DNA of 64,000 bases, taken from contig NZ_CAMLJQ010000008.1 in assembly GCF_946480305.1 (NCBI RefSeq), positions 62,001-126,000 on the forward strand, written 5' to 3'. A model generated the notes under the pieces. It was not told where the DNA came from and did not search any database. It saw only the letters and a program-made list of their open reading frames with translations. A program made the translations under genes and the position numbers. The DNA is from an uncultured Caldimonas sp. GTDB lineage: Bacteria; Pseudomonadota; Gammaproteobacteria; Burkholderiales; Burkholderiaceae. This document shows, in pieces, positions 1-64,000 of this stretch. Position 1 is the first letter of the stretch. Each line of letters starts with the position of its first letter.

Positions 1-1
1 T

Positions 2-313
2 CTGAGCCAGATCCTGGTGGACAACGACTGCTGCAGCGAAGACGAGTTCTGGTCGCTGGTGGCGGCTTGCGTGGCCGACTACCAGGCCGAGCGGCCCGAC
101 CTGCAGCACAAGTTCGAGCGCTACGACATGTTCGCGCCCGAGTTCCTGCATTCATGCCTGAACCGGCTGCAGCTCTCCAACAACCAGCAGATGGTCGACC
201 TCGGTGACCAGGCCTCGAGCCTGAAGATGGCGGGCATGCTGACGAACCCGATCGCGCGGTTCCGGCCCAGCCGGACGCATGTGGATCTGCCGGTGGACAA
301 GCTCGCCGCGTGA
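2..313 (+). CDS. IucA/IucC-family siderophore synthetase, C-terminal fragment
   Basis: Only the last 103 codons are present; the frame is open to the left edge. The tail reads LKMAGMLTNPIARF, which resembles the end of NRPS-independent siderophore (NIS) synthetases, where the IucA/IucC catalytic domain is followed by a FhuF-like domain. These cytoplasmic enzymes use ATP to condense citrate or other carboxylates with amines. The stop overlaps the start of the ferric reductase gene by four bases (GTGA), so the two are probably co-translated. The family call rests on a short C-terminus plus strong iron context; which siderophore is made cannot be told. Confidence 0.72.
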   Translation: MSQILVDNDCCSEDEFWSLVAACVADYQAERPDLQHKFERYDMFAPEFLHSCLNRLQLSNNQQMVDLGDQASSLKMAGMLTNPIARFRPSRTHVDLPVDKLAA

Positions 314-1041
314 ACGCGCAGTTGCACGGCCTGCTGGCCGCCGCGCACGAGCTCGTGCCCGGCTGGCAGGGTCAGTGGGCGGTGCGCACCCGCCACGCGC
401 CCTGGTGTAGCCCCGATCGCGGCGAACTGGCGGCGCTGCATGAAGGGCTGCGACGGCGGCACCCGGAAGCAGGCCGCGCCTATGCCGCACTGCGCGGCTG
501 GGGCCTGCTCGCGTGGCAGCCGGTCTACCTGGCGGTGATCGGCTGCCATGTGCAACGTGTGGCGTGGCAGTGCGATGCGTTGCACCAGCCCGTGGAGCAA
601 GGCACTGTACCGGGGTTCGTGCTGCTCGACCATGTGCCTTGGCAGCACACCGGCGAAGACGCGTGCCGCGCGGTCATGGCGGCCGAGCTGGTGCCTCGGT
701 GCGACCGGCTGGCCGCCGAGTGGCAGGCACTGACCGCGCTGCACGGCCGGTCGGCCCGCCGGGTGCTGGCCGACTGCGTGCTCGAGGCCCTGCTGCTCGT
801 GCAGCGGTTGCGGCACGACTGGAGCCGTGACGACGTGCGCCGGCATGGCGACCGATGGCTGCTTGCGCTCGGGCTGACGGGAGAGAGCGGCTACTTGGTG
901 TACCGAAATGCGGGCGGCGCCGAGCGGCTGGCGCTGGAGCGCCGCATCTGCTGCCTGCATTTCCGTCGCGCCGGCGGCGAACCTTGCGCCACCTGCCCGC
1001 GGCTGCCGTTGGCGCAGCGGCTACGCACGCTCGCTGGTTGA
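310..1041 (+). CDS. FhuF-type siderophore-iron reductase
   Basis: The protein is 243 residues. It ends in the FhuF-family [2Fe-2S] signature, a CC pair at residues 214-215 followed by C226 and C229 (CC-x10-C-x2-C). FhuF proteins reduce ferric siderophore complexes on the cytoplasmic side so that iron is released. The GTG start overlaps the stop of the siderophore synthetase upstream, which suggests one operon for making and using a siderophore. The 3' end overlaps the convergent sigma-factor gene by 21 bp. The N-terminal two thirds have no motif I can name, as is usual in this divergent family. Confidence 0.85.
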   Translation: MNAQLHGLLAAAHELVPGWQGQWAVRTRHAPWCSPDRGELAALHEGLRRRHPEAGRAYAALRGWGLLAWQPVYLAVIGCHVQRVAWQCDALHQPVEQGTVPGFVLLDHVPWQHTGEDACRAVMAAELVPRCDRLAAEWQALTALHGRSARRVLADCVLEALLLVQRLRHDWSRDDVRRHGDRWLLALGLTGESGYLVYRNAGGAERLALERRICCLHFRRAGGEPCATCPRLPLAQRLRTLAG

Positions 1042-1578
1042 TCCGTCCCCCCGCACGGCCGCCCGGCAGTGCGCCACGGCGTCGCGGATCAGCAGGTTCA
1101 CCATCGTGGTCGAGATGCCGAACATCACCGCGATCTCTCGCTGCGTGACGCCTTCGAGCCGGTACAGCTCCAGTGCCTTGCGCGCGCGCGCGGGCAGTTG
1201 TGCGAGCGCCCGCATCAGCTGCGACAACTGCTGCCGCTCCATCACGGCCGCCTCGGGCGTGGGCCCGGGGGCCGCCACGCGTAGACCTTCTTCTTCCACC
1301 TCGAACACGCGCGACTCGAACGCCGCGCGGCGGTAGCGGTCGATCGCCAGGTTGCGCACGGTGCGAAACGCATAGGCCAGCGGTTGCTGCAGCGTTGCAT
1401 CGGGCGGGCTCTCGAGCGCCTTGAGGCAGGCGTCCTGTACCAGGTCTTCGGCGTTTTCGGCGCTGCCGAGGATGTCCTGGGCGGCACGTTTGAGCTGCTG
1501 GCGGTGCGCTACGAAGACGCGACCCAGCTCGTTGAAGGAAGAGGGGGAGAGGGCCGTTTCGGGTGCGGCGATGTGCAT
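1021..1578 (-). CDS. ECF sigma factor, FecI-like
   Basis: The protein has region 2 (SAENAEDLVQDACLKALE, then RTVRNLAIDRYRR) and region 4 (LPARARKALELYRLEGVTQREIA) and nothing else, as in group IV (ECF) sigma factors. It lies downstream of, and reads with, a TonB-dependent siderophore receptor, so control of iron-uptake genes is the likely role. I chose ATG 1578 (185 aa). The frame stays open to ATG 1641, but that extension would include a Fur-box-like palindrome. No FecR-type anti-sigma gene is adjacent. The gene overlaps the convergent fhuF-like gene at its 3' end. Confidence 0.85.
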   Translation of the reverse strand: MHIAAPETALSPSSFNELGRVFVAHRQQLKRAAQDILGSAENAEDLVQDACLKALESPPDATLQQPLAYAFRTVRNLAIDRYRRAAFESRVFEVEEEGLRVAAPGPTPEAAVMERQQLSQLMRALAQLPARARKALELYRLEGVTQREIAVMFGISTTMVNLLIRDAVAHCRAAVRGDGSTSERA

Positions 1579-1580
1579 GC

Positions 1581-1605
1581 GATGCAAATGAGAATGATTT
1601 GCATC
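1581..1605. promoter_or_regulatory. Fur-box-like palindrome before the sigma-factor gene
   Basis: GATGCAAAT and ATTTGCATC form perfect 9-bp arms around a 7-base centre (GAGAATG). The middle (AAATGAGAATGATTT) resembles the Fur consensus built from GATAAT repeats. It sits just before ATG 1578 and after the receptor gene, so it probably provides iron-responsive control of the sigma factor separately from the receptor. Fur binding is inferred. Confidence 0.68.
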
Positions 1606-1695
1606 AAGATGGTAGTGAGGGAGGGGCGTCGGGTAAAGCATCTCCCTGGGGCGAGCGGGGCGGTGCGGCGGTGCGCACGCCCCGCGGCGGCTGGA

Positions 1696-3882
1696 TCAGT
1701 ATTTCCAGTTCAGGGTCACGCTGTAGTGACGCGGATCGCCATAGAAGCTCTGCGCCCATTGCAGGCTGGAGATGTACTTCTCGTTGGTGACGTTGTTGAC
1801 CTTGAACGTCGCGCTCAGGTTGCGCGTGAACTCGTAGCTGGCCATTAGGTCGAGCAGCACGTACGACGACTGCGAGACGCGCAGTTCTTCGCCCCCTACG
1901 TCAATGTCCCGGAAGGTGCGGCTCTGCCAGTTCGCCTTGGCGCCGATCTTCAGGCCTTCGACCATCGGCAGTTTGTAGGTCGTCATCAGGTGCAGGCTGC
2001 GGCGCGGCACGTGACCCCGTGCTTCGCTGTCCGACACGTTGTCCTTCACCCGGAACTGCGCATACCCCGCGCTGATGTCCCAGCGCGGCGTCAGGCGACC
2101 CACCACGTCAAGTTCGAAACCGACCGAGCGCGCGTCCACCGCGGGGTAGGCCCAGCGGCCGTTGATCCACTCGGATTCGTCGCCGGCGATGTTGTCCTGC
2201 TCGACGCGGAACACCGAGAACGAGCCGTTCAACTTCCCGTCCAGCCATTCGCCTTTCACGCCGATCTCGGCGTTGCTGCCTTCAATGGGCGGCAGGATGG
2301 CGGTTTCCGTGCCGGCCTTGTACTGCGGATGGAAGATCTCCGCGTAGCTGGCATACAGGGAGTGCTGCGCATCGATGTCGTAGACGGCACCGAGGTAGGG
2401 GGCCGCTTTGGTCTTGCTGTAGCGGTGCGGGTCTCCGTACTGCGTGCCCGCACTCTTGGCGTGGGTGACATTGGCGCCCGTGAAAACCTTGAGCGCGTCG
2501 CTCGCGTTGAATCGCACCACGCCATAAACGCTGCGGCGCCGGTCCTTGAAGTCCGCACCATCGTCGACGTTGTCGTCGAAGTCGGGTTTCGGGAAACTGC
2601 CGTTGAGCACGTCGCCATCGGTGATCGGCAGGCCGATATCGGCCTCCGAGTAGATGGAGCGCAGACGATTGGAGCTCTGCGACCAATTCATGCCGATGAC
2701 GGCTTCGTGCTGCCGCCCGCCCAGACTGAACGGCCCGCTCGCGTACACGTCGGCAAGCCATTGGCGTTCGCTGTGCCGGTACTTGGAGGGGTAGGTGTAG
2801 AGAGCGCCGCCGCTGCCGTAGATGTAGAGCATCTCGGCATCGGAGCTGATCTTGCGATGGGTCAGCGTGCCCTTGACCTGCCAGCCGCCGGAGAGGGCAT
2901 GCGACAGCTCGGCGAAGGCGATGGTGTCGTCCGTATCCCAATAAGCCCACCTCGGCGCGCTGCTTGATTTGCGCGGCAGGCCCGCATCCAGCATGTCGAG
3001 CGGGATCGCGCCCCACATCACGCCTTCGGGGCGGTTGCTTTGTTGCGTCACCCCGGCGGTCAGGACGGTGTTGCTACCCAGATCCGCTTCCAGCAGACCG
3101 GAGACGATGGTCTTCTGTTGCGAGCGGCGATCGAGGTACGAGTCACGGTCCTGCGCCGCGAGCACCAGCCGGCCCCGTACCGTTCCGGCCTCGTTCAAGG
3201 GGCCGGCGATGTCGCCGTCGACGCGCTTGTCGTTCCACGAACCGAGTGTCAGCCCGGCCGAAGCCTGGAACTTCGGTGTGGGTCGCTTGCGTACGAAGTT
3301 GACGGTGGCCGACGGGGTGCCCGTAGCCGACAGCAGGCCGTTTGCCCCCTTCAGCACCTCGACGCGGTCATACGGTGCCGTGTCGATGTCGCCCATCTGG
3401 TCGCCGGTGGCGAAAGGCAGGCCGATACCGTCGATCTGGAAGTTGAGGATGTCGAAGCCGCGTGCGCTGAAGTAGTTGCGGTCGGTCTCCACGCGCTCCA
3501 CGCGCACGCCGGTGGTGCTGGAGAGCACGTCGTTCGCGCTGCGCAGCGAGAAGTCCTCGATCTGAGTACGCGTCACCACGCTGATGGCCTGCGGCGTTTC
3601 GCGGTTCGACAAGTCCATCTTCGTCGCGGTATTGCTCGCGCGGGTCTTGTACTCGCCGGTGCCCTCGCTCGGCGTCGCGACGGGCGCCGCGCCCTTGACG
3701 GTCAAGGTCGGCAGCACCGCGCCGCTTGCCGGCTGTGGCGCTGCCGCGTCTTGCGCGAGGGCAGGGCCCGCCAGGGCCAGCAGCATGCACTGCGCGGCGA
3801 TCGACAGAGGGTGGCGCGCCAGGGGCGAGCGGGTGATGGTGCGCCCCGATGGGCGGGCGCGGTGAGTGGCGCGTGCAGACAA
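1696..3882 (-). CDS. TonB-dependent siderophore receptor
   Basis: This outer-membrane receptor should import a ferric siderophore. A signal peptide ends near PALAQ (about residue 44), a TonB-box-like TLTVKG follows, then a plug domain (TPQAISVVTRTQIEDF, RGFDILNFQIDGIGL, DRVEVLKGANGLL) and a long beta-barrel ending in an aromatic residue (NWKY). There is no N-terminal STN signalling domain. It resembles the FhuE/FoxA-type receptors. I chose TTG 3882 because AAGGAGG lies five bases upstream (728 aa); an in-frame TTG at 3897 is the alternative. The ECF sigma gene follows in the same direction. The substrate is not predictable. Confidence 0.9.
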   Translation of the reverse strand: MSARATHRARPSGRTITRSPLARHPLSIAAQCMLLALAGPALAQDAAAPQPASGAVLPTLTVKGAAPVATPSEGTGEYKTRASNTATKMDLSNRETPQAISVVTRTQIEDFSLRSANDVLSSTTGVRVERVETDRNYFSARGFDILNFQIDGIGLPFATGDQMGDIDTAPYDRVEVLKGANGLLSATGTPSATVNFVRKRPTPKFQASAGLTLGSWNDKRVDGDIAGPLNEAGTVRGRLVLAAQDRDSYLDRRSQQKTIVSGLLEADLGSNTVLTAGVTQQSNRPEGVMWGAIPLDMLDAGLPRKSSSAPRWAYWDTDDTIAFAELSHALSGGWQVKGTLTHRKISSDAEMLYIYGSGGALYTYPSKYRHSERQWLADVYASGPFSLGGRQHEAVIGMNWSQSSNRLRSIYSEADIGLPITDGDVLNGSFPKPDFDDNVDDGADFKDRRRSVYGVVRFNASDALKVFTGANVTHAKSAGTQYGDPHRYSKTKAAPYLGAVYDIDAQHSLYASYAEIFHPQYKAGTETAILPPIEGSNAEIGVKGEWLDGKLNGSFSVFRVEQDNIAGDESEWINGRWAYPAVDARSVGFELDVVGRLTPRWDISAGYAQFRVKDNVSDSEARGHVPRRSLHLMTTYKLPMVEGLKIGAKANWQSRTFRDIDVGGEELRVSQSSYVLLDLMASYEFTRNLSATFKVNNVTNEKYISSLQWAQSFYGDPRHYSVTLNWKY

Positions 3883-4021
3883 GACAGCCTCCTTCAAGCT
3901 ACGAAAAACGTCGGTGAGTCGACAAACAAGAAACCAGTGCGCAGCACGGCATGCGACAAGAGGGCATGTCGTGCTGTGGTGGCTGGCTCGGCCCCGACGC
4001 TCGGGCTCCTGGCTGGCTGTA

Positions 4022-4052
4022 GCGACGAGGCCACGCGCGGTGGCCTCGTTGC
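4022..4052 (-). terminator. Possible hairpin terminator after the PepSY gene
   Basis: An inverted repeat (GACGAGGCCAC / GTGGCCTCGTTG) lies just past the stop codon of the leftward PepSY gene. There is no T-tract, so intrinsic termination is uncertain. Confidence 0.4.
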
Positions 4053-4060
4053 GGAATGGA

Positions 4061-5329
4061 TCAGGCGAGGTCTTCAGCGACCCCGTTGCGCGGCAGCGCG
4101 GTCGCGCTCCGCGTATCGGGCACCACGGCGCGCTCTTCGCGCACCGCGCGGCGACCCTGCCGCTTGCGCAGCCAGATCACCACGCCGGTGATCGACAGCA
4201 GGGCGGTCACGACCCCCAGCAGCACCACGAGCAGGCGGTACGGCAGGCCGAACACCTTGCCCATGTGCAAGGCCGCCAGCCAGCTGGTGAAGGTGTTGCC
4301 CGGCGCGATGGTCGGGTGCTCGAAGGCGATCTCAGCGCCGTGGCGGTCCTGCGCCGAGAAGTAGACGATGGTGTGGCCGTGGTCCGACGAGAAGTCCTTG
4401 GTGCTGGTGACCGAATAGGCCCATGCGGCGTGGTCGCGCGCGAACATCAGGGCATCTTCTTCGACGACCTCGAAGCCGTGGCGCTGTGCCTGCGCCGCCA
4501 TCAGTTCGCGGCCCCGCTCCCGGGCCTGCTCCCAGCCCATGTTGGCCTGCATCAACGGCGCGTGTTGCAGGTCGGGCAGTTGATCATGCGCATCGACCGT
4601 GGACACCATGCGCTTGAGCACGGGAATGTAGAGCTCGTCGCGCAGGTTCAGGCTGACGCTCGAGACCGCGTACATCAGCAGCATGCCCCACAGCCACAGG
4701 CTGGCTGCGCGGTGCAGGTCGAAATTGATGCGATACGCACTGCCGGACCACTTCACCAGCCATGCGGGCTTCCAACCCTTGAGGAAGCCTTGGCGGCCCC
4801 GGGGAAAGGTGAGGTAGGCGCCGACGAAGCAGTCGAACATCCAGACGAACGACACCACGCCGAACAGCCACATGCCCCACGGGTAGGGAATCGTCAGCGC
4901 AAAGTGCAGCTGGTAGACCAGCGGCATGAAGTGCACGCGGTCGAACACCCATGCACCGCGGTTGCGCTTGCCGAGCAATTGCCCCGTGTAGGGGTCGGCG
5001 AACACCTCGTACCACACCACCGTCTGCGCGTCGGCCGGACCTTCCATCCGCCAGGCGTAGAGCGTGGCGCTGTGGCCCGCGTCGCGGTGCAGCGGGTGAT
5101 AGTCGAACTGCGCGCCGGGCAGTTGTGCGGCGACGCGCTCGCGCAGCACCAGCGCGTCGAGCAGCGGCTCGCCCGGCCGGTCTTCGACGAGCCGCAGCTC
5201 CGGGTTGAGGGCGGTGTCGATCTCGTCGTTGAACGCGAGCAAGGCACCGGTGATGCCGGCGATCAGCAGGAAGAAGGCCGTTGCCAGCCCTGCATACCGG
5301 TGCGCGAGCACCCAGAAACCGCGGCTCAT
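4061..5329 (-). CDS. PepSY-associated membrane protein
   Basis: This 422-residue inner-membrane protein has transmembrane segments near residues 10-32 (LATAFFLLIAGITGALLAF), 145-170, 190-210 and close to the C-terminus (LLVVLLGVVTALLSITGVV). It resembles the PepSY_TM family, whose members often accompany siderophore receptors and are proposed to reduce iron, although few have been tested. I chose ATG 5329 because it starts the first membrane helix; the longer frame to 5527 runs through exbD and adds low-complexity residues. It lies 4 bp after exbD and is probably the last gene of the tonB-exbB-exbD group. A ferric-reductase role is inference. Confidence 0.85.
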   Translation of the reverse strand: MSRGFWVLAHRYAGLATAFFLLIAGITGALLAFNDEIDTALNPELRLVEDRPGEPLLDALVLRERVAAQLPGAQFDYHPLHRDAGHSATLYAWRMEGPADAQTVVWYEVFADPYTGQLLGKRNRGAWVFDRVHFMPLVYQLHFALTIPYPWGMWLFGVVSFVWMFDCFVGAYLTFPRGRQGFLKGWKPAWLVKWSGSAYRINFDLHRAASLWLWGMLLMYAVSSVSLNLRDELYIPVLKRMVSTVDAHDQLPDLQHAPLMQANMGWEQARERGRELMAAQAQRHGFEVVEEDALMFARDHAAWAYSVTSTKDFSSDHGHTIVYFSAQDRHGAEIAFEHPTIAPGNTFTSWLAALHMGKVFGLPYRLLVVLLGVVTALLSITGVVIWLRKRQGRRAVREERAVVPDTRSATALPRNGVAEDLA

Positions 5330-5333
5330 GGTG

Positions 5334-5756
5334 TTACTTCGCCGCTTCGGGCTCGCTGACGAAGCCCACCTTGCTGAGGCCCGCCTTGGAGGCATCGGCC
5401 AGCGTTTCGGCGACCACGCGGTAGGCCACGTCCTGGTCGGCTTTGAGGTGCAGTTCCGGCTGGGTTGGCTTGGCGCTTTCGACGGCAAAGCGTTTCTGCG
5501 CTTCCTCGCGGCTGACCGGCTCGCCATTCCAGTAGCGGATGCCGGCGGCGTCGATCGCGAACTCCACCTTCTCGGGCGTGGGCGGGTTGACCTGCGCGCT
5601 GGCCTTGGGCAGCTCCAGCTTGACCGAATGCGTGAGCAGCGGCGCGGTGACGATGAAGATCACCAGCAGCACCAGCATCACGTCGATCAGCGGCACCATG
5701 TTGATCTCGGCCATCGGCGCGCCGGCCGACTTGTTGTCGAAGCTCGCGAATGCCAT
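5334..5756 (-). CDS. exbD: Biopolymer transport protein ExbD
   Basis: This 140-residue protein has the ExbD layout: a short cytoplasmic N-terminus, one transmembrane helix (residues 21-42) carrying the essential aspartate at position 25 (VPLIDVMLVLLVIF), and a periplasmic domain. With ExbB it forms the proton-driven motor that energises TonB. A GAGGAG ribosome site precedes ATG 5756. It lies between exbB (10 bp upstream) and the PepSY gene (4 bp downstream), all reading left. Confidence 0.95.
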   Translation of the reverse strand: MAFASFDNKSAGAPMAEINMVPLIDVMLVLLVIFIVTAPLLTHSVKLELPKASAQVNPPTPEKVEFAIDAAGIRYWNGEPVSREEAQKRFAVESAKPTQPELHLKADQDVAYRVVAETLADASKAGLSKVGFVSEPEAAK

Positions 5757-5766
5757 GGCGGGCTCC

Positions 5767-6522
5767 TCAGGCAGCGGCCGGGCGGGCGCCGCGTGCGGCG
5801 GCGTTGCCGCTGTTCAGCGGGCGCACGTTCTCGCCCTGCAGCGACTGGCCGAGCGACAGGAAGGTGAACAGCTCGAACGCGAAGGCGTCGAGCTTGGCGG
5901 TGAGCACGCGGTTGCTGCGGGTGAGCCAGTTGTAGCCCATCACCGCGGGGATCGCGACCGCGAGGCCGATGCCGGTCATGATGAGCGCCTCGCCCACCGG
6001 GCCGGCCACCTTGTCGAGCGTGCCGGCGCCGCTCATGCCGATCGCGATGAGCGCGTGGTACACGCCCCAGACCGTGCCGAACAGGCCGACGAAGGGCGCG
6101 GTGGCGCCGATGGTCGCCAGCACGGTCAGCCCGTTCTCGAGGCGGGTCGTCTCTTCGTCGAGCACCTTCTTGATCGTGCGCGTGAGGAAGTCCTGCGCAC
6201 TGCCGGCTTCTTCGAGCTTGGCCGCGCCGTACTTCGCGTGGTGGGCCTGCGCGTGCATCGCGTGCGACGTGAGGTGCGCGAACGGGTCGTGCACGCCGTG
6301 CGTGGCGATCTCGTTGCGCACCGATTCGAGCGAGCTGGCGTTCCAGAAGAACGACAGGAACTGCTCGCTGCGCTTCTTGCGCACGTACTGCGTGATGCCC
6401 TTGAGCACGATCAGGTACCACGACACCGCGGACATCAGCACGAGGATGGCCAGCAGCGTCTTGCCGACGGCGTCGGACTGCGCGATGAAGTGGGCAAAGC
6501 CCATCGATTCTTGAGGGGTCAC
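5767..6522 (-). CDS. exbB: Biopolymer transport protein ExbB
   Basis: The protein is 251 residues with three hydrophobic segments. The MotA/TolQ/ExbB domain includes LATIGATAPFVGLFGTVWGV and GPVGEALIMTGIGLAVAIPA, the motor's core helices. It conducts protons with ExbD to power TonB. GTG 6522 has GGAG seven bases upstream; ATG 6504 is an alternative. It follows tonB by 2 bp, so the two are translationally close. Iron-regulated expression with tonB is likely from the Fur-box-like site upstream of tonB. Confidence 0.95.
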   Translation of the reverse strand: MTPQESMGFAHFIAQSDAVGKTLLAILVLMSAVSWYLIVLKGITQYVRKKRSEQFLSFFWNASSLESVRNEIATHGVHDPFAHLTSHAMHAQAHHAKYGAAKLEEAGSAQDFLTRTIKKVLDEETTRLENGLTVLATIGATAPFVGLFGTVWGVYHALIAIGMSGAGTLDKVAGPVGEALIMTGIGLAVAIPAVMGYNWLTRSNRVLTAKLDAFAFELFTFLSLGQSLQGENVRPLNSGNAAARGARPAAA

Positions 6523-6524
6523 GT

Positions 6525-7226
6525 TCAGTTCTCCAGGTCAAAGCGGATGGGGGTCTGGACCCACACGGCCAGCGGTTGGCCGTTTTCTATGTAGGGCTTG
6601 AAGCGCGCGGTGCGCATGGCCGAGACGGCGGCATCGTCGAGCCGCTGATAGCCGGACGAGGCCTGCACCTCGATGCGCGACGGACGGCCGTTTGCCTCGA
6701 TCAGCACGCGCAAGGTCACCTGCCCAGATTCGCGCAGGCGTTTCGACTGCAGCGGGTAGCTCAGGCTCGGGGGGGTGAGGTATTGCACCGCGCTGGCAGA
6801 CACCGTTTTCGGCACCGCCGGGGGCGGCGGCGGAGCGGGCACCGGTGTGGGCGCAGGCGGCGCCACTTCGACCGGCGGCGCGGGCGGGGCCGGCTCGGGC
6901 GGAGGCGGCGGCACTTCGAACGGCGCAGGTGCCGGCGATGGCGGAGCGGCCACCACCGGCGGAGGTGGCGTGCGCTGCTCCACTCTCGGTTTGGGAGCAG
7001 GCGGTGGCGGCACCGGTGCGGGCGGCGGAGGCACCGGCGCCGGCTCGATGATGTCGACGAACAGCGGCACCGCGGCGCCGAGGGCTTGCCGCACCGGCTC
7101 CACCTGCAGCAGGGCCCAGCCTGCCGCAAGGTGCGCCGCCACGATGGCGCCTGCTGCCACCGCACGGGCCGCCGGCGGCAGATCGACGCCACCAGGAGGC
7201 GGAGGGGGAGGCAGGACGGCAGGCAT
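6525..7226 (-). CDS. tonB: Energy transducer TonB
   Basis: The 233-residue protein has one N-terminal membrane anchor (about residues 17-40), a long proline-rich spacer (about 60-150) and a C-terminal TonB domain (YPLQSKRLRESGQVTLRVLI, FKPYIENGQPLAVWVQTPI). It spans the periplasm to carry ExbBD energy to outer-membrane receptors such as the siderophore receptor at 1696-3882. It is the first gene of tonB-exbB-exbD-PepSY. A Fur-box-like site ends close upstream of ATG 7226. I see no clear Shine-Dalgarno sequence before this start. Confidence 0.95.
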   Translation of the reverse strand: MPAVLPPPPPPGGVDLPPAARAVAAGAIVAAHLAAGWALLQVEPVRQALGAAVPLFVDIIEPAPVPPPPAPVPPPPAPKPRVEQRTPPPPVVAAPPSPAPAPFEVPPPPPEPAPPAPPVEVAPPAPTPVPAPPPPPAVPKTVSASAVQYLTPPSLSYPLQSKRLRESGQVTLRVLIEANGRPSRIEVQASSGYQRLDDAAVSAMRTARFKPYIENGQPLAVWVQTPIRFDLEN

Positions 7227-7238
7227 GGTTGATGATAC

Positions 7239-7257
7239 AAATGAGAACGATTCTTAT
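7239..7257. promoter_or_regulatory. Fur-box-like site in the divergent tonB / imelysin promoter
   Basis: AAATGAGAACGATTCTTAT resembles the Fur consensus and shares AAATGAGAA with the palindrome at 1581-1605. It lies 12 bp from the tonB start and 33 bp from the imelysin start, in an AT-rich patch unlike the surroundings (TTATTATATTATC follows). One occupied site could repress both operons when iron is plentiful. Fur binding is inferred. Confidence 0.65.
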
Positions 7258-7290
7258 TATATTATCTGGTTTTTGTACCCGGAGGAAGCC

Positions 7291-8484
7291 ATGACCCGTC
7301 GCCTGTGGCCAGCAATCGCACTGGCCTTCTCGTCCGCCGCTGCCGTTCCCGCGCTTGCGCAGCAAGCCGCCGCGCCTGCGGTGCAGCAGGCGGTGGTGGA
7401 CGTGTCTGCCGTGGTGCGCCATCACGCGGTGCTGGTGCACGCCGGCTATCAGGACAGCTTGAACGGCGCGATCGCATTGCAGAAGGCGATCGCCGCATTC
7501 ACTGCAGCGCCTTCTGCGGCCACGCTGGAAGCGGCCCGCAAGGCATGGCTCGACGCACGCGAGCCCTATGGCCAGACCGAGGTGTTCCGCTTCTACGGCG
7601 GCCCGATCGATGACGACAACGGCCCCGAAGGCCGCATCAACGCCTGGCCGATGGACGAATCCTTCGTCGACGGTGTGAAGGACCGCCCGCAGGCCGGCCT
7701 CATCAACAACCGCAAGCTCGCCATCACCAAGAAGAGCCTGGCTGCGCAGAACGAGCGTGGCGGCGAGGAGAACGTCGCGACCGGCTGGCACGCGATCGAA
7801 TTCCTGCTGTGGGGCCAGGACTTCAACGACGCCGGCCCCGGCAGTCGCGCCTTCGAGGACTTCGTCGACGGCAAGGCGCCCAATGCCGATCGCCGCCGCC
7901 AGTACCTCACCGTCGTGGCCGACCTGCTGGTCGACGACCTGCGCTCGCTCGTGCAGGCCTGGGCGCCGGGCGTGAAGAACAACTACCGCGCGCGTTTCGA
8001 GCGTGGCGGCAACGAATCGCTGCGCAAGATCTTCGTCGGCATGGGGTCGCTGTCGCGCGGCGAGCTGGCCGGCGAGCGGCTCGAAGTGGCGCTCGCGAGC
8101 CAGGACCAGGAAGACGAGCACTCCTGCTTCTCCGACAACACGCACCGCGACGCGGTGACCAATGCGCAAGGCATCCGCAACGTGTGGCTCGGCGAATACA
8201 AGCGAGCCGACGGCAGCGTCCTCAAGGGCCCGGGCGTGCGCGACCTCGTGGCTGCGCGCGACCCGGCGCTGGCCGAGCGCACCACGCAGCAGATCCTGGC
8301 CTCGGTGGCGGCGGCCGAGGCGATCCAGGCACCGTTCGACCGCGAGATCGTCGGCGGCAACGACGCCCCCGGGCGTGCCCGCGTGCAGAAGACGATCGAC
8401 AGCCTGACGCAGCAGAGCAAGGATCTCGTCGAAGCCGCCAACACCGTGGGCATCAAGCGGCTCACGCTGACCCAACCCGGTTGA
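7291..8484 (+). CDS. Imelysin (peptidase M75) family periplasmic protein
   Basis: This 397-residue protein has a signal peptide cleaved near ALAQ (residue 24). It carries the imelysin GxHxxE motif, GWHAIEF, with H167 and E170, and the conserved EPYGQTEVFRFYGGPID region. Imelysins are iron-regulated periplasmic or outer-membrane proteins linked to iron uptake; the proposed protease activity is disputed. GGAGGAAG lies just before ATG 7291; the longer open frame upstream overlaps tonB and is not real. It is the first gene of a four-gene operon likely under the shared Fur-box-like site. Confidence 0.92.
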   Translation: MTRRLWPAIALAFSSAAAVPALAQQAAAPAVQQAVVDVSAVVRHHAVLVHAGYQDSLNGAIALQKAIAAFTAAPSAATLEAARKAWLDAREPYGQTEVFRFYGGPIDDDNGPEGRINAWPMDESFVDGVKDRPQAGLINNRKLAITKKSLAAQNERGGEENVATGWHAIEFLLWGQDFNDAGPGSRAFEDFVDGKAPNADRRRQYLTVVADLLVDDLRSLVQAWAPGVKNNYRARFERGGNESLRKIFVGMGSLSRGELAGERLEVALASQDQEDEHSCFSDNTHRDAVTNAQGIRNVWLGEYKRADGSVLKGPGVRDLVAARDPALAERTTQQILASVAAAEAIQAPFDREIVGGNDAPGRARVQKTIDSLTQQSKDLVEAANTVGIKRLTLTQPG

Positions 8485-8489
8485 AGGCC

Positions 8490-9914
8490 ATGCTCACCTG
8501 GCGACACATGGCCATCGGGGCGGTGGTGGCGGCGAGCCTCGGCGTCGTCGCCTCCCAGGCCCAACGCGACGACGATCCGCTCGGCGAGCGCACCGGTGGC
8601 GCGACCACCGTGTTCGCCGACGGGCGCAATGCGTTTTCCTTTCCGGCGGCCAACCTCGCCGACGAAGAGCGCACGCGCTTCGTGATCGGCAATTCCTTCT
8701 TCCGCCGCAACTGGGTGGAGGCGCCCTCGTCCACATCGGCGCGCGACGGGCTGGGTCCGCATTTCATCGCGCGCTCCTGCGGCGGCTGCCACGTGCAGGA
8801 CGGGCGTGGCGCGCCACCGGACTTCCGCAGCGGCCTCTCGGAGCAGCCCGTCGCGCTGCTGATGCGGCTGTCGGTGCCGGGCGTCAACGAGCATGGCGGC
8901 CCGGTGCCCGAGCCCGTGTACGGCGATCAGCTGAACAACGCAGCGGTGCAGGGTGTCAAGCCCGAGGCGCAGATCGACATCCGCTACACGCCGGTGCACG
9001 GTCGTTTTGCCGACGGCACGCGCTACACGCTGCAAAAGCCAGGCTACGCGCTGCGCGACCACGGCTACGGCCCGATGCGCGAGGACGTGATGCTGAGCCC
9101 GCGCATCGCGCCGCAGATCATCGGCGTGGGTCTGCTGGAGGCCATCCCCGAGAGCGAGATCCTCGCCAACGCCGAGCGCCAGGCGCGCGACGGCGGCCCG
9201 ATCCGCGGTGTCCCCAACCGCGTGTGGGACGCGCCTTCGCAGCAGATGCGACTCGGCCGCTTCGGCTGGAAGGCCAACGTTGCCACGCTGGCGCACCAGA
9301 CCGCCGGTGCCTTTGCCGGCGACATCGGCATCACCTCGTCGCACTTTCCCGATGAGGCCTGCTCGCAGACGCAGACCGACTGCCGCGACGCGCCGCGCGG
9401 CGCCAAGGGCGAAGGCCCCGAGATCGACGACGAGACGCTGGCGAACGTCGTGTTCTATCAGGCGGTGCTGGCGCCCCCGGCACGCCGCAACCCCAAGGAT
9501 GCCGAGGTGCTGCGCGGCCAGAAGCTCTTCCACGAGGCGCAGTGCGCGGTGTGCCACCGGCCGAGCTACACGACGACCGCCGGGCCGTTCCCGAGGCTCA
9601 CCAGCCCCGCGCTGCAGAACCAGCGCATCTGGCCCTACACGGACCTGCTGCTGCATGACATGGGCGAAGGCCTGGCCGATGGCCGCCCCGACTTCGCCGC
9701 CAACGGCCGCCAGTGGAAGACGCCACCGCTGTGGGGCATCGGCCTGATCCGCGACGTGAACGGCCACCAGCGCCTGCTGCACGACGGCCGCGCGCGCGGC
9801 GTGCTGGAGGCGATCCTGTGGCACGGCGGCGAGGCCCAGGCCAGTCGCGACCGCGTGCTGAAGCTGTCGCGTTCGGAGCGCGAGGCGCTCGTCAAGTTCG
9901 TGGAGTCGTTGTGA
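8490..9914 (+). CDS. Di-haem oxidoreductase, DUF1111 family
   Basis: The protein is 474 residues with an N-terminal export signal (about residues 5-25) and two c-type haem motifs: C97-x2-C100-H101 (CGGCH) and C352-x2-C355-H356 (CAVCH). Conserved family stretches include MIGVGLLEA-like IIGVGLLEAIPE, LGRFGWKA and PPLWGIGL. It should be a periplasmic electron-transfer protein; its substrate is unknown. It starts 5 bp after the first imelysin gene and overlaps the next by one base. The imelysin-DUF1111-imelysin-DUF1513 order recurs in iron-regulated operons of other proteobacteria. A much larger relative is encoded at 55260-58235. Confidence 0.92.
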   Translation: MLTWRHMAIGAVVAASLGVVASQAQRDDDPLGERTGGATTVFADGRNAFSFPAANLADEERTRFVIGNSFFRRNWVEAPSSTSARDGLGPHFIARSCGGCHVQDGRGAPPDFRSGLSEQPVALLMRLSVPGVNEHGGPVPEPVYGDQLNNAAVQGVKPEAQIDIRYTPVHGRFADGTRYTLQKPGYALRDHGYGPMREDVMLSPRIAPQIIGVGLLEAIPESEILANAERQARDGGPIRGVPNRVWDAPSQQMRLGRFGWKANVATLAHQTAGAFAGDIGITSSHFPDEACSQTQTDCRDAPRGAKGEGPEIDDETLANVVFYQAVLAPPARRNPKDAEVLRGQKLFHEAQCAVCHRPSYTTTAGPFPRLTSPALQNQRIWPYTDLLLHDMGEGLADGRPDFAANGRQWKTPPLWGIGLIRDVNGHQRLLHDGRARGVLEAILWHGGEAQASRDRVLKLSRSEREALVKFVESL

Positions 9915-10948
9915 TGAACAGGCGTGATGTCATCGTCAGGTTCGCGCTCGGTGCGGCACTGGCGCACGCGGTGCCGGCTGCACATGCGGTGACCGCCGTG
10001 CCGTTCTACACGCCGCTGCATTTCGTGCAGGGGCTTTACCAGCATTGGCACGCCCCGCGCGCGGTGGAGTTTGCCGAACGCAGCCGCGCGCTCACGCAAG
10101 CCGCCGGGGCGGCCTGCACAACCGGGCAGCGCGAGTCGGCCCGCGATGCCTGGCGGCAGGCGGCGCTGGCCTGGGACCGGTTGGCGTCGATGTCGGTGGG
10201 CCCGCTCGTGCTGCGCCGGTCCGCACGCCAGATCGACTTCCAGCCGACCCGGCCGAAGCTCATCGAACGGGCCATCGCCGCGGCGCCTGCCGACGCGCGG
10301 GCGATGGAGCGCGTCGGCACGCCGGGCAAGGGGCTGCCCGCGCTCGAATGGCTGTTGTGGGGCACCGAGTGGCGCGCCGACACCCCCACCTGCCGGTACG
10401 CAGTGCAGGTGGCTGCCGACATCGAGCGCGAGGCGCAAGCGTTGCGCGAGGCCTATGGTCAGGCGGCCCGGCACCGCTGGGCTGACGAGGAAGCGTCGGC
10501 CGCGATGTCGGAGGCGGTCAACCAGTGGGTCGGGGCGATCGAGCGGCTGCGCTGGCAGGACATCGGGCGCCCCGCCGCGAGTGCACATGGCACGACACCT
10601 GAATTCCCGCGCGCTGCCAGCGACAGCAGCGCTGCGAGCTGGGGGCATCGCTGGCAGGCCATCGAGGCAGTCACCGTACAGGGCGACACTGCCCCGCCTG
10701 CGCCCGGCGACGGGCTCGTGCCGATCGAGACCTACCTGCGTGGCCGCGGCCTCAATCCTCTGGCTGACCGGCTGCGCGCCGCGGCACGCGAGGCCGGCAC
10801 GGCAGTGAACGCCTTGGCCTCCGGCGCCACGCCCGGCCGTGTTGCCGCGGCGACGACGGCCTTGGGCGGATTGAAGCGCCTGGCCGAAGGCGACGTGGCC
10901 GCCGCATTGAACGTCAACATCGGTTTCTCCGATGCCGATGGCGACTGA
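9914..10948 (+). CDS. Second imelysin-like protein, lacking the GxHxxE histidine
   Basis: This 344-residue protein has a signal peptide (ALAHAVPAAHA). It aligns by eye with the imelysin fold around the motif region, but the motif reads GLPALEWLLWG: P142 replaces the histidine while E145 remains. The related first-gene motif is GWHAIEFLLWG. Loss of the histidine argues against the same metal-binding or catalytic chemistry and suggests a partner role. ATG 9914 overlaps the upstream stop (TGATG), showing translational coupling. It also overlaps the start of the DUF1513 gene by 17 bp. Confidence 0.85.
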   Translation: MNRRDVIVRFALGAALAHAVPAAHAVTAVPFYTPLHFVQGLYQHWHAPRAVEFAERSRALTQAAGAACTTGQRESARDAWRQAALAWDRLASMSVGPLVLRRSARQIDFQPTRPKLIERAIAAAPADARAMERVGTPGKGLPALEWLLWGTEWRADTPTCRYAVQVAADIEREAQALREAYGQAARHRWADEEASAAMSEAVNQWVGAIERLRWQDIGRPAASAHGTTPEFPRAASDSSAASWGHRWQAIEAVTVQGDTAPPAPGDGLVPIETYLRGRGLNPLADRLRAAAREAGTAVNALASGATPGRVAAATTALGGLKRLAEGDVAAALNVNIGFSDADGD

Positions 10949-12014
10949 GTTCGTCTGCAACCGCCGTCAATGGCTCGCCACGGTGGTGGCTGCGGCCAGC
11001 GGCGTGGCGCTGCCGACCGCCGGGGCCGCAACGCCGGTACGTTTGGCCGCCACCTGGCAGTGCGGCGCCGGCTATCAAGTGGGGGTGCTCGAAGCACGCG
11101 ATCGCCAACTGATGGCCACCACCGCGATCGACGTGCCCACCCGTGCGCATGCGCTGATCGCCGAACCCGGCGGCACCTTGCTGACCGTAGCCCGCCGTCC
11201 TGGCGACTGGCTGCTGCGCTGGCGGCCCGATGGCGAGGTGGTGCGGCAGGCCTGGGCCGAGCCGGACCGCGCCTTCAATGGCCACGCGCTGCTCAGCGCG
11301 GACGGGCGCTGCCTCTACACCACCGAGACCGACCTCGAAACCGGCAACGGCCTGATCGGGGTGCGCGACGCAGGCTCGCTGGAAAAGCTCGCGGAGTGGC
11401 CCACCGGTGGCGCCGACCCGCACGCAATGCTGCTCGATGCTCGTGGCGACCTCGTCGTCGCGAACGGCGGCATCCGCACCCTGCCGGAAACCGGGCGCAT
11501 CAAGCTCGACCTCGACCGCATGGATTCGTCGCTCGCCCGACTGTCGGCTCGCGATGGCGCGTTGACGGGCGCATGGCGCGTCGACGACCGCCGCCTGAGC
11601 CTGCGTCACCTCGCCTGGGTGGGCGAGCCCGGCGGCGTGCTGGCGATCGCGATGCAGGCCGAGCACGACGACACGCAGCGCAAGGCTGCCGCACCGGTGC
11701 TGGCGCTGTGGGACGGCCGATCGGTGCGCGCACTCGACGCCGAGGTCGGCCTGGCCGGCTACGGGGGTGACGTGGCGTGCTCGGCGGGCGTCATCGCCGT
11801 CAGTTGCCCGCGTGCCAACGGGGTGGCCCTCTGGAGCGGCAACGGCGACTGGCGGCGCCTTGTGCCCTTGCCCGAAGCCTGCGCGCTGGCGCCCCACGCC
11901 AGCGGAGGCTGGTGGGTCGGCGGAGCGCCCGAATGGCTGCGGCATGACGGCGTGGCAGGTGCGCTGCCGGCGGGGTTGCGGCTGGACAACCACTGGCTGC
12001 GCCTGAGCGCCTGA
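10932..12014 (+). CDS. DUF1513 family protein
   Basis: The 360-residue product has an N-terminal signal with an [14 protein letters not shown] stretch, possibly twin-arginine. Its body shows recurring segments typical of a seven-bladed beta-propeller of the DUF1513 family ([41 protein letters not shown]). The molecular function is unknown. Position as last gene of the imelysin/di-haem operon points to a periplasmic iron-related role. ATG 10932 lies inside the end of the previous gene; a second ATG at 10938 is possible. Confidence 0.88.
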
Positions 12015-12097
12015 GGGGCCTTCGCCCACGCTTTGAAGGGGCCCGCCAGCACGCCGGGGCCAAGCAGCGGCTGGCGCTCTTTGCGACAATCCGGCCC

Positions 12098-13378
12098 ATG
12101 ACTGCCACCGACATCCAGGCCTACATGGCCCACGTGGGCACCGCGGCGCGCGCCGCGGCCACCCGCATGGCCGCGGCCTCCACCGCTGCGAAGAACGACA
12201 CCCTGCTGCGCCTGGCCGCGCTGATCCGTGCGAACGCCGACCCGCTGCAGGCCGAGAACGCGAAGGACATCGCTGCCGCCGAGCGCAACGGCCTGGCCGC
12301 GCCGATGGTCGACCGGCTGCGCATCACCGACAAGATCGTCGAGCAGATGGCGCAGAACTGCGAGCAGGTGGCCGCGCTGCCGGACCCGGTGGGCGAGATG
12401 ACCAACCTGCGCCGCCGCCCCACCGGCATCACCGTCGGCCAGATGCGCGTGCCGATCGGTGTGTTCGGCATGATCTACGAGAGCCGCCCGAACGTGACGA
12501 TCGAGGCCGGCTCGCTGGGCATCAAGAGCGGCAATGCCTGCGTGCTGCGCGGCGGCTCCGAGGCCATCCATTCCAACCTCGCGCTGTGGAAGCTGGTGCA
12601 GCAGGCGCTGCAGGCCGCCGGCCTGCCGCCCGAGGGCGTGCAACTGATCGAGACCACCGACCGCGAGGCCGTCGGCCGGCTGATCGCCATGCCGGAATAC
12701 GTGGACGTGATCATCCCGCGCGGCGGCAAGTCGCTGATCGAGCGCATCAGCCGCGAAGCGACCGTGCCGGTGATCAAGCACCTCGACGGCAACTGCCACG
12801 TCTACGTCGACGAAACGGTGGACCTGGACCTGGCCGTCACCGTGACCGACAACGCCAAGACGCAGAAGTACAGCCCCTGCAACGCGGCCGAATCGCTGCT
12901 CGTGCACCGCGCGGTGGCGCAGGCGTTTCTGCCGCGCATCGGCGCGATCTTCGCCGCCAAGGGCGTCGAGATGCGTTGCGATGCCGAGGCGCTTGCCGTG
13001 CTGCAAGGCGTGGCGGGTGCCAGGCTCACGCAAGCCACCGAGCAGGACTGGTCCGAGGAATACCTGGCGCCGGTCATTAGCATCAAGGTCGTGGCCAGCG
13101 TCGACGAGGCCATCGCGCACATCAACCGCTACGGCTCGCACCACACCGATGCGATCCTGACCAACCACCATCCGAACGCGATGCGGTTCCTGCGTGAAGT
13201 CGATTCGGCCAGCGTGATGGTCAACGCGTCGACGCGCTTTGCCGACGGCTTCGAGTACGGCCTGGGCGCCGAAATCGGCATCTCGACCGACAAGTTCCAT
13301 GCGCGCGGCCCGGTCGGGTTGGAGGGCCTCACGTCGATGAAATACGTCGTGCTCGGGCAGGGCGAAGTCAGGACGTGA
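12098..13378 (+). CDS. proA: Gamma-glutamyl phosphate reductase
   Basis: This is the second enzyme of proline synthesis; it reduces gamma-glutamyl phosphate to glutamate semialdehyde with NADPH in the cytoplasm. The 426-residue length is standard. Family motifs are present: [35 protein letters not shown], and the catalytic cysteine C261 in YSPCNAAE. It begins 83 bp after the iron operon, so it probably has its own promoter. Its stop overlaps a possible GTG start of queC. Confidence 0.97.
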
Positions 13379-14148
13379 ATTGGTACCACCCCGAAGCGCC
13401 TTCGGCGCTGCGTTGCGAGGTTGATGTGCCAACGTTTGAAGATCCGCGCACCGCGCTCGTGCTGTTTTCCGGTGGGCAGGACTCCACCGTCTGCCTGGCG
13501 TGGGCGCTGGAGCGTTACGCCCGTGTCGAGACCATCGGCTTCGACTACGGCCAGCGGCACAGGGTGGAACTCGAATGCCGGCCGCGCGTGCTGCAGGCCG
13601 TGCGCGATGCCTTTCCCGGCTGGGCCGCGAGGCTCGGCGACGACCACCTGCTCGACCTGGCCCTGCTCGGCCAGATTTCCGACACGGCGCTCACGTCCGA
13701 GCGAGCCATCGAGATGGCCGACAGCGGCCTGCCCAACACCTTCGTGCCGGGGCGCAACCTGCTGTTTCTGAGCTTCGCCGCCACGGTGGCCTACCGTCGC
13801 GGCGCCAGCGTGCTGGTTGGCGGCATGTGCGAGACGGACTACTCCGGCTACCCCGACTGCCGCGACAACACGCTCAAGGCCCTGCAGGTCGCGTTGAGCC
13901 TCGGCATGGACCAGCCGATGGTGATCGAGACGCCGCTGATGTGGCGCGACAAGGCACAGACCTGGGCGCTGTCGCACGAACTGGGCGGCGAAGCGCTCAA
14001 CGCGCTGATCGTCGAGCACACGCACACCTGCTATGTGGGCGACCGCACACATCGCCATGCGTGGGGCTACGGCTGCGGCCAGTGCCCCGCGTGCGATCTG
14101 CGCCGCCGCGGTCACGAGGCCTACGAAGCCGCCCGCACGTCGCGCTGA
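13375..14148 (+). CDS. queC: 7-cyano-7-deazaguanine synthase
   Basis: QueC converts 7-carboxy-7-deazaguanine to preQ0 with ATP and ammonia, a step to queuosine in tRNA. The PP-loop is LFSGGQDST, the substrate region [13 protein letters not shown], and C-terminal zinc-binding cysteines lie in CYVGDR and [11 protein letters not shown]. The widest frame starts at GTG 13375, overlapping the proA stop. A GTG at 13426 with GAGG five bases upstream places the P-loop near the N-terminus as in most homologues and may be the true start (240 aa). Confidence 0.96.
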
Positions 14149-14271
14149 ACGTGCACTGCGTCGCACAGCGGGCGTCGCACGGTCCGCACACCCCCCTGCG
14201 CGGGCTTTGATCCCCGCGGCGGCTGTCGTAGAGTCGCGCAACCAACAAACGCAAGGAAGGAGAGTGGGTTC

Positions 14272-14865
14272 ATGAGCACAACGCAGATCGTCACGCTGGC
14301 CGTGATCGCCGTGCTGCTGTTCTGGGCGGTCGGTGCCTACAACCGGCTGGTGCGGCTGCGCAATGCCATCGGCAATGCCTTCGCCCAGATCGACGTGCAA
14401 CTGAAGCGCCGCTACGACCTGATCCCCAACCTTGTCGAGACGGCCAAGAAGTTCGTCTCGCACGAACGCGAAACGCTGGAGGCGGTGATCGCCGCCCGCA
14501 ACCAGGCTCGCACCGCCGCCGACCAGGTGCGCGCCAAGCCGGCCGATGCAGGGGCCGTCGGCGCGCTGGCGATCGCCGAACAGGCGCTGGGCGGCTCGCT
14601 CGGCCGCCTGATGGCCGTGGTCGAGAACTACCCCGAACTGAAGGCCGACCAGACGCTGCGCGAACTGTCCGAGGAGCTGACCAGCACCGAGAACAAGATT
14701 GCGTTCGCGCGCCAGGCCTTCAACGATGCAGCGCTCGACTACAACAACGCGGCGCAGCAGTTTCCCACCAGCGTGGTCGCCGGGCTGTTCAGCTTCAAGG
14801 AGGCGGGCATGCTGCAGTCGACCACACAGGACGTCGAACGGCAGACCGTACGCGTGCAGTTTTGA
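14272..14865 (+). CDS. lemA: LemA family protein
   Basis: The 197-residue protein has one N-terminal transmembrane helix (about residues 6-24) followed by the alpha-helical LemA domain (RLRNAIGNAFAQIDVQLKRRYDLIPNLVE, ending in FKEAGMLQSTTQDVERQTVRVQF). LemA proteins sit in the inner membrane; their role is unclear, but they are commonly encoded beside M48 peptidases, as here. GGAAGGAGAG lies upstream of ATG 14272. The M48 gene starts 32 bp downstream, so the two likely form an operon. Confidence 0.93.
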   Translation: MSTTQIVTLAVIAVLLFWAVGAYNRLVRLRNAIGNAFAQIDVQLKRRYDLIPNLVETAKKFVSHERETLEAVIAARNQARTAADQVRAKPADAGAVGALAIAEQALGGSLGRLMAVVENYPELKADQTLRELSEELTSTENKIAFARQAFNDAALDYNNAAQQFPTSVVAGLFSFKEAGMLQSTTQDVERQTVRVQF

Positions 14866-14897
14866 GAAGCTGCGCCATCCGCGCCCGCTGACCCGCC

Positions 14898-16826
14898 ATG
14901 GCGATGCGCTTCCGCGATCACCAGGACGCCGCGCACACGGCCACGCGGCGCCTGCTGCTGTTGTTCGTCGGCGTGCTGCTGTTGCTGGTGCTGGCGGTCA
15001 ACGCGGTGCTGGCGCTGATCTACAAGCTCAGCTTTCCCTGGACGCTGGGCTTTCCCAATCTGTTCTTCGAGACCAACACCGGGCTGGTGCTGCTGTTCGT
15101 GCTGGGCGGCTGCTGGTTCGAGATGCTGCGCCTGCGCGAGGGTGGCGCGCATGTGGCGAGGCTGGCCGGCGGGCGGGGCCTCAGCGAGCCGCACGGCAAG
15201 CCGCAGGACCTGTACGAGAAGCGCCTCATCAACGTGGTCGATGAAGTGGCGATCGCGTGCAACGTCAAGTCGCCGCATGTGTTCGTGCTGCCGCGCGAGG
15301 ACGCGATCAACGCCTTCGCGGCCGGCTGGGACCTGGAAGACTCGGTCATTGCCGTGACGCGCGGCGCGCTCGAAAAACTCACCCGCGACGAACTGCAGGG
15401 CGTCGTCGCGCACGAGTTCAGCCACCTGGTGCACGGCGACACGCGGCTCAACATGCGGCTGATCGGCCTCGTGTGGGGGCTGCAGATGATCTACAACTTC
15501 GGCCATTCGCTGTTCGAGCCGGACGAAGACGGCCACCGCCACCCGGCCTTTCTGTTCGGGCTCGGGCTGATGGCGGTCGGCTCGCTCGGCTGGGTCGCCG
15601 GCCGCCTGTTGAAGGCGGCCGTGTCGCGCCAGCGCGAGTTCCTGGCCGATGCATCGGCAGTGAAATTCACGCGCAGCATGACGGGCATTGGCGGCGCGCT
15701 GCGCAAGATCGCCGACCAGGCGTGGCGACGGCAGGACGTGTGGCACAACGCGCATGCGGAAAGCCTCTCGCACCTGTTTTTCGTGTCGCGCCTGCGCTGG
15801 GCGTGGTTCGCGACGCACCCGCCGCTGGCGGACCGCATCCAGCGCATCTACGGCCACGCTGTGGGGCCGCTGCCGGCTCGCGCCCTGCCGCCGGAAGATG
15901 ATGACGCGCCCGACACCGAGCCGATGGACGCGGGCCTGGGCGGTGCGATGGGTTTCGCGTCCGGCGTGCCGGGAGGGCCCAGCGCGGCGATCACCGCCGA
16001 ATCGGAGGCCCTGCGTCACGACGCGCTGCAAAAGCCCGAACTCGAAGGCCCGGCGGCGCGCGAGCGCGAAGCGATCGCGCGCATCCGCCGCTGGCAGGGG
16101 CCCGGCGAGCGCAAGGCGGCGGTGCTGGCATTGCTGATGGCGCCCGACAACCCGCGCGAGCAAAAGGCCTGGGAGGTCGAGACCGACGGCATCGTCGTCG
16201 CCCAGGCCGTACGGGCCGACGTGGCGGACCTGACGCATGCCGCGCGCCTGCCGGTGCTCGAACTGCTGTGGAAGCGCACGGCCCGCGCACCCATGCCCGA
16301 GCGGCGCTCCGTGGTCGAAGCCGCGCGCCGGGTGATGGGCGCCGATGGTCACGCGAGTCCGCTCGATCGGCTGCGCTGGCTCGCGATGCGCCACGTGCTG
16401 AGCGGCGCGACGCCAGCGCAACCGCCCGCGACCGGCCATAACGATATTGCGCATCTGTCGCAGGAGGTCGCGACGTTGACGGCGTTTGTCGCGAGAATCG
16501 TCGACGCCGAAGCTGCGCCGGGTGTCGGAGCCGAGCCGGTGTGGTTCCGCGCGGTGATGCGTGCGTTGCTCGGCGACCAGCCGATTCCCGCCTGGCGCGC
16601 ACCCGATGCCGATGCGTTGGTCGCCGCAGTGCAAGGCGTGGCGGCGCTGTCGTCGATGCAACGCCCGGTGCTGCTGCGCACATGGGTCGATGCCGCCGTG
16701 CAACTGTCGCCCGATGGCCGGCTCGGCGAGGCCGCGTCCGACGCCTTCCGGCTGATGGCGCTGTTGCTGGATACCCCTAGTCCCAAGGCGCTGGCCGATC
16801 AATACATTGAGGTTGGCGACCCTTGA
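14898..16826 (+). CDS. M48 family membrane metallopeptidase
   Basis: This 642-residue protein has two N-terminal membrane helices (residues 19-43 and 60-77), then an M48 domain with the zinc motif HEFSH (H172, E173, H176) and the downstream ligand region REFLADASAV. Two further hydrophobic stretches lie between them. The C-terminal 300 residues are a helical extension not found in HtpX and without a recognised domain. It is unlike the shorter HtpX at 35133-35990. Linkage to lemA suggests a membrane quality-control or envelope role; the substrate is unknown. Confidence 0.9.
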   Translation: MAMRFRDHQDAAHTATRRLLLLFVGVLLLLVLAVNAVLALIYKLSFPWTLGFPNLFFETNTGLVLLFVLGGCWFEMLRLREGGAHVARLAGGRGLSEPHGKPQDLYEKRLINVVDEVAIACNVKSPHVFVLPREDAINAFAAGWDLEDSVIAVTRGALEKLTRDELQGVVAHEFSHLVHGDTRLNMRLIGLVWGLQMIYNFGHSLFEPDEDGHRHPAFLFGLGLMAVGSLGWVAGRLLKAAVSRQREFLADASAVKFTRSMTGIGGALRKIADQAWRRQDVWHNAHAESLSHLFFVSRLRWAWFATHPPLADRIQRIYGHAVGPLPARALPPEDDDAPDTEPMDAGLGGAMGFASGVPGGPSAAITAESEALRHDALQKPELEGPAAREREAIARIRRWQGPGERKAAVLALLMAPDNPREQKAWEVETDGIVVAQAVRADVADLTHAARLPVLELLWKRTARAPMPERRSVVEAARRVMGADGHASPLDRLRWLAMRHVLSGATPAQPPATGHNDIAHLSQEVATLTAFVARIVDAEAAPGVGAEPVWFRAVMRALLGDQPIPAWRAPDADALVAAVQGVAALSSMQRPVLLRTWVDAAVQLSPDGRLGEAASDAFRLMALLLDTPSPKALADQYIEVGDP

Positions 16827-16918
16827 CCGGGGGGGCTTCCGGCCCAGCCGTCCGCCCGCTTGGGATCACGTCGAAGACGTATCCTGCGGCGCTCTCAGGA
16901 AAAGATGGAGAACACACG

Positions 16919-17233
16919 ATGAAAGCTCTACCCGCGATCGCCGTGCTGGCGATGCTGGCCGGGGGCGCACAGGCACAGACTGCCGACGCCCAGGCCTTGT
17001 ACGTGCGCAGCCTGGCCGCCACCTGCGCCAACTGTCACGGCACCAACGGCCGCACGGTCGACGGCTCGTCCGTGCCCGCGCTCGCCGGCATGCCGGCGGT
17101 CTACCTCGTCGAGCAGATGAAGGCCTTCAAGAGCGGCACGCGCCAGGCGACGGTGATGCACCAGATCGCCAAGGGCTACAACGACCAGCAGATCGAACAG
17201 ATCGCGGCCTACTTCGCCGCGCAGAAGAAATAA
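16919..17233 (+). CDS. c-type cytochrome, flavocytochrome c subunit type
   Basis: The 104-residue protein has a signal peptide (to AQA, residues 1-19) and one class I haem motif, C36-x2-C39-H40 (CANCH). The segment LAGMPAVYLVEQMKAFKSG holds a likely axial methionine. ATG 16919 has GGAG upstream; longer frames have no support. It lies 10 bp before an FccB-like flavoprotein gene, the usual partner in flavocytochrome c sulfide dehydrogenase, so it should take electrons from the flavoprotein in the periplasm. Confidence 0.88.
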   Translation: MKALPAIAVLAMLAGGAQAQTADAQALYVRSLAATCANCHGTNGRTVDGSSVPALAGMPAVYLVEQMKAFKSGTRQATVMHQIAKGYNDQQIEQIAAYFAAQKK

Positions 17234-17243
17234 GGAGCCCGCG

Positions 17244-18515
17244 ATGCAACGACGTTCCTTCCTGCAAGGTTCCGCCGCGCTCGGCCTGCTGGGCCTGGGC
17301 GCGTGTGCCACCACGTCCACGCCGTCGAAGGCCAAGGTGTTGGTCGTCGGCGGCGGCTACGGCGGGGCCACGGCGGCCAAGTATGTGCGCCTGCTGTCCG
17401 ACTACAAGATCGACGTGGTGCTGGTCGAACCGCAAAGCGCGTTCGTCTCGTGCCCCATCTCGAACCTGGTGCTCGGCGGCAGCAAGACGATGGCCGACAT
17501 CACCACGCCCTACGACCACCTGCGCAAGCGCCACGGCATCACCGTCGTGAAAGACATGGTCGCGAGCATCGATCCTGCCAGGAAGGTGGCCGTGCTCGCC
17601 TCCGGCGCCAGCATCGGGTACGACAAGCTCGTGCTGTCGCCCGGCATCGACCTGATGTTCGACAGCATCCAGGGCCTGAAGGCCGCGCACGACGAAGGCC
17701 GCATCCTGCAGGCCTGGAAGGCGGGCCCCGAGACCGCCGCACTGCGCAAGCAGCTCGAAGCCATGCCGGATGGCGGCGTCTATGCGCTCACCATTCCCGA
17801 AGCACCGTATCGCTGCCCGCCGGGGCCTTATGAACGCGCCTGCCAGGTGGCCAGCTACTTCAAGGCGGCCAAGCCACGGTCCAAGGTGCTGGTGCTCGAC
17901 GCGAACCAGGACGTCACCTCCAAGGGCCCGCTGTTCAAGAAGGTGTGGGCCGAGCAGTACAAGGGCATCATCGAGTACCGCCCGCAGCACAAGGCCGTGG
18001 CGGTCGATGCGAAGACCAACACCGTCAAGTTCGAGATCAACGACGACGTGAAGGCCGATGTGCTGAACGTGCTGCCGACCATGCGCGCGGGCCAAGTGGC
18101 GGTGCAGACCGGCCTGGCGAACGCCAACGCACGCTGGTGCCTGGTCAACTACCTGAACTTCGAGTCCACCGCCGCGAAAGACATCCACGTGCTCGGCGAC
18201 TCGATCCAGATCGCACCCGGCATGCCGAAGTCCGGCCACATGGCCAACTCGCACGCGAAGGTCGCGGCTGCCGCGATCGTGGCCGAACTCAGCGGCTGGC
18301 CGGTCAATCCGGCGCCGATGCTCACCAACACCTGCTACAGCTTCGTCGACGCCAAGAACGTCATCCACGTGGCGAGCGTGCACGAGTACGTGGCGGCCGA
18401 GAAAACGTTCAAGCCGGTGGCGGGTTCCGGCGGCGTGTCGCCCGGGCCGACCGAGCTCGAGGGCGTCTACGGCTGGAACTGGGCGCAGAACATCTGGGCC
18501 GACAGCCTCGGCTGA
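17244..18515 (+). CDS. Flavocytochrome c sulfide dehydrogenase, flavoprotein subunit (FccB/SoxF-like)
   Basis: This 423-residue FAD protein oxidises sulfide with a cytochrome c partner in the periplasm. It has a twin-arginine type signal (QRRSFLQGSAALG), an FAD-binding GGGYGG motif, and the two cysteines expected to form the redox disulfide, C191 (PYRCPP) and C364 (NTCYSF). A C-terminal tail of the FccB type follows (VYGWNWAQNIWADSLG). The cytochrome subunit is immediately upstream. No other sox genes are in the window, so sulfide detoxification or limited sulfide oxidation is possible. Confidence 0.9.
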   Translation: MQRRSFLQGSAALGLLGLGACATTSTPSKAKVLVVGGGYGGATAAKYVRLLSDYKIDVVLVEPQSAFVSCPISNLVLGGSKTMADITTPYDHLRKRHGITVVKDMVASIDPARKVAVLASGASIGYDKLVLSPGIDLMFDSIQGLKAAHDEGRILQAWKAGPETAALRKQLEAMPDGGVYALTIPEAPYRCPPGPYERACQVASYFKAAKPRSKVLVLDANQDVTSKGPLFKKVWAEQYKGIIEYRPQHKAVAVDAKTNTVKFEINDDVKADVLNVLPTMRAGQVAVQTGLANANARWCLVNYLNFESTAAKDIHVLGDSIQIAPGMPKSGHMANSHAKVAAAAIVAELSGWPVNPAPMLTNTCYSFVDAKNVIHVASVHEYVAAEKTFKPVAGSGGVSPGPTELEGVYGWNWAQNIWADSLG

Positions 18516-18537
18516 CGCGCGAACGCTGTTGCCTCGG

Positions 18538-18563
18538 GGCCGCTGTCATCAGCGGCCTTTTTC
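18538..18563 (+). terminator. Rho-independent terminator after the sulfide dehydrogenase genes
   Basis: GGCCGCTG and CAGCGGCC form an 8-bp stem with a TCAT loop, followed by TTTTTC. It lies 22 bp after the flavoprotein stop and before the rsmB start. Confidence 0.85.
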
Positions 18564-18607
18564 GTTTGAAACGGGCCGTTCCCGATCCTCGCCTAGACTG
18601 CCGGCCT

Positions 18608-19945
18608 GTGAATCGACCTTCCTCTCCCCCGGCACCGGCTTCGTTGCCGCTGTCCCGCCTGCTCGCTCACACGGCCGACGCGGTGCGTGCGGTCCGCGCC
18701 GGGCAATCATTGAACGAAGCGCTGGCCGCGTGTCCGGCCGAAGCGCGACCCGGCACGCAGGCGCTCAGCTTCCAGGTGCTGCGGTCGCTCGGGCGCGCCC
18801 AGGCCCTGCGCCAGCGGCTTGCCAAGCGCCCGCCGCCGGCCTGGGTCGACGCCTTGCTGCTCTGTGCGCTCGGCCTGCTGTGGGACGCGAACGCCGTGCC
18901 TTACGCCGAGCACACGCTGGTGGACCAGGCGGTCGACGCCGTCAAGCAGCGCGAGCGCGGGCAGGCCTCGTTCGTCAATGCCGTGCTGCGGCGCTTCCTG
19001 CGGGAGCGGGGCGAGCTGGTTCGCACCACGGAAGGCGATCCGGTGGCCCGGTGGAACCATCCGTCGTGGTGGATCAAGCAGTTGCAGCGCGACTGGCCGG
19101 ATCACTGGCAGGCGCTGCTGCTCGCCAACAACCAGCGCCCGCCGATGACGCTGCGGGTGAACGCGCGGCGTGGCACGACCGAAGGCTACCTGCAGCGGCT
19201 GCAGGCCGCCGGGCTCGCGGCGCGCGTCGTCGGTGCGCACGCCATCGTGCTCGACGAGCCCGTGCCCGTCGGCCGGTTGCCCGGTTTTGCCGAAGGCGAC
19301 GTGTCGGTGCAGGACCTGGCCGCCCAGTGGGCCGCGCCGCTGCTGCTCGGCGACGCCGGGCTGCCAGCGCGCGCACGGGTGCTCGATGCCTGTGCGGCAC
19401 CTGGCGGCAAGACGGCGCACCTGCTCGAACTGGCGGACCTGGACCTGCTTGCCCTCGACAGCGATGCGGATCGCCTGGCGCGCGTCGGCGACACGCTGGG
19501 CCGGCTGGGCCTCAAGGCAGAGCTGAAGACGGCCGACGCCCGCGAACCCGCCGGCTTCTGGGACGGCCGCCTGTTCGACGCCATCCTGATGGACGCGCCC
19601 TGCAGTGCCTCGGGCATCGTGCGTCGTCACCCGGACGTGCGCTGGCTGCGCCGCGACAGCGACATCGCGCAGCTGGCCACCATCCAGCGTGACATGCTTC
19701 ACGCACTGTGGCCCCTGCTCAAACCCGGTGGGCGCCTGTTGTATTGCACCTGCTCGGTGTTCAAGGCCGAGGGACAGCACCAGATCGACGCTTTTTTGCA
19801 ACGTCATCCCGATGCGGCGCAGCTGCCGGCACCCGGGCATGCGCTGCCCTTGCCCCACAATGGAACGGCCGCAGCTGCTTCGGGGGTGCAGGCGGCGGAG
19901 CACGATGGCTTCTTCCATGCGCTGCTGCTCAAGCACCCCGGCTGA
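18608..19945 (+). CDS. rsmB: 16S rRNA (cytosine-967 C5) methyltransferase
   Basis: RsmB methylates C967 of 16S rRNA with S-adenosylmethionine. The 445-residue protein has the N-terminal NusB-like RNA-binding domain (about residues 1-140) and a C-terminal methyltransferase domain with the SAM motif DACAAPGGKTAHLLE, motif IV DAPCSASGIVRRHPD and motif VI YCTCSVF, whose cysteines drive catalysis. GTG 18608 gives the expected length; the long open frame upstream runs into the neighbouring gene. The next gene starts 16 bp downstream. Confidence 0.95.
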   Translation: MNRPSSPPAPASLPLSRLLAHTADAVRAVRAGQSLNEALAACPAEARPGTQALSFQVLRSLGRAQALRQRLAKRPPPAWVDALLLCALGLLWDANAVPYAEHTLVDQAVDAVKQRERGQASFVNAVLRRFLRERGELVRTTEGDPVARWNHPSWWIKQLQRDWPDHWQALLLANNQRPPMTLRVNARRGTTEGYLQRLQAAGLAARVVGAHAIVLDEPVPVGRLPGFAEGDVSVQDLAAQWAAPLLLGDAGLPARARVLDACAAPGGKTAHLLELADLDLLALDSDADRLARVGDTLGRLGLKAELKTADAREPAGFWDGRLFDAILMDAPCSASGIVRRHPDVRWLRRDSDIAQLATIQRDMLHALWPLLKPGGRLLYCTCSVFKAEGQHQIDAFLQRHPDAAQLPAPGHALPLPHNGTAAAASGVQAAEHDGFFHALLLKHPG

Positions 19946-19961
19946 CGAGAGTTCTTCCACC

Positions 19962-20555
19962 GTGCACCGCGCATCCCGGGCCACCTGCCGACTCATCGAT
20001 TTCGCGCAAGCACGACGCGTGGCGCTCGCATTGCTTGTCGCGGTGTTCTGGTTCGGCATCGCGCACGCTGCCGGCATCAACCTGCACGACGTGGAGATCG
20101 GCCGCACCGACGACGGCGTGCATCTCAGCTTCACCGCGGGTTTCGAACTGCCCAAACCGGTGGAGGAGGCGCTGCAGAAGGGCGTGCCGCTGCACTTCGA
20201 TGCGGAGGCGCGCGTCTACCGATCGCGCTGGTACTGGCGCGATCAGCGCATCGCCCGAGCCAGCCGCACGTGGCGCCTCGCCTACCAGCCCTTGACCCGG
20301 CGCTACCGCGTCACCTTTGGCAGCCTCAACCAGAACTACGAGACATTGGGCGAGGCGCTGGTTGCGATCCAGCGCACCACCCGGTGGCGCATTGCCGACC
20401 TGTCCGAATTCGAGCCCGGAGAACGCCACTACATCGAACTCGATTTCCGGCTCGACACCTCGGAGCTGCCGCGGCCGTTGCAGATCGGCATCGGCGGGCA
20501 GGCCGAGTGGGATCTGTCGGCCGAGAGCACGGTCGTGATGGATGATCCGAATTGA
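19962..20555 (+). CDS. DUF4390 domain protein
   Basis: The 197-residue product has an N-terminal hydrophobic export segment (ALALLVAVFWFGIAHA) followed by a DUF4390 domain (ISFTAGFELPKPVEEAL-like LSFTAGFELPKPVEEAL, YRVTFGSLNQNYETLGEAL). It is probably periplasmic or membrane-anchored; the function is unknown. It lies between rsmB and ntrY, an order conserved in Burkholderiales, so it may be made with the NtrYX system. Start GTG 19962 is the first that leaves a sensible signal. Confidence 0.85.
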   Translation: MHRASRATCRLIDFAQARRVALALLVAVFWFGIAHAAGINLHDVEIGRTDDGVHLSFTAGFELPKPVEEALQKGVPLHFDAEARVYRSRWYWRDQRIARASRTWRLAYQPLTRRYRVTFGSLNQNYETLGEALVAIQRTTRWRIADLSEFEPGERHYIELDFRLDTSELPRPLQIGIGGQAEWDLSAESTVVMDDPN

Positions 20556-20582
20556 TGGACCACCCCTGGATGGCCCACCCCC

Positions 20583-20650
20583 GACACGCTTCGCGTGCCC
20601 CCTCAAGGGGGCGATGCCAGCGGACCGGCGGAGCCGGATCCGCGGCATCA
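20583..20650. repeat. Hairpin-rich intergenic repeat of Burkholderiales type
   Basis: Three adjacent inverted repeats fill the gap before ntrY: CACGCTTCGCGTG (20585-20597), CCCCCTCAAGGGGG (20598-20611) and an imperfect 35-base palindrome with ATGCC/GGCAT ends (20614-20648). From memory, similar CCCCCTCAAGGGGG-containing elements recur between genes in this order. It may fold in the transcript and tune rsmB-ntrY readthrough. Only one copy is visible here. Confidence 0.6.
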
Positions 20651-20739
20651 CTTGGCCGCACATGCGGGGTGCGGACGGAGCGCGCCGAACGGGGCCTGGG
20701 TCGCGTGCGGCCAGTGCTTGGCGTTGACGTGGGCACGCC

Positions 20740-23025
20740 GTGACCAAAGCGACTCGTTGGGCGTGGATCATTTCGCTCGTTGCCATTTCCGGCGCCGGGC
20801 TGGTGATGGTCTTTCTGCTGGCGCTGTCGACCAACAACCGGCGGCTGTACGAGCAGCACTTCGAGTGGCTGTTGTGGGTCAACGTGGCGGTGGCGGCGGT
20901 GCTCGCGCTGGTCATCGTCATTGCGGCGGTGCGGCTCACCTTGCGCATGCGCCGCCGCAAGTTCGGCAGCAGGTTGTTGTTCAAGCTGGCCGGCATCTTC
21001 GCGCTGGTGGGCGTGATCCCGGGCCTGGTGATCTACACGGTGTCCTACCAGTTCGTCACCCGCAGCATCGAGAGCTGGTTCGACGTGGAGGTGGAAGGCG
21101 CGCTCGACGCCGGGCTGAACCTCGGCCGCGTGACGCTCGACACGCTGGTCAACGATCTCGCCACGAAAACCCGCTCGGCCGCCGACCGGCTCTCGAACGA
21201 AGGCCGCGAGGCGGCGCTTGCACTTGCGATCGAGCGTGTGCGCGACCAGCTCTCGGCGCAGGACGCGGCGCTGCTCGGCTCCAACGGCCAGGCCATCGTG
21301 AGCGTCGGCGTCAGCCGCGAGGCGCTGGCGCCGGACCGGCCGTCGTCCGTCGCGCTGCGGCAGGTGCGCAGCCAGCGCGTGGTGGCACAACTCGAAGGGT
21401 TGGACGACGACACCGGCGCGCCGCGGATCCGGGTGCTGGCGTACGTGCCCTCGGGCACGTTCAACCTCGCGGCCGAAGACCGCTACCTGCTGGTCACCCA
21501 GCTGATCCCCGCCACGCTGGCGGCCAACGCGCAGGCCGTGCAGGCGGCGTACCGCGACTACCAGCAGCGTGCGCTGGCACGCGAAGGCCTGCGCCGCATG
21601 TACATCGGCACGCTGACGCTGTCGTTGTTCCTGGCCGTGTTTGGTGCGGTGCTGCTGGCCGTCACGCTCGGCAACCAGCTGGCGCGGCCGCTGTTGCTGC
21701 TCGCCGAAGGCGTGCGGCAGGTGGCGCAGGGCGACCTGACGCCGAAGCAGGTGTTCGCCTCCCGCGACGAGCTCGGCGGCCTGACGCGCTCGTTCGCAGA
21801 CATGACACAGCAGCTCTCCGATGCCCGGTCATTGGTGCAGCGCAGCCTCAGCGAACTCGAGGCGGCGAAGACCAACCTGCAGACCATCCTCGACAACATG
21901 ACCGCCGGCGTGATCGTGCTCGACGCCGAAGGTCGCATCGACACCGTCAACCCCGGCGCTACGCGCATCCTGCGGCTGCCGGTCGCGGCCTACCGCGGAC
22001 GCTTGCTGGCGGACGTGCCCAACCTGCAGGACTTCGCGAACGAAGTGGCACGGTTGTTCGAGTTGCATTCCGCCGGCAACGAGGCCGGCGAGCGCGACCA
22101 CTGGCAACAGTCGTTCGAGCTGCAACCGCTGCCTGAGGCCCTGCCCGAGCGCGGCTCCACCACATTGCTGGTCCGCGGCGCCTGGCTGCCGCAGCAGGCG
22201 AGGCTGCTGGTGTTCGACGACATCACGGAGGTGGTGTCCGCTCAGCGCTCCATCGCGTGGGGCGAGGTCGCGCGGCGGCTCGCGCATGAGATCAAGAACC
22301 CGTTGACGCCGATCCAGCTGTCCGCCGAGCGCCTGCAGCACAAGCTCGAGGCCAAGCTCGAAGGCACCGACCGGCAGATGCTCGCCAAGTCGGTCGGCAC
22401 GATCGTCAACCAGGTCAGCGCGATGAAACAGCTCGTCAACGAGTTCCGCGACTACGCGCGCCTGCCCTCGGCGGACCTGAAACCGCTCGATCTCAATGCA
22501 TTGGTGTCGGAGGTCGTCGCGCTGTATGGTTCTGCGCTCGAGTCCGGTCACCTGCACACCGATCTCGCGCACGACCTGCCGGCCATCCTGGGCGACGCCA
22601 GCCAGTTGCGCCAGGTGGTGCACAACCTGCTGCAGAACGGCCTGGACGCGATCTCGGACCAACCGGGCGGGCTGGTCCGCGTGTACACCGAGGCACAACG
22701 CGGCGACGACGGCCATCTTCGCGCCGTGCGGCTCGTCGTCGCCGACAACGGCCCCGGCTTCTCGGAGAAGGTGCTCAACCGCGCGTTCGAGCCCTACGTG
22801 ACCACCAAGTCCAAGGGCACCGGGTTGGGGCTGGCGGTCGTCAAGAAGATTGCCGACGAGCACGCCGCCCGCATCCGGCTGAAGAACCTGGGCACCCAGA
22901 CTGCCGCTGCCGAAGGGGCCGGCGTGAAGGGGGCACAAGTTTCGATATCATTTTCAAAGATCGCTCCACCCAGCCCTGCCATCCCGGACAGCATTCCGCA
23001 TGTCGCCACGGGTTCAGGGAGTTGA
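20740..23025 (+). CDS. ntrY: NtrY-type sensor histidine kinase
   Basis: This 761-residue inner-membrane kinase has N-terminal helices (about residues 8-28, 45-68 and 85-110), a periplasmic region, a further helix near 290-310, a HAMP segment, a PAS-like region (TILDNMTAGVIVLDAEGRI), the HisKA site RRLAHEIKNPLTP with H516, and a HATPase domain (N box NLLQNGLDAI, G1 DNGPGFS, G2 GTGLGLAVVKKI). NtrY phosphorylates NtrX; the pair is linked to nitrogen, redox and envelope responses. GTG 20740 starts just before the first helix. The regulator gene follows by 6 bp. Confidence 0.93.
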   Translation: MTKATRWAWIISLVAISGAGLVMVFLLALSTNNRRLYEQHFEWLLWVNVAVAAVLALVIVIAAVRLTLRMRRRKFGSRLLFKLAGIFALVGVIPGLVIYTVSYQFVTRSIESWFDVEVEGALDAGLNLGRVTLDTLVNDLATKTRSAADRLSNEGREAALALAIERVRDQLSAQDAALLGSNGQAIVSVGVSREALAPDRPSSVALRQVRSQRVVAQLEGLDDDTGAPRIRVLAYVPSGTFNLAAEDRYLLVTQLIPATLAANAQAVQAAYRDYQQRALAREGLRRMYIGTLTLSLFLAVFGAVLLAVTLGNQLARPLLLLAEGVRQVAQGDLTPKQVFASRDELGGLTRSFADMTQQLSDARSLVQRSLSELEAAKTNLQTILDNMTAGVIVLDAEGRIDTVNPGATRILRLPVAAYRGRLLADVPNLQDFANEVARLFELHSAGNEAGERDHWQQSFELQPLPEALPERGSTTLLVRGAWLPQQARLLVFDDITEVVSAQRSIAWGEVARRLAHEIKNPLTPIQLSAERLQHKLEAKLEGTDRQMLAKSVGTIVNQVSAMKQLVNEFRDYARLPSADLKPLDLNALVSEVVALYGSALESGHLHTDLAHDLPAILGDASQLRQVVHNLLQNGLDAISDQPGGLVRVYTEAQRGDDGHLRAVRLVVADNGPGFSEKVLNRAFEPYVTTKSKGTGLGLAVVKKIADEHAARIRLKNLGTQTAAAEGAGVKGAQVSISFSKIAPPSPAIPDSIPHVATGSGS

Positions 23026-23031
23026 GACTGC

Positions 23032-23739
23032 ATGGCCACCATTCTTGTTGTTGACGACGAACTCGGCATCCGCGCACTGCTGTCGGAAATCCTGAGCGAC
23101 GAGGGCCACAACATCGAGCTCGCCGAGAACGCCGCGCAGGCCCGGGCCTTCCGCGAAACGAACCGCCCCGATCTCGTGCTGCTCGACATCTGGATGCCCG
23201 ATGTGGACGGCATCACGCTGTTGAAGGAGTGGAGCGCCAACGGCCAGTTGACGATGCCGGTGATCATGATGTCGGGCCACGGCACGATCGACACGGCTGT
23301 CGAAGCCACCAAGTTTGGTGCCATGGCTTTCCTCGAAAAACCGATCACGCTGCAGAAGCTGCTGCGTGCGGTCGAGCAAGGGCTTGCGCGCCAGGCCCCG
23401 CGCCCGCCGCAGCCGGCAGCCCCCATCGTCCACCACCACGCCGGCGTTCACCCGGTGCGCGACTACGGCATCGACCACGGCATGGTGCCAGTGCAGATGA
23501 CACCGGCCACGCCGCTTGCGCTCGGGCCGCAGCCTGAGCAGATGTTCGTGCTCGACCGCCCGTTGCGCGAAGCGCGCGACGCCTTCGAGAAGGCGTACTT
23601 CGAATTTCATCTCGCCAAAGAGAACGGCAGCATGACCCGTGTGGCCGAAAAGACCGGGCTGGAGCGCACGCATCTGTACCGCAAGCTCAAGCAATTGGGT
23701 GTCGATCTGTCACGCAACAAGAGATCCGGCGGAAACTGA
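23032..23739 (+). CDS. NtrX-like response regulator without the AAA+ domain
   Basis: The 235-residue protein has a receiver domain with phosphoacceptor D52 (LLDIWMPD), T/S and lysine positions in MMSGHGTIDTA and LEKPI, a proline- and histidine-rich linker (about 125-175), and a C-terminal Fis-type helix-turn-helix (MTRVAEKTGLERTHLYRKLKQLGVD). The sigma-54-interacting AAA+ ATPase domain of canonical NtrX is absent, with no trace in other frames. It should therefore act as a DNA-binding regulator or repressor and not as a sigma-54 activator. It is transcribed with ntrY. I believe short forms occur in related genera. Confidence 0.88.
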   Translation: MATILVVDDELGIRALLSEILSDEGHNIELAENAAQARAFRETNRPDLVLLDIWMPDVDGITLLKEWSANGQLTMPVIMMSGHGTIDTAVEATKFGAMAFLEKPITLQKLLRAVEQGLARQAPRPPQPAAPIVHHHAGVHPVRDYGIDHGMVPVQMTPATPLALGPQPEQMFVLDRPLREARDAFEKAYFEFHLAKENGSMTRVAEKTGLERTHLYRKLKQLGVDLSRNKRSGGN

Positions 23740-23759
23740 TATATACTGTTCGACTTTCT

Positions 23760-23835
23760 GGCCTGGTAGCTCAGTTGGTAGAGCAGCGGATTGAAAATCC
23801 GCGTGTCGGTGGTTCGATTCCGCCCTAGGCCACCA
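23760..23835 (+). tRNA. tRNA-Phe (GAA)
   Basis: The 76-nt gene folds as a standard cloverleaf. The acceptor arm is GGCCTGG paired with CTAGGCC, the anticodon stem GCGGA/TCCGC encloses loop TTGAAAA with anticodon GAA at 23793-23795, and the T arm contains GGTTCGATTCC. The CCA end is encoded. It follows the ntrX-like gene by 20 bp; TATATACTG at about 23739-23747 may be its -10 region. Confidence 0.97.
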
Positions 23836-23843
23836 AATACTGA

Positions 23844-23877
23844 AGCCCCGTGCGCGCAAGCCCACGGGGCTTTTTTC
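23844..23877 (+). terminator. Rho-independent terminator after tRNA-Phe
   Basis: AGCCCCGTG and CACGGGGCT form a 9-bp stem with a 10-base loop, followed by TTTTTTC. It is 8 bp past the tRNA CCA end. Confidence 0.92.
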
Positions 23878-23920
23878 TTTCTGACGGACGGCCCGGCACG
23901 GCGGCTGCTCTTTCTGAAGC

Positions 23921-24517
23921 ATGCGCGCGGTGCTCTCCGAGGCTCAGTCCGAGCTGTTCCCCGACCAGACGCCGTGGCCCGAAGGGCTGCGGTACGCCGA
24001 AGGCTTGCTCTCGCAGCGCGAGGAACATGAGCTGATCGCCTCGATCGCCGAGCTGCCGTTGGTGCCTGCCGAATACAAGGACCATCTGGCACGGCGCCGG
24101 GTGGCGCATTTCGGTTCGCGTTATGACTTTGCCGCGGGAGAACTCCTCCCCGCGCCGGCGATACCTCCGCTTCTGCAGCCTCTGCGCGACCGCGTCGCGG
24201 CATGGGCGGGCGTGCCGGCGGAGCAATTCGGCGACGCCTTGATCGCCTGCTACGAGCCGGGCGCGGGGCTGGGGTGGCATCGCGATGTGCCGGACTTCGA
24301 GTGCGTGGCCGGCGTTTCCCTCGCCGGGCATGCGCGGCTGCGCCTGCGCCCCTATGGTCGCGGCAGTGGCACGCCGCGCCATCAGCTCGAGCTGCCTCTG
24401 GCACCCAGGTCGGCCTACCTGTTGTCGGGCTCGGCCCGCTGGGGTTGGCAACACTCGCTGCCCGCGGTCGTTGAACTGCGCTACTCGGTGACGTTCCGCA
24501 CCCGGCGTTTGCGCTGA
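23921..24517 (+). CDS. AlkB-type alpha-ketoglutarate-dependent dioxygenase
   Basis: The 198-residue protein has the Fe(II) ligand set of the AlkB fold: H120 and D122 in WHRDVP, H178 in WQHSLP, and the 2-oxoglutarate-binding arginines R187 and R193 in RYSVTFR. NAFNSCLVNRY-type features of the strictly DNA-repair subgroup are not obvious; a shorter GSRYDF is present, as in AlkB homologues that act on DNA, RNA or other targets. Removal of methyl damage from nucleic acid is the likely role, with substrate uncertain. It starts after the tRNA terminator. Confidence 0.88.
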   Translation: MRAVLSEAQSELFPDQTPWPEGLRYAEGLLSQREEHELIASIAELPLVPAEYKDHLARRRVAHFGSRYDFAAGELLPAPAIPPLLQPLRDRVAAWAGVPAEQFGDALIACYEPGAGLGWHRDVPDFECVAGVSLAGHARLRLRPYGRGSGTPRHQLELPLAPRSAYLLSGSARWGWQHSLPAVVELRYSVTFRTRRLR

Positions 24518-24619
24518 AGCCCTTCCAGCAGCCTCGCAGACGCCGCGGGCTCCTCGCCAGCGGTCGCCGTGCCGGCGCATACAATCAAATGTTTGTCCTT
24601 CGACCCAGGAGAGTCTCCC

Positions 24620-24946
24620 GTGTTTATCTCTGAAGCATTCGCACAGGCCCCCGCTGCAGCACAAGGCGGCGCCGAGTCCACGCTCGTGAGCCTGCTGCCT
24701 CTGGTGCTGATGTTCGTGGTGCTGTACTTCATCATGATCCGTCCGCAAATGAAGCGTCAGAAGGAACACAAGGCCATGATCGAGGCGCTTGCCAAGGGTG
24801 ACGAAGTGGTCACCGCCGGTGGTGTGCTCGGCAAGGTGTCCAAGATCGGTGAAACCTATCTGCACGTCGAGGTATCCAACGGCGTCGAACTGCAGATCCA
24901 GCGCAGCGCGGTCGTCCAGGTCCTGCCCAAGGGCACCCTCAAGTAA
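24620..24946 (+). CDS. yajC: Preprotein translocase accessory protein YajC
   Basis: This 108-residue protein has one membrane helix (about residues 24-42, LVLMFVVLYFIMIRP) and the YajC cytoplasmic domain (GDEVVTAGGVLGKVSKI). It associates with SecDF. GTG 24620 is preferred because AGGAGAG sits five bases upstream; the longer frame to 24569 adds residues absent from the family. It begins the yajC-secD-secF operon; tgt, its usual upstream neighbour in many proteobacteria, is not here. Confidence 0.94.
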   Translation: MFISEAFAQAPAAAQGGAESTLVSLLPLVLMFVVLYFIMIRPQMKRQKEHKAMIEALAKGDEVVTAGGVLGKVSKIGETYLHVEVSNGVELQIQRSAVVQVLPKGTLK

Positions 24947-25023
24947 GACCGGCCGCAGCTGGCTTGCTCTTTTTTGCAGGCGCCCCGGGCGCCTGCGCTA
25001 CCGTCAGTGGCACAAGCATCCTC

Positions 25024-26907
25024 ATGAACCGTTACCCGTGGTGGAAATACGCGATCCTGGTGGTCGCCGTGCTGGTGGGCTTCGTCTACACCCTGCCCAA
25101 CTTCTTCGGCGAAGCGCCGGCTGTCCAGGTTTCCAGCGCCAAGGCGACGGTCAAGGTCGACGCCTCGATGGCCGAGCGTGTCGAGCAAGCCCTGCGAGGC
25201 GCGGGCATTGCGCCCGACTTCGTGCAGTTCGAAGGCAATTCGGTGAAGGCCCGCTTTGCCGACACCGACACGCAGATCCGTGCACGCGATGCACTCGAAC
25301 GCGTGCTCAACCCGAATCGCGAAGACCCGAGCTACATCGTGGCCCTCAACCTGGTGCCGCGGTCGCCGCAGTGGCTCGCATCGCTGAATGCCCTGCCGAT
25401 GTATCTCGGCCTCGATTTGCGCGGGGGGGTCCACTTCCTGATGCAGGTCGACATGAAAGCCGCTTTGACCAAGCGCGCCGAGGCGTTGTCCGGCGACATC
25501 CGTACGCTGCTGCGCGAGAAGGACCTGCGCCATGCCGGCGTGGTGCGCATCGGTGACGACGTGGAGGTGAAGTTCCGCGACCAGCAGGTGCTGGCCGCTG
25601 CGCGCAACCTGCTCACCGACCAGATGCCCGACCTGCAGTGGACCGAGACGGCCGAGGCCGGCGAGTTCAAGCTGACCGGCGCCTTGAAGCCGGAAGCCGC
25701 CCGCCGAGTGCAGGAGCAGGCGCTCAAGCAGAACATCACCACGCTGCACAACCGGGTCAATGAACTTGGCACCAGTGAGCCCGTGATCCAGCAGCAGGGC
25801 CTCGACCGCGTCGTCGTGCAGCTGCCCGGCGTGCAGGACACCGCCCGCGCCAAGGACATCATCGGCCGCACCGCCACGCTGGAGGTGCGTCTGGTCGACG
25901 ACAGCGCCGAAGCGATGTCCGCGGTGGCCGGGGCGGGCCCGGTGCCCTTCGGCACCGAGCGCTATGTCGAGCGGGGTGGCGGCGCGGTGATCGTCAAGCG
26001 GCAGGTCATCCTCACCGGCGAGAACCTCACCGACGCGCAGGCCGGCTTCGACGAGCAGCAGCAGCCGGCGGTGCACCTGACGCTCGACGCCAAGGGCTCG
26101 CGCATCTTCCGCGACGTGACCCGCGACAACGTCGGCAAGCGCATGGCCATCCTGTTGTTCGAGAAGGGCAAGGGCGAGGTCGTGACCGCGCCGGTCATCC
26201 GCACCGAGATCGGTGGGGGCCGGGTGCAGATCTCCGGCAGCATGACGACGCAGGAAGCGAACGACGTGGCGCTGCTGCTGCGCGCCGGCTCGCTGGCCGC
26301 GCCGATGGAAATCATCGAAGAGCGCACGATCGGCCCGACGCTCGGTGCCGACAACATCGCGAAGGGCTTCAACAGCGTGCTGTGGGGCTTCGTCGCGATC
26401 GGTGTCTTCATGATCGCGTACTACATGCTGTTCGGCGTCTTCTCCACGCTGGCGTTGTCGGTCAACCTGCTGCTGCTGGTGGCCGTGCTGTCGATGTTGC
26501 AGGCCACGCTGACGCTGCCAGGGATCGCCGCCATCGCACTCACGCTCGGCATGGCGATCGACGCCAACGTGCTGATCAACGAGCGGGTGCGCGAAGAACT
26601 GCGCAACGGCAATGCGCCCCAGACGGCGATCCATCTCGGCTATGAACGCGCCTGGGCGACCATCCTCGACTCCAACATCACCACGCTGATCGCCGGCGTC
26701 GCGCTGCTGGCCTTCGGCTCGGGTCCGGTGCGTGGTTTCGCCGTCGTGCACGTGCTGGGCATCCTCACGTCGATGTTCTCGGCCGTGTTCTTCTCGCGCG
26801 GGCTGGTGAACCTGTGGTACGGCCGGCAGAAGAAACTCAAGTCGGTGGCCATCGGCCAGGTGTGGCGTCCGGACGGAGCCTCTGTGCCTGCGAAAAGCGA
26901 AGCCTGA
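25024..26907 (+). CDS. secD: Protein translocase subunit SecD
   Basis: SecD with SecF uses proton flow to pull exported proteins through SecYEG. The 627-residue protein starts with a membrane helix (residues 8-24), has a large periplasmic part including LGLDLRGGVHFLMQVD, and ends in five more helices with GMAIDANVLINERVREEL. ATG 25024 starts at MNRYPWWKYA, as in other betaproteobacterial SecD; the longer frame to 24964 is not supported. secF follows by 42 bp. Confidence 0.97.
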   Translation: MNRYPWWKYAILVVAVLVGFVYTLPNFFGEAPAVQVSSAKATVKVDASMAERVEQALRGAGIAPDFVQFEGNSVKARFADTDTQIRARDALERVLNPNREDPSYIVALNLVPRSPQWLASLNALPMYLGLDLRGGVHFLMQVDMKAALTKRAEALSGDIRTLLREKDLRHAGVVRIGDDVEVKFRDQQVLAAARNLLTDQMPDLQWTETAEAGEFKLTGALKPEAARRVQEQALKQNITTLHNRVNELGTSEPVIQQQGLDRVVVQLPGVQDTARAKDIIGRTATLEVRLVDDSAEAMSAVAGAGPVPFGTERYVERGGGAVIVKRQVILTGENLTDAQAGFDEQQQPAVHLTLDAKGSRIFRDVTRDNVGKRMAILLFEKGKGEVVTAPVIRTEIGGGRVQISGSMTTQEANDVALLLRAGSLAAPMEIIEERTIGPTLGADNIAKGFNSVLWGFVAIGVFMIAYYMLFGVFSTLALSVNLLLLVAVLSMLQATLTLPGIAAIALTLGMAIDANVLINERVREELRNGNAPQTAIHLGYERAWATILDSNITTLIAGVALLAFGSGPVRGFAVVHVLGILTSMFSAVFFSRGLVNLWYGRQKKLKSVAIGQVWRPDGASVPAKSEA

Positions 26908-26949
26908 CGCGCTCGCACACCCCCTTCAATCACGCAAAGACCCCTAGCG

Positions 26950-27981
26950 ATGGAATTCTTCCGAATCAGGCGCGACATCCCGTTCATGCGGCACGCGCTG
27001 GTGCTCAACGTGATTTCGCTGGTGACCTTTCTGGCCGCGGTGTTCTTCCTCGTCACGAAGGGGCTGCACCTGTCCATCGAGTTCACGGGCGGCACGGTGC
27101 TGGAGGTGCAGTACGCCCAGGCCGCAGACCTCCCGAAGGTGCGCTCGACGGTCGAGTCCCTGCAGCTTGGCGATGTGCAGGTGCAGAACTTCGGCACCTC
27201 GCGCGACGTGCTGATCCGCATCCCCCTGCGTGGCGAGATCAAGCAGAGCGAACTGGTCGGGCAGGTGTTCGGCAAGCTGTGCAGTGCCGAAGGCGGCACC
27301 GTGCAGCGTCAGCAGACCGTGACCGATCAAGGCGAGTCGGTCAGCCGCGAGGTGTGCTCCACCGCGGCCGGCGAGCCGGTGCGTCTGCAACGCAGCGAGT
27401 TCGTCGGGCCGCAGGTCGGCTCCGAGCTGGCGCGTGACGGCGCGCTGGCGCTGGCAGTCACGATCGCCGGGATCATGATCTACCTGGCTTTCCGCTTCGA
27501 GTGGAAGTTCTCGGTCGCGGGCATCATCGCCAACCTGCACGACGTGATCATCATCCTGGGCTTCTTCGCGTTCTTCCAGTGGGAGTTCTCGCTGTCGGTG
27601 CTGGCGGCAGTGCTCGCCGTGCTGGGCTATTCGGTCAACGAATCGGTCGTGATCTTCGACCGCATCCGCGAAGCCTTCCGCAAGTACCGCAAGATGACCA
27701 CCCAGGAGGTCATCGACCACGCGATCACCAGCACGATCAGCCGCACCGTGATCACGCACGGATCCACCCAGATCATGGTGCTGTCGATGCTCATCTTTGG
27801 TGGCCCGACCCTGCACTACTTCGCGCTGGCACTCACGATCGGCATCCTGTTCGGCATCTATTCGTCGGTGTTCGTCGCGGCCGCCATCGCCATGTGGCTG
27901 GGCGTGAAACGTGAAGACTTGATCAAGCAGACGCGCAAGGAAACCGATCCGGACGATCCGAATGCGGGTGCCGTGGTGTAG
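26950..27981 (+). CDS. secF: Protein translocase subunit SecF
   Basis: The 343-residue protein has the SecF layout: an N-terminal helix, the periplasmic segment with LSIEFTGGTVLEV, and five C-terminal helices including SVNESVVIFDRIRE and SRTVITHGSTQIMVL. It forms the proton-driven SecDF complex with the upstream gene. The periplasmic part contains an insert around residues 105-140 with two cysteines (KLCSAEGG and REVCSTAAGE). Confidence 0.97.
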   Translation: MEFFRIRRDIPFMRHALVLNVISLVTFLAAVFFLVTKGLHLSIEFTGGTVLEVQYAQAADLPKVRSTVESLQLGDVQVQNFGTSRDVLIRIPLRGEIKQSELVGQVFGKLCSAEGGTVQRQQTVTDQGESVSREVCSTAAGEPVRLQRSEFVGPQVGSELARDGALALAVTIAGIMIYLAFRFEWKFSVAGIIANLHDVIIILGFFAFFQWEFSLSVLAAVLAVLGYSVNESVVIFDRIREAFRKYRKMTTQEVIDHAITSTISRTVITHGSTQIMVLSMLIFGGPTLHYFALALTIGILFGIYSSVFVAAAIAMWLGVKREDLIKQTRKETDPDDPNAGAVV

Positions 27982-28023
27982 AGTGCCAGGAATTTCGCAC
28001 GGCACCCAGGCTACCTCTCCACC

Positions 28024-30315
28024 ATGGCGATTCCCGCCGACCCGAAGGCACTTGCAGCCCAGGCGCGCAGAACTTTTCTGAACGTGCTGCTCTACGGAGC
28101 GCCGAATGCGCTGGCGGCCGTGGAAGAGGGCGCCAAGCTGCTGGCCTCCCAGTCCGCGCCTCCTGACCTGTTGCTGCGCCGCCGCGATGCCTGGACCGAC
28201 ATGCAGCGTCTGCGCGCCAAGTGGCAGCAGGCGCTGGTCGAGCGACTGCAGCGCCGTCAGACCAGCAACCTGCAAGACCCCGGCCCGAGCGGCCCTGCGG
28301 GGCTGAGCCACCGCGGTGCCGAACTGTCGCTCGTCGATGACGACACCATCGAGCACGAGATCCTCAGTTCCAGGCTGGCGTTGGCCGCCATGGATCAGGC
28401 GTCCTCCGAGTTCACCGACCTGCGTTCGCGCATGACGGTCATGGAGCGCCGCGACGAGTTGTCGTCGTCGGACGTGCTGCGCCCGCATGTGGTCGCGCGC
28501 GAGGTGCTCGAGGCCTGGCGCAGTGCCGGCCTCACGGTGGAAGCGTGGCGCGCGCTGCAGCCGGTGCTGCACGATGAAGTCGGGCATCTGGTGGTGCTTG
28601 CCTACCACGAGACCAACAAGTGGTTGATCGCTCACGGCGTGCTTCCCGAGATCGACCTGCGCCCGTTGATCCGCCGTGCACGGGACGTGGGTGTCGCCCC
28701 CGCCGGTAGCTCCGCCGCGAGCGCGCTGGCCGGTGGTGCGGCTCCTGCGAGTCACCCCCCCTCGGGTCCTGGCAGCCTGCGCCATTCGGTCGGCGAAGAA
28801 ACACGCTTGATGACGCGCGCCTCCAACCTGGTGCGTGCCTCCGAGCAGGCGCAGGCGGTGCTGGGGCGGTTGAACCGGCTGGTCGGCAAGCAGGTCCCCG
28901 ATTTCGAAGCCACCACCAGCTTTCAGGCCTCGCCCAAGCTGGTGGCTGCCATCGCTGAAGCCGAGCGCGAGGTGGTGCAGCGCTTGCGCAGCACCAGCCC
29001 TGACCAGCTCGTCATTCCGAGCGCGCCTGTTCTGCTCGACAACCTGCAGGAGCAGAAGCAGGCACTCAAGCGATCCACCGAATCGCCCATCGAGCGCGCG
29101 ACCATCGAGATCGTCGCGCTGCTGTTTCAGAGCATCTTGACCGAAGACCGTCTGCCCGCCTCGGTGCGCGTATGGTTCGCCCGCCTGCAGATGCCGGTGC
29201 TGCGGGTCGCGATCACCGAACCCGACTTCTTTGCCACCACCGACCACCCGGCGCGGCGGCTCATCGACCGCATGGGCGCCTGCGTGATGGGCTTCGATGC
29301 CTCCACCGCCGGTGCGATGGGCGATGCGCTCGAAAAGGAAATCAAGCGCGTGGTGCAGGTGGTCGAGGCGTATCCCGACACCGGGCGGCGCGTGTTCCAG
29401 ACCGTGCTCGTGGAGTTCGAGAAGTTCCTCGAGCACTACTTCACGAAGGAAAACGAGACCTCCCGCAAGGGGGTGTCGCTCGCGCAGCAGGTGGAGCAGC
29501 GCGAGATCCTCACGATCCAGTACACCATCGAGTTGCGCAAGATGCTCAACGAAGTGCCGGTACAGGATGGTGTGCGCGAGTTCCTGTTCCAGATCTGGGC
29601 CGACGTGTTGGCGATGACGGCGGTGAAGACCGGTTCGCAGAGCGATGCGACCAAGGCCATGAAGCGTGCAGCGGCCGATCTGATCTGGTCGGCGAGCGCG
29701 AAGGTGTCGCGTGAGGAGCGCGCCGAGGTGATCCGCCGCTTACCGCCGCTGCTGAAGACGCTGCGTGACGGCATGGCCATGGCGGGGGTCGCCTCCGAAA
29801 AGCAGGACGAGCACATCCAGGCGCTCAACAACTCGCTGGCCGCGGCCTTCACGGCCAAGGCGGCGGCCATTCCGTCCGACCGCCTCGACGAGCTGATGTT
29901 GAGGCTCGAAACGCTGGAAGAGCTGTTGCCCGATACCGAGGTCGAGATCGACGAATCGATGGTGCTCGACCTGTCGGGCCACGAGACTTCCGGCCTCGAA
30001 GTGGTGGCCGAAGGGGGCTCGATGCCGAGTCCGGCGATGGTGGCGTGGGCGCGTGGGATCCAGGTCGGCAGCTGGTTCAAGCTCGACTACCGCGGGCGCA
30101 ACGAGCCGGTGCAGCTCGCATGGCAGGGGTTGCGCAAGCAGCTGAGCCTGTTCTCGTCGCCGGCCGGTCGGTGCGTGCTGTTCCAGCAGCACCGGTTGGC
30201 GGCTTTCCTGCAGGCCGGCCTGATGGTGCCTGCCGAAGAAGAGGCGCTGACCGTGCGCGCCACGCGCAACGCGCTCGCCAAGCTGGACGCCGACCCCAGC
30301 CGCCTGCTGAACTGA
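28024..30315 (+). CDS. DUF1631 family protein
   Basis: The 763-residue cytoplasmic protein matches the DUF1631 family of Burkholderiales and relatives by length and C-terminal region (GSWFKLDYRGRNEPVQLAWQGLRKQ-like core, then LFSSPAGRCVLFQQ), which has a small beta-barrel, PilZ-like look. The middle is helical. No catalytic motif or signal peptide is visible, and the function is unknown. It follows secF by 42 bp but may be an independent unit. Its end faces the convergent smg gene, leaving a 188-bp GC-rich gap with nothing I can name. Confidence 0.82.
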   Translation: MAIPADPKALAAQARRTFLNVLLYGAPNALAAVEEGAKLLASQSAPPDLLLRRRDAWTDMQRLRAKWQQALVERLQRRQTSNLQDPGPSGPAGLSHRGAELSLVDDDTIEHEILSSRLALAAMDQASSEFTDLRSRMTVMERRDELSSSDVLRPHVVAREVLEAWRSAGLTVEAWRALQPVLHDEVGHLVVLAYHETNKWLIAHGVLPEIDLRPLIRRARDVGVAPAGSSAASALAGGAAPASHPPSGPGSLRHSVGEETRLMTRASNLVRASEQAQAVLGRLNRLVGKQVPDFEATTSFQASPKLVAAIAEAEREVVQRLRSTSPDQLVIPSAPVLLDNLQEQKQALKRSTESPIERATIEIVALLFQSILTEDRLPASVRVWFARLQMPVLRVAITEPDFFATTDHPARRLIDRMGACVMGFDASTAGAMGDALEKEIKRVVQVVEAYPDTGRRVFQTVLVEFEKFLEHYFTKENETSRKGVSLAQQVEQREILTIQYTIELRKMLNEVPVQDGVREFLFQIWADVLAMTAVKTGSQSDATKAMKRAAADLIWSASAKVSREERAEVIRRLPPLLKTLRDGMAMAGVASEKQDEHIQALNNSLAAAFTAKAAAIPSDRLDELMLRLETLEELLPDTEVEIDESMVLDLSGHETSGLEVVAEGGSMPSPAMVAWARGIQVGSWFKLDYRGRNEPVQLAWQGLRKQLSLFSSPAGRCVLFQQHRLAAFLQAGLMVPAEEEALTVRATRNALAKLDADPSRLLN

Positions 30316-30503
30316 GACCAGCCGCTGCGGGCCTTCGGCGGCTTGCGGCCCCGCGCCGCACCCGAGGCGCTCCGGGCCCGCTTCTTCGAGGGCGCACCCC
30401 TGGTGGATCGGCAGGGCCGATCGGCGGTAGCACTCGAGAGGGGAGCGGTGGGGCGCTTGCCGGGAGGCCCCTGCGCGCGGCGAGGGCTTCTGGGGCGAGC
30501 CTT

Positions 30504-30956
30504 TCAGTGGATCAAGCGATCGGCGGCGTCGACGAACAGTTCGTCGAGGATCAGGGCGTCTGGTTCTTCGCCGAGGCTCCAGAACACCATCAGCACGATG
30601 ATCTTCAGGTCTTCGAGCGACAGGGGCCCGCCTTCGCTCACCATCGCCCGGTCGATCACGATCTCGCGCATCGGGGCAGGCAGCACACCGGCGCTTTCGA
30701 GGAAGCTGATGAAGCCCATGCACTCCTCACCAAGCTGCTCCTGCTCGGCCTGGGTGAACACGCGCATGCTGTCGGGGCTTTGCGTGCCGGCATGCGATTG
30801 CACGGCATGCGTCAGGCCTTCCAGCCAGGTCAGCGCTTCCTGGATCTCGTCGTTCTCGAACCCTACGGCCGACAGCTTGCGCGTGAGCTGCGCATGATCG
30901 GGGCAGGCGTCTGGTCGCCAGTAGTTTTCGTACAGGTAGACGAGCACATCGAACAT
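30504..30956 (-). CDS. smg: Smg family protein (DUF494)
   Basis: The 150-residue protein begins MFDVLVYLYENYW and has LKIIVLMVFWSL near the C-terminus, both hallmarks of Smg/DUF494. The function is not established; smg is normally encoded next to dprA. I chose ATG 30956 because the family begins here; the frame to 30989 adds ten unsupported residues. It lies 87 bp after dprA in the same direction. topA, the usual next gene in this cluster, does not follow; DUF1631 lies there instead. Confidence 0.9.
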   Translation of the reverse strand: MFDVLVYLYENYWRPDACPDHAQLTRKLSAVGFENDEIQEALTWLEGLTHAVQSHAGTQSPDSMRVFTQAEQEQLGEECMGFISFLESAGVLPAPMREIVIDRAMVSEGGPLSLEDLKIIVLMVFWSLGEEPDALILDELFVDAADRLIH

Positions 30957-31043
30957 GTGTCCGACTATACCCGAGCGCGGTAACCCCACAGTGCTGAAAA
31001 CGAGAGGTGGTTTGACGGGCGGTTTTACGCGATGCTGGCCGAC

Positions 31044-32180
31044 TCAGCCGCTGGCGACGCGCTGGAAGAGCTGCCCGGGCAACCGTGCCACCAGGCCCGC
31101 CAGCTCGAGCTCCAGCAGCCGCCCGCTCAACTCGGCGGCCGGCCAGCCGGTGCGGGCCACCAATGTATCGAGCGTGGCCGGCTCATAGCCCAGGGCATCG
31201 AGGATGGGGTCTTCGTCGACGTCCGGTTCGGCATCATCCGGCGCGGCGTCGGGGAGGTGCACTTTCGTCAGCCCCGGGTGGAGTTCTTCGAGGATGTCCT
31301 GCCCGCTCTCGACCAGCTTGGCGCCTTGTTTGATCAGCGCGTGGCAACCCCGCGATTGCGGCGAATGGATCGAGCCCGGGATGGCAAAAACCTCCCGCCC
31401 CTGTTCGACGGCAAGGCGGGCCGTGATCAACGAACCCGACTTCAGCGCAGCTTCGACGACGAGCGTGCCCCTCGCCAGGCCCGCGATGATGCGGTTGCGT
31501 TTCGGGAAGTTCTCCGGCAGCGGCGGCATGCCGAGCGGGTACTCGCTCAGCAGCAGGCCTTGCTCGCTGATGCGGCGCGCGAGGTCGAGGTGTCGTCGCG
31601 GGTAGACGTTATCGAGCCCGGTTCCGACGACTGCGATCGTGCTGCCCGGGCCCTCGAGCGCGCCTTCGTGCGCGGCGCCATCGATGCCCAGCGCCAGGCC
31701 CGACACGATGGTCAGACCACCCTGGCTGAGGTGCGAGGCAAATGCACGGGCGTTGTCCAGCCCTTGACGGGTCGGGTGGCGGCTGCCGACCACGGCGATG
31801 GACGTGGCATGGAGCAGTTCCAGCCGCCCGATCGCGTACAGCACCAACGGCGGGTCGGCGGTTGCGAGTAGCAGGGAAGGGTAGGCGGGATCGCCGAGCG
31901 TGATGAACCGCCGGGAGGGGGCGCCCTCCAGCCATTGCCACGTCGCGTCGATCAACGGGTCGAGCGTTGCGGGCGGGCGAGCCAGCGATGTGGTTGCAGC
32001 GGCCGGCACCACCTCGCGCCAAGCTGCTTCCGAGCGCTGGAAGATGGCTTGCGGAGGGCCGAACGCGGCCAGCAGGCGGCGGGCCGTTGCGGGCCCGATC
32101 CCGGGTGTTTCGGCCAGCCGCAGCCACGCGGCGAGTTCGGCCCGGTCAGGCCGGGCTGCGGGCGCGAGGGCGCCGCTCAA
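31044..32180 (-). CDS. dprA: DNA-processing protein DprA
   Basis: DprA binds incoming single-stranded DNA and loads RecA during natural transformation. The 378-residue protein has an N-terminal helix-hairpin-helix (TPGIGPATARRLLA), the Rossmann-type domain with VVGSRHPTRQG, SGLALGIDGAAHEGAL, FPKRNRIIAGL and LVVEAALKSGSLITA, and a C-terminal winged-helix segment. The only start that keeps the N-terminal domain is TTG 32180, which overlaps the LysM-gene stop (TTGA). A TfoX-like protein is encoded 4 kb away at 36466-36894. Confidence 0.95.
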   Translation of the reverse strand: MSGALAPAARPDRAELAAWLRLAETPGIGPATARRLLAAFGPPQAIFQRSEAAWREVVPAAATTSLARPPATLDPLIDATWQWLEGAPSRRFITLGDPAYPSLLLATADPPLVLYAIGRLELLHATSIAVVGSRHPTRQGLDNARAFASHLSQGGLTIVSGLALGIDGAAHEGALEGPGSTIAVVGTGLDNVYPRRHLDLARRISEQGLLLSEYPLGMPPLPENFPKRNRIIAGLARGTLVVEAALKSGSLITARLAVEQGREVFAIPGSIHSPQSRGCHALIKQGAKLVESGQDILEELHPGLTKVHLPDAAPDDAEPDVDEDPILDALGYEPATLDTLVARTGWPAAELSGRLLELELAGLVARLPGQLFQRVASG

Positions 32181-33352
32181 GGCTGGGTGAAGCGGTCACC
32201 GACCTGCACTGGCTCCTGCACATTGAGGATCAGCGCATACGACATGCGGTCGAACACCCGGAACACGAACAGCAGGCCATGGCGCTCGTCAGGCAACTGG
32301 ATCGCCTGCTTGCCGCCATACGTGGTATCGGTGGCCTGCCGCCCCTGCCGCCACAGCGCGAGCACGTGGCCGCGCTCGACGCCGTCGCGCGAGCCGCGGT
32401 TCAGCGCGACGATCTGGTTCTGGCCGGCCGTCAGCGCCTCGCCGTAGATCGAGGCGATCTTGCCTTCCAGCGTGCCCTGGGGAGCGTGCGGGACGTAGCT
32501 GATGAATTCGCGCGAGGGAACCGGCGCCAGCCGGTCGCCCACGCCGACCTCGAGTCGCGTCGACTGGACCTGGAAGCTCGCGGGAATGATCTCGCCCGTC
32601 GCACTGGTGCCACCCGGGCGGGTGTACTCGGCGGTACCCAGGTAGGTGGCTTCGTAGCCGAGCACTTCCTTGGTGCCGGGGTCGAGCAGCGGCTTCGGAT
32701 TGCGGAACAGGCGCCAGTCGCGCAACTCGCCCAGCTCGCCACGGACGTACGCGGTTTCGCCGCGAGACAGCAGTACCCGGCCTTCCTGGGTGGCCACCAC
32801 GCGCGGAGCCTGCTCCAGCTCGTTGCTGTTGAAGATCACCGCCTCGTTGAGGAAGGGCTCGATGAGGTGCAGCGGGATCGACGCAATGGCGGCTCTGTCG
32901 AGCGATTCGCTGCGCACGCGCGGAGACACCTTGATCGTGCCGCCCGGGGCGCCGACGGGCTGGCCGACGCGCAGGCGGGCGCGGCCATCTTTCGTTTCGA
33001 GGTACAGCACCTGGCCCGGGTAGATCAGGTGCGGATTGCGGATCTGCTCGAGGTTCATGCCCCACAGCTCGGGCCAGCGCCACGGGCGAAGCAGGAACAT
33101 CGAGGAAATGTCCCACAGCGTGTCGCCGCGCTTGACGGTGTAGGAGTCAGGTGCGTTGGGAGACAGCTCGGACAGCGGCACACCGGCCTGCGCGACTTGT
33201 TGTGCGGTGGCGCGCTGCTGCTCAGTGATCGGATAATTGACGGCCGACGCTGCGGTGCCGAGTGCGATCAGGGCTGCTCCGACGAGGGCTTGCGAGCCGA
33301 TGGAAGCCAGGGTTGCCTTGGGACGGGCTCGCCACAACGCGGTTCTTGTCAT
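32177..33352 (-). CDS. LysM domain protein, exported
   Basis: The 391-residue protein has an N-terminal signal (about residues 15-37, ending near TAASA) and one LysM domain (YTVKRGDTLWDISSMFL to NPHLIYPGQVLYL) that should bind peptidoglycan. The remaining 280 residues match proteins found beside dprA in Burkholderiales but have no named domain. ATG 33352 has GGAG upstream; ATG 33397 would place the signal too far in. It overlaps the dprA start and is divergent from def, with a 241-bp shared promoter region in which I identify no motif. Confidence 0.87.
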   Translation of the reverse strand: MTRTALWRARPKATLASIGSQALVGAALIALGTAASAVNYPITEQQRATAQQVAQAGVPLSELSPNAPDSYTVKRGDTLWDISSMFLLRPWRWPELWGMNLEQIRNPHLIYPGQVLYLETKDGRARLRVGQPVGAPGGTIKVSPRVRSESLDRAAIASIPLHLIEPFLNEAVIFNSNELEQAPRVVATQEGRVLLSRGETAYVRGELGELRDWRLFRNPKPLLDPGTKEVLGYEATYLGTAEYTRPGGTSATGEIIPASFQVQSTRLEVGVGDRLAPVPSREFISYVPHAPQGTLEGKIASIYGEALTAGQNQIVALNRGSRDGVERGHVLALWRQGRQATDTTYGGKQAIQLPDERHGLLFVFRVFDRMSYALILNVQEPVQVGDRFTQP

Positions 33353-33593
33353 GCAGGGTCTCCGCTCGCCGGACATGGCCTGGAAACTCGCGGCCATGGC
33401 GCCATATGGTTAATGAGTTATCGGCTCGCCGGGCAGCAGCAGTTCGGCGAGAATCCTCACATAGTTTCACAGATTCTGCCCATAAACCCTTGATGCCGCA
33501 ACGAATTTTGCTGGAGGTTACCGCGGCAGCGGCATTGCGTCACGCTTCCCGCGTTGTCGCGCCTCCACACCGGCAGACGGGCTCCGCTTGCAC

Positions 33594-34106
33594 ATGGCCA
33601 AACTGAACATCCTCCGCTATCCCGATCCCCGCCTGCACACCGTCGCCAAGCCGGTCGTAAAGGTGGACGGGCGCATCCAGCAACTCGTCGACGACATGCT
33701 GGAAACCATGTACGAGGCCAATGGCGTCGGCCTGGCAGCGACGCAGGTCGACGTGCACGAGCGGGTGATCGTGATCGACACCTCGGACGAGCGCGACGAC
33801 GCGCGCGTGCTGATCAACCCCGAACTGGTGGCGCGCAGCGACGAGATGATCCTCTGGGAAGAGGGCTGCCTGTCCGTGCCCACCTTCTATGACAAGGTGG
33901 ATCGGCATGCGCGGGTGACGGTGAAGGCACTGGACCGCGAGGGCCGCGAATACAGCTTCGATGCCGACGGCCTGCTCGCCGTGTGCGTGCAGCACGAGAT
34001 GGACCACCTGATGGGCAAGGTGTTCGTCGAATACCTGTCACCGCTGAAGCGCAACCGCATCAAGACCAAGTTGCTCAAGCGCACGCGCGACGAAGAGCGC
34101 GGCTGA
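33594..34106 (+). CDS. def: Peptide deformylase
   Basis: Def removes the formyl group from new proteins. All three motifs are present: [15 protein letters not shown] with metal ligand C92, and QHEMDHL with H134, E135 and H138. The 170-residue length is standard. I chose ATG 33594 ([14 protein letters not shown]); the TTG 33588 start would add two residues. fmt, whose product adds the formyl group, follows by 6 bp. Confidence 0.97.
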
Positions 34107-34112
34107 ACGCCG

Positions 34113-35072
34113 ATGAAGGTCGTATTTGCCGGTACGCCGGAGTTTGCGCACGCGGCCTTGGCGCAGTTGCATGCGGCCGGCTTCCGGATTCCGCTGGTGC
34201 TGACCCAGCCGGACCGTCCGGCTGGGCGTGGCATGAAGCTGCAGTCCAGTCCGGTCAAGCAGTTTGCGCTCGCTCACGGCATCGACGTGGCGCAACCTCG
34301 CAGCCTGCGGCTCGACGGCAAGTATCCCGACGACGCACAAGCCGCACGGTCGGCGCTGCAAGCGGCTGCACCGGACGTGATGGTGGTGGCTGCCTACGGC
34401 CTGATCCTGCCGCAATGGGTGCTCGACCTGCCCCGGCTCGGCTGCCTCAACATCCACGCCTCGCTGCTGCCGCGCTGGCGCGGGGCGGCGCCCATCCACC
34501 GTGCGATCGAGGCGGGCGATGCGCAGACCGGTATCACGATCATGCAGATGGACGCCGGACTCGACACGGGCGACATGCTCCTTGTCGAGAGCATGCCCAT
34601 TGCCGCGCGGGACACCACGGCGAGCCTGCACGACCGCCTTGCGGGGCTGGGTGGGCGACTGATCGTCGAAGCACTGGAGATGGCGGCTTGTGGCGGGCTC
34701 ACCCGCACCCCTCAACCGGTGGACGGCGTGACCTACGCCCACAAGATCGAAAAGGCCGAGGCCGAGATCGACTGGTCGCAACCGGCGGCCGTCATCGAGC
34801 GCCGCATCCGGGCTTTCGATCCGTTCCCCGGCGCCAGCACTCACCTCGCGGGCACGGCCTTGAAGTGCTGGTCGGGCGAGCTGTGCGACGGCGCCGGTGC
34901 GCCGGGCACCGTCCTCGAGGTGTCCGACGCCGGCCTTCGGGTGGCCTGCGGCGAAGGTGCGTTGCGTCTCACCCAGTTGCAAAAGCCAGGCGGGCGCCGC
35001 CTGGCAGCCCGGGATTTCCTCCAGGGCCATACGGTGATGCCGGGTATGGTTTTTGATTGCCGGGCGGCTTGA
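34113..35072 (+). CDS. fmt: Methionyl-tRNA formyltransferase
   Basis: Fmt transfers the formyl group from 10-formyl-THF to initiator Met-tRNA. The 319-residue protein has the N-terminal catalytic domain ([56 protein letters not shown]) and the C-terminal tRNA-binding beta-barrel. It is co-transcribed with def. Confidence 0.97.
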
Positions 35073-35132
35073 ATTACAAACGCGAGGCCGCACCTGCGCG
35101 GCGTTGTCGGCTACTGTAGTGAGGCTCGCACG

Positions 35133-35990
35133 ATGTTCAACCTGCTGAAGACCGCCGTCCTGATGGCGGCCATCACCGGCCTGTTCATGGCCATCGGTTC
35201 CCTGCTGGGGGGCCAGCAGGGCATGATGCTGGCGCTGATCCTGGCGCTCGGCATGAACTTCTTCAGCTACTGGTTCAGCGACAAGCTGGTGCTGAAGATG
35301 TACAACGCGCGCGAGGTCGACGAAACCACCGCGCCGCAGTTCTACCGCATGGTGCGCGAGCTGGCGCAGCGCGCCGACCTGCCGATGCCGCGCGTCTACA
35401 TCATCGACGAGAACGCGCCCAACGCGTTTGCCACCGGCCGCAACCCGCAGAACGCCGCGGTGGCCGCTACCACCGGCATCATGCGCGTGCTCACCGACCG
35501 CGAGCTGCGCGGCGTGATGGCGCACGAACTGGCGCACGTCAGGCACCGCGACATCCTGATCAGCACCATCAGCGCCACGATGGCCGGCGCCATCTCGATG
35601 CTGGCGAACTTCGCGATGTTCTTTGGTGGCCGCGACAGCGAAGGCCGGCCGGTCAACCCGATCGTCAGCATCCTCGTGATGCTGCTCGCCCCGCTGGCGG
35701 CCAGCCTGATCCAGATGGCGATCAGCCGGGCGCGCGAGTTCGAGGCCGATCGCGGCGGTGCCGAGATCTCCGGCGACCCGCAGGCGCTGGCCTCGGCGCT
35801 GGAGAAGATCCACCGCTACGCCCGCGGCATCCCGTTGGAAGCGGCCGAGCGCCACCCGGAAACCGCCCAGATGATGATCATGAACCCGTTGTCGGGCGGC
35901 GGGCTGCGCGGCCTGTTCAGCACGCACCCCAGCACCGAGGAGCGGGTGGCCCGGCTGATGGCGATGGCGCAAGGTGCGGCTTATCGCTGA
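35133..35990 (+). CDS. htpX: Protease HtpX
   Basis: HtpX is a membrane zinc protease that degrades misfolded membrane proteins. The 285-residue protein has two N-terminal helices (residues 5-25 and 30-48), the zinc motif HELAH (H131, E132, H135) and the third-ligand region [11 protein letters not shown], plus two more helices between them. It follows fmt by 60 bp. It resembles E. coli HtpX in length, unlike the 642-residue M48 enzyme at 14898-16826. Confidence 0.96.
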
Positions 35991-36005
35991 ACGACGCGAT
36001 GCCCG

Positions 36006-36031
36006 AACGCCCGGCCCCGCCGGGCGTTTTC
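36006..36031 (+). terminator. Rho-independent terminator after htpX
   Basis: AACGCCCGGC and GCCGGGCGTT form a stem around CCC, followed by TTTTC. It lies 15 bp past the htpX stop. Confidence 0.8.
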
Positions 36032-36098
36032 GTTTGTGACGGCGCCTCAAGTCCGGCGGCCAACTGCCGATGACCATGCACAGCCTGTCCTTTGTGCC

Positions 36099-36446
36099 AT
36101 GCGACATACCCTCCACCTCGCCGCTGTTCTCGCTTTCGTCTCCGCGCTCGCGGGGTGTGATGCGCTGGGCATCGAGTCTGCCGAGTCGATGGCTGCGCGC
36201 AAGGATGCCGAAGGCCGCGCGCTCGGCGGCGCCTGCCGCCATGCCGGCCGGGCGATCGAGGACTGCTACACGCTGAACCCGCGCGCCGACAAGGCCGCGA
36301 TCTTCGCCGGCTGGCGCGAGATGAACGACTACATGCGCGAGAACAAGATCGAGGAAGTGGCACCCCAGCTGGCCCGCGCCCGGCCGACCCGCGGCGCCAC
36401 GACGTCGGACGCCGAGGCCCCCGCCGAAGGCGGCAAGACCCCATAG
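36099..36446 (+). CDS. Small predicted lipoprotein of unknown function
   Basis: The 115-residue product has a lipoprotein signal (LAAVLAFVSALAGC, lipobox LAGC), so the mature protein should be membrane-anchored through a lipidated cysteine. The mature part is charged and helical, with two cysteines (GGACRHAGRAIEDCYTL) that may form a disulfide, and segment FAGWREMNDYMRENKIEEV. I do not recognise a family. ATG 36099 is chosen because it leaves a normal signal peptide. It starts after the htpX terminator and precedes the TfoX-like gene by 19 bp. Confidence 0.75.
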   Translation: MRHTLHLAAVLAFVSALAGCDALGIESAESMAARKDAEGRALGGACRHAGRAIEDCYTLNPRADKAAIFAGWREMNDYMRENKIEEVAPQLARARPTRGATTSDAEAPAEGGKTP

Positions 36447-36465
36447 GGCCTCTACACTCGGCTGC

Positions 36466-36894
36466 ATGGCCGCCGCACCCGCTTCTTCCGGACACGAGTA
36501 CGCCCAGCACTGCCTGGAGCTGTTGCAACCCCTCGGCACGTGCAGTGCACGCCGGATGTTCGGCGGCTGGGGCATCTATCTCGACGGGCTGATGTTCGCG
36601 CTGATCGCCTTCGAGCGGCTGTACCTCAAGGTGGACGGCACGACCGAAGCGCGCTGGGCTGCCGCCGGGGGGCAGCCTTTCGTGTACGACGGCAAGGGGC
36701 GCTCGGTCAAGATGAACTACTACACCCCGCCGGACGAGGCGCTGGAGTCTCCTGAATTGATGCGGCCCTGGGCTCGCCTCGCCCTCGAGGCGGCGCTGCG
36801 GGCTCGCGCCGAGAAGGACGCCAAGCCCGCAGCGAAGAAGGTGCTCAGGAGCAAGCCCGGGGCGCCGGCGCCGCGGACGGCCGCGAAGCGCTGA
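36466..36894 (+). CDS. TfoX/Sxy N-terminal domain protein
   Basis: The 142-residue protein has a TfoX N-terminal domain (CSARRMFGGWGIYLDGLMFALI, LYLKVD, FVYDGKGRSVKMNYYTPPDEALES) followed by a basic, alanine-rich tail. Full TfoX/Sxy also has a C-terminal domain, absent here. Some TfoX proteins regulate competence; short forms like this are uncharacterised. dprA is nearby, but a link to transformation is inference. Its 3' end overlaps the convergent DUF2917 gene by 50 bp. Confidence 0.85.
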   Translation: MAAAPASSGHEYAQHCLELLQPLGTCSARRMFGGWGIYLDGLMFALIAFERLYLKVDGTTEARWAAAGGQPFVYDGKGRSVKMNYYTPPDEALESPELMRPWARLALEAALRARAEKDAKPAAKKVLRSKPGAPAPRTAAKR

Positions 36895-37228
36895 CCGCGC
36901 GCACCAGCCTGGTCAGGCCCTGGAGCAGGCCCAGCGCCGTGACTGCTTGCGGCGCGGGCGCCAGCTCGAAGCGGGCGGCGGGCCAGCCTTCGAGCACCAC
37001 CTCCTGCCCGGCGCACAGCGTCAACTGCTCGCCGCAGCGCAGGAACACGTCCTGCGGCGCATGCCCGGTCGTACCGGACGCCGTGAGCCACAGTCGCCCG
37101 CCGGTCACCCGCAGCACGCTGGTGCCGCGCGGCCGCAGGGTCAGCGCCTCACCGGCGGCGAGGGCGCGGGCCGCGCCGGCCGATTGTTGCGACGAAGACA
37201 TGACTGAAGAAGTTGCGGCGCGTTCCAT
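36845..37228 (-). CDS. DUF2917 domain protein
   Basis: The 127-residue protein has the DUF2917 core (ALTLRPRGTSVLRVTGGRLWLTASGT, DVFLRCGEQLTLCAGQEVVLEGW), a small beta-rich, possibly cupin-like domain of unknown function. I chose ATG 37228 because AAAGGA lies seven bases upstream; the longer frame to 37291 lacks support. It is divergent from a LysR regulator 104 bp away, a frequent pairing in Burkholderiales, so that regulator probably controls it. The tail overlaps the TfoX-like gene. Confidence 0.83.
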   Translation of the reverse strand: MERAATSSVMSSSQQSAGAARALAAGEALTLRPRGTSVLRVTGGRLWLTASGTTGHAPQDVFLRCGEQLTLCAGQEVVLEGWPAARFELAPAPQAVTALGLLQGLTRLVRAVSASRPSAAPAPRACS

Positions 37229-37332
37229 GATGTGGTCCTTTCTGCTGTGCGGTGAGTTGTTGGAGTGAATCCTAGGGTTCTCCCGCGGCATGGTCCAATG
37301 AGACGTTTGCGGCAGATTGATGAGGGAACGGA

Positions 37333-38319
37333 ATGAATCAGAACATCCGCCACCGCCCGTTGTCGGTGGGCCCGCTGCGTGCCTTCGAGGCGGTGGCCCG
37401 CCATCTCAACTTCCGTCAGGCAGCGGAGGAGTTGCACCTCACCCAGTCGGCGATCAGCCGGCAGATCCAGGGCCTCGAAGACGACGTCGGTGCGCCGCTG
37501 TTCCTGCGTGGCACGCGGCACGTTGAGCTGACGGGGGCCGGCGCCTCGCTCTTGCGCGCGGTGGCGCCACTGCTGGATCGGCTCGACGCGACCGTGCGGC
37601 AGATCCGCCAGGCGCGGGGCCGGCGCACGGTCAGCGTGACGACGTTCGCCTCATTCGCCTCGCTGTGGCTGATTCCCCGGCTGGAGGCCTTCCAGCGGGA
37701 GCATCCGGACCTGGACATCCGCGTCAGTGCCAACGATGCGATGGTCGACGTCGACGGCAGCGAGGTGGACCTGGCGCTGCGCTATTGCACGCCGTCGGCG
37801 GCACCGGCCGGCGCGGTGCGGCTGTTCGGCGAGGTGCTCACCCCGGTGGCCAGCCGCTGGCTGATCGAGCCTGGGCGCGGCAAGCCGCTGCAGAAACCCG
37901 AGGATCTGGCCCTGCACACGCTGCTCGAAGAGGACGACGGGCACCCCGGGCACGGCATCCTGGGCTGGCGCCATTGGCTGATGACGCACGGCCTGAAGGA
38001 CTTCCAGCCGCAACGCTGGCTCTACTTCAACTACACCTACCAGCAGGTGCAGGCCGCGCTCGCCGGGCAGGGTGTGGCGCTGGCCCGCCTGCCGCTGGTG
38101 GCCGAGGCCTTGCGCGCAGGAGAGCTCGTCGAGCCGTTCGATCCCGTCACGCACCGCGCGCCGCGCGAGCACGCCTACTGGCTGGTCGCGGCGCCGGCGG
38201 CACGGCAGCGCACCGAGGTGTCGCAGTTCTGCGAGTGGGTGGAGCGGCAGGCGCGCGAGACCCGGCAGGCCATCGGCGAGGTGCCGGTGGTCGAAGACGG
38301 GCTGGGCGAGTGGGACTGA
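37333..38319 (+). CDS. LysR-type transcriptional regulator (GcvA-like)
   Basis: The 328-residue protein has an N-terminal winged helix-turn-helix (residues 10-70, LRAFEAVARHLNFRQAAEELHLTQSAISRQIQ) and a substrate-binding effector domain (VTTFASFASLWLIPRL, VDLALRYC). The family usually regulates a divergent gene, here the DUF2917 gene. The effector is unknown. Confidence 0.92.
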   Translation: MNQNIRHRPLSVGPLRAFEAVARHLNFRQAAEELHLTQSAISRQIQGLEDDVGAPLFLRGTRHVELTGAGASLLRAVAPLLDRLDATVRQIRQARGRRTVSVTTFASFASLWLIPRLEAFQREHPDLDIRVSANDAMVDVDGSEVDLALRYCTPSAAPAGAVRLFGEVLTPVASRWLIEPGRGKPLQKPEDLALHTLLEEDDGHPGHGILGWRHWLMTHGLKDFQPQRWLYFNYTYQQVQAALAGQGVALARLPLVAEALRAGELVEPFDPVTHRAPREHAYWLVAAPAARQRTEVSQFCEWVERQARETRQAIGEVPVVEDGLGEWD

Positions 38320-38329
38320 ACCCCTGGCG

Positions 38330-38929
38330 TCACTCCGGGGTGACGACGCCGCGCTCCGTCACGACGAGCGGCAGCGGGTGGTCGTGCGGCTCGGCGGCAA
38401 ACTCCGCTTCGCTGTCGGCCCACGCAATGCCCACCGGCGTGACGTGCGGATGCGCCGCGAGCCAGCGGTCGAAATAGCCGCCGCCGTAGCCCAGTCGCAA
38501 GCCCTGGCGGGTGTAGCCGACGCAGGGCACGAGCACCACGTCCGGCACCACCGTTGGGGCATCGACGCCGGGGATGCCGCATTCGTCATGCGTGGTCGGT
38601 TCGCGGCCGTCCCATCGCCGGTACTCCATTTCGCGCGGCAGTTTTCTCGCCCATGGCAAGGCAAGCGTCACACCTGCCGTGGTCTTGTCGTCGCGCAACG
38701 CAACCGCTGCGTTAAATTCAGATCGTATAGGCCAGTACACGCCAAGACACGCCGGTTCGAGCAGCGCCAGCACGCCGTGCAAGTGGGAGCCCAGCGCCTC
38801 GTGCGCCGCCTGCCACGCACCCGTCTGCGTTGCCGTTGCTGCCCAGCGCTCGCGCTCGGCGAGCAGGTGTCGACGCAGTGCGGCCCGGTCAAGGGCCTGC
38901 TCAGCCGGGGTCCAGGCCATCGGAAACAT
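38330..38929 (-). CDS. 5-formyltetrahydrofolate cyclo-ligase
   Basis: The enzyme converts 5-formyl-THF to 5,10-methenyl-THF using ATP. The 199-residue protein has the family signatures VYWPIRSEFN, VLVPCVGYTRQGLRLGYGGGYFDR and a C-terminal ITP-like TPVGIAWADSE. ATG 38929 is used; ATG 38920 is equally plausible. TATACT on this strand near 38953-38958 could be its -10 box. The start is only 16 bp from the divergent transglycosylase start. Confidence 0.93.
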   Translation of the reverse strand: MFPMAWTPAEQALDRAALRRHLLAERERWAATATQTGAWQAAHEALGSHLHGVLALLEPACLGVYWPIRSEFNAAVALRDDKTTAGVTLALPWARKLPREMEYRRWDGREPTTHDECGIPGVDAPTVVPDVVLVPCVGYTRQGLRLGYGGGYFDRWLAAHPHVTPVGIAWADSEAEFAAEPHDHPLPLVVTERGVVTPE

Positions 38930-38945
38930 CCAACAAGAGAACAAG

Positions 38946-40949
38946 TTGAAATCAGTATATCGACGCACCTCCGCGGCCCTGCTGACCGCGCTGGGCCTGG
39001 TCCTTGCGGCGCCCATGCCGACCACGGCGCTGGCGCAGGGCAACCCCATACTCGAAGCGCGCGAGGCGCTGCAGCGGCGCGATGCGCGTCGCCTCGCGGC
39101 GGCGAAGGCCGCAGCCGCGGCGCAGAACCACCCGCTGGCGATGTGGGCCGACTACTGGGAGCTGTCCAGCCGGCTGCCGACGGCCACCCAGGAAGAGCTG
39201 ACGGCCTTCTTCGCACGCTGGCCCGACACCTACGTCGAAGACCGCTTGCGCAACGACTGGCTGCTGGAGCTCGGCCGCCGGCGCGACTGGACCAACTTCG
39301 CAGTCGAGTTCCCGCGCTTTCGCATGCAGGACGACCGCGAGGTCGCCTGCTATGCCGTGCTGGTGCGCCACGAGACCGGCGACGACGTGCGCGAGCCGGC
39401 GCGGCGTGCATGGCACGCGCAGCGCGAGGCCGACCAGGGCTGCGGCCTGATGGCGGCCACCCTGCACGCGGCGGGCCGCCTGGGCGCGTCCGAGCTGTGG
39501 CGCAAGGCGCGCATCATGGCCGACCTGGGCCGGCGCAACACCGCCCGCCAGGCGGTGGCCATCGTCGGCGCAGAGGCTGCCCAGCGTTTCGATGAACTGT
39601 ATGAAAGCCCGGCGCGTTACCTTGCCCGGCGGGCCGGCACCGGCAACCGCACCGAGGCGGAGCTGGCCACGCTGGCCCTCGTGCGGCTCGCCGCCACCGA
39701 CCCGGAGGGCGCCGCCACCCAGCTCGAAACGTGGTCGCGCCGGCTGCCGCAAGACCTCGCCTCCTGGGCCTGGGCCAGCACCGGCCGCCAGGCGGCACTG
39801 CGGCTGTTGCCCCAGGCGCCCGAATACTTCCAGCGCGCTGTGAAGGGTGCCGACGAGACCGACTGGGCCGACGACACGCTGGCCTGGAAGGCCCGGGCGG
39901 CCATGCGGGCCGGTCGCTGGCAGCAGGTCACGCAGGCGATCAACGCGATGAGCGAGAGCGAGCAGGCCGACCCGACCTGGGTCTACTGGAAGGCTCGCGC
40001 GCTGCAGGCGGTCGCGCGCGAGTCGCAGGAGCCGGAAAAGCTGCGCGTCGAGGCCCAGCGCATGCTGGAGTCGATCGCCGGCCAGCACCACTTCTACGGC
40101 AAGCTCGCCGCCGAGGACCTGGGCCGCACGCTGGTGCTGCCGCCCAAGCCCGCTCCGCTGACCGACGCCGAGAAGGACGCCGCGCGCCGCAACCCGGGGC
40201 TCACCCGCGCGCTGCAGCTGATCGGCCTGGGGTTGCGCAGCGAAGGCGTGCGCGAGTGGAACTGGACGCTCAATTTCACCAGCCAGGGCCGCATGGGTGA
40301 CCGCGAACTGCTGGCGGCGGCGCAACTCGCGTGCGAGCGCGAGGTGTGGGACCGCTGCATCAACACCAGCGATCGCACCCAGGCGGAGTTCGACATCGAA
40401 CAGCGCTTCCCGATGCCTTTCCGCCGCGACGTGGTGCTGCGTGCGCGCGAGATCGGCCTCGACCCGGCCTATGTGTACGGGCTGATCCGGCAGGAGTCCC
40501 GCTTCATCATGGATGCGCGCTCGCACGTCGGTGCCTCCGGCCTGATGCAGCTGATGCCTGCCACGGCGCGCTGGACGGCCCGCAAGATCGGGATGCCGTA
40601 CACGCCCGAGCTGATCACCGACCGCGACACCAACATCGCGCTCGGCACCAGCTACCTGAAGCTCGTGCTCGACGACATGGGCGGCTCGCAAGCCATGGGC
40701 GCGGCCGCCTACAACGCCGGCCCGGCCCGGCCGCGCCGCTGGCGCGACGGCCCCGAGCTGGAGGCGCCGATCTGGGTCGAGAACATTCCCTTCACCGAAA
40801 CGCGCGATTACGTGAAGAAGGTGTTGTCGAACGCCACCTACTACGCCGCGCAGATCACCGGGACCATGCCGTCGCTGAAGGCGCGCCTGGGGCGCAGCAT
40901 CGGCCCCCGTATGAGCGACGTGCCGCTGCAGCAGCCCGATCTGCCCTGA
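38946..40949 (+). CDS. slt: Soluble lytic murein transglycosylase (Slt70-like)
   Basis: Slt cleaves peptidoglycan glycan strands in the periplasm, leaving anhydro ends. The 667-residue protein has a signal peptide (to ALAQ, residue 32), a long helical superhelix domain and a C-terminal catalytic domain with the glutamate E517 in RQESRF, then GASGLMQLMPATA and AAAYNAGPARPRRW. TTG 38946 is the only start that gives a normal signal; AGAG is six bases upstream. The long upstream frame lies antisense to the divergent cyclo-ligase. Confidence 0.93.
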   Translation: MKSVYRRTSAALLTALGLVLAAPMPTTALAQGNPILEAREALQRRDARRLAAAKAAAAAQNHPLAMWADYWELSSRLPTATQEELTAFFARWPDTYVEDRLRNDWLLELGRRRDWTNFAVEFPRFRMQDDREVACYAVLVRHETGDDVREPARRAWHAQREADQGCGLMAATLHAAGRLGASELWRKARIMADLGRRNTARQAVAIVGAEAAQRFDELYESPARYLARRAGTGNRTEAELATLALVRLAATDPEGAATQLETWSRRLPQDLASWAWASTGRQAALRLLPQAPEYFQRAVKGADETDWADDTLAWKARAAMRAGRWQQVTQAINAMSESEQADPTWVYWKARALQAVARESQEPEKLRVEAQRMLESIAGQHHFYGKLAAEDLGRTLVLPPKPAPLTDAEKDAARRNPGLTRALQLIGLGLRSEGVREWNWTLNFTSQGRMGDRELLAAAQLACEREVWDRCINTSDRTQAEFDIEQRFPMPFRRDVVLRAREIGLDPAYVYGLIRQESRFIMDARSHVGASGLMQLMPATARWTARKIGMPYTPELITDRDTNIALGTSYLKLVLDDMGGSQAMGAAAYNAGPARPRRWRDGPELEAPIWVENIPFTETRDYVKKVLSNATYYAAQITGTMPSLKARLGRSIGPRMSDVPLQQPDLP

Positions 40950-40983
40950 TCTCTGACCTTTACCTGAGGAAGCGAGGCCAACG

Positions 40984-41940
40984 ATGGTGAGCAACGTGCT
41001 GGTGCTCGGAGGTTCGGGTTTCGTCGGCACGCATGTGTGCGAGAAGCTCGTCGAACGCTCGAAAGGCGCAGGCTCGGTCACCGTGCCGACCCGGCGCCTC
41101 GGTCACGCGCGCCATCTTCAACCCTTGCCCTCGCTCGTGCCGATGCAGGCCGACGTGCACGACCGCACGCACCTGCAGCGGCTGGTGGCACGGGCCGACG
41201 CGGTGATCAACCTGGTCGCGATCCTGCATGGCAGCGAGGCCGAGTTCGAGCGCGTGCATGTGCAGTTGCCGCGGCAGCTCGCGCAGGTGTGCGCGGAAGC
41301 GGGCGTGCGGCTGATCCACGTCAGCTCGCTCGGCGCAGCGGCCGACGCGCCTTCGCGCTACCAGCGCTCCAAGGCGGCGGGCGAGCAGGCGATCCGCTCG
41401 GTGCCCGGGCTGGCATGGACGATCCTGCGGCCGTCGGTCATCTTCGGCGAGCAGGATCGCTTTCTCAACCTGTTCGCCGCGTTGCAGCGGCGGTTTCCGG
41501 TGATGCCGCTGGCACGGGCAAGCGCGAGGTTCCAGCCGGTGTGGGTGGAGGACGTGGCCCGGGCGCTGGTGGCCTGCCTCGACGCGCGCGACAGCATCGG
41601 GCAGGTGTACGAATGCGCGGGCCCGCGCGTCTACACGCTGGCCGAGCTGGTGCGTTGTGCAGGGGCCTGGTCCGGCCATCCCCGCCCCATCCTGCCGCTG
41701 CCGGACGCGCTGGGCCGCCTGCAGGCGCTGATGCTCGAATGCCTGCCCGGCGAGCCGCTGATGAGCCGCGACAACCTCGACTCGATGCAGGTCGACAACG
41801 TTGCCGGCGGGCAGCTCCCCGGCCTGCCCGCGCTGGGCATACAACCGGCCGCGCTGGAGGCGATCGCACCGCTGTACCTCGGGCGCGTGGGTTCGCGCCA
41901 TCACCTCAACCTCTACCGGATGGGCGCTCGCCGCGGTTGA
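40984..41940 (+). CDS. NDUFA9-like NAD(P)-binding epimerase-family protein
   Basis: The 318-residue protein has an N-terminal Rossmann motif GGSGFVGTHV and a short-chain-type sequence (VSSLGAAADAPSRYQRSKAAGEQAI, WTILRPSVIFG). It matches proteins annotated as complex I NDUFA9 family or NmrA-like epimerases. Respiratory-chain or quinone-related roles have been proposed for relatives; nothing here fixes one. ATG 40984 follows the Slt stop by 34 bp with AGGAAG upstream. Confidence 0.85.
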   Translation: MVSNVLVLGGSGFVGTHVCEKLVERSKGAGSVTVPTRRLGHARHLQPLPSLVPMQADVHDRTHLQRLVARADAVINLVAILHGSEAEFERVHVQLPRQLAQVCAEAGVRLIHVSSLGAAADAPSRYQRSKAAGEQAIRSVPGLAWTILRPSVIFGEQDRFLNLFAALQRRFPVMPLARASARFQPVWVEDVARALVACLDARDSIGQVYECAGPRVYTLAELVRCAGAWSGHPRPILPLPDALGRLQALMLECLPGEPLMSRDNLDSMQVDNVAGGQLPGLPALGIQPAALEAIAPLYLGRVGSRHHLNLYRMGARRG

Positions 41941-42057
41941 TGCCCCGCCAGCGCCTTTTTGCGCGTCACGCATCAATGCGATGCAAAAACGTCAATCCCG
42001 GGCGGTCGCCCGGTCGCTAGCATCCATTCCCGTTCAACACATGCAGGAGGAAGTGAG

Positions 42058-42738
42058 ATGCAGCTCTACATCGGCAACAAGAACTACTCGTCCTGGTCGC
42101 TGCGGCCCTGGCTGCTGATGACGCACGCAGGCATTCCTTTCGAGGAAGTGAAGCTGCGCCTGAGCTTCACCGAAGGCTCGGAGTTCAAGAACACGCTGAA
42201 GAAGCTGGCCCCGACCGGCAAGGTGCCGTTGCTGGTCGACGACGGCTTCGTGGTGTGGGACACCCTGGCGATCGCCGAATACCTGGCCGACAGGTTCCCC
42301 GGCAAGCAGCTGTGGCCGGCCGACCGCAGGGCCCGGGCGCGCGCGCGCAGCGTCTGCGCCGAAATGCACGCGGGCTTCGGCGCCCTGCGCAGCAACTTCC
42401 CGATGAACATCGAGGCCTCGCTGCCGCACATCGGCGAGGAAGTGCTGAAGACCAAGCCCGAGGTGGCACGCGATGTGGAGCGCGTGGTCGACATGTGGAC
42501 CGAGTTGCTGGTCGAGCACAACGGCCCCTTCCTGTTCGGCGAGTTCAGCATTGCCGACGCGTACTACGCGCCGGTGGTGACGCGGCTGCGCACCTATGGC
42601 GTGCCGGTGCTCGGCGCCGTGAGCGCGTACATGGATCGCATCCTGCAACTGCCTGCGATGCAGGCCTGGGTGAAGGACGCGCTGGCCGAGCAGGACTTCC
42701 TCGACTTCGACGAGCCCTACCGCACCTCGCGCGGCTGA
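42058..42738 (+). CDS. Glutathione S-transferase family protein
   Basis: The 226-residue protein has a thioredoxin-like N-terminal domain (LYIGNKNYSSWSLRPWLLM, with a catalytic-type serine near residue 11, and the cis-proline TGKVPLLVDD, then the DTLAIAEYLADRFP glutathione-site stretch) and an all-helical C-terminal domain. The substrate is unknown. AGGAGGAAG precedes ATG 42058; the longer frame upstream is not supported. Confidence 0.93.
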   Translation: MQLYIGNKNYSSWSLRPWLLMTHAGIPFEEVKLRLSFTEGSEFKNTLKKLAPTGKVPLLVDDGFVVWDTLAIAEYLADRFPGKQLWPADRRARARARSVCAEMHAGFGALRSNFPMNIEASLPHIGEEVLKTKPEVARDVERVVDMWTELLVEHNGPFLFGEFSIADAYYAPVVTRLRTYGVPVLGAVSAYMDRILQLPAMQAWVKDALAEQDFLDFDEPYRTSRG

Positions 42739-42756
42739 ACTGCGGCCTTCTCATCG

Positions 42757-42790
42757 AAAAAGCGAGCCGAGGCTCGCTTTTCCTTTTTGG
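42757..42790. terminator. Bidirectional terminator between the GST and PEP-CTERM genes
   Basis: AAGCGAGCC and GGCTCGCTT form a stem with a two-base loop, with A-tract on the left and T-tract on the right. It can stop transcripts from both convergent genes. Confidence 0.88.
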
Positions 42791-42809
42791 AGCAAAGGGC
42801 CGGCGCCGC

Positions 42810-43319
42810 TTACTGCTTGCGACGGCGGCGAGCCATGAAGCCCACTGCGCCCAGGCCGGCGAGCATCAGCGCATAGGTTTCCGGCTCGGGGATCGGGGCC
42901 GCGGTGAAGTCCACCGAGTAGGTGGTGTAGCCGCGGGCCATGCCGGTCACGCTCAGCGTGTAGTCGCCGGCGAGCAACGTGTCGGCGCCGGCCGCCCACT
43001 GGAAGCCCAGTGCGCCACCGGAGCTGAACGCTTCCCAGCTGGCCATGTAGCCGCCGGGGCCGGTCAGCGAGACGACGAAGTCGTCGATGAAGCCGGTGCT
43101 CTTCGTGTAGACCGAGCTCACCAGGCCGGAGAAGTCCGCCGGTAGCGGGCCGATCGAGAAGGACCAGTTGTCGGAGATCGCTTCGCCCGGAGCGAAGGTG
43201 GCCGAGCCGTCGGAGAACGACGCGATGCTCGAGAGGTTGCCGATGTCGTAGTCCGCGGCGCTCGCGGTGCCGGCCAGGGCCGTCAACGCCAGTGCTGCTG
43301 CCAATGCCTTCAATTGCAT
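42810..43319 (-). CDS. PEP-CTERM sorting domain protein
   Basis: The 169-residue protein has a signal peptide (to ASA, residue 21) and a C-terminal PEP-CTERM tail: PIPEPETYALMLAGLGAVGF then RRRRK. PEP-CTERM proteins are processed by exosortase and exported with exopolysaccharide in many environmental betaproteobacteria. The body is beta-rich; NWSFSI near residue 53 is reminiscent of the FxDxF PEP-CTERM subgroup. No exosortase or polysaccharide genes are in the window. The function is unknown. Confidence 0.9.
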   Translation of the reverse strand: MQLKALAAALALTALAGTASAADYDIGNLSSIASFSDGSATFAPGEAISDNWSFSIGPLPADFSGLVSSVYTKSTGFIDDFVVSLTGPGGYMASWEAFSSGGALGFQWAAGADTLLAGDYTLSVTGMARGYTTYSVDFTAAPIPEPETYALMLAGLGAVGFMARRRRKQ

Positions 43320-43528
43320 AAAGGGCTCCCTAAGTTAGGACGAAAAAGGGGGGAATGCGCGTCGAGGCGCAGCACAGCCGCGGCCCCGGTGCGCCAGCAA
43401 GGTTGTACCGAGGGGGGTGACGTGAAGTAATCCCACGCGCCCGGGGGACGGCAGGCACGCCGGGTGCTGTCCGCGGGGGCGATGTAACCCGCCGGGTGCC
43501 CACGAAGCGCCCGATACACTCTGGCCGC

Positions 43529-44752
43529 ATGAAGGTCTACATGGTTGGTGGAGCGGTCCGTGACCGCCTGCTCGGCCTGCCCGTGCAGGACCGGGACTGG
43601 GTCGTCACCGGCGCCACGCCGGAAGCGATGATCGCGGGCGGTTACACGCCGGTCGGCAAGGACTTCCCGGTGTTCCTGCACCCGCAGACGCACGAGGAAT
43701 ACGCGCTCGCGCGCACCGAGCGCAAGACCGCGCGCGGCTACCACGGCTTCGAATTCCACACCTCGCCGGAAGTGACGCTGGAGCAGGACCTGCAGCGCCG
43801 CGACCTCACCATCAACGCGATGGCGCAGACGCCCGAAGGCGAGCTGATCGACCCCTACGGCGGGCTTGCCGACCTGCAGGCCAAGGTGCTGCGCCACGTG
43901 TCCGGCGCTTTTGCCGAAGATCCGGTGCGCATCCTGCGGCTGGCGCGCTTCGCGGCACGCTTCGTCGAGTTCAGCGTGGCGGCCGAAACGCTGGTGCTGA
44001 TGCGGCGCATGGTCGAAGACGGCGAGGTCGACGCGCTGGTGCCCGAGCGCGTGTGGCAGGAGCTGTCGCGCGGGCTGATGGAGCCCCGGCCGTCGCGCAT
44101 GTTCGAGGTGCTGCGCAGCTGCGGCGCGCTGGCGCGCATCCTGCCCGAGGTCGACCGCCTGTGGGGCGTGCCGCAGCGGGCCGAATACCACCCCGAGATC
44201 GACACCGGCATGCACCTCATGCTGGTGCTCGACATGAGTGCCCGCCTGTCGGCCAGCCTGCCGGTGCGCTTTGCCTGCCTGGGGCACGATCTCGGCAAGG
44301 GCACCACGCCGGCCGACGTGCTGCCGCGCCACCTGGGCCACGAGGCCCGCAGCGTCGAGCTGCTGCGAGACGTGTGCCAGCGCCTGCGGGTGCCGACCGA
44401 ATGCCGTGAGCTCGCCGAGGTGGTCGCGCGCGAGCATGGCAACGTGCACCGCAGCGGCGAGCTGAACCCGGCCGCGTTGGTGCGCCTGCTGGAGCGCTGC
44501 GATGCCTTCCGCAAGCCGCAGCGCTTCGAGGAGATCCTGCTCGCCTGCGAGTGCGACGCGCGCGGCCGGCTGGGCCTGGAGGGCGAACCCTATCTGCAGC
44601 GCGAGCGACTGATGACCGTGCTCCACGCCGCTCAGTCAGTGCCCACTGCGGTTCTGGCCGAGCAGGCGCAGCAGCGCGGGCTCAAGGGGCCGCAGATCGC
44701 GCAGGCGATCCACGACGCGCGCATCAAGGCGGTGGCCGAGGCGGTCCACTGA
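43529..44752 (+). CDS. cca: Multifunctional CCA tRNA nucleotidyltransferase
   Basis: The enzyme adds or repairs the CCA end of tRNAs. The 407-residue protein has the nucleotidyltransferase signature [13 protein letters not shown] and [10 protein letters not shown], the RRxxR-type region [16 protein letters not shown], and a C-terminal HD domain ([12 protein letters not shown]), which gives phosphatase and phosphodiesterase activity. The short ATG 43529 start matches the family. GATACACT about 10 bp upstream may be the -10 box, implying a very short leader. Confidence 0.96.
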
Positions 44753-44877
44753 ATTAGGGGGCGCGGCGGGGTGACCCGCTTGCTACACTGCCCGGCCTAC
44801 CGCAGCAAGGCGCCGTTTGTTCCGGGCGCCGTTATCGTCATCGAGGAACGCGCCTCGGCGCGTCGGGGAAGAGGGAA

Positions 44878-46302
44878 ATGAAGAAACCGTTGATCGCGGT
44901 CGTCGGCCTGGTGGCCGCAGCCGCTGCTGCCTACGTGGGCGGCACCTTCTACGTGGGCCAGCAGGTGCAGCGTGAGCTGCAGGCGCAGTCCGAACGCCTG
45001 ACCACCCAGGTGCCGTTCATCAAGATCACCGAGCAGCAGTACGACAAGGGCCTGTTCTCGGCCACCCGTACCGTGACGATGAAGTTCGGTTGCGAACGTG
45101 GCGACGGCGCCGCAGCGGCTCCCGGCCGCCCGCCGCAGTCCTTCGAGCTGACGCTGCGCGACCACATCAAGCACGGCCCGCTGATCGGCGGCACCACGCT
45201 CGGTGCGGCGTCCATCGAGTCCGAACTGGTGCTGCCGCCCGAGGCCGAGAAGGTCCTGGCGCAGATGTTCGACAACCAGAAGCCGCTGACCATCACCACG
45301 CTGGTCGGCTTCGACCGCAACTACACCAGCCGCATCGAAAGCCCCCGTGCACGCCTCGAAGGCGGCACCGGCCAGCTGTTCGTGTGGCAGGGCATGCAGG
45401 CCACGCTGCGCGGCGACGCTGCGGGCGAGGCGCTCACCTATGACTTCAACATGCCGGGCTTCGAGGTCTCCGACACGAACCAGGGCATGCGCGTGTCGCT
45501 GACCGACATGCGCTGGAAGGGCGAAGGCCGCCGCTACGGCGATTCGCTGTTCGTGATGACCGGCAAGGACGAAGGCCAGATCGGCCTGATGGAAATGAGC
45601 ATGCGCATGCCGATGCCCGCCACCGGCGAAGCGCGGCCTTTCCTATTTGCGCTGACCGACCTGAAGTTCAACTCCCAGGTCAACGTCGAGAACGACCTGC
45701 TCACCACTTCCACCACCATGCTCGGCGGCGGCAGCTTCGGCGGCACCAAGCTCGACAAGCTGGAAATGGTCGTGTCGCTCAAGCGCCTGCATGCGCCCAG
45801 CTACCAGCGCCTCATGTCCAACCTGATGAAGCAGTCCTTCTCGTGCGAAGGCGACGGCGAGCCCGACCCGCAAGCCATGATGGCCACGATGCAGGAAGAC
45901 CTGATGAAGCTGCTGCCGCACAACCCGGAGTACGCGCTCGACAAGCTCGCCGTCGAATACGGCGGCAAGCGCGGCGAGATCTCCTACGCCGTGGGCGTGA
46001 AGGGCGTGACCGAGGCCGATGCCCAGATGCCCCCGATGGCACTGCTGATGACCAAGGGCGAGGCCCGCGCCGACGTGAAGCTGCCGATCTCGTGGATCGA
46101 GGAGCTGCTGAACCAGGCCCCGGTGCGTGCCACCGGCACCGCCCCCGAGCCCGAAATGCTGGGCGCGATGATCGACCAGTTCGCCGAGCAGGGCTACGTG
46201 GTGCGTGACGGCGAGCATGTGGCCGCGAGCGTGCGCTTCGGCAATGGCGCGCTGCTGCTGAACGGCAAACCGCTGCCGGTCGGCATGCCGCCCGCCCAGT
46301 AA
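44878..46302 (+). CDS. YdgA-like DUF945 family protein
   Basis: The 474-residue protein starts with an uncleaved-signal-like membrane helix (residues 4-25, LIAVVGLVAAAAAAYVGGTF) and has the DUF945 body (QYDKGLFSATRTVTMKF, DHIKHGPLIGG). It is anchored in the inner membrane facing the periplasm. E. coli YdgA is of uncertain function; its relatives have not been studied. A GAGGGAAATG start context and the -10-like TACACT at about 44783 support this start and an independent promoter. Confidence 0.87.
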   Translation: MKKPLIAVVGLVAAAAAAYVGGTFYVGQQVQRELQAQSERLTTQVPFIKITEQQYDKGLFSATRTVTMKFGCERGDGAAAAPGRPPQSFELTLRDHIKHGPLIGGTTLGAASIESELVLPPEAEKVLAQMFDNQKPLTITTLVGFDRNYTSRIESPRARLEGGTGQLFVWQGMQATLRGDAAGEALTYDFNMPGFEVSDTNQGMRVSLTDMRWKGEGRRYGDSLFVMTGKDEGQIGLMEMSMRMPMPATGEARPFLFALTDLKFNSQVNVENDLLTTSTTMLGGGSFGGTKLDKLEMVVSLKRLHAPSYQRLMSNLMKQSFSCEGDGEPDPQAMMATMQEDLMKLLPHNPEYALDKLAVEYGGKRGEISYAVGVKGVTEADAQMPPMALLMTKGEARADVKLPISWIEELLNQAPVRATGTAPEPEMLGAMIDQFAEQGYVVRDGEHVAASVRFGNGALLLNGKPLPVGMPPAQ

Positions 46303-46321
46303 ACGCAGCGAACCGCACAAG

Positions 46322-46348
46322 AAGCCGGGCCCAGTGCCCGGCTTTTTT
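46322..46348 (+). terminator. Rho-independent terminator after the DUF945 gene
   Basis: AAGCCGGGC and GCCCGGCTT form a 9-bp stem with loop CCAGT, followed by a run of T. It lies 20 bp after the stop. Confidence 0.92.
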
Positions 46349-46449
46349 GTTGCTGCGCTGCCGGGCGATGCCCGCGTGGCTTGGTCGGGCGATCGCCGCG
46401 TGGGAAGATCGCCGGGTGCCCGGTGCGGCTGGGCCCCGAGAGGTGTGCG

Positions 46450-46830
46450 ATGAAGGCTGCCCGGACGATCCAGCGACTCGGCTTTCGCAAGTGGTACGAG
46501 CGCGAGCTGATACAGAGCCACATGCACCTCGTGCTGCTGCTGATGTCGGCGATCGGGTTGCTCGCCAGCGCCGAGGTCTACAGCTCGCGGCAGGCGCTCG
46601 CCGACCAGCTGCTCACGCTGGTGTGTGCCATTGTCAGCGCGGTGATCGGCGTCTGGGCGCTGCGCCGCTACCTCTACCTGCTATTGCATGCCGAAGAGGT
46701 CGCGAGCCAGGCCGTGTGCCCGCAGTGCCACGTCTATGCACGCTGGACGCTGATCGACGAGCACGAGCAGGGCCAGCGGCTGCACGTTCGGTGCCGCGCC
46801 TGCGAACACGAGTGGGACATCGCGCTGTAG
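46450..46830 (+). CDS. Small membrane protein with a C-terminal zinc ribbon
   Basis: The 126-residue protein has two membrane helices (about residues 26-42 and 50-70) and a C-terminal pair of CxxC motifs (CPQCHVY and CRACEHEW) that should bind one zinc. I do not recognise a named family. I chose ATG 46450, which has GAGAGG upstream and starts just before the first helix. It faces the convergent DUF2905 gene 11 bp away. The function is unknown. Confidence 0.72.
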   Translation: MKAARTIQRLGFRKWYERELIQSHMHLVLLLMSAIGLLASAEVYSSRQALADQLLTLVCAIVSAVIGVWALRRYLYLLLHAEEVASQAVCPQCHVYARWTLIDEHEQGQRLHVRCRACEHEWDIAL

Positions 46831-46841
46831 GGCGCGCTTCG

Positions 46842-47036
46842 TCAGAACAGCTTGCCGATCAGCATCGCCAGGAAGCTCAGCAGCACTGTCGTGGCGATCG
46901 GCAGATGCCATTCACGGCCGCCCAGCCTGAAGTGCAGGTCGCCGGGCAGCCGCCCGAGGCCGAGCTTTTCGAGCCAGGGGCGCAGGCCGTTGAACAACAC
47001 CAGCACCAGGACGACGACCAGCAGCCAACGCAGCAT
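46842..47036 (-). CDS. DUF2905 family small membrane protein
   Basis: The 64-residue protein has two membrane helices (residues 4-16 and 47-62) joined by a conserved GRLPGDLHFRLGGREWHLPIATTVLLS-type loop characteristic of DUF2905. The function is unknown. It lies 10 bp after the SAM methyltransferase gene in the same direction, so the two are probably co-transcribed. Confidence 0.85.
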   Translation of the reverse strand: MLRWLLVVVLVLVLFNGLRPWLEKLGLGRLPGDLHFRLGGREWHLPIATTVLLSFLAMLIGKLF

Positions 47037-47046
47037 GAGCGATCTT

Positions 47047-48189
47047 TCAGAGCGTGTGGGTGCGGTCGCCTTCGGCGAAGCCGATGGCCTCGTCGAGCGC
47101 CGCGCCGCGGCAGAAGCCGATCACCTTGAACAGCTCGCCCATCTCGTGCTCGGCCACCAGCTTTTGCACGGCGGCCACCTGGCGCAGCCGGTCGGCGCCT
47201 TGCGCGTCGCCTGGCGGCAGCAGCTCGAGCAGCCCGCAATTCATCAGGAACCGTGCCTGCGAGGTGTAGCCGATCACCTGCAGCCCGGCCTCCTGGCCGG
47301 CGAGTGCGATCCCGGTGAAGTTCACGTGCGCGGTGATGTCTTTCAGGCCCACGTCGGTCAGCGGGTCCGGGTCGGCCTGGTGCCCCCGGTGGCACATCAG
47401 CGTGCCGCCGGTGCGCTGCGGGTGGTAGTACTCGCTTTCAGGGAAACCGTAGTCGAGAAAGAAGGCCGCACCGCGCGTCAGCCGTTCCGCGAGCGTGCGT
47501 ATGAAGCCTTCGGCCTGCGGGTGGGTTTCGGTGGTGGTGCCGGGCACGAACGGGCCGTCGACCGGCGGCCGTTGCGTGGTGGGCCGGTCGGACCAGGCAA
47601 AGGCCTCGCCTTGCGCCGCCACGCCGCGCTCCATCCACTGGCTGCCGTCGAAGTGGAGCAACTGCACCGGCATCGCGTCGAGCACCTCGTTGCCCACCAC
47701 GACGCCGCGGATCTCGTCCGGCAGCCGGTCGTGCCACTGCACCCGCGCCACGGCCTCGGGCCCCAGCCGGGCCAGCGTCTCGCGCTGGCGCTCGCGCAGC
47801 ACGCCCGAAAGGTCGACGATGTGATAGCCCGCACATGCGCTGCCGAGCGATGCGATCAGCTGGGCCGCGAGTGCGCCCGAGCCGGCGCCGAACTCCCACA
47901 CCTGGGAGGTGCCGGTGGCCGTCAGCGCCTGCCGCACCTGCCGCGCCAGCGCCTGGCCGAACAGCGGCGTCAGCTCGGGCGCCGTGACGAAGTCGCTGCC
48001 CGAGCCGGGCAGGGCGCCGAACTTGCGGCTGCTGTTGGCGTAGTAGCCCAGGCCGGGCATGTAGAGCGCCAGCTCCATGAACCGGTCGAAGGGCAGCCAG
48101 CCGCCCGCCTCGGCGAGGGCCCGGCGAATGTGCCCATGCAGTTGCGCTGAAGGGCCGGCCGGTACACTGACGGGTTCTTCGTGTTGCAT
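47047..48189 (-). CDS. SAM-dependent methyltransferase, NDUFAF7/MidA-like
   Basis: The 380-residue protein belongs to the COG1565 family: FMELALYMPGLGYYAN, SDFVTAPELTPLFGQALA, the SAM motif EFGAGSGALA, VVGNEVLDAMP and FLDYGFPESEYYHPQR. Mitochondrial relatives methylate an arginine on a complex I subunit; bacterial targets are not known. ATG 48189 starts at the conserved N-terminus; the much longer frame to 49062 is antisense to the SDR gene. It is divergent from that gene by 18 bp. Confidence 0.9.
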   Translation of the reverse strand: MQHEEPVSVPAGPSAQLHGHIRRALAEAGGWLPFDRFMELALYMPGLGYYANSSRKFGALPGSGSDFVTAPELTPLFGQALARQVRQALTATGTSQVWEFGAGSGALAAQLIASLGSACAGYHIVDLSGVLRERQRETLARLGPEAVARVQWHDRLPDEIRGVVVGNEVLDAMPVQLLHFDGSQWMERGVAAQGEAFAWSDRPTTQRPPVDGPFVPGTTTETHPQAEGFIRTLAERLTRGAAFFLDYGFPESEYYHPQRTGGTLMCHRGHQADPDPLTDVGLKDITAHVNFTGIALAGQEAGLQVIGYTSQARFLMNCGLLELLPPGDAQGADRLRQVAAVQKLVAEHEMGELFKVIGFCRGAALDEAIGFAEGDRTHTL

Positions 48190-48207
48190 CGCCGCATTGT
48201 AGGAAGC

Positions 48208-49002
48208 ATGTCTTCGCCCTCCCGTCCTGTCGTGCTCGTGACCGGCGCCGCCAAGCGGCTGGGGCGCGAGATCGCGCTCGAACTGGCCCGCGGCGGGTTC
48301 GACGTGGCGGTGCATTACCGGCACTCGCAGCCCGAGGCACAAGCGTGTGCGCAGGAGCTGCGGCAACTGGGTGTGCGGGCGGAAGTGTTTGCCGCCGACC
48401 TGGCCGACGAAGCTGCCTGCAAGACGCTGCTGCCCACGATCGTTGCCCGGATGGGCCAGGTCGACGCGGTGGTCAACAACGCTTCGCTGTTCGAGTACGA
48501 CGACGCCACCAGCTTCACGCATGCCGCGATGGAGCGCCACTGGCGCGCCAACACGGCTGCGCCCGTGCTGCTCGCGCAGGCCCTGCATGCGCACCTCCAG
48601 GCGCGCAGCGCACAGGGCTGTGTCGTCAACCTGGTCGACCAGAAGCTCTGGAACCCCAACCCGGACTACTTCTCGTACACGCTCTCGAAGGCCGCGCTCG
48701 AAGCGGCGACCACGCTGCTCGCGCAGGCGCTGGCCCCCACCGTGCGCGTGGCGGGCGTGGCACCCGGCGTCACGCTGGTGTCCGGGCCGATGAGCGAGTC
48801 GCAGTTCGATGCGGCGCATCGCCTCACGCCGTTGCGCCGCTCCTCCACGCCGCTCGACGTGGCGCGCGCGGTGCGTTTCCTGATCGAGTCGCCGGCCATC
48901 ACCGGCACCACCTTGCTGGTCGACGGCGGCCAGCATCTCGCCGCGCAGCCGCGCGACGTGCTGTTCCTCGCCGAGGGCGCCGCGGGCGCCAAGAAAGCCT
49001 GA
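48208..49002 (+). CDS. SDR family oxidoreductase, pteridine-reductase-like
   Basis: The 264-residue short-chain dehydrogenase has the cofactor motif TGAAKRLGRE, NNASLF, and active-site tyrosine and lysine in YTLSKAALE. An arginine-type LGREIA and its neighbour folB suggest a FolM-like dihydromonapterin or pteridine reductase, a role inferred from context. ATG 48208 has AGGAAG upstream. folB begins 1 bp after the stop. Confidence 0.86.
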   Translation: MSSPSRPVVLVTGAAKRLGREIALELARGGFDVAVHYRHSQPEAQACAQELRQLGVRAEVFAADLADEAACKTLLPTIVARMGQVDAVVNNASLFEYDDATSFTHAAMERHWRANTAAPVLLAQALHAHLQARSAQGCVVNLVDQKLWNPNPDYFSYTLSKAALEAATTLLAQALAPTVRVAGVAPGVTLVSGPMSESQFDAAHRLTPLRRSSTPLDVARAVRFLIESPAITGTTLLVDGGQHLAAQPRDVLFLAEGAAGAKKA

Positions 49003-49003
49003 T

Positions 49004-49408
49004 ATGCAAAGCATGCTGAACCACCCGAGCCTGATGAACTGCAGGCGCTTGTTCCTCGCCAACTACGAGGTGTGGATCAACATCGGCGTGCACGACTTCG
49101 AGAAGCGTGGCGAGCAGCGCGTGCTGATCAACGTCGACCTCTACATCCCGCTCGCGTACTCCACGCCCAAGGACGACCACCTCGAAGAAGTGGTCGACTA
49201 CGACTTCATGCGCCGCAGCATCGCGCAGCGCGTCAAGCAGGGCCACATCCACCTGCAGGAAACGCTGTGCGACGACGTGGCGCGCATGATGCTCGCGCAT
49301 CCGCACGTGAAGGCGGTGCGCGTGTCGACGCAAAAGCCCGACGTCTACCCCGATTGCGACGCCGTGGGCGTCGAGGTGTTCCACCTGAAGACGGAGCCGC
49401 AGCCATGA
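49004..49408 (+). CDS. folB: Dihydroneopterin aldolase family protein
   Basis: The 134-residue protein has the FolB/FolX fold signatures [19 protein letters not shown] and [13 protein letters not shown], with the catalytic-type glutamate and lysine near HLQET and STQKPDVY. It should convert dihydroneopterin to 6-hydroxymethyldihydropterin on the folate route, or epimerise it as FolX does. It overlaps the ttcA start by four bases (ATGA). Confidence 0.9.
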
Positions 49409-50322
49409 GTGCCGTGCTGCAAGACCCATCCGACCACCGCAAGGCCGAGAAGGCCGCGTTCGAGAACCACAAGCTCGGCAAGCGCCTGCACCGGCTGGTA
49501 GGCCAGGCGATCGCCGACTTCAACATGATCGAGCCCGGCGACAAGGTGATGGTGTGCCTCTCGGGTGGCAAGGACTCGTACGCGCTGCTCGACATCCTGC
49601 TGAGCCTGCAGCAGCGCGCACCGGTGCACTTCGATCTCGTCGCCGTCAACCTCGACCAGAAGCAGCCCGGCTTTCCCGAGCACGTGCTGCCCGAATACCT
49701 GAAGAGCCGGGGCGTGCCGTTCCACATCGAGGAGCAGGACACCTATTCCATCGTCAAGCGCGTGGTGCCCGAGGGCAAGACCATGTGCAGCCTGTGCTCG
49801 CGCCTGCGCCGTGGCGTGCTGTACCGCGTGGCGGGTGAACTGGGGGCGACCAAGATCGCGCTGGGCCACCACCGCGACGACATGCTGCAGACCTTCTTCC
49901 TCAACATGTTCTTCGGCGGCAAGTTGAAGGGCATGCCGCCCAAGCTGGTGAGCGACGACGGCAAGAACGTCGTGATCCGCCCGCTCGCCTACGTGAACGA
50001 AGTCGACCTCGAGCGCTGGGCCGAGCACCGGCAGTTCCCCATCATTCCGTGCACGCTGTGCGGCAGCCAGGAGAACCTGCAGCGCAAGCAGATCAAGGCG
50101 ATGCTGCGCGAGTGGGACAAGAAGCACCCGGGCCGCATCGAGAACATGTTCAGCGCGTTGCAGAACGTTGTGCCCTCGCACCTGATGGACAGGAACCTGT
50201 ACCCGTTCGCCACCCTCCAACCGTCCGGCACGCCGGATGCTGGGGGTGACAAGGCATTCGACGATGACGACGACTGCGCACCGCCCACCACGTCGGTGGT
50301 GCGCCTGAAGCTCGACGAATGA
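49405..50322 (+). CDS. ttcA: tRNA 2-thiocytidine(32) synthetase
   Basis: TtcA thiolates C32 of certain tRNAs using an Fe-S cluster. The 305-residue protein has the PP-loop [13 protein letters not shown] and cluster-binding CxxC motifs [10 protein letters not shown] and CTLCGSQ. ATG 49405 overlaps the folB stop, indicating coupling. The C-terminus has an acidic FDDDDD tail that is unlikely to matter. Confidence 0.95.
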
Positions 50323-50340
50323 CCAACCAGGAGGTGTGAG

Positions 50341-51009
50341 ATGCCGATGTGGAAGACCTTCGCCGCCGTCACCGCCGCAGCCGCGCTGGCCGGCTGCTCG
50401 ACCGTGCGGCTGGTCGAGAGCGACGTGAGCAGCTACACGCAGTGGCCGGAGTCGCGCCAGCCCGGCACCTTCACGTTCGAGCGCCTGCCGTCTCAGCAGG
50501 CCAACCCCGAGCAGCAGACCAAGCTCGAGGCGCTGGCGCTGCCGGCCCTCCAGCAGGCGGGCTTCAAACAGGCACCCAGCGGCAGCGGCGACGTCACCAT
50601 CCAGGTCGGCATCAGCCAGACGTACTACGACCGCGCCCCCTGGGACGACCCCTACCCCTGGGGCTACGGCGGCAGCAGCATCTTCTTCGGCCGAGGCATC
50701 CGCTCCGGCGTGGGCATCGGCATGGGGTGGGGCATGCCGTCGCCCTACTACGTGTTCGATGCCGCGGTGCTGATCCGCGATGCCAAGACCAAGCAGGTGC
50801 TCTACGAAACGCACGCCAAGCACGATGGCCGCTGGGCCGACGACCCCATCCGCGCGGCGTTGTTCGAGGCCGCGATGAAGGACTTCCCCCGCCCGGCCAT
50901 CAGCCCACGCCGCGTGCGCATCGAGATCCCGCGCGACGGCGGCAAGGCCACGCAGCCAGATGCCGCGACCGAGCCCGCGGCATCCGGTACGCCGGCTCCT
51001 GCACGCTGA
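50341..51009 (+). CDS. DUF4136 lipoprotein
   Basis: The 222-residue protein has a lipoprotein signal (AAVTAAAALAGC, lipobox LAGC) and a DUF4136 body with a glycine- and tyrosine-rich stretch (WDDPYPWGYGG, FFGRGIRSGVG) and the typical VLIRDAKTKQVLYETHA. It is likely an outer-membrane or inner-membrane lipoprotein of unknown role. It starts 18 bp after ttcA with GGAGG upstream. The 3' tail is convergent with the LysR gene. Confidence 0.88.
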   Translation: MPMWKTFAAVTAAAALAGCSTVRLVESDVSSYTQWPESRQPGTFTFERLPSQQANPEQQTKLEALALPALQQAGFKQAPSGSGDVTIQVGISQTYYDRAPWDDPYPWGYGGSSIFFGRGIRSGVGIGMGWGMPSPYYVFDAAVLIRDAKTKQVLYETHAKHDGRWADDPIRAALFEAAMKDFPRPAISPRRVRIEIPRDGGKATQPDAATEPAASGTPAPAR

Positions 51010-51048
51010 CCGGAGTGTTGCTCAGGCGCGCGCTGCACGACTGAGACC

Positions 51049-52008
51049 TCAAAGGGCGGTGCGGCCGGCAGGCCGGCGCGACCCACCCCTCGCATGCACC
51101 GGCAGCCCCCATCCCTGCCGGGACAACCACTCCGCGAACTCGTCTACGAAACGTCGCACGCGCAAAGGCGCATGCCGACCGGGCAGGACCGCACTCACCG
51201 GCCACGGCTCCTGCCGCCATGCGGGCAGCACCGTGATGAGCCGGCCCTGCGCGAGATCGTCCGCCACCAGGTAGCGTTGGATGCTGCCGTATCCCAGGCC
51301 GCACAGCAGCGCGTGGCGCAATGCCAGGTAGCTGTCCGACGCAAAGCGCAGCGGAGACTCCAGCGCGTGCCGGCGGCGCCCCCGCTGCAACGGGTGCGGG
51401 ACCGCATTGGCCAGGCCCAGCCGCGGATACGGCGCCAGATCCTCCGGCTCCTGTGGCACCCGGTCGCGGGGGAACAGCGCGGGCGCGGCGACGAGCACCT
51501 CGTCCAGTTGCCCCAGCCGGGTGGCGACCAGAGACGAATCCTGCAACGGCCCGATGCGGATCGCCACATCGATGCCTTCCTCGACGAGATTGGAGCGCCG
51601 CGTGTGCAGCAGCAGCTGCAAGCGCACGGCCGGGTGGCGCGCCATGAAGGCCGCACAGAAGGGTGTCACGACCTGGTGGCCGAAGGCGGTCGATGCCGCC
51701 ACCACCAGCGGGCCTTCCATCACAGCCTGCTCTGCACGCAGCTGCTCGGCCAGCTGGCTTTCGGAGGCGAGGAGCGCCTGCGCGTACTCGAGCAGGCGCT
51801 GACCGGCCGGCGTCAATGCCATCCGTCGGGTGGTGCGGTGCAGCAGCGGCACGCCATAGCGGCGCTCCAGCTCCTGCAGGTGCCGGCTCACGCTCGCCTG
51901 CGCGAGGCCCAGGTCCATCGCCGCGCGCGACAGATTGCCGCGCTCTGCAACACGGCAGAAGGTGCGAAAGCAAAGCAACACGTCCTGCAAGGAAACCCTC
52001 TCACTCAT
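51049..52008 (-). CDS. LysR-type transcriptional regulator
   Basis: The 319-residue protein has the winged helix-turn-helix (residues 10-70, FRTFCRVAERGNLSRAAMDLGLAQASVSRHLQ) and a co-inducer domain (VVAASTAFGHQVVTPF, EGIDVAIRIG). It is divergent from the rhodanese gene, whose promoter region (52009-52104) lies between them and probably holds its operator. The effector is not predictable. Confidence 0.92.
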   Translation of the reverse strand: MSERVSLQDVLLCFRTFCRVAERGNLSRAAMDLGLAQASVSRHLQELERRYGVPLLHRTTRRMALTPAGQRLLEYAQALLASESQLAEQLRAEQAVMEGPLVVAASTAFGHQVVTPFCAAFMARHPAVRLQLLLHTRRSNLVEEGIDVAIRIGPLQDSSLVATRLGQLDEVLVAAPALFPRDRVPQEPEDLAPYPRLGLANAVPHPLQRGRRRHALESPLRFASDSYLALRHALLCGLGYGSIQRYLVADDLAQGRLITVLPAWRQEPWPVSAVLPGRHAPLRVRRFVDEFAEWLSRQGWGLPVHARGGSRRPAGRTAL

Positions 52009-52104
52009 CCGGCAAACGGATGAATCTTATCCGCCGCCAGGGGGCCGCTTGCCGGTTGCGCTGCCTACAGTGCAGAACCCGCAACCACCAACGAGAGAGG
52101 GATC

Positions 52105-52527
52105 ATGGGTTCACATGTGACAGCCATTGCCGCGGCCGACAGCGATGCGGCACTTCATCACTTCGAATCGGCACTGCAGTTCGAGACCGACTGCTGGGAC
52201 GTGCACGACGCCATCGCCAGCGGACGCGTCGACTTCGTGCTGCTCGATGTGCGCAGTCCCGCGCTCTACGAGCAGGGCCACGTGCCCGGTGCGATCAACC
52301 TGCCGCACGGCAAGATCGTGGCCTCCAAGATGGCCGCGTGGCCTCCGGAGACGCTGTTCGTCACCTATTGCGCCGGCCCCCACTGCAACGGCGCGCATCG
52401 CGGCGCAGTCCGCCTGGCCCGGCTGGGCCGACCGGTCAAGCTGATGATAGGCGGCATCACCGGTTGGCAGGACGAGGGTTTTGCGCTGGAGCGGGCGTGT
52501 GCCGCTGCTAGCGCTCCAGCGCACTGA
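52105..52527 (+). CDS. Rhodanese-like sulfurtransferase
   Basis: The 140-residue single-domain protein has the rhodanese core (VLLDVRSPALYEQGHVPGAINLPHG) and an active-site loop starting at C89 (CAGPHC). It should carry sulfane sulfur, but its acceptor is unknown. Its start ATG 52105 has AGAGAGGGA upstream. The divergent LysR gene is the likely regulator. Its 3' end overlaps the convergent DUF6279 gene by 20 bp. Confidence 0.9.
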   Translation: MGSHVTAIAAADSDAALHHFESALQFETDCWDVHDAIASGRVDFVLLDVRSPALYEQGHVPGAINLPHGKIVASKMAAWPPETLFVTYCAGPHCNGAHRGAVRLARLGRPVKLMIGGITGWQDEGFALERACAAASAPAH

Positions 52528-53479
52528 CGACCGGCTCCAGGTCTTCCGGCGTGTTCGAGGAGCCGACCCGCGTGCCGGTGTCGGCCAGCGCGCGGAAGTC
52601 CGTCTCCCAGCCTTGCAACCGCTCCGCGGCCACCTCGCGTTGTTCCGGCGTCGTGCGGTTGTGCAGTTGCGCGACGAACTCGCAGTTGTAGGCCGTGAGC
52701 GTGCGTGCGTAGGCACGGTAAGTCTCGTTCGGCGACTCGACCACCCGGCGGTAGATGCCGCGCACCGCTTCGTGCGCCTGCTCGCGCGTGGCGTTGCCGG
52801 CCTGCAGCGAGCGCAGCGTCTGCACGATGTCCTGCTGCCGGCGCTGACGCTCCTGTGACCACAACTGCGCGTCGAACGGCGAGGCGGCCACCTTCTGCGC
52901 AATCCACTGCCGTTGCGTGTCGTCGAGCCGGCCGTAGACGCGCTCGGCGCGCTCCACCACGCGCTTGACGGCTTCGCGGCGGCGCACGTCCGGGTCGTCC
53001 TGCAGGTAGTCGTTGCGGAACTTCTTGTTCGTCTTCGCGTAGTGGCGCTGCAGGTGGTCGATCTGCTCCGGCTTGATGCTCAAGGCGAGGTTCACCGCCA
53101 TCGGCACCGCCTGCTCGAAGGCCGTGTCGCGCCACTGCTGCACCTGCTGCCACCACTGGCAGGCCTGCGCGGGCGTGGCGTCCTGCGCGGCCTCGCGCTG
53201 CGCACGCGCCAGGGCCTGCGCGTAGTGCGGCAACTGGGTGGTGCGGTGCCAGGCAAACCAGTGCGAGATGTCCTGCTTGGCGCGGCGCTCCTGGGTGTCG
53301 TCGAAATCCACGTACGGATCGATCCACCAGTACGCCAGCCGCGGCGCCTGCTCATAGGCGAGCTTCATCGTGCTGCAGCCCGCCACCAACAGCGCGGCGA
53401 GCACCGCAAGCAGGGGGGCCGGGCGGGCGGGCCGGCCACCGATAATGCCCCGATTCGCGTTTGCAACGAACGTTTTCAA
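52508..53479 (-). CDS. DUF6279 family lipoprotein
   Basis: The 323-residue protein has a lipoprotein signal ending [13 protein letters not shown] (residues 21-33). The mature part matches the DUF6279 type: [26 protein letters not shown], then a helical body. The function is unknown. TTG 53479 is chosen because GGAGG lies six bases upstream; ATG 53503 and longer starts would overlap glmU. The start is 22 bp from the divergent glmU start, so each gene's promoter must lie in or across the other. Confidence 0.83.
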
Positions 53480-53501
53480 CGAACACCTCCAAGAGATCGG
53501 C

Positions 53502-54896
<1,395 letters not shown>

Positions 54897-54899
54897 GCC

Positions 54900-55154
54900 A
54901 TGGGCCAGCCCGCGCCGGCCGACGCCGTGGACCCGACGCGCTGCCCCTTGTGCGGTGCGTCGAACCAGTGCGTGATGGCCGGCTCGCCCGGCGCCGGCGA
55001 CCCGGCGCTGCCCTGCTGGTGCACACAGGTGACGATCGAACGCACACAGCTGGCGCGCATCCCGGAAGCGGCACGCAACCGGGCCTGCCTGTGCCCGGCC
55101 TGCGCGGCCGCGCTGCCCGCCGACCGGCCCGCAGGCAGCGAGCTGCCGCAATAG
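54900..55154 (+). CDS. Cysteine-rich CWC family protein
   Basis: The 84-residue protein has the CWC signature: CPLCGASNQC followed by PCWCTQV, then two more cysteine pairs (CLCPAC). The cysteines likely bind zinc. The function is unknown. ATG 54900 starts 3 bp after glmU stops, so it is probably translated from the same transcript. Confidence 0.85.
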   Translation: MGQPAPADAVDPTRCPLCGASNQCVMAGSPGAGDPALPCWCTQVTIERTQLARIPEAARNRACLCPACAAALPADRPAGSELPQ

Positions 55155-55259
55155 GCAGGCGCACCCCGGGCCCGCCGCCTTGCGCGTTCGGGGCATCTCC
55201 AGCCTGGGGCTCCAGCCATTCCGTGAAGATGACTGAATCGCCCCGGCCAACGGATCGGA

Positions 55260-58235
55260 CTACAGCGAGCGAAGGAACGCCAACACCGCTTCGCGATCCT
55301 CCTTGGACAGCGATTGGAACCGCTGGCGGCTCGCGGTGGCCTCGCCGCCGTGCCAGAGGATGGCTTCGACCAGCGTACGCGCCCGGCTGTCGTGGAGATA
55401 CCCGACCGGCGCATTCTTGCTGGCCGCCACCGCCTCCGTGTAGCCGATGCCCCACAGAGGCGGCGTGCGCCACATGCTGCCGGTGGCTCGGCCCTCGACG
55501 AAGTTGTCGGCCAGATCGGGCCCCATGTCGTGCAGGAGCAGGTCGGTGTACGGCTTGATGGTCTGGTTGCGAAGTTCGGCCATCTCCGACAGGTTGCCCG
55601 TTCGCATCGAGCTGACATGGCACGCCGTGCAGCGCATGGTGTCGAACACCTTCGCGCCGGCGGCCACCTGGGCGGGGTTGACGTCCAGGTACCACAGTGG
55701 CGCCACGCCTTTCGGAAACCCGCTGGCCATGCTGCGTTGCGCCGGCACCGCCAGCAAACGGAGGTAGCGGGTGATCAAGGTGAGGTCGTTTTCCGTCAGC
55801 CCTTTTTCAACCTTTGCCGGTGTGCAGTTCGCAGGCCCCGCCAGGCAGTCGCGGTTCGGGTAGACCGGAGAGGTGACCGACATGTCGAGCAGTGCGGCCG
55901 ATGCAGCCTGGTGGCGCAGGCTGACCTTGGACGCCTTCCAGCCGAAGCGACCCAGGCGCACCGCACCGGTCTCGGGGTCGTAGGCATAGTTGGCCTGGCC
56001 CTTGACGCCGTCCTGGTCCGGGGTGGAGCGAACGCGGGAAAGGATCTCGGCGTCGGTGACGGCCTCGAGCAGGCCGACGCCGATCATCGGTTGCGCGCTG
56101 CGCAGCGAATACACCTGCGGCAGCGGGCCGTCGAACGAGACCCTGGGTTTGCGCAGCTCCACCGCGGTGCCGTCTGCCAGCGTGACGGTCTTGACGTCGA
56201 ACCCCGACACGCGAACGCTGGTTCCCCAGTCTTCGAGCTGGCCGGTGGTGACGGATCGCGCATTCATCTGTGCCGCCAGACCGTAGATCGGGTGGGGCAG
56301 CTGTTTTCCGCTGCCGTCGATCGTGGCCGTGCGCACGGCCATGGTGTCGAGCCGCTGGTTGATGACGCTCGGTGCCACGCTGCGCCCGTTGTTGATGTGG
56401 CACGCAAAGCAGGCGGCCTGGTTGAAGCGCGGCCCCTGCAACCGGACGGCGGCGTCGTTGCGGTCATTGCCGGGCTCGGTGTGCTCGCCGGTCCAGAGGT
56501 TCGTGTGGATCCACCGGCGGCCTTCCATGAAGCGCTGCATGTTCTGCATGCCGATGTTGTTGAGCGGCTGCTGGAACATGAACTGCGCGTTGTCGGCGTA
56601 GTCGTACGACACCGAGCCGAGCCCGCCGGACAAGGTGTCGAGCGGCAGGGGCGCGTTCATCAGCCGCGGCTGCACGCCGTACCAGGGCCTGAGGCCCTCG
56701 CCCACCACGTAGGTCAGTTCATTGGTGTAGTAGCGAAAGGCACCGCTGTCGCCGACGGCGTCCATCGCTTCTCGGGTCGAGAAGAACGAGCTGGAGAACT
56801 CGATGACGTCGCCGGCCTTGAGCGGGCGTGACGGCACGTTGACGCCGTTGGGCACGAGCACGCCGTTGGCATCGGGAGCGATGGCGGTGTGCCCGGGATA
56901 GTTGTCGAACACGACGCTGCAACCGTCGTTGGCGCCAATGATTCCGTTGTACCCGCTGCTGGGGCGGCGCAGTGCCCCGGCCGGCGGCTTGGGCACGACG
57001 GGGCAGGCTGCGACGTTGTTCAGCCCCGCGGTGTAGGTCGAGTCGTCGAGCAGGTCACCTGGGGACATCCAGCCGAAGCCGGTGACGTTCGGCGAATCGA
57101 AGCGGCGCACGAAGACCAGGCCACCGCCCCTTTGCGCCTGCTGGAAGTATTGGTTGACGATCAGCTTCGGGCGGGTCACGCCGGCCACTTTGCTGTCGTC
57201 GATGAACTCCACGCCCCAGGTGCGGTTCTTGAAGTAGTTCGCGACGAAGTTCAGGTGAGCGCCGGGCCCCTTGTCGACCGGCCTGCCGGCGGCGTCGACG
57301 GTTTCATTCGGGCCATAGCCGGCTTCGTTCCATTCTTCGCCGCGCTCGCGCGCGTGGCGCGACCGGCCCACCATGCCGAAGCGAGTCACCAAGGCCCCGT
57401 TGGGCAGCGTGAACTGCACCATTTCGAGCGGCGGGCCGGCAGCAGGCTCGGGCGCCAGCGCGGCACCCACGGGCGGGTACCTTTCGGCTGAGGTGGCCAG
57501 CGCACGCAGCGAGTTGTCGCTGCCCGGGCTCTTGAACGCGACCTCGAACAACGAATAACCGTATTGCGTGGCCCGCTGGGTGCCTCGCACGCGCACATAG
57601 CGGACGTTGGCATCGAGGTTGAAGAACTCTTCCGTGCCGCCCTTCGCGCCGGTCACGTATCGCAGCTGATACCAGGTGCTGCCGTCGTCGGACGTCTCGA
57701 CGGCATATTCCTTCCCGTAGGCGGCCTCCCAGACCAGCTTCATGTAGCCGAGCTGCGTCTTGCCTCCGAAGTCGAACTGGATCCATTCGTTGTTGGTGTG
57801 GGCGCTTTCCCAGCGCGTGGTCGTGCTGCCGTCGATCGCCTTCGCGGCGCTGTTGCCCTGGTTGGCGGAGGACGATGCGGTGGCGGCGACCGGCTGCACG
57901 GCCACGCCGGGGCCGCTGAGGTCCACGTTGAGCGGCAAGCGTTGTTCGGGCGGCAACGGGGGCGCGGCCGTGGTGCCCGCAGAGGGCAATGCAGGCGAGG
58001 GTGCGGGCGCAGGCGCCTCGAGCAGCGGCTCGTCTGTGCCGGCGCCGGGGGCCGGCGCAGGTGCAGCGGGGGCCGGCGCAGGGGCGGGGGTGGGGGCAGA
58101 CCCACCGGACTCGTGCTCCGAGCCACCCCCACCGCCGCCCCCGCAAGCGCTCAGCGCAGCGACGGCGAAGGCAAGGGTGATCAGGGACGAGGCCCTGCGA
58201 GGCGAAGTTCTGCTGCTGGCAGCTGTGCGGGTCAC
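55260..58235 (-). CDS. Large lipoprotein: discoidin-like domain fused to DUF1111 di-haem domain
   Basis: The 991-residue protein has a lipoprotein signal (LITLAFAVAALSAC), a glycine then Pro/Ala-rich linker (about residues 35-115), an F5/8 type C (discoidin) domain (about 120-250; KAIDGSTTTRWES, WIQFDFGGKTQLGYMKLVWE), and a long region ending in a DUF1111 domain. Two haem motifs, CFACH and CTACH, and the family segments IGVGLLEAV, LGRFGWKAS and PPLWGIGY are present. GTG 58235 is chosen because AGGAG lies nine bases upstream; ATG 58286 lacks a ribosome site. It could be a surface-anchored carbohydrate-binding oxidoreductase. Confidence 0.87.
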   Translation of the reverse strand: MTRTAASSRTSPRRASSLITLAFAVAALSACGGGGGGGSEHESGGSAPTPAPAPAPAAPAPAPGAGTDEPLLEAPAPAPSPALPSAGTTAAPPLPPEQRLPLNVDLSGPGVAVQPVAATASSSANQGNSAAKAIDGSTTTRWESAHTNNEWIQFDFGGKTQLGYMKLVWEAAYGKEYAVETSDDGSTWYQLRYVTGAKGGTEEFFNLDANVRYVRVRGTQRATQYGYSLFEVAFKSPGSDNSLRALATSAERYPPVGAALAPEPAAGPPLEMVQFTLPNGALVTRFGMVGRSRHARERGEEWNEAGYGPNETVDAAGRPVDKGPGAHLNFVANYFKNRTWGVEFIDDSKVAGVTRPKLIVNQYFQQAQRGGGLVFVRRFDSPNVTGFGWMSPGDLLDDSTYTAGLNNVAACPVVPKPPAGALRRPSSGYNGIIGANDGCSVVFDNYPGHTAIAPDANGVLVPNGVNVPSRPLKAGDVIEFSSSFFSTREAMDAVGDSGAFRYYTNELTYVVGEGLRPWYGVQPRLMNAPLPLDTLSGGLGSVSYDYADNAQFMFQQPLNNIGMQNMQRFMEGRRWIHTNLWTGEHTEPGNDRNDAAVRLQGPRFNQAACFACHINNGRSVAPSVINQRLDTMAVRTATIDGSGKQLPHPIYGLAAQMNARSVTTGQLEDWGTSVRVSGFDVKTVTLADGTAVELRKPRVSFDGPLPQVYSLRSAQPMIGVGLLEAVTDAEILSRVRSTPDQDGVKGQANYAYDPETGAVRLGRFGWKASKVSLRHQAASAALLDMSVTSPVYPNRDCLAGPANCTPAKVEKGLTENDLTLITRYLRLLAVPAQRSMASGFPKGVAPLWYLDVNPAQVAAGAKVFDTMRCTACHVSSMRTGNLSEMAELRNQTIKPYTDLLLHDMGPDLADNFVEGRATGSMWRTPPLWGIGYTEAVAASKNAPVGYLHDSRARTLVEAILWHGGEATASRQRFQSLSKEDREAVLAFLRSL

Positions 58236-58524
58236 GCTCTGGTACTCCTGGTTGTTTTTGTTTGGGCGATGCCGGTGAGGCGGCATGGCGGGCTGTCAGC
58301 GGTTCTTTGACGCTGAATCGCCGATCAAGCAGCGTCCATGCCAAGCCGGGCGTGAATGCTCAGGGAAACACTTCCTGGTGGCGTTCAAGAGCAGAAGCGA
58401 CAGATGCACAAGCGAAGTGAGATGCAACTCGTAACGCTCGACGCCTCAATTGCGCCACTGCCCACCAGTTTCCGTCGCCAAAACGCGAACCCATAAGCGG
58501 GAACGCCGGAGCGCGCGGCGTCGC

Positions 58525-60264
58525 TCAAGCGGCCACGAGCCGCCGGTTCGCCGCCCCCGGCAGCACCTTCAGGCTGTGGCCCACGCTGGCCGTGTAGCTG
58601 CGGCTTTCGATCGTGCTCACGTAGTGCCAGTCGGCCCGGCATTCGCTCGCTGTCGCCGTCACCACCATGAAGCCGCGCCGGCTGGTGTCGGCGTATTGCA
58701 GCGGCCCGATCAACTGCTGCACCGCGCCCGCGAGTTGTTGCGGCTCGACCGTCGGCAGGTAGGCCTCGAAGCCCGGCGAACTGACGGACGGCGCGGCGAA
58801 TTCGACGCCCACGGCCTGCCCGGCTTGCGTGTCGAGGTCGCTCGCCCACGCGTTGTGCGTGTCGCCAGCCAGCACCACCAGGTTCTTGTCCAGGGCGCTC
58901 GCCATGCCCAGCACCGTCTCGCGCGCGGCGGCATAGCCGTCCCAGGCGTCCAGGTTGTAGGGCAGGGCGGGCTGTGCCAGCACGGCCTGTTCTTCGGGCG
59001 TGAGCGTGCCGGGCGCCGTCTGCGCCTTCTGCACCAGCGCGAAGTAGGCTTCCAGCGACACGCCCTGCTGCCCGCCAGTGAGCAGGTTGAACAGGATGGG
59101 GGCGGGCAGCTGCATGCGGCCCATCAGCACCTGCTGGCCCAGCACCTGCCAGGTGGCGGTCGAGGCCTGCAGGCGCTGCTGCAGCCATTCGGTTTGTGCG
59201 GCGCCGAGCAATTGCCGCTGCGGGTCACCGACGTCTGCCGCGAAGGCGGTGCCGTCGAAGCTGCCGTCGGCGCCGATGTAGCTCTGCAGCGCGAGCTGTT
59301 CGTCGCGCCCGGTGATGCGCGTGTCGAGCATGTGCAACGACAGCAGGTTGCCGAAGTCGAACGAGCGGTAGATGCGGTCGCTCGTCGGGTCGGGCCGGCG
59401 CACGGGCATCCACTCGAAGTAGGCTTGCAGCGCCGCGGCCTTGCGCGCCGCGTACTCGCCTTCGGTCTCGGGCTGGTGGTTCTCGGCGCCATCGCGCCAG
59501 GTGTCGTTGGTGATCTCGTGGTCGTCCCACACCGCGATCATCGGCGCGGCGGCATGCAGTGCCTGCAGGTCCGGGTCCGTCTTGTACTGAGCGTGGCGCA
59601 TGCGGTAGTCGGCCAGCGCGACGATCTCGGTGGCCGGCAGCACCTCGCGGCCCAGCTCGCCCGCGTTGTCGTCGGCATAGCCGCCGCGCGCGTACTCATA
59701 GATGTAGTCGCCCAGGTGCACCGTCACATCCAGGTCGCTGAGCCGTGCAGCTTCGGCATAGACGTTGAAGTAACCCGCCGGGTAGTTGGCGCACGAGAAC
59801 ACCGCCATGCGCACCTGCGAGACGGCGCCGGTCGGCAGCGTCTTCGTGCGCCCCGCCGGCGAGACGGTCTGGCCGTGCAGGAATCGATAGTGGTACACCG
59901 TGGCCGCGGACAACCCGGTCGCGTCCACATGCACCGTGTAGTCGCGCTCGGCGCTCGTGTCCACGGTGCCGCTGCGCACGATGTTCGTGAACGCCGCGTC
60001 CGTAGCCACCTGCCACTGCAATTGCAGCGCGGCCTCGCGTGCGGGCGTGGCGCGCGTCCACAGGATCACGCGGTCGGCGAGCGGGTCCCCGCTCGCCACA
60101 CCGTGCGCAAAGGCAACCTGCACCTCCTCGTTGTCGTCATCGTCGCCGCTGCCCCCGCCGCACGCTGAAAGCGCCAGGCCGCTGCCGACGGCCACGCCGC
60201 CCACGGCGAGGTTGCGAATGAATCGGCGCCGCGAGGCGTCGGGCCGGAAAGGATGCTTGCTCAT
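58525..60264 (-). CDS. Alkaline phosphatase D family protein (PhoD-like)
   Basis: The 579-residue protein has a twin-arginine signal (SRRRFIRNLAVGG) with a lipobox-like LSAC. A PhoD N-terminal domain (FAHGVASGDPLADRVILWTR) precedes the metallophosphatase domain (VHLGDYIYEY, VWDDHEITNDTW, VVLAGDTHNAW), which should bind Fe and Ca. It likely hydrolyses phosphomono- or diesters outside the cytoplasm. ATG 60264 is preferred to 60285 because AAGG lies six bases upstream. A 289-bp gap before the downstream lipoprotein gene has no recognised feature. Confidence 0.9.
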   Translation of the reverse strand: MSKHPFRPDASRRRFIRNLAVGGVAVGSGLALSACGGGSGDDDDNEEVQVAFAHGVASGDPLADRVILWTRATPAREAALQLQWQVATDAAFTNIVRSGTVDTSAERDYTVHVDATGLSAATVYHYRFLHGQTVSPAGRTKTLPTGAVSQVRMAVFSCANYPAGYFNVYAEAARLSDLDVTVHLGDYIYEYARGGYADDNAGELGREVLPATEIVALADYRMRHAQYKTDPDLQALHAAAPMIAVWDDHEITNDTWRDGAENHQPETEGEYAARKAAALQAYFEWMPVRRPDPTSDRIYRSFDFGNLLSLHMLDTRITGRDEQLALQSYIGADGSFDGTAFAADVGDPQRQLLGAAQTEWLQQRLQASTATWQVLGQQVLMGRMQLPAPILFNLLTGGQQGVSLEAYFALVQKAQTAPGTLTPEEQAVLAQPALPYNLDAWDGYAAARETVLGMASALDKNLVVLAGDTHNAWASDLDTQAGQAVGVEFAAPSVSSPGFEAYLPTVEPQQLAGAVQQLIGPLQYADTSRRGFMVVTATASECRADWHYVSTIESRSYTASVGHSLKVLPGAANRRLVAA

Positions 60265-60354
60265 GCGTGCCTTGAAGTGCTTCAAAGCCCGCCAGCCTAG
60301 AAGGCAACGGTGAACCGCCTGTGACGAGTGGTGAGCGCCTGCAGCGCGCGTGCG

Positions 60355-60858
60355 CTACGCGCGCCCGGGCAACGCGATCGCAGGCTCGAACTTCGCCCGC
60401 TTCACCGAGAAATACGTCTTCACGTTGCGCACGTTCGCGTCGCTCGTGAACAACCGGCGCACCAGCGCGTGGTAGGCCTCCATGTCGCGCACCTGCACCA
60501 CCAGCACGAAGTCGGGCCCGCTGGAGGTGCGGTAGCACTGCTGCACGGCCGGCTCGGCCCCGGCTTTGGATTCGAACGCCTCCAGCCGCTCGGCGGCCTG
60601 ATGGTCGAGCGTGATCTCGACGATGGCGATCAGGCCCGCGCCCAGCCGGTCGGGCGACAGCAGCGCCACCTGACGCTCGATGTAGCCGTTGTCCACCAGG
60701 CGCTTCACCCGGCGCAGGCAGGTGGCGGGCGACACATGCACCCGTTCCGCCAGTGCCTGGTTGCTCAACGAGGCGTCGCGCTGCAGTTGGTCGAGCAGGC
60801 GCAGGTCCAGGGCATCCAGATGAGGGGGTGCGGTGGTTGATTCTTGCGATTCGGCCAT
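60355..60858 (-). CDS. Lrp/AsnC family transcriptional regulator
   Basis: The 167-residue protein has an N-terminal helix-turn-helix (LDALDLRLLDQLQRDASLSNQALAERVHVSPATCLRRVKRL) and a C-terminal RAM effector domain (IAIVEITLDH, DFVLVVQVRDMEAYHALV). These proteins bind an amino acid and often regulate themselves. ATG 60858 is chosen; the frame to 60927 crosses the palindrome in the promoter region. It is divergent from glmS. Confidence 0.92.
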   Translation of the reverse strand: MAESQESTTAPPHLDALDLRLLDQLQRDASLSNQALAERVHVSPATCLRRVKRLVDNGYIERQVALLSPDRLGAGLIAIVEITLDHQAAERLEAFESKAGAEPAVQQCYRTSSGPDFVLVVQVRDMEAYHALVRRLFTSDANVRNVKTYFSVKRAKFEPAIALPGRA

Positions 60859-60923
60859 GGAAACGAAATAAAAATCCAACAAGACAGGTTGATGAAGAAT
60901 TTCGCCACGAATCAGAAAACTAA

Positions 60924-60940
60924 GCAAGAAAATTTCTTGC
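60924..60940. promoter_or_regulatory. Perfect palindrome between the Lrp and glmS genes
   Basis: GCAAGAAA and TTTCTTGC form perfect 8-bp arms around one A, in an unusually AT-rich 130-bp region. It is a plausible operator for the Lrp-type regulator. It may also affect glmS. Binding is inferred. Confidence 0.5.
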
Positions 60941-60988
60941 CCCTCTCTCTACCATGCCGACGTTTCGCATCTTTCTCAGGAGCACACC

Positions 60989-62872
<1,884 letters not shown>

Positions 62873-62906
62873 GGTGAGCGGCGGAGGGTGAGCCGGGTGT
62901 TCACGG

Positions 62907-62966
62907 GCAATAAAGTCCGCGACAGAGCAATAAAGCTTGCGACATGGCAATAGAGTCTGCGACACC
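62907..62966 (+). repeat. Three contiguous 20-bp repeats at the element end (TnsB-site-like)
   Basis: Units begin at 62907 (GCAATAAAGTCCGCGACAGA), 62927 (GCAATAAAGCTTGCGACATG) and 62947 (GCAATAGAGTCTGCGACACC). GCAATA-AG-----GCGACA is shared by all. Contiguous sites are the arrangement of the Tn7 right end; in Tn7 they are 22 bp and bind TnsB. No clear fourth copy follows. Confidence 0.78.
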
Positions 62967-63344
62967 GTCACGGCGGTGGTGCCGCCGCGATAGCGGCTTT
63001 GGGCTAGTTTGGAACTTCAAAATTGCAAGCTGGGCGGGACGGCGCCACATTCGAACGAGAGCCTTCGCGATGGAGACGATGACCGTTTGAAGTTTTTGAC
63101 CGGTCGCTCAAGGTTAAACGGCGCCCTCCTCAATTGCCTGAACATGCGATTCGTGCAACATCGTGGCGAACTGCCTCGAAAAGGCCAGCGGGCGGATGCG
63201 AACGTACAAAGCCGAGCCAGCAAAGCCGGCACCGTCTTCGTCGTCACGCGGTTGTTTGGACCTGCGGCAGCTGCAGGGCTCTGGCTCGCGCCCGAGCCAG
63301 AGGTGGACTATCCCGACAGGCGGCTGCAGCAGCGACGGGAAGTT
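62967..63344. other. Stretch without a convincing gene inside the element end
   Basis: After the repeats comes a short hairpin-capable GGCGGTGGTGCCGCC (62982-62996), then sequence without a gene I trust. An open frame on the + strand (63009-63407, 132 codons) has no ribosome site or recognised motif, and overlaps the ImmA/IrrE gene. Similar frames lie on both strands and look incidental. A small unidentified cargo gene cannot be ruled out. Confidence 0.5.
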
Positions 63345-64000
63345 TCATGCGCCCCATTTCCGCGGCTCCCAAACCTTGTCTCCCTGAGACATGTGGAGCA
63401 ACGTTAGCGTGTACCCATAGTTGTCGCACGTGAGCTTCATCTCCCGGGCCGACGCATCTACATGCGCATGCTCGAACCAAGATTGAAGTGAGACGTGCCG
63501 GCCATCGCGGCATGTACTCACACTCTCGTCGGCAGCGATGGTGGCGGGCGGCAACTTAACAACGCGGCCCTTGGTCCTGAAGAATGCGCCGTTGCTCCGA
63601 GCCCTGTCGGAGGACACCGCCCAGTCCATGAACCCGTCTCGCGAGAGGATCAGCAGCGCGCTCTCTGTTGTCGACCTAATCCATCGCAGCGCAACAGCTG
63701 TCAGCGAAACCCCAAACATTGCTGAAGCGGCCGACAATACGTTGAAGTCGACAGCTCCCGAGCCAGTGGCCGCGCGAAACTGCTTCATCGGCATAAGCAG
63801 GTTCGACGCGAAGTCATCGGCTTCAGCTTCGATGGACTTCTGCTCCGGGCCCCAGTGCACCATGTCGGCCTGCGAGCACTGAAACTCTTCCTGAGCGAGA
63901 CGGTGGATGAGGTAGTGTCCAAGCTCGTGTGCCTGAGTGAAGCGAACCCGACCGACCGACTTTAGCTTCTCGTTGTAGAGCAGCGCCCATCCCTTTGACC
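63345..64000 (-). CDS. ImmA/IrrE family metallo-endopeptidase, 5'-truncated by the window
   Basis: The frame is open to the right edge; the last 218 codons are here. A zinc-protease motif HELGHYLIH (63915-63929 encode HELGH) follows RVRFTQA, and a conserved stretch with EAEADDFASNLLMP lies downstream, both typical of COG2856 (ImmA/IrrE). Such enzymes cleave a repressor, or are the toxin-like partner of a helix-turn-helix protein, in mobile elements, phages and defence loci. The N-terminus, perhaps with a DNA-binding domain, is outside. Lower GC and mixed codon use set it apart from the chromosome genes. Confidence 0.86.
   Translation of the reverse strand, partial: SKGWALLYNEKLKSVGRVRFTQAHELGHYLIHRLAQEEFQCSQADMVHWGPEQKSIEAEADDFASNLLMPMKQFRAATGSGAVDFNVLSAASAMFGVSLTAVALRWIRSTTESALLILSRDGFMDWAVSSDRARSNGAFFRTKGRVVKLPPATIAADESVSTCRDGRHVSLQSWFEHAHVDASAREMKLTCDNYGYTLTLLHMSQGDKVWEPRKWGA

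Follow-up and report, generated by a model that had tools for sequence, protein, structure and literature searches.

A probable Tn7-like transposon end beside glmS, with capP as its first cargo gene, in an uncultured Caldimonas sp.

The Locus Downstream of glmS

The window, by which we mean the whole 64,000-nucleotide stretch of DNA that was analysed, carries glmS close to its right-hand border, and the 1.1 kb that follows the gene holds a TGT terminus, a short array of repeats and one gene that runs on past the border. The features discussed below are as follows.

60989–62872, plus strand: glmS, whose 627-aa product has SIS and glutamine amidotransferase domains
62873–62897, plus strand: attTn7 spacer, the 25 nt that separate the insertion point from the glmS stop, assigned from the sequence
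62893–62897, plus strand: CCGGG, putative first copy of a 5-bp target-site duplication, designated by position only; its second copy, beside the far end, would fall beyond the window
62898–62964, plus strand: probable glmS-proximal (right-type) transposon end, with the TGTTCACG terminus and three head-to-tail putative TnsB sites
62965–63344, no strand assigned: 380 bp that separate the array from capP, without a convincing gene
63345–64000, minus strand: capP, which encodes the ImmA/IrrE-type protease belonging to the CapH-CapP switch; the C-terminal 217 aa are visible before the gene runs off the window

Tn7 is a transposon with the proteins TnsABCDE that targets glmS at the site termed attTn7, and it is TnsD that recognises the 3′ end of the gene. 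In the window, the TGT at 62898 starts 25 nt past the glmS stop (62872), just as a preliminary description of this DNA had read it, and the corresponding distance between stop and end is 22–25 nt in six relatives (G255, G351, G827, G169, G303 and G328). Among the best 80 of at least 586 confirmed glmS stretches, the best-scoring glmS DNA is that of locus L003, with 83.5% identity, and L042 is 83.7% identical over a partial stretch only, so the loci fetched include no close relative. The sole tRNA gene found in the window is a tRNA-Phe (GAA) at 23760–23835.

The Array of Putative TnsB Sites

The sequence TGTTCACGGG starts at 62898 and leads into three head-to-tail repeats, namely GGCAATAAAGTCCGCGACA at 62906, AGCAATAAAGCTTGCGACA at 62926 and GGCAATAGAGTCTGCGACA at 62946, which follow one another in two steps of 20 bp; Tandem Repeats Finder calls the same array at 62907–62964 with a period of 20. 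Identity to copy 1 is 79% for copy 2 and 89% for copy 3. The preliminary description had spoken of three tandem repeats built on one core, and here the three copies stand but the shared exact core does not, as AATAAAGTC is exact in copy 1 only, compared with AATAAAGCT in copy 2 and AATAGAGTC in copy 3. When up to three mismatches are allowed, the repeat occurs three times in the 64 kb, against a mean of 0.05 and a maximum of 1 in shuffled sequences, so that none of 100 shuffles has three occurrences. Tandem Repeats Finder also calls five further short tandem repeats in the window.

Several properties of a Tn7-like end are thus found together: the TGT terminus at 62898, an array of three putative TnsB sites of about 20 bp at that terminus, and a packed arrangement of sites that faces glmS from just downstream of the gene. 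The sites lie at +17, +37 and +57, a register identical to that of the glmS-side end in G827, which is described below. The 380 bp that separate the array from the first cargo gene (62965–63344) show no Rfam match at gathering score and no repeat array.

Arrays of this kind were also sought after glmS in other genomes. Eighty glmS loci were fetched, being the best 80 of at least 586 confirmed stretches; seven were skipped (six had no glmS end by motif and one met a contig end), and the remaining 73 plus the window made up the 74 loci scored. The scoring took in repeats at 18–24 bp spacing up to 130 nt past glmS, with a threshold of 14 of 16 matches. Within this set of the best 80, the threshold was reached after glmS at 13 of the 74 loci, as opposed to 6 of 2220 control stretches drawn from those loci, and repeat arrays are therefore much commoner just past glmS than elsewhere in these loci. 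The array of the window scores 13 in this survey, which is below the threshold. Twelve of the 13 high-scoring loci share a 20-bp spacing and a core resembling AATAAAGTC; the other, L050, has a 23-bp spacing and a core that is not of this kind. As a separate observation, locus L031 (Duganella radicis) carries two different repeat arrays past glmS, at 11866 and 12009 (a distance of about 140 bp), which resembles the outcome of two successive insertions at attTn7.

Homologous Ends in Other Genomes

The segment 62880–64000 is matched in eight of 399 genomes of the family, and the end itself in two, G255 and G351, whose ends are identical to that of the window at 54 and 52 of 67 nt. In both genomes the homology to the window begins exactly at the TGT, 22 and 23 nt past the glmS stop, and the sequence preceding the TGT differs from that of the window. 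Beyond the end, both contigs carry what read as insertion-sequence-like genes and stop within about 800 bases. TniQ was not found in these two draft genomes, and no relative of the G827 TnsB was found in them or in G498, which suggests that ends of the window's type may sometimes stand without a transposase.

There was no match to 62880–64000 in 20 genomes of glmS relatives, and the end pattern, with up to two mismatches, recovered only G351 and G255 themselves among nine genomes of each of their genera. Across 399 genomes of the order, the same pattern at the same tolerance gave 16 matches in 16 genomes, compared with seven for a reversed control; eight of these 16 loci were read, and one of them, in G498 (L129), is adjacent to glmS, with a single-site end beginning TATTCACGGG at the same position past the gene as the other ends. 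Comparison of the end with 399 relatives of G003, at E values of up to 1, gave matches in 122 of them, mostly short, from which G827 was followed and G830 was looked at. No match to the end sequence was found in plasmids, and viral contigs returned nothing for capP and nothing for the end pattern.

Among the loci compared, 62898–63344 matches only G255, G351, the far end of G827, a remnant at L017 and short stretches at L087 and L135. At L017 the 3′ end of glmS and the sequence downstream of it are duplicated (4090–4180) about 150 bp past the true stop, and a one-site remnant of a window-type end follows the duplicated 3′ end; the duplication is possibly the trace of an element that came and went. 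Together, the single-site ends past glmS at L129 and L017 suggest that remnants of such ends do occur.

Complete and Partial Elements in Relatives

Both ends, an exact 5-bp duplication outside them and tns homologues between them are present in three relatives, G827, G169 and G303. The glmS-side end of G827 is packed, lies at position 9165 of contig C153, 23 nt past glmS, and has its sites at +17, +37 and +57; the far end, at position 14920 of contig C70, is spaced, with sites at +17, +65 and +119, and the first 27 nt of this far end match the window end at 26 positions. The duplication ACTCC stands outside both. The G827 element is split over these two contigs without overlap. C153 stops just past the GPPGTGKT motif of an ORF that by reading is McrB-like, a fragment that matched no profile, and C70 starts with an ORF that also reads as McrB-like, followed by McrC (PF10117, 3.8e-68); the two contigs are linked on the basis of this reading of the genes, the types of the two ends and the duplication.

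The G827 element encodes a TnsA (PF08722, 6.1e-10), a TnsB that has no Pfam match and finds the Tn7 TnsB of PDB 7pik at 1.3e-42, a TnsC-like ATPase (AAA_22 at 1.2e-5, just below the Pfam cut-off), a TniQ (PF06527) and a TnsD (PF15978, 2.6e-37), for the piece of which no PDB relative was found. In this draft assembly, both TnsC and TnsD are divided between two reading frames. The genes for the 320-aa TniQ, the TnsD and a small HTH_3 protein form a single minus-strand group (L192:6922–9821). With TniQ beside TnsD, the relatives possess two TniQ-type proteins, and TnsE gave no match in eight genomes in a search that had no positive control.

Relatives of the G827 TnsB occur in 17 of the 399 family genomes, and the surroundings of seven of these were fetched (G328, G169, G303, G125, G387, G095 and G244). 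An array past an intact glmS end is present in three of the seven, G328, G169 and G303. The packed end of G169 lies at C1:766004, 23 nt past glmS, and its far end at 791837, which makes an element of 25.8 kb with GCCGC outside both ends and homologues of TnsA, TnsB, TnsC, TniQ and TnsD (PF15978, 2.1e-52). The ends of G303 lie at C1:3940112, 22 nt past glmS, and 3976980; its element of 36.9 kb has homologues of the same five proteins, and GTAGC forms an exact duplication outside both ends. The termini of G303 are TATTC and GAATA rather than TGT and ACA (L253:10112 and L254:6976–6980), so TGT/ACA termini are not universal in the lineage; the homologous ends of G255, G351 and G827 all start with TGT. 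The end in G498 likewise begins with TATTC.

Of the other five genomes fetched, G328 has a packed end 25 nt past glmS and, from 5.6 kb on, tnsA, tnsB, tnsC and a tniQ, with no TnsD match and no far end before the contig ends. No glmS lies in the part fetched of G387, G095 and G244. The minus strand of G125 (L257, around 10690) has an array that extends over the glmS stop; by reading, the last glmS codons differ from those of the window GlmS and the stop is apparently supplied by the element, which places the insertion inside the coding end of glmS and not 25 bp past it.

The packed end faces glmS alike in G827, G303, G328 and G169, and tnsABC read towards glmS in G169 but away from it in the other three. 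The first tns gene lies about 8.4 kb from the glmS-side end in G827, 5.6 kb in G328, 5.8 kb in G169 and 24 kb in G303, so that the absence of tns genes from the last 1.1 kb of the window is to be expected.

An empty glmS site was looked for by way of the far flank of the G827 element, and no clean one was found. The 4-kb flank (L170:10141–14109) is 98.6% identical in G386 (L222), in which no glmS end was found by motif within the 19.9 kb fetched around the match, so that G386 does not give a clean empty site. These results suggest that the flank of the G827 element itself moves.

capP at the Start of the Probable Cargo

Counting inwards from the transposon end, capP comes first, starting 380 bp in and open as far as the window reaches. 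The fragment matches Peptidase_M78 (6.4e-12), the PADLOC capP profile (5.7e-61) and the CapP of PDB 7t5t (3.3e-63 over residues 2–214 of 217), and it carries a HELGH motif at residue 24. The CapP protease that a CBASS under CapH-CapP control would require is present, with its N-terminal part beyond the window; since the match starts at residue 76 of the 7t5t chain, that part amounts to about 75 residues. The CapH-CapP switch of CBASS was described by Lau et al. 2022, as cited in PMC13373217. The likeness to it consists in the matches to the PADLOC profile and the solved CapP structure, and the difference in that the capP of the window sits at the tip of a probable transposon, with capH and the controlled operon predicted to lie outside the window.

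Nine homologous capP loci were examined, chosen by hand from six of 116 plasmid records and three of eight genome matches, and eight of the nine have a CBASS cyclase no more than 3 kb from capP. The cyclase is identified by annotation in Polaromonas, Proteus, Klebsiella, Thauera and Citrobacter and by profile in G140, G189 and G287, although the eight amount to fewer independent cases because the Proteus, Klebsiella and Citrobacter loci are near-copies. The Acinetobacter locus has no annotated cyclase, and a neighbouring gene there matches a candidate defence profile. Given this association, the cargo beyond 64000 is predicted to include CBASS, as the likeliest though not the sole option.

A Probable Tn7-Like Element and Its Alternatives

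We consider it highly probable that a Tn7-like transposon inserted at attTn7 has its glmS-proximal end at 62898, and that its cargo starts from the glmS side with capP as its first gene. The preliminary description had proposed a Tn7-family end at attTn7, and the homologous ends at the same place in G255 and G351, together with the elements of G827, G169 and G303, bear this out. In such an element, TnsD would have recruited TnsC after binding at the 3′ end of glmS; TnsA and TnsB, bound to the three packed sites of the window and to spaced sites at the far end, would have excised the element, which would then have been joined about 25 bp past glmS with a 5-bp duplication. The cargo brought in would begin beside glmS, with capP first. 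By homology, CapP would become active on single-stranded DNA arising during infection or DNA damage and would then cut the repressor CapH, so that the neighbouring operon, most likely a CBASS just past the window, would be switched on. The element's own tns genes, its far end, capH and the CBASS operon would all lie beyond 64000.

The other expectations of the preliminary description concerned what the element carries, and they fared unevenly. Defence cargo gains support from capP as the first gene (PADLOC, PDB 7t5t), whereas the view that this is the most likely place for an undescribed system is weakened, as the visible gene belongs to the described CapH-CapP switch; for a guide-RNA system, also raised there, the visible 1.1 kb offers nothing that points to one.

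It is improbable, though it deserves weighing, that the end is a solo or degenerate one, the Tn7-like element having been mostly lost or replaced so that the end now borders an unrelated island containing capP. Single-site ends do stand past glmS at L129 and, after the duplicated glmS 3′ end, at L017; neither TniQ nor a relative of the G827 TnsB was found in G255 and G351; and sites 2 and 3 of the window have drifted from site 1. However, the TGT terminus has been kept along with the very site register that G827 shows at its glmS-side end, an open cargo gene starts 380 bp inside, and with 5.6–24 kb between end and tns genes in four relatives, their absence within 1.1 kb means little.

We think it very unlikely that the Tn7-like element is a CRISPR-associated transposon (CAST), in which a guide-RNA complex would provide a second targeting route. 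The relatives do have a second TniQ besides TnsD, and type I-B1 CASTs likewise target glmS through TnsD according to the portion of PMC11406308 available, but that same portion reports the I-B1 type only in cyanobacteria; moreover, the visible 1.1 kb contains no CRISPR-like repeat, no cas gene and no Rfam match, and no cas gene was noticed when the ORFs of the G827 element were inspected. Hardly any weight attaches to the idea that a chance or regulatory tandem repeat, unrelated to transposition, happens to lie past glmS, a reading that was rejected because, for all the five further tandem repeats in the window, none of the 100 shuffles reaches three occurrences, and against which also stand homology elsewhere that begins exactly at the TGT while the flanks differ, and the target duplications that accompany such ends in three genomes.

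Relation to Known Systems

The window resembles Tn7 in its insertion about 25 bp past glmS, in its TGT terminus and in the packed-site end that faces the gene, and the relatives resemble it in their far end, in TnsABC plus TnsD and in the 5-bp duplication. The differences on the side of the relatives are that they carry cargo between the glmS-side end and the tns genes, that they have a second TniQ and gave no TnsE match (eight genomes, no positive control), and that the tnsABC of G169 read towards glmS. The end itself also differs, in that the right end of Tn7 has four overlapping 22-bp sites, going by the available portion of PMC11406308, in contrast to the three of the window at exact 20-bp steps.

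According to Benler et al. 2021 (PMC8649781), 6,549 Tn7-like elements were delimited by arrays of TnsB sites at both ends, and 96% of them have cargo; defence systems figure in the title, the main text mentions CBASS twice, and these elements are otherwise of the same kind as that of the window. The words glmS and Burkholderi- are absent from the main text, so the present lineage is not singled out there. CBASS in Tn7-like elements has also been reported for Shewanella CASTs, as given in the available part of PMC12452197. The element of the window is a known kind of system, Tn7-like with defence cargo, and the case suggests that a Tn7-like end is recognisable from 67 bp of raw sequence beside glmS and that the content beyond it can be forecast.

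Cargo Beside glmS in Relatives

Different defence systems occupy the region closest to glmS in three relatives: G827 carries a type I restriction enzyme there, G169 has Gabija (GajB 1.2e-228 and GajA 3e-265, with no match for the ORF closest to the end), and G303 has Avs1 (Avs1a 7.1e-155 and Avs1b at E = 0). It is a tentative proposal, and one that may well prove wrong, that the stretch between the end and the tns genes serves as a dedicated slot in which defence systems are exchanged, within a lineage of Tn7-like elements that target glmS in Burkholderiales and would have TnsD and a second TniQ instead of TnsE. The slot would be occupied by type I restriction in G827, Gabija in G169, Avs1 in G303 and a CapH-CapP-controlled CBASS in the window, and the tns block would be invertible relative to the ends, as in G169. 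G328 does not fit this proposal so far: two of the four proteins in its slot were scanned, and neither matches a PADLOC profile. What might be new here are the defence slot beside glmS and the make-up of TnsD plus TniQ with no TnsE detected.

Two-ended elements with exact duplications, carrying different defence systems at this one position, suggest that in this bacterial group attTn7 serves as a permanent docking site for anti-phage systems, which could be mined directly from the kilobases past glmS. In G498, a methyltransferase and a Helicase_II/MzaC-like protein are encoded past the end.
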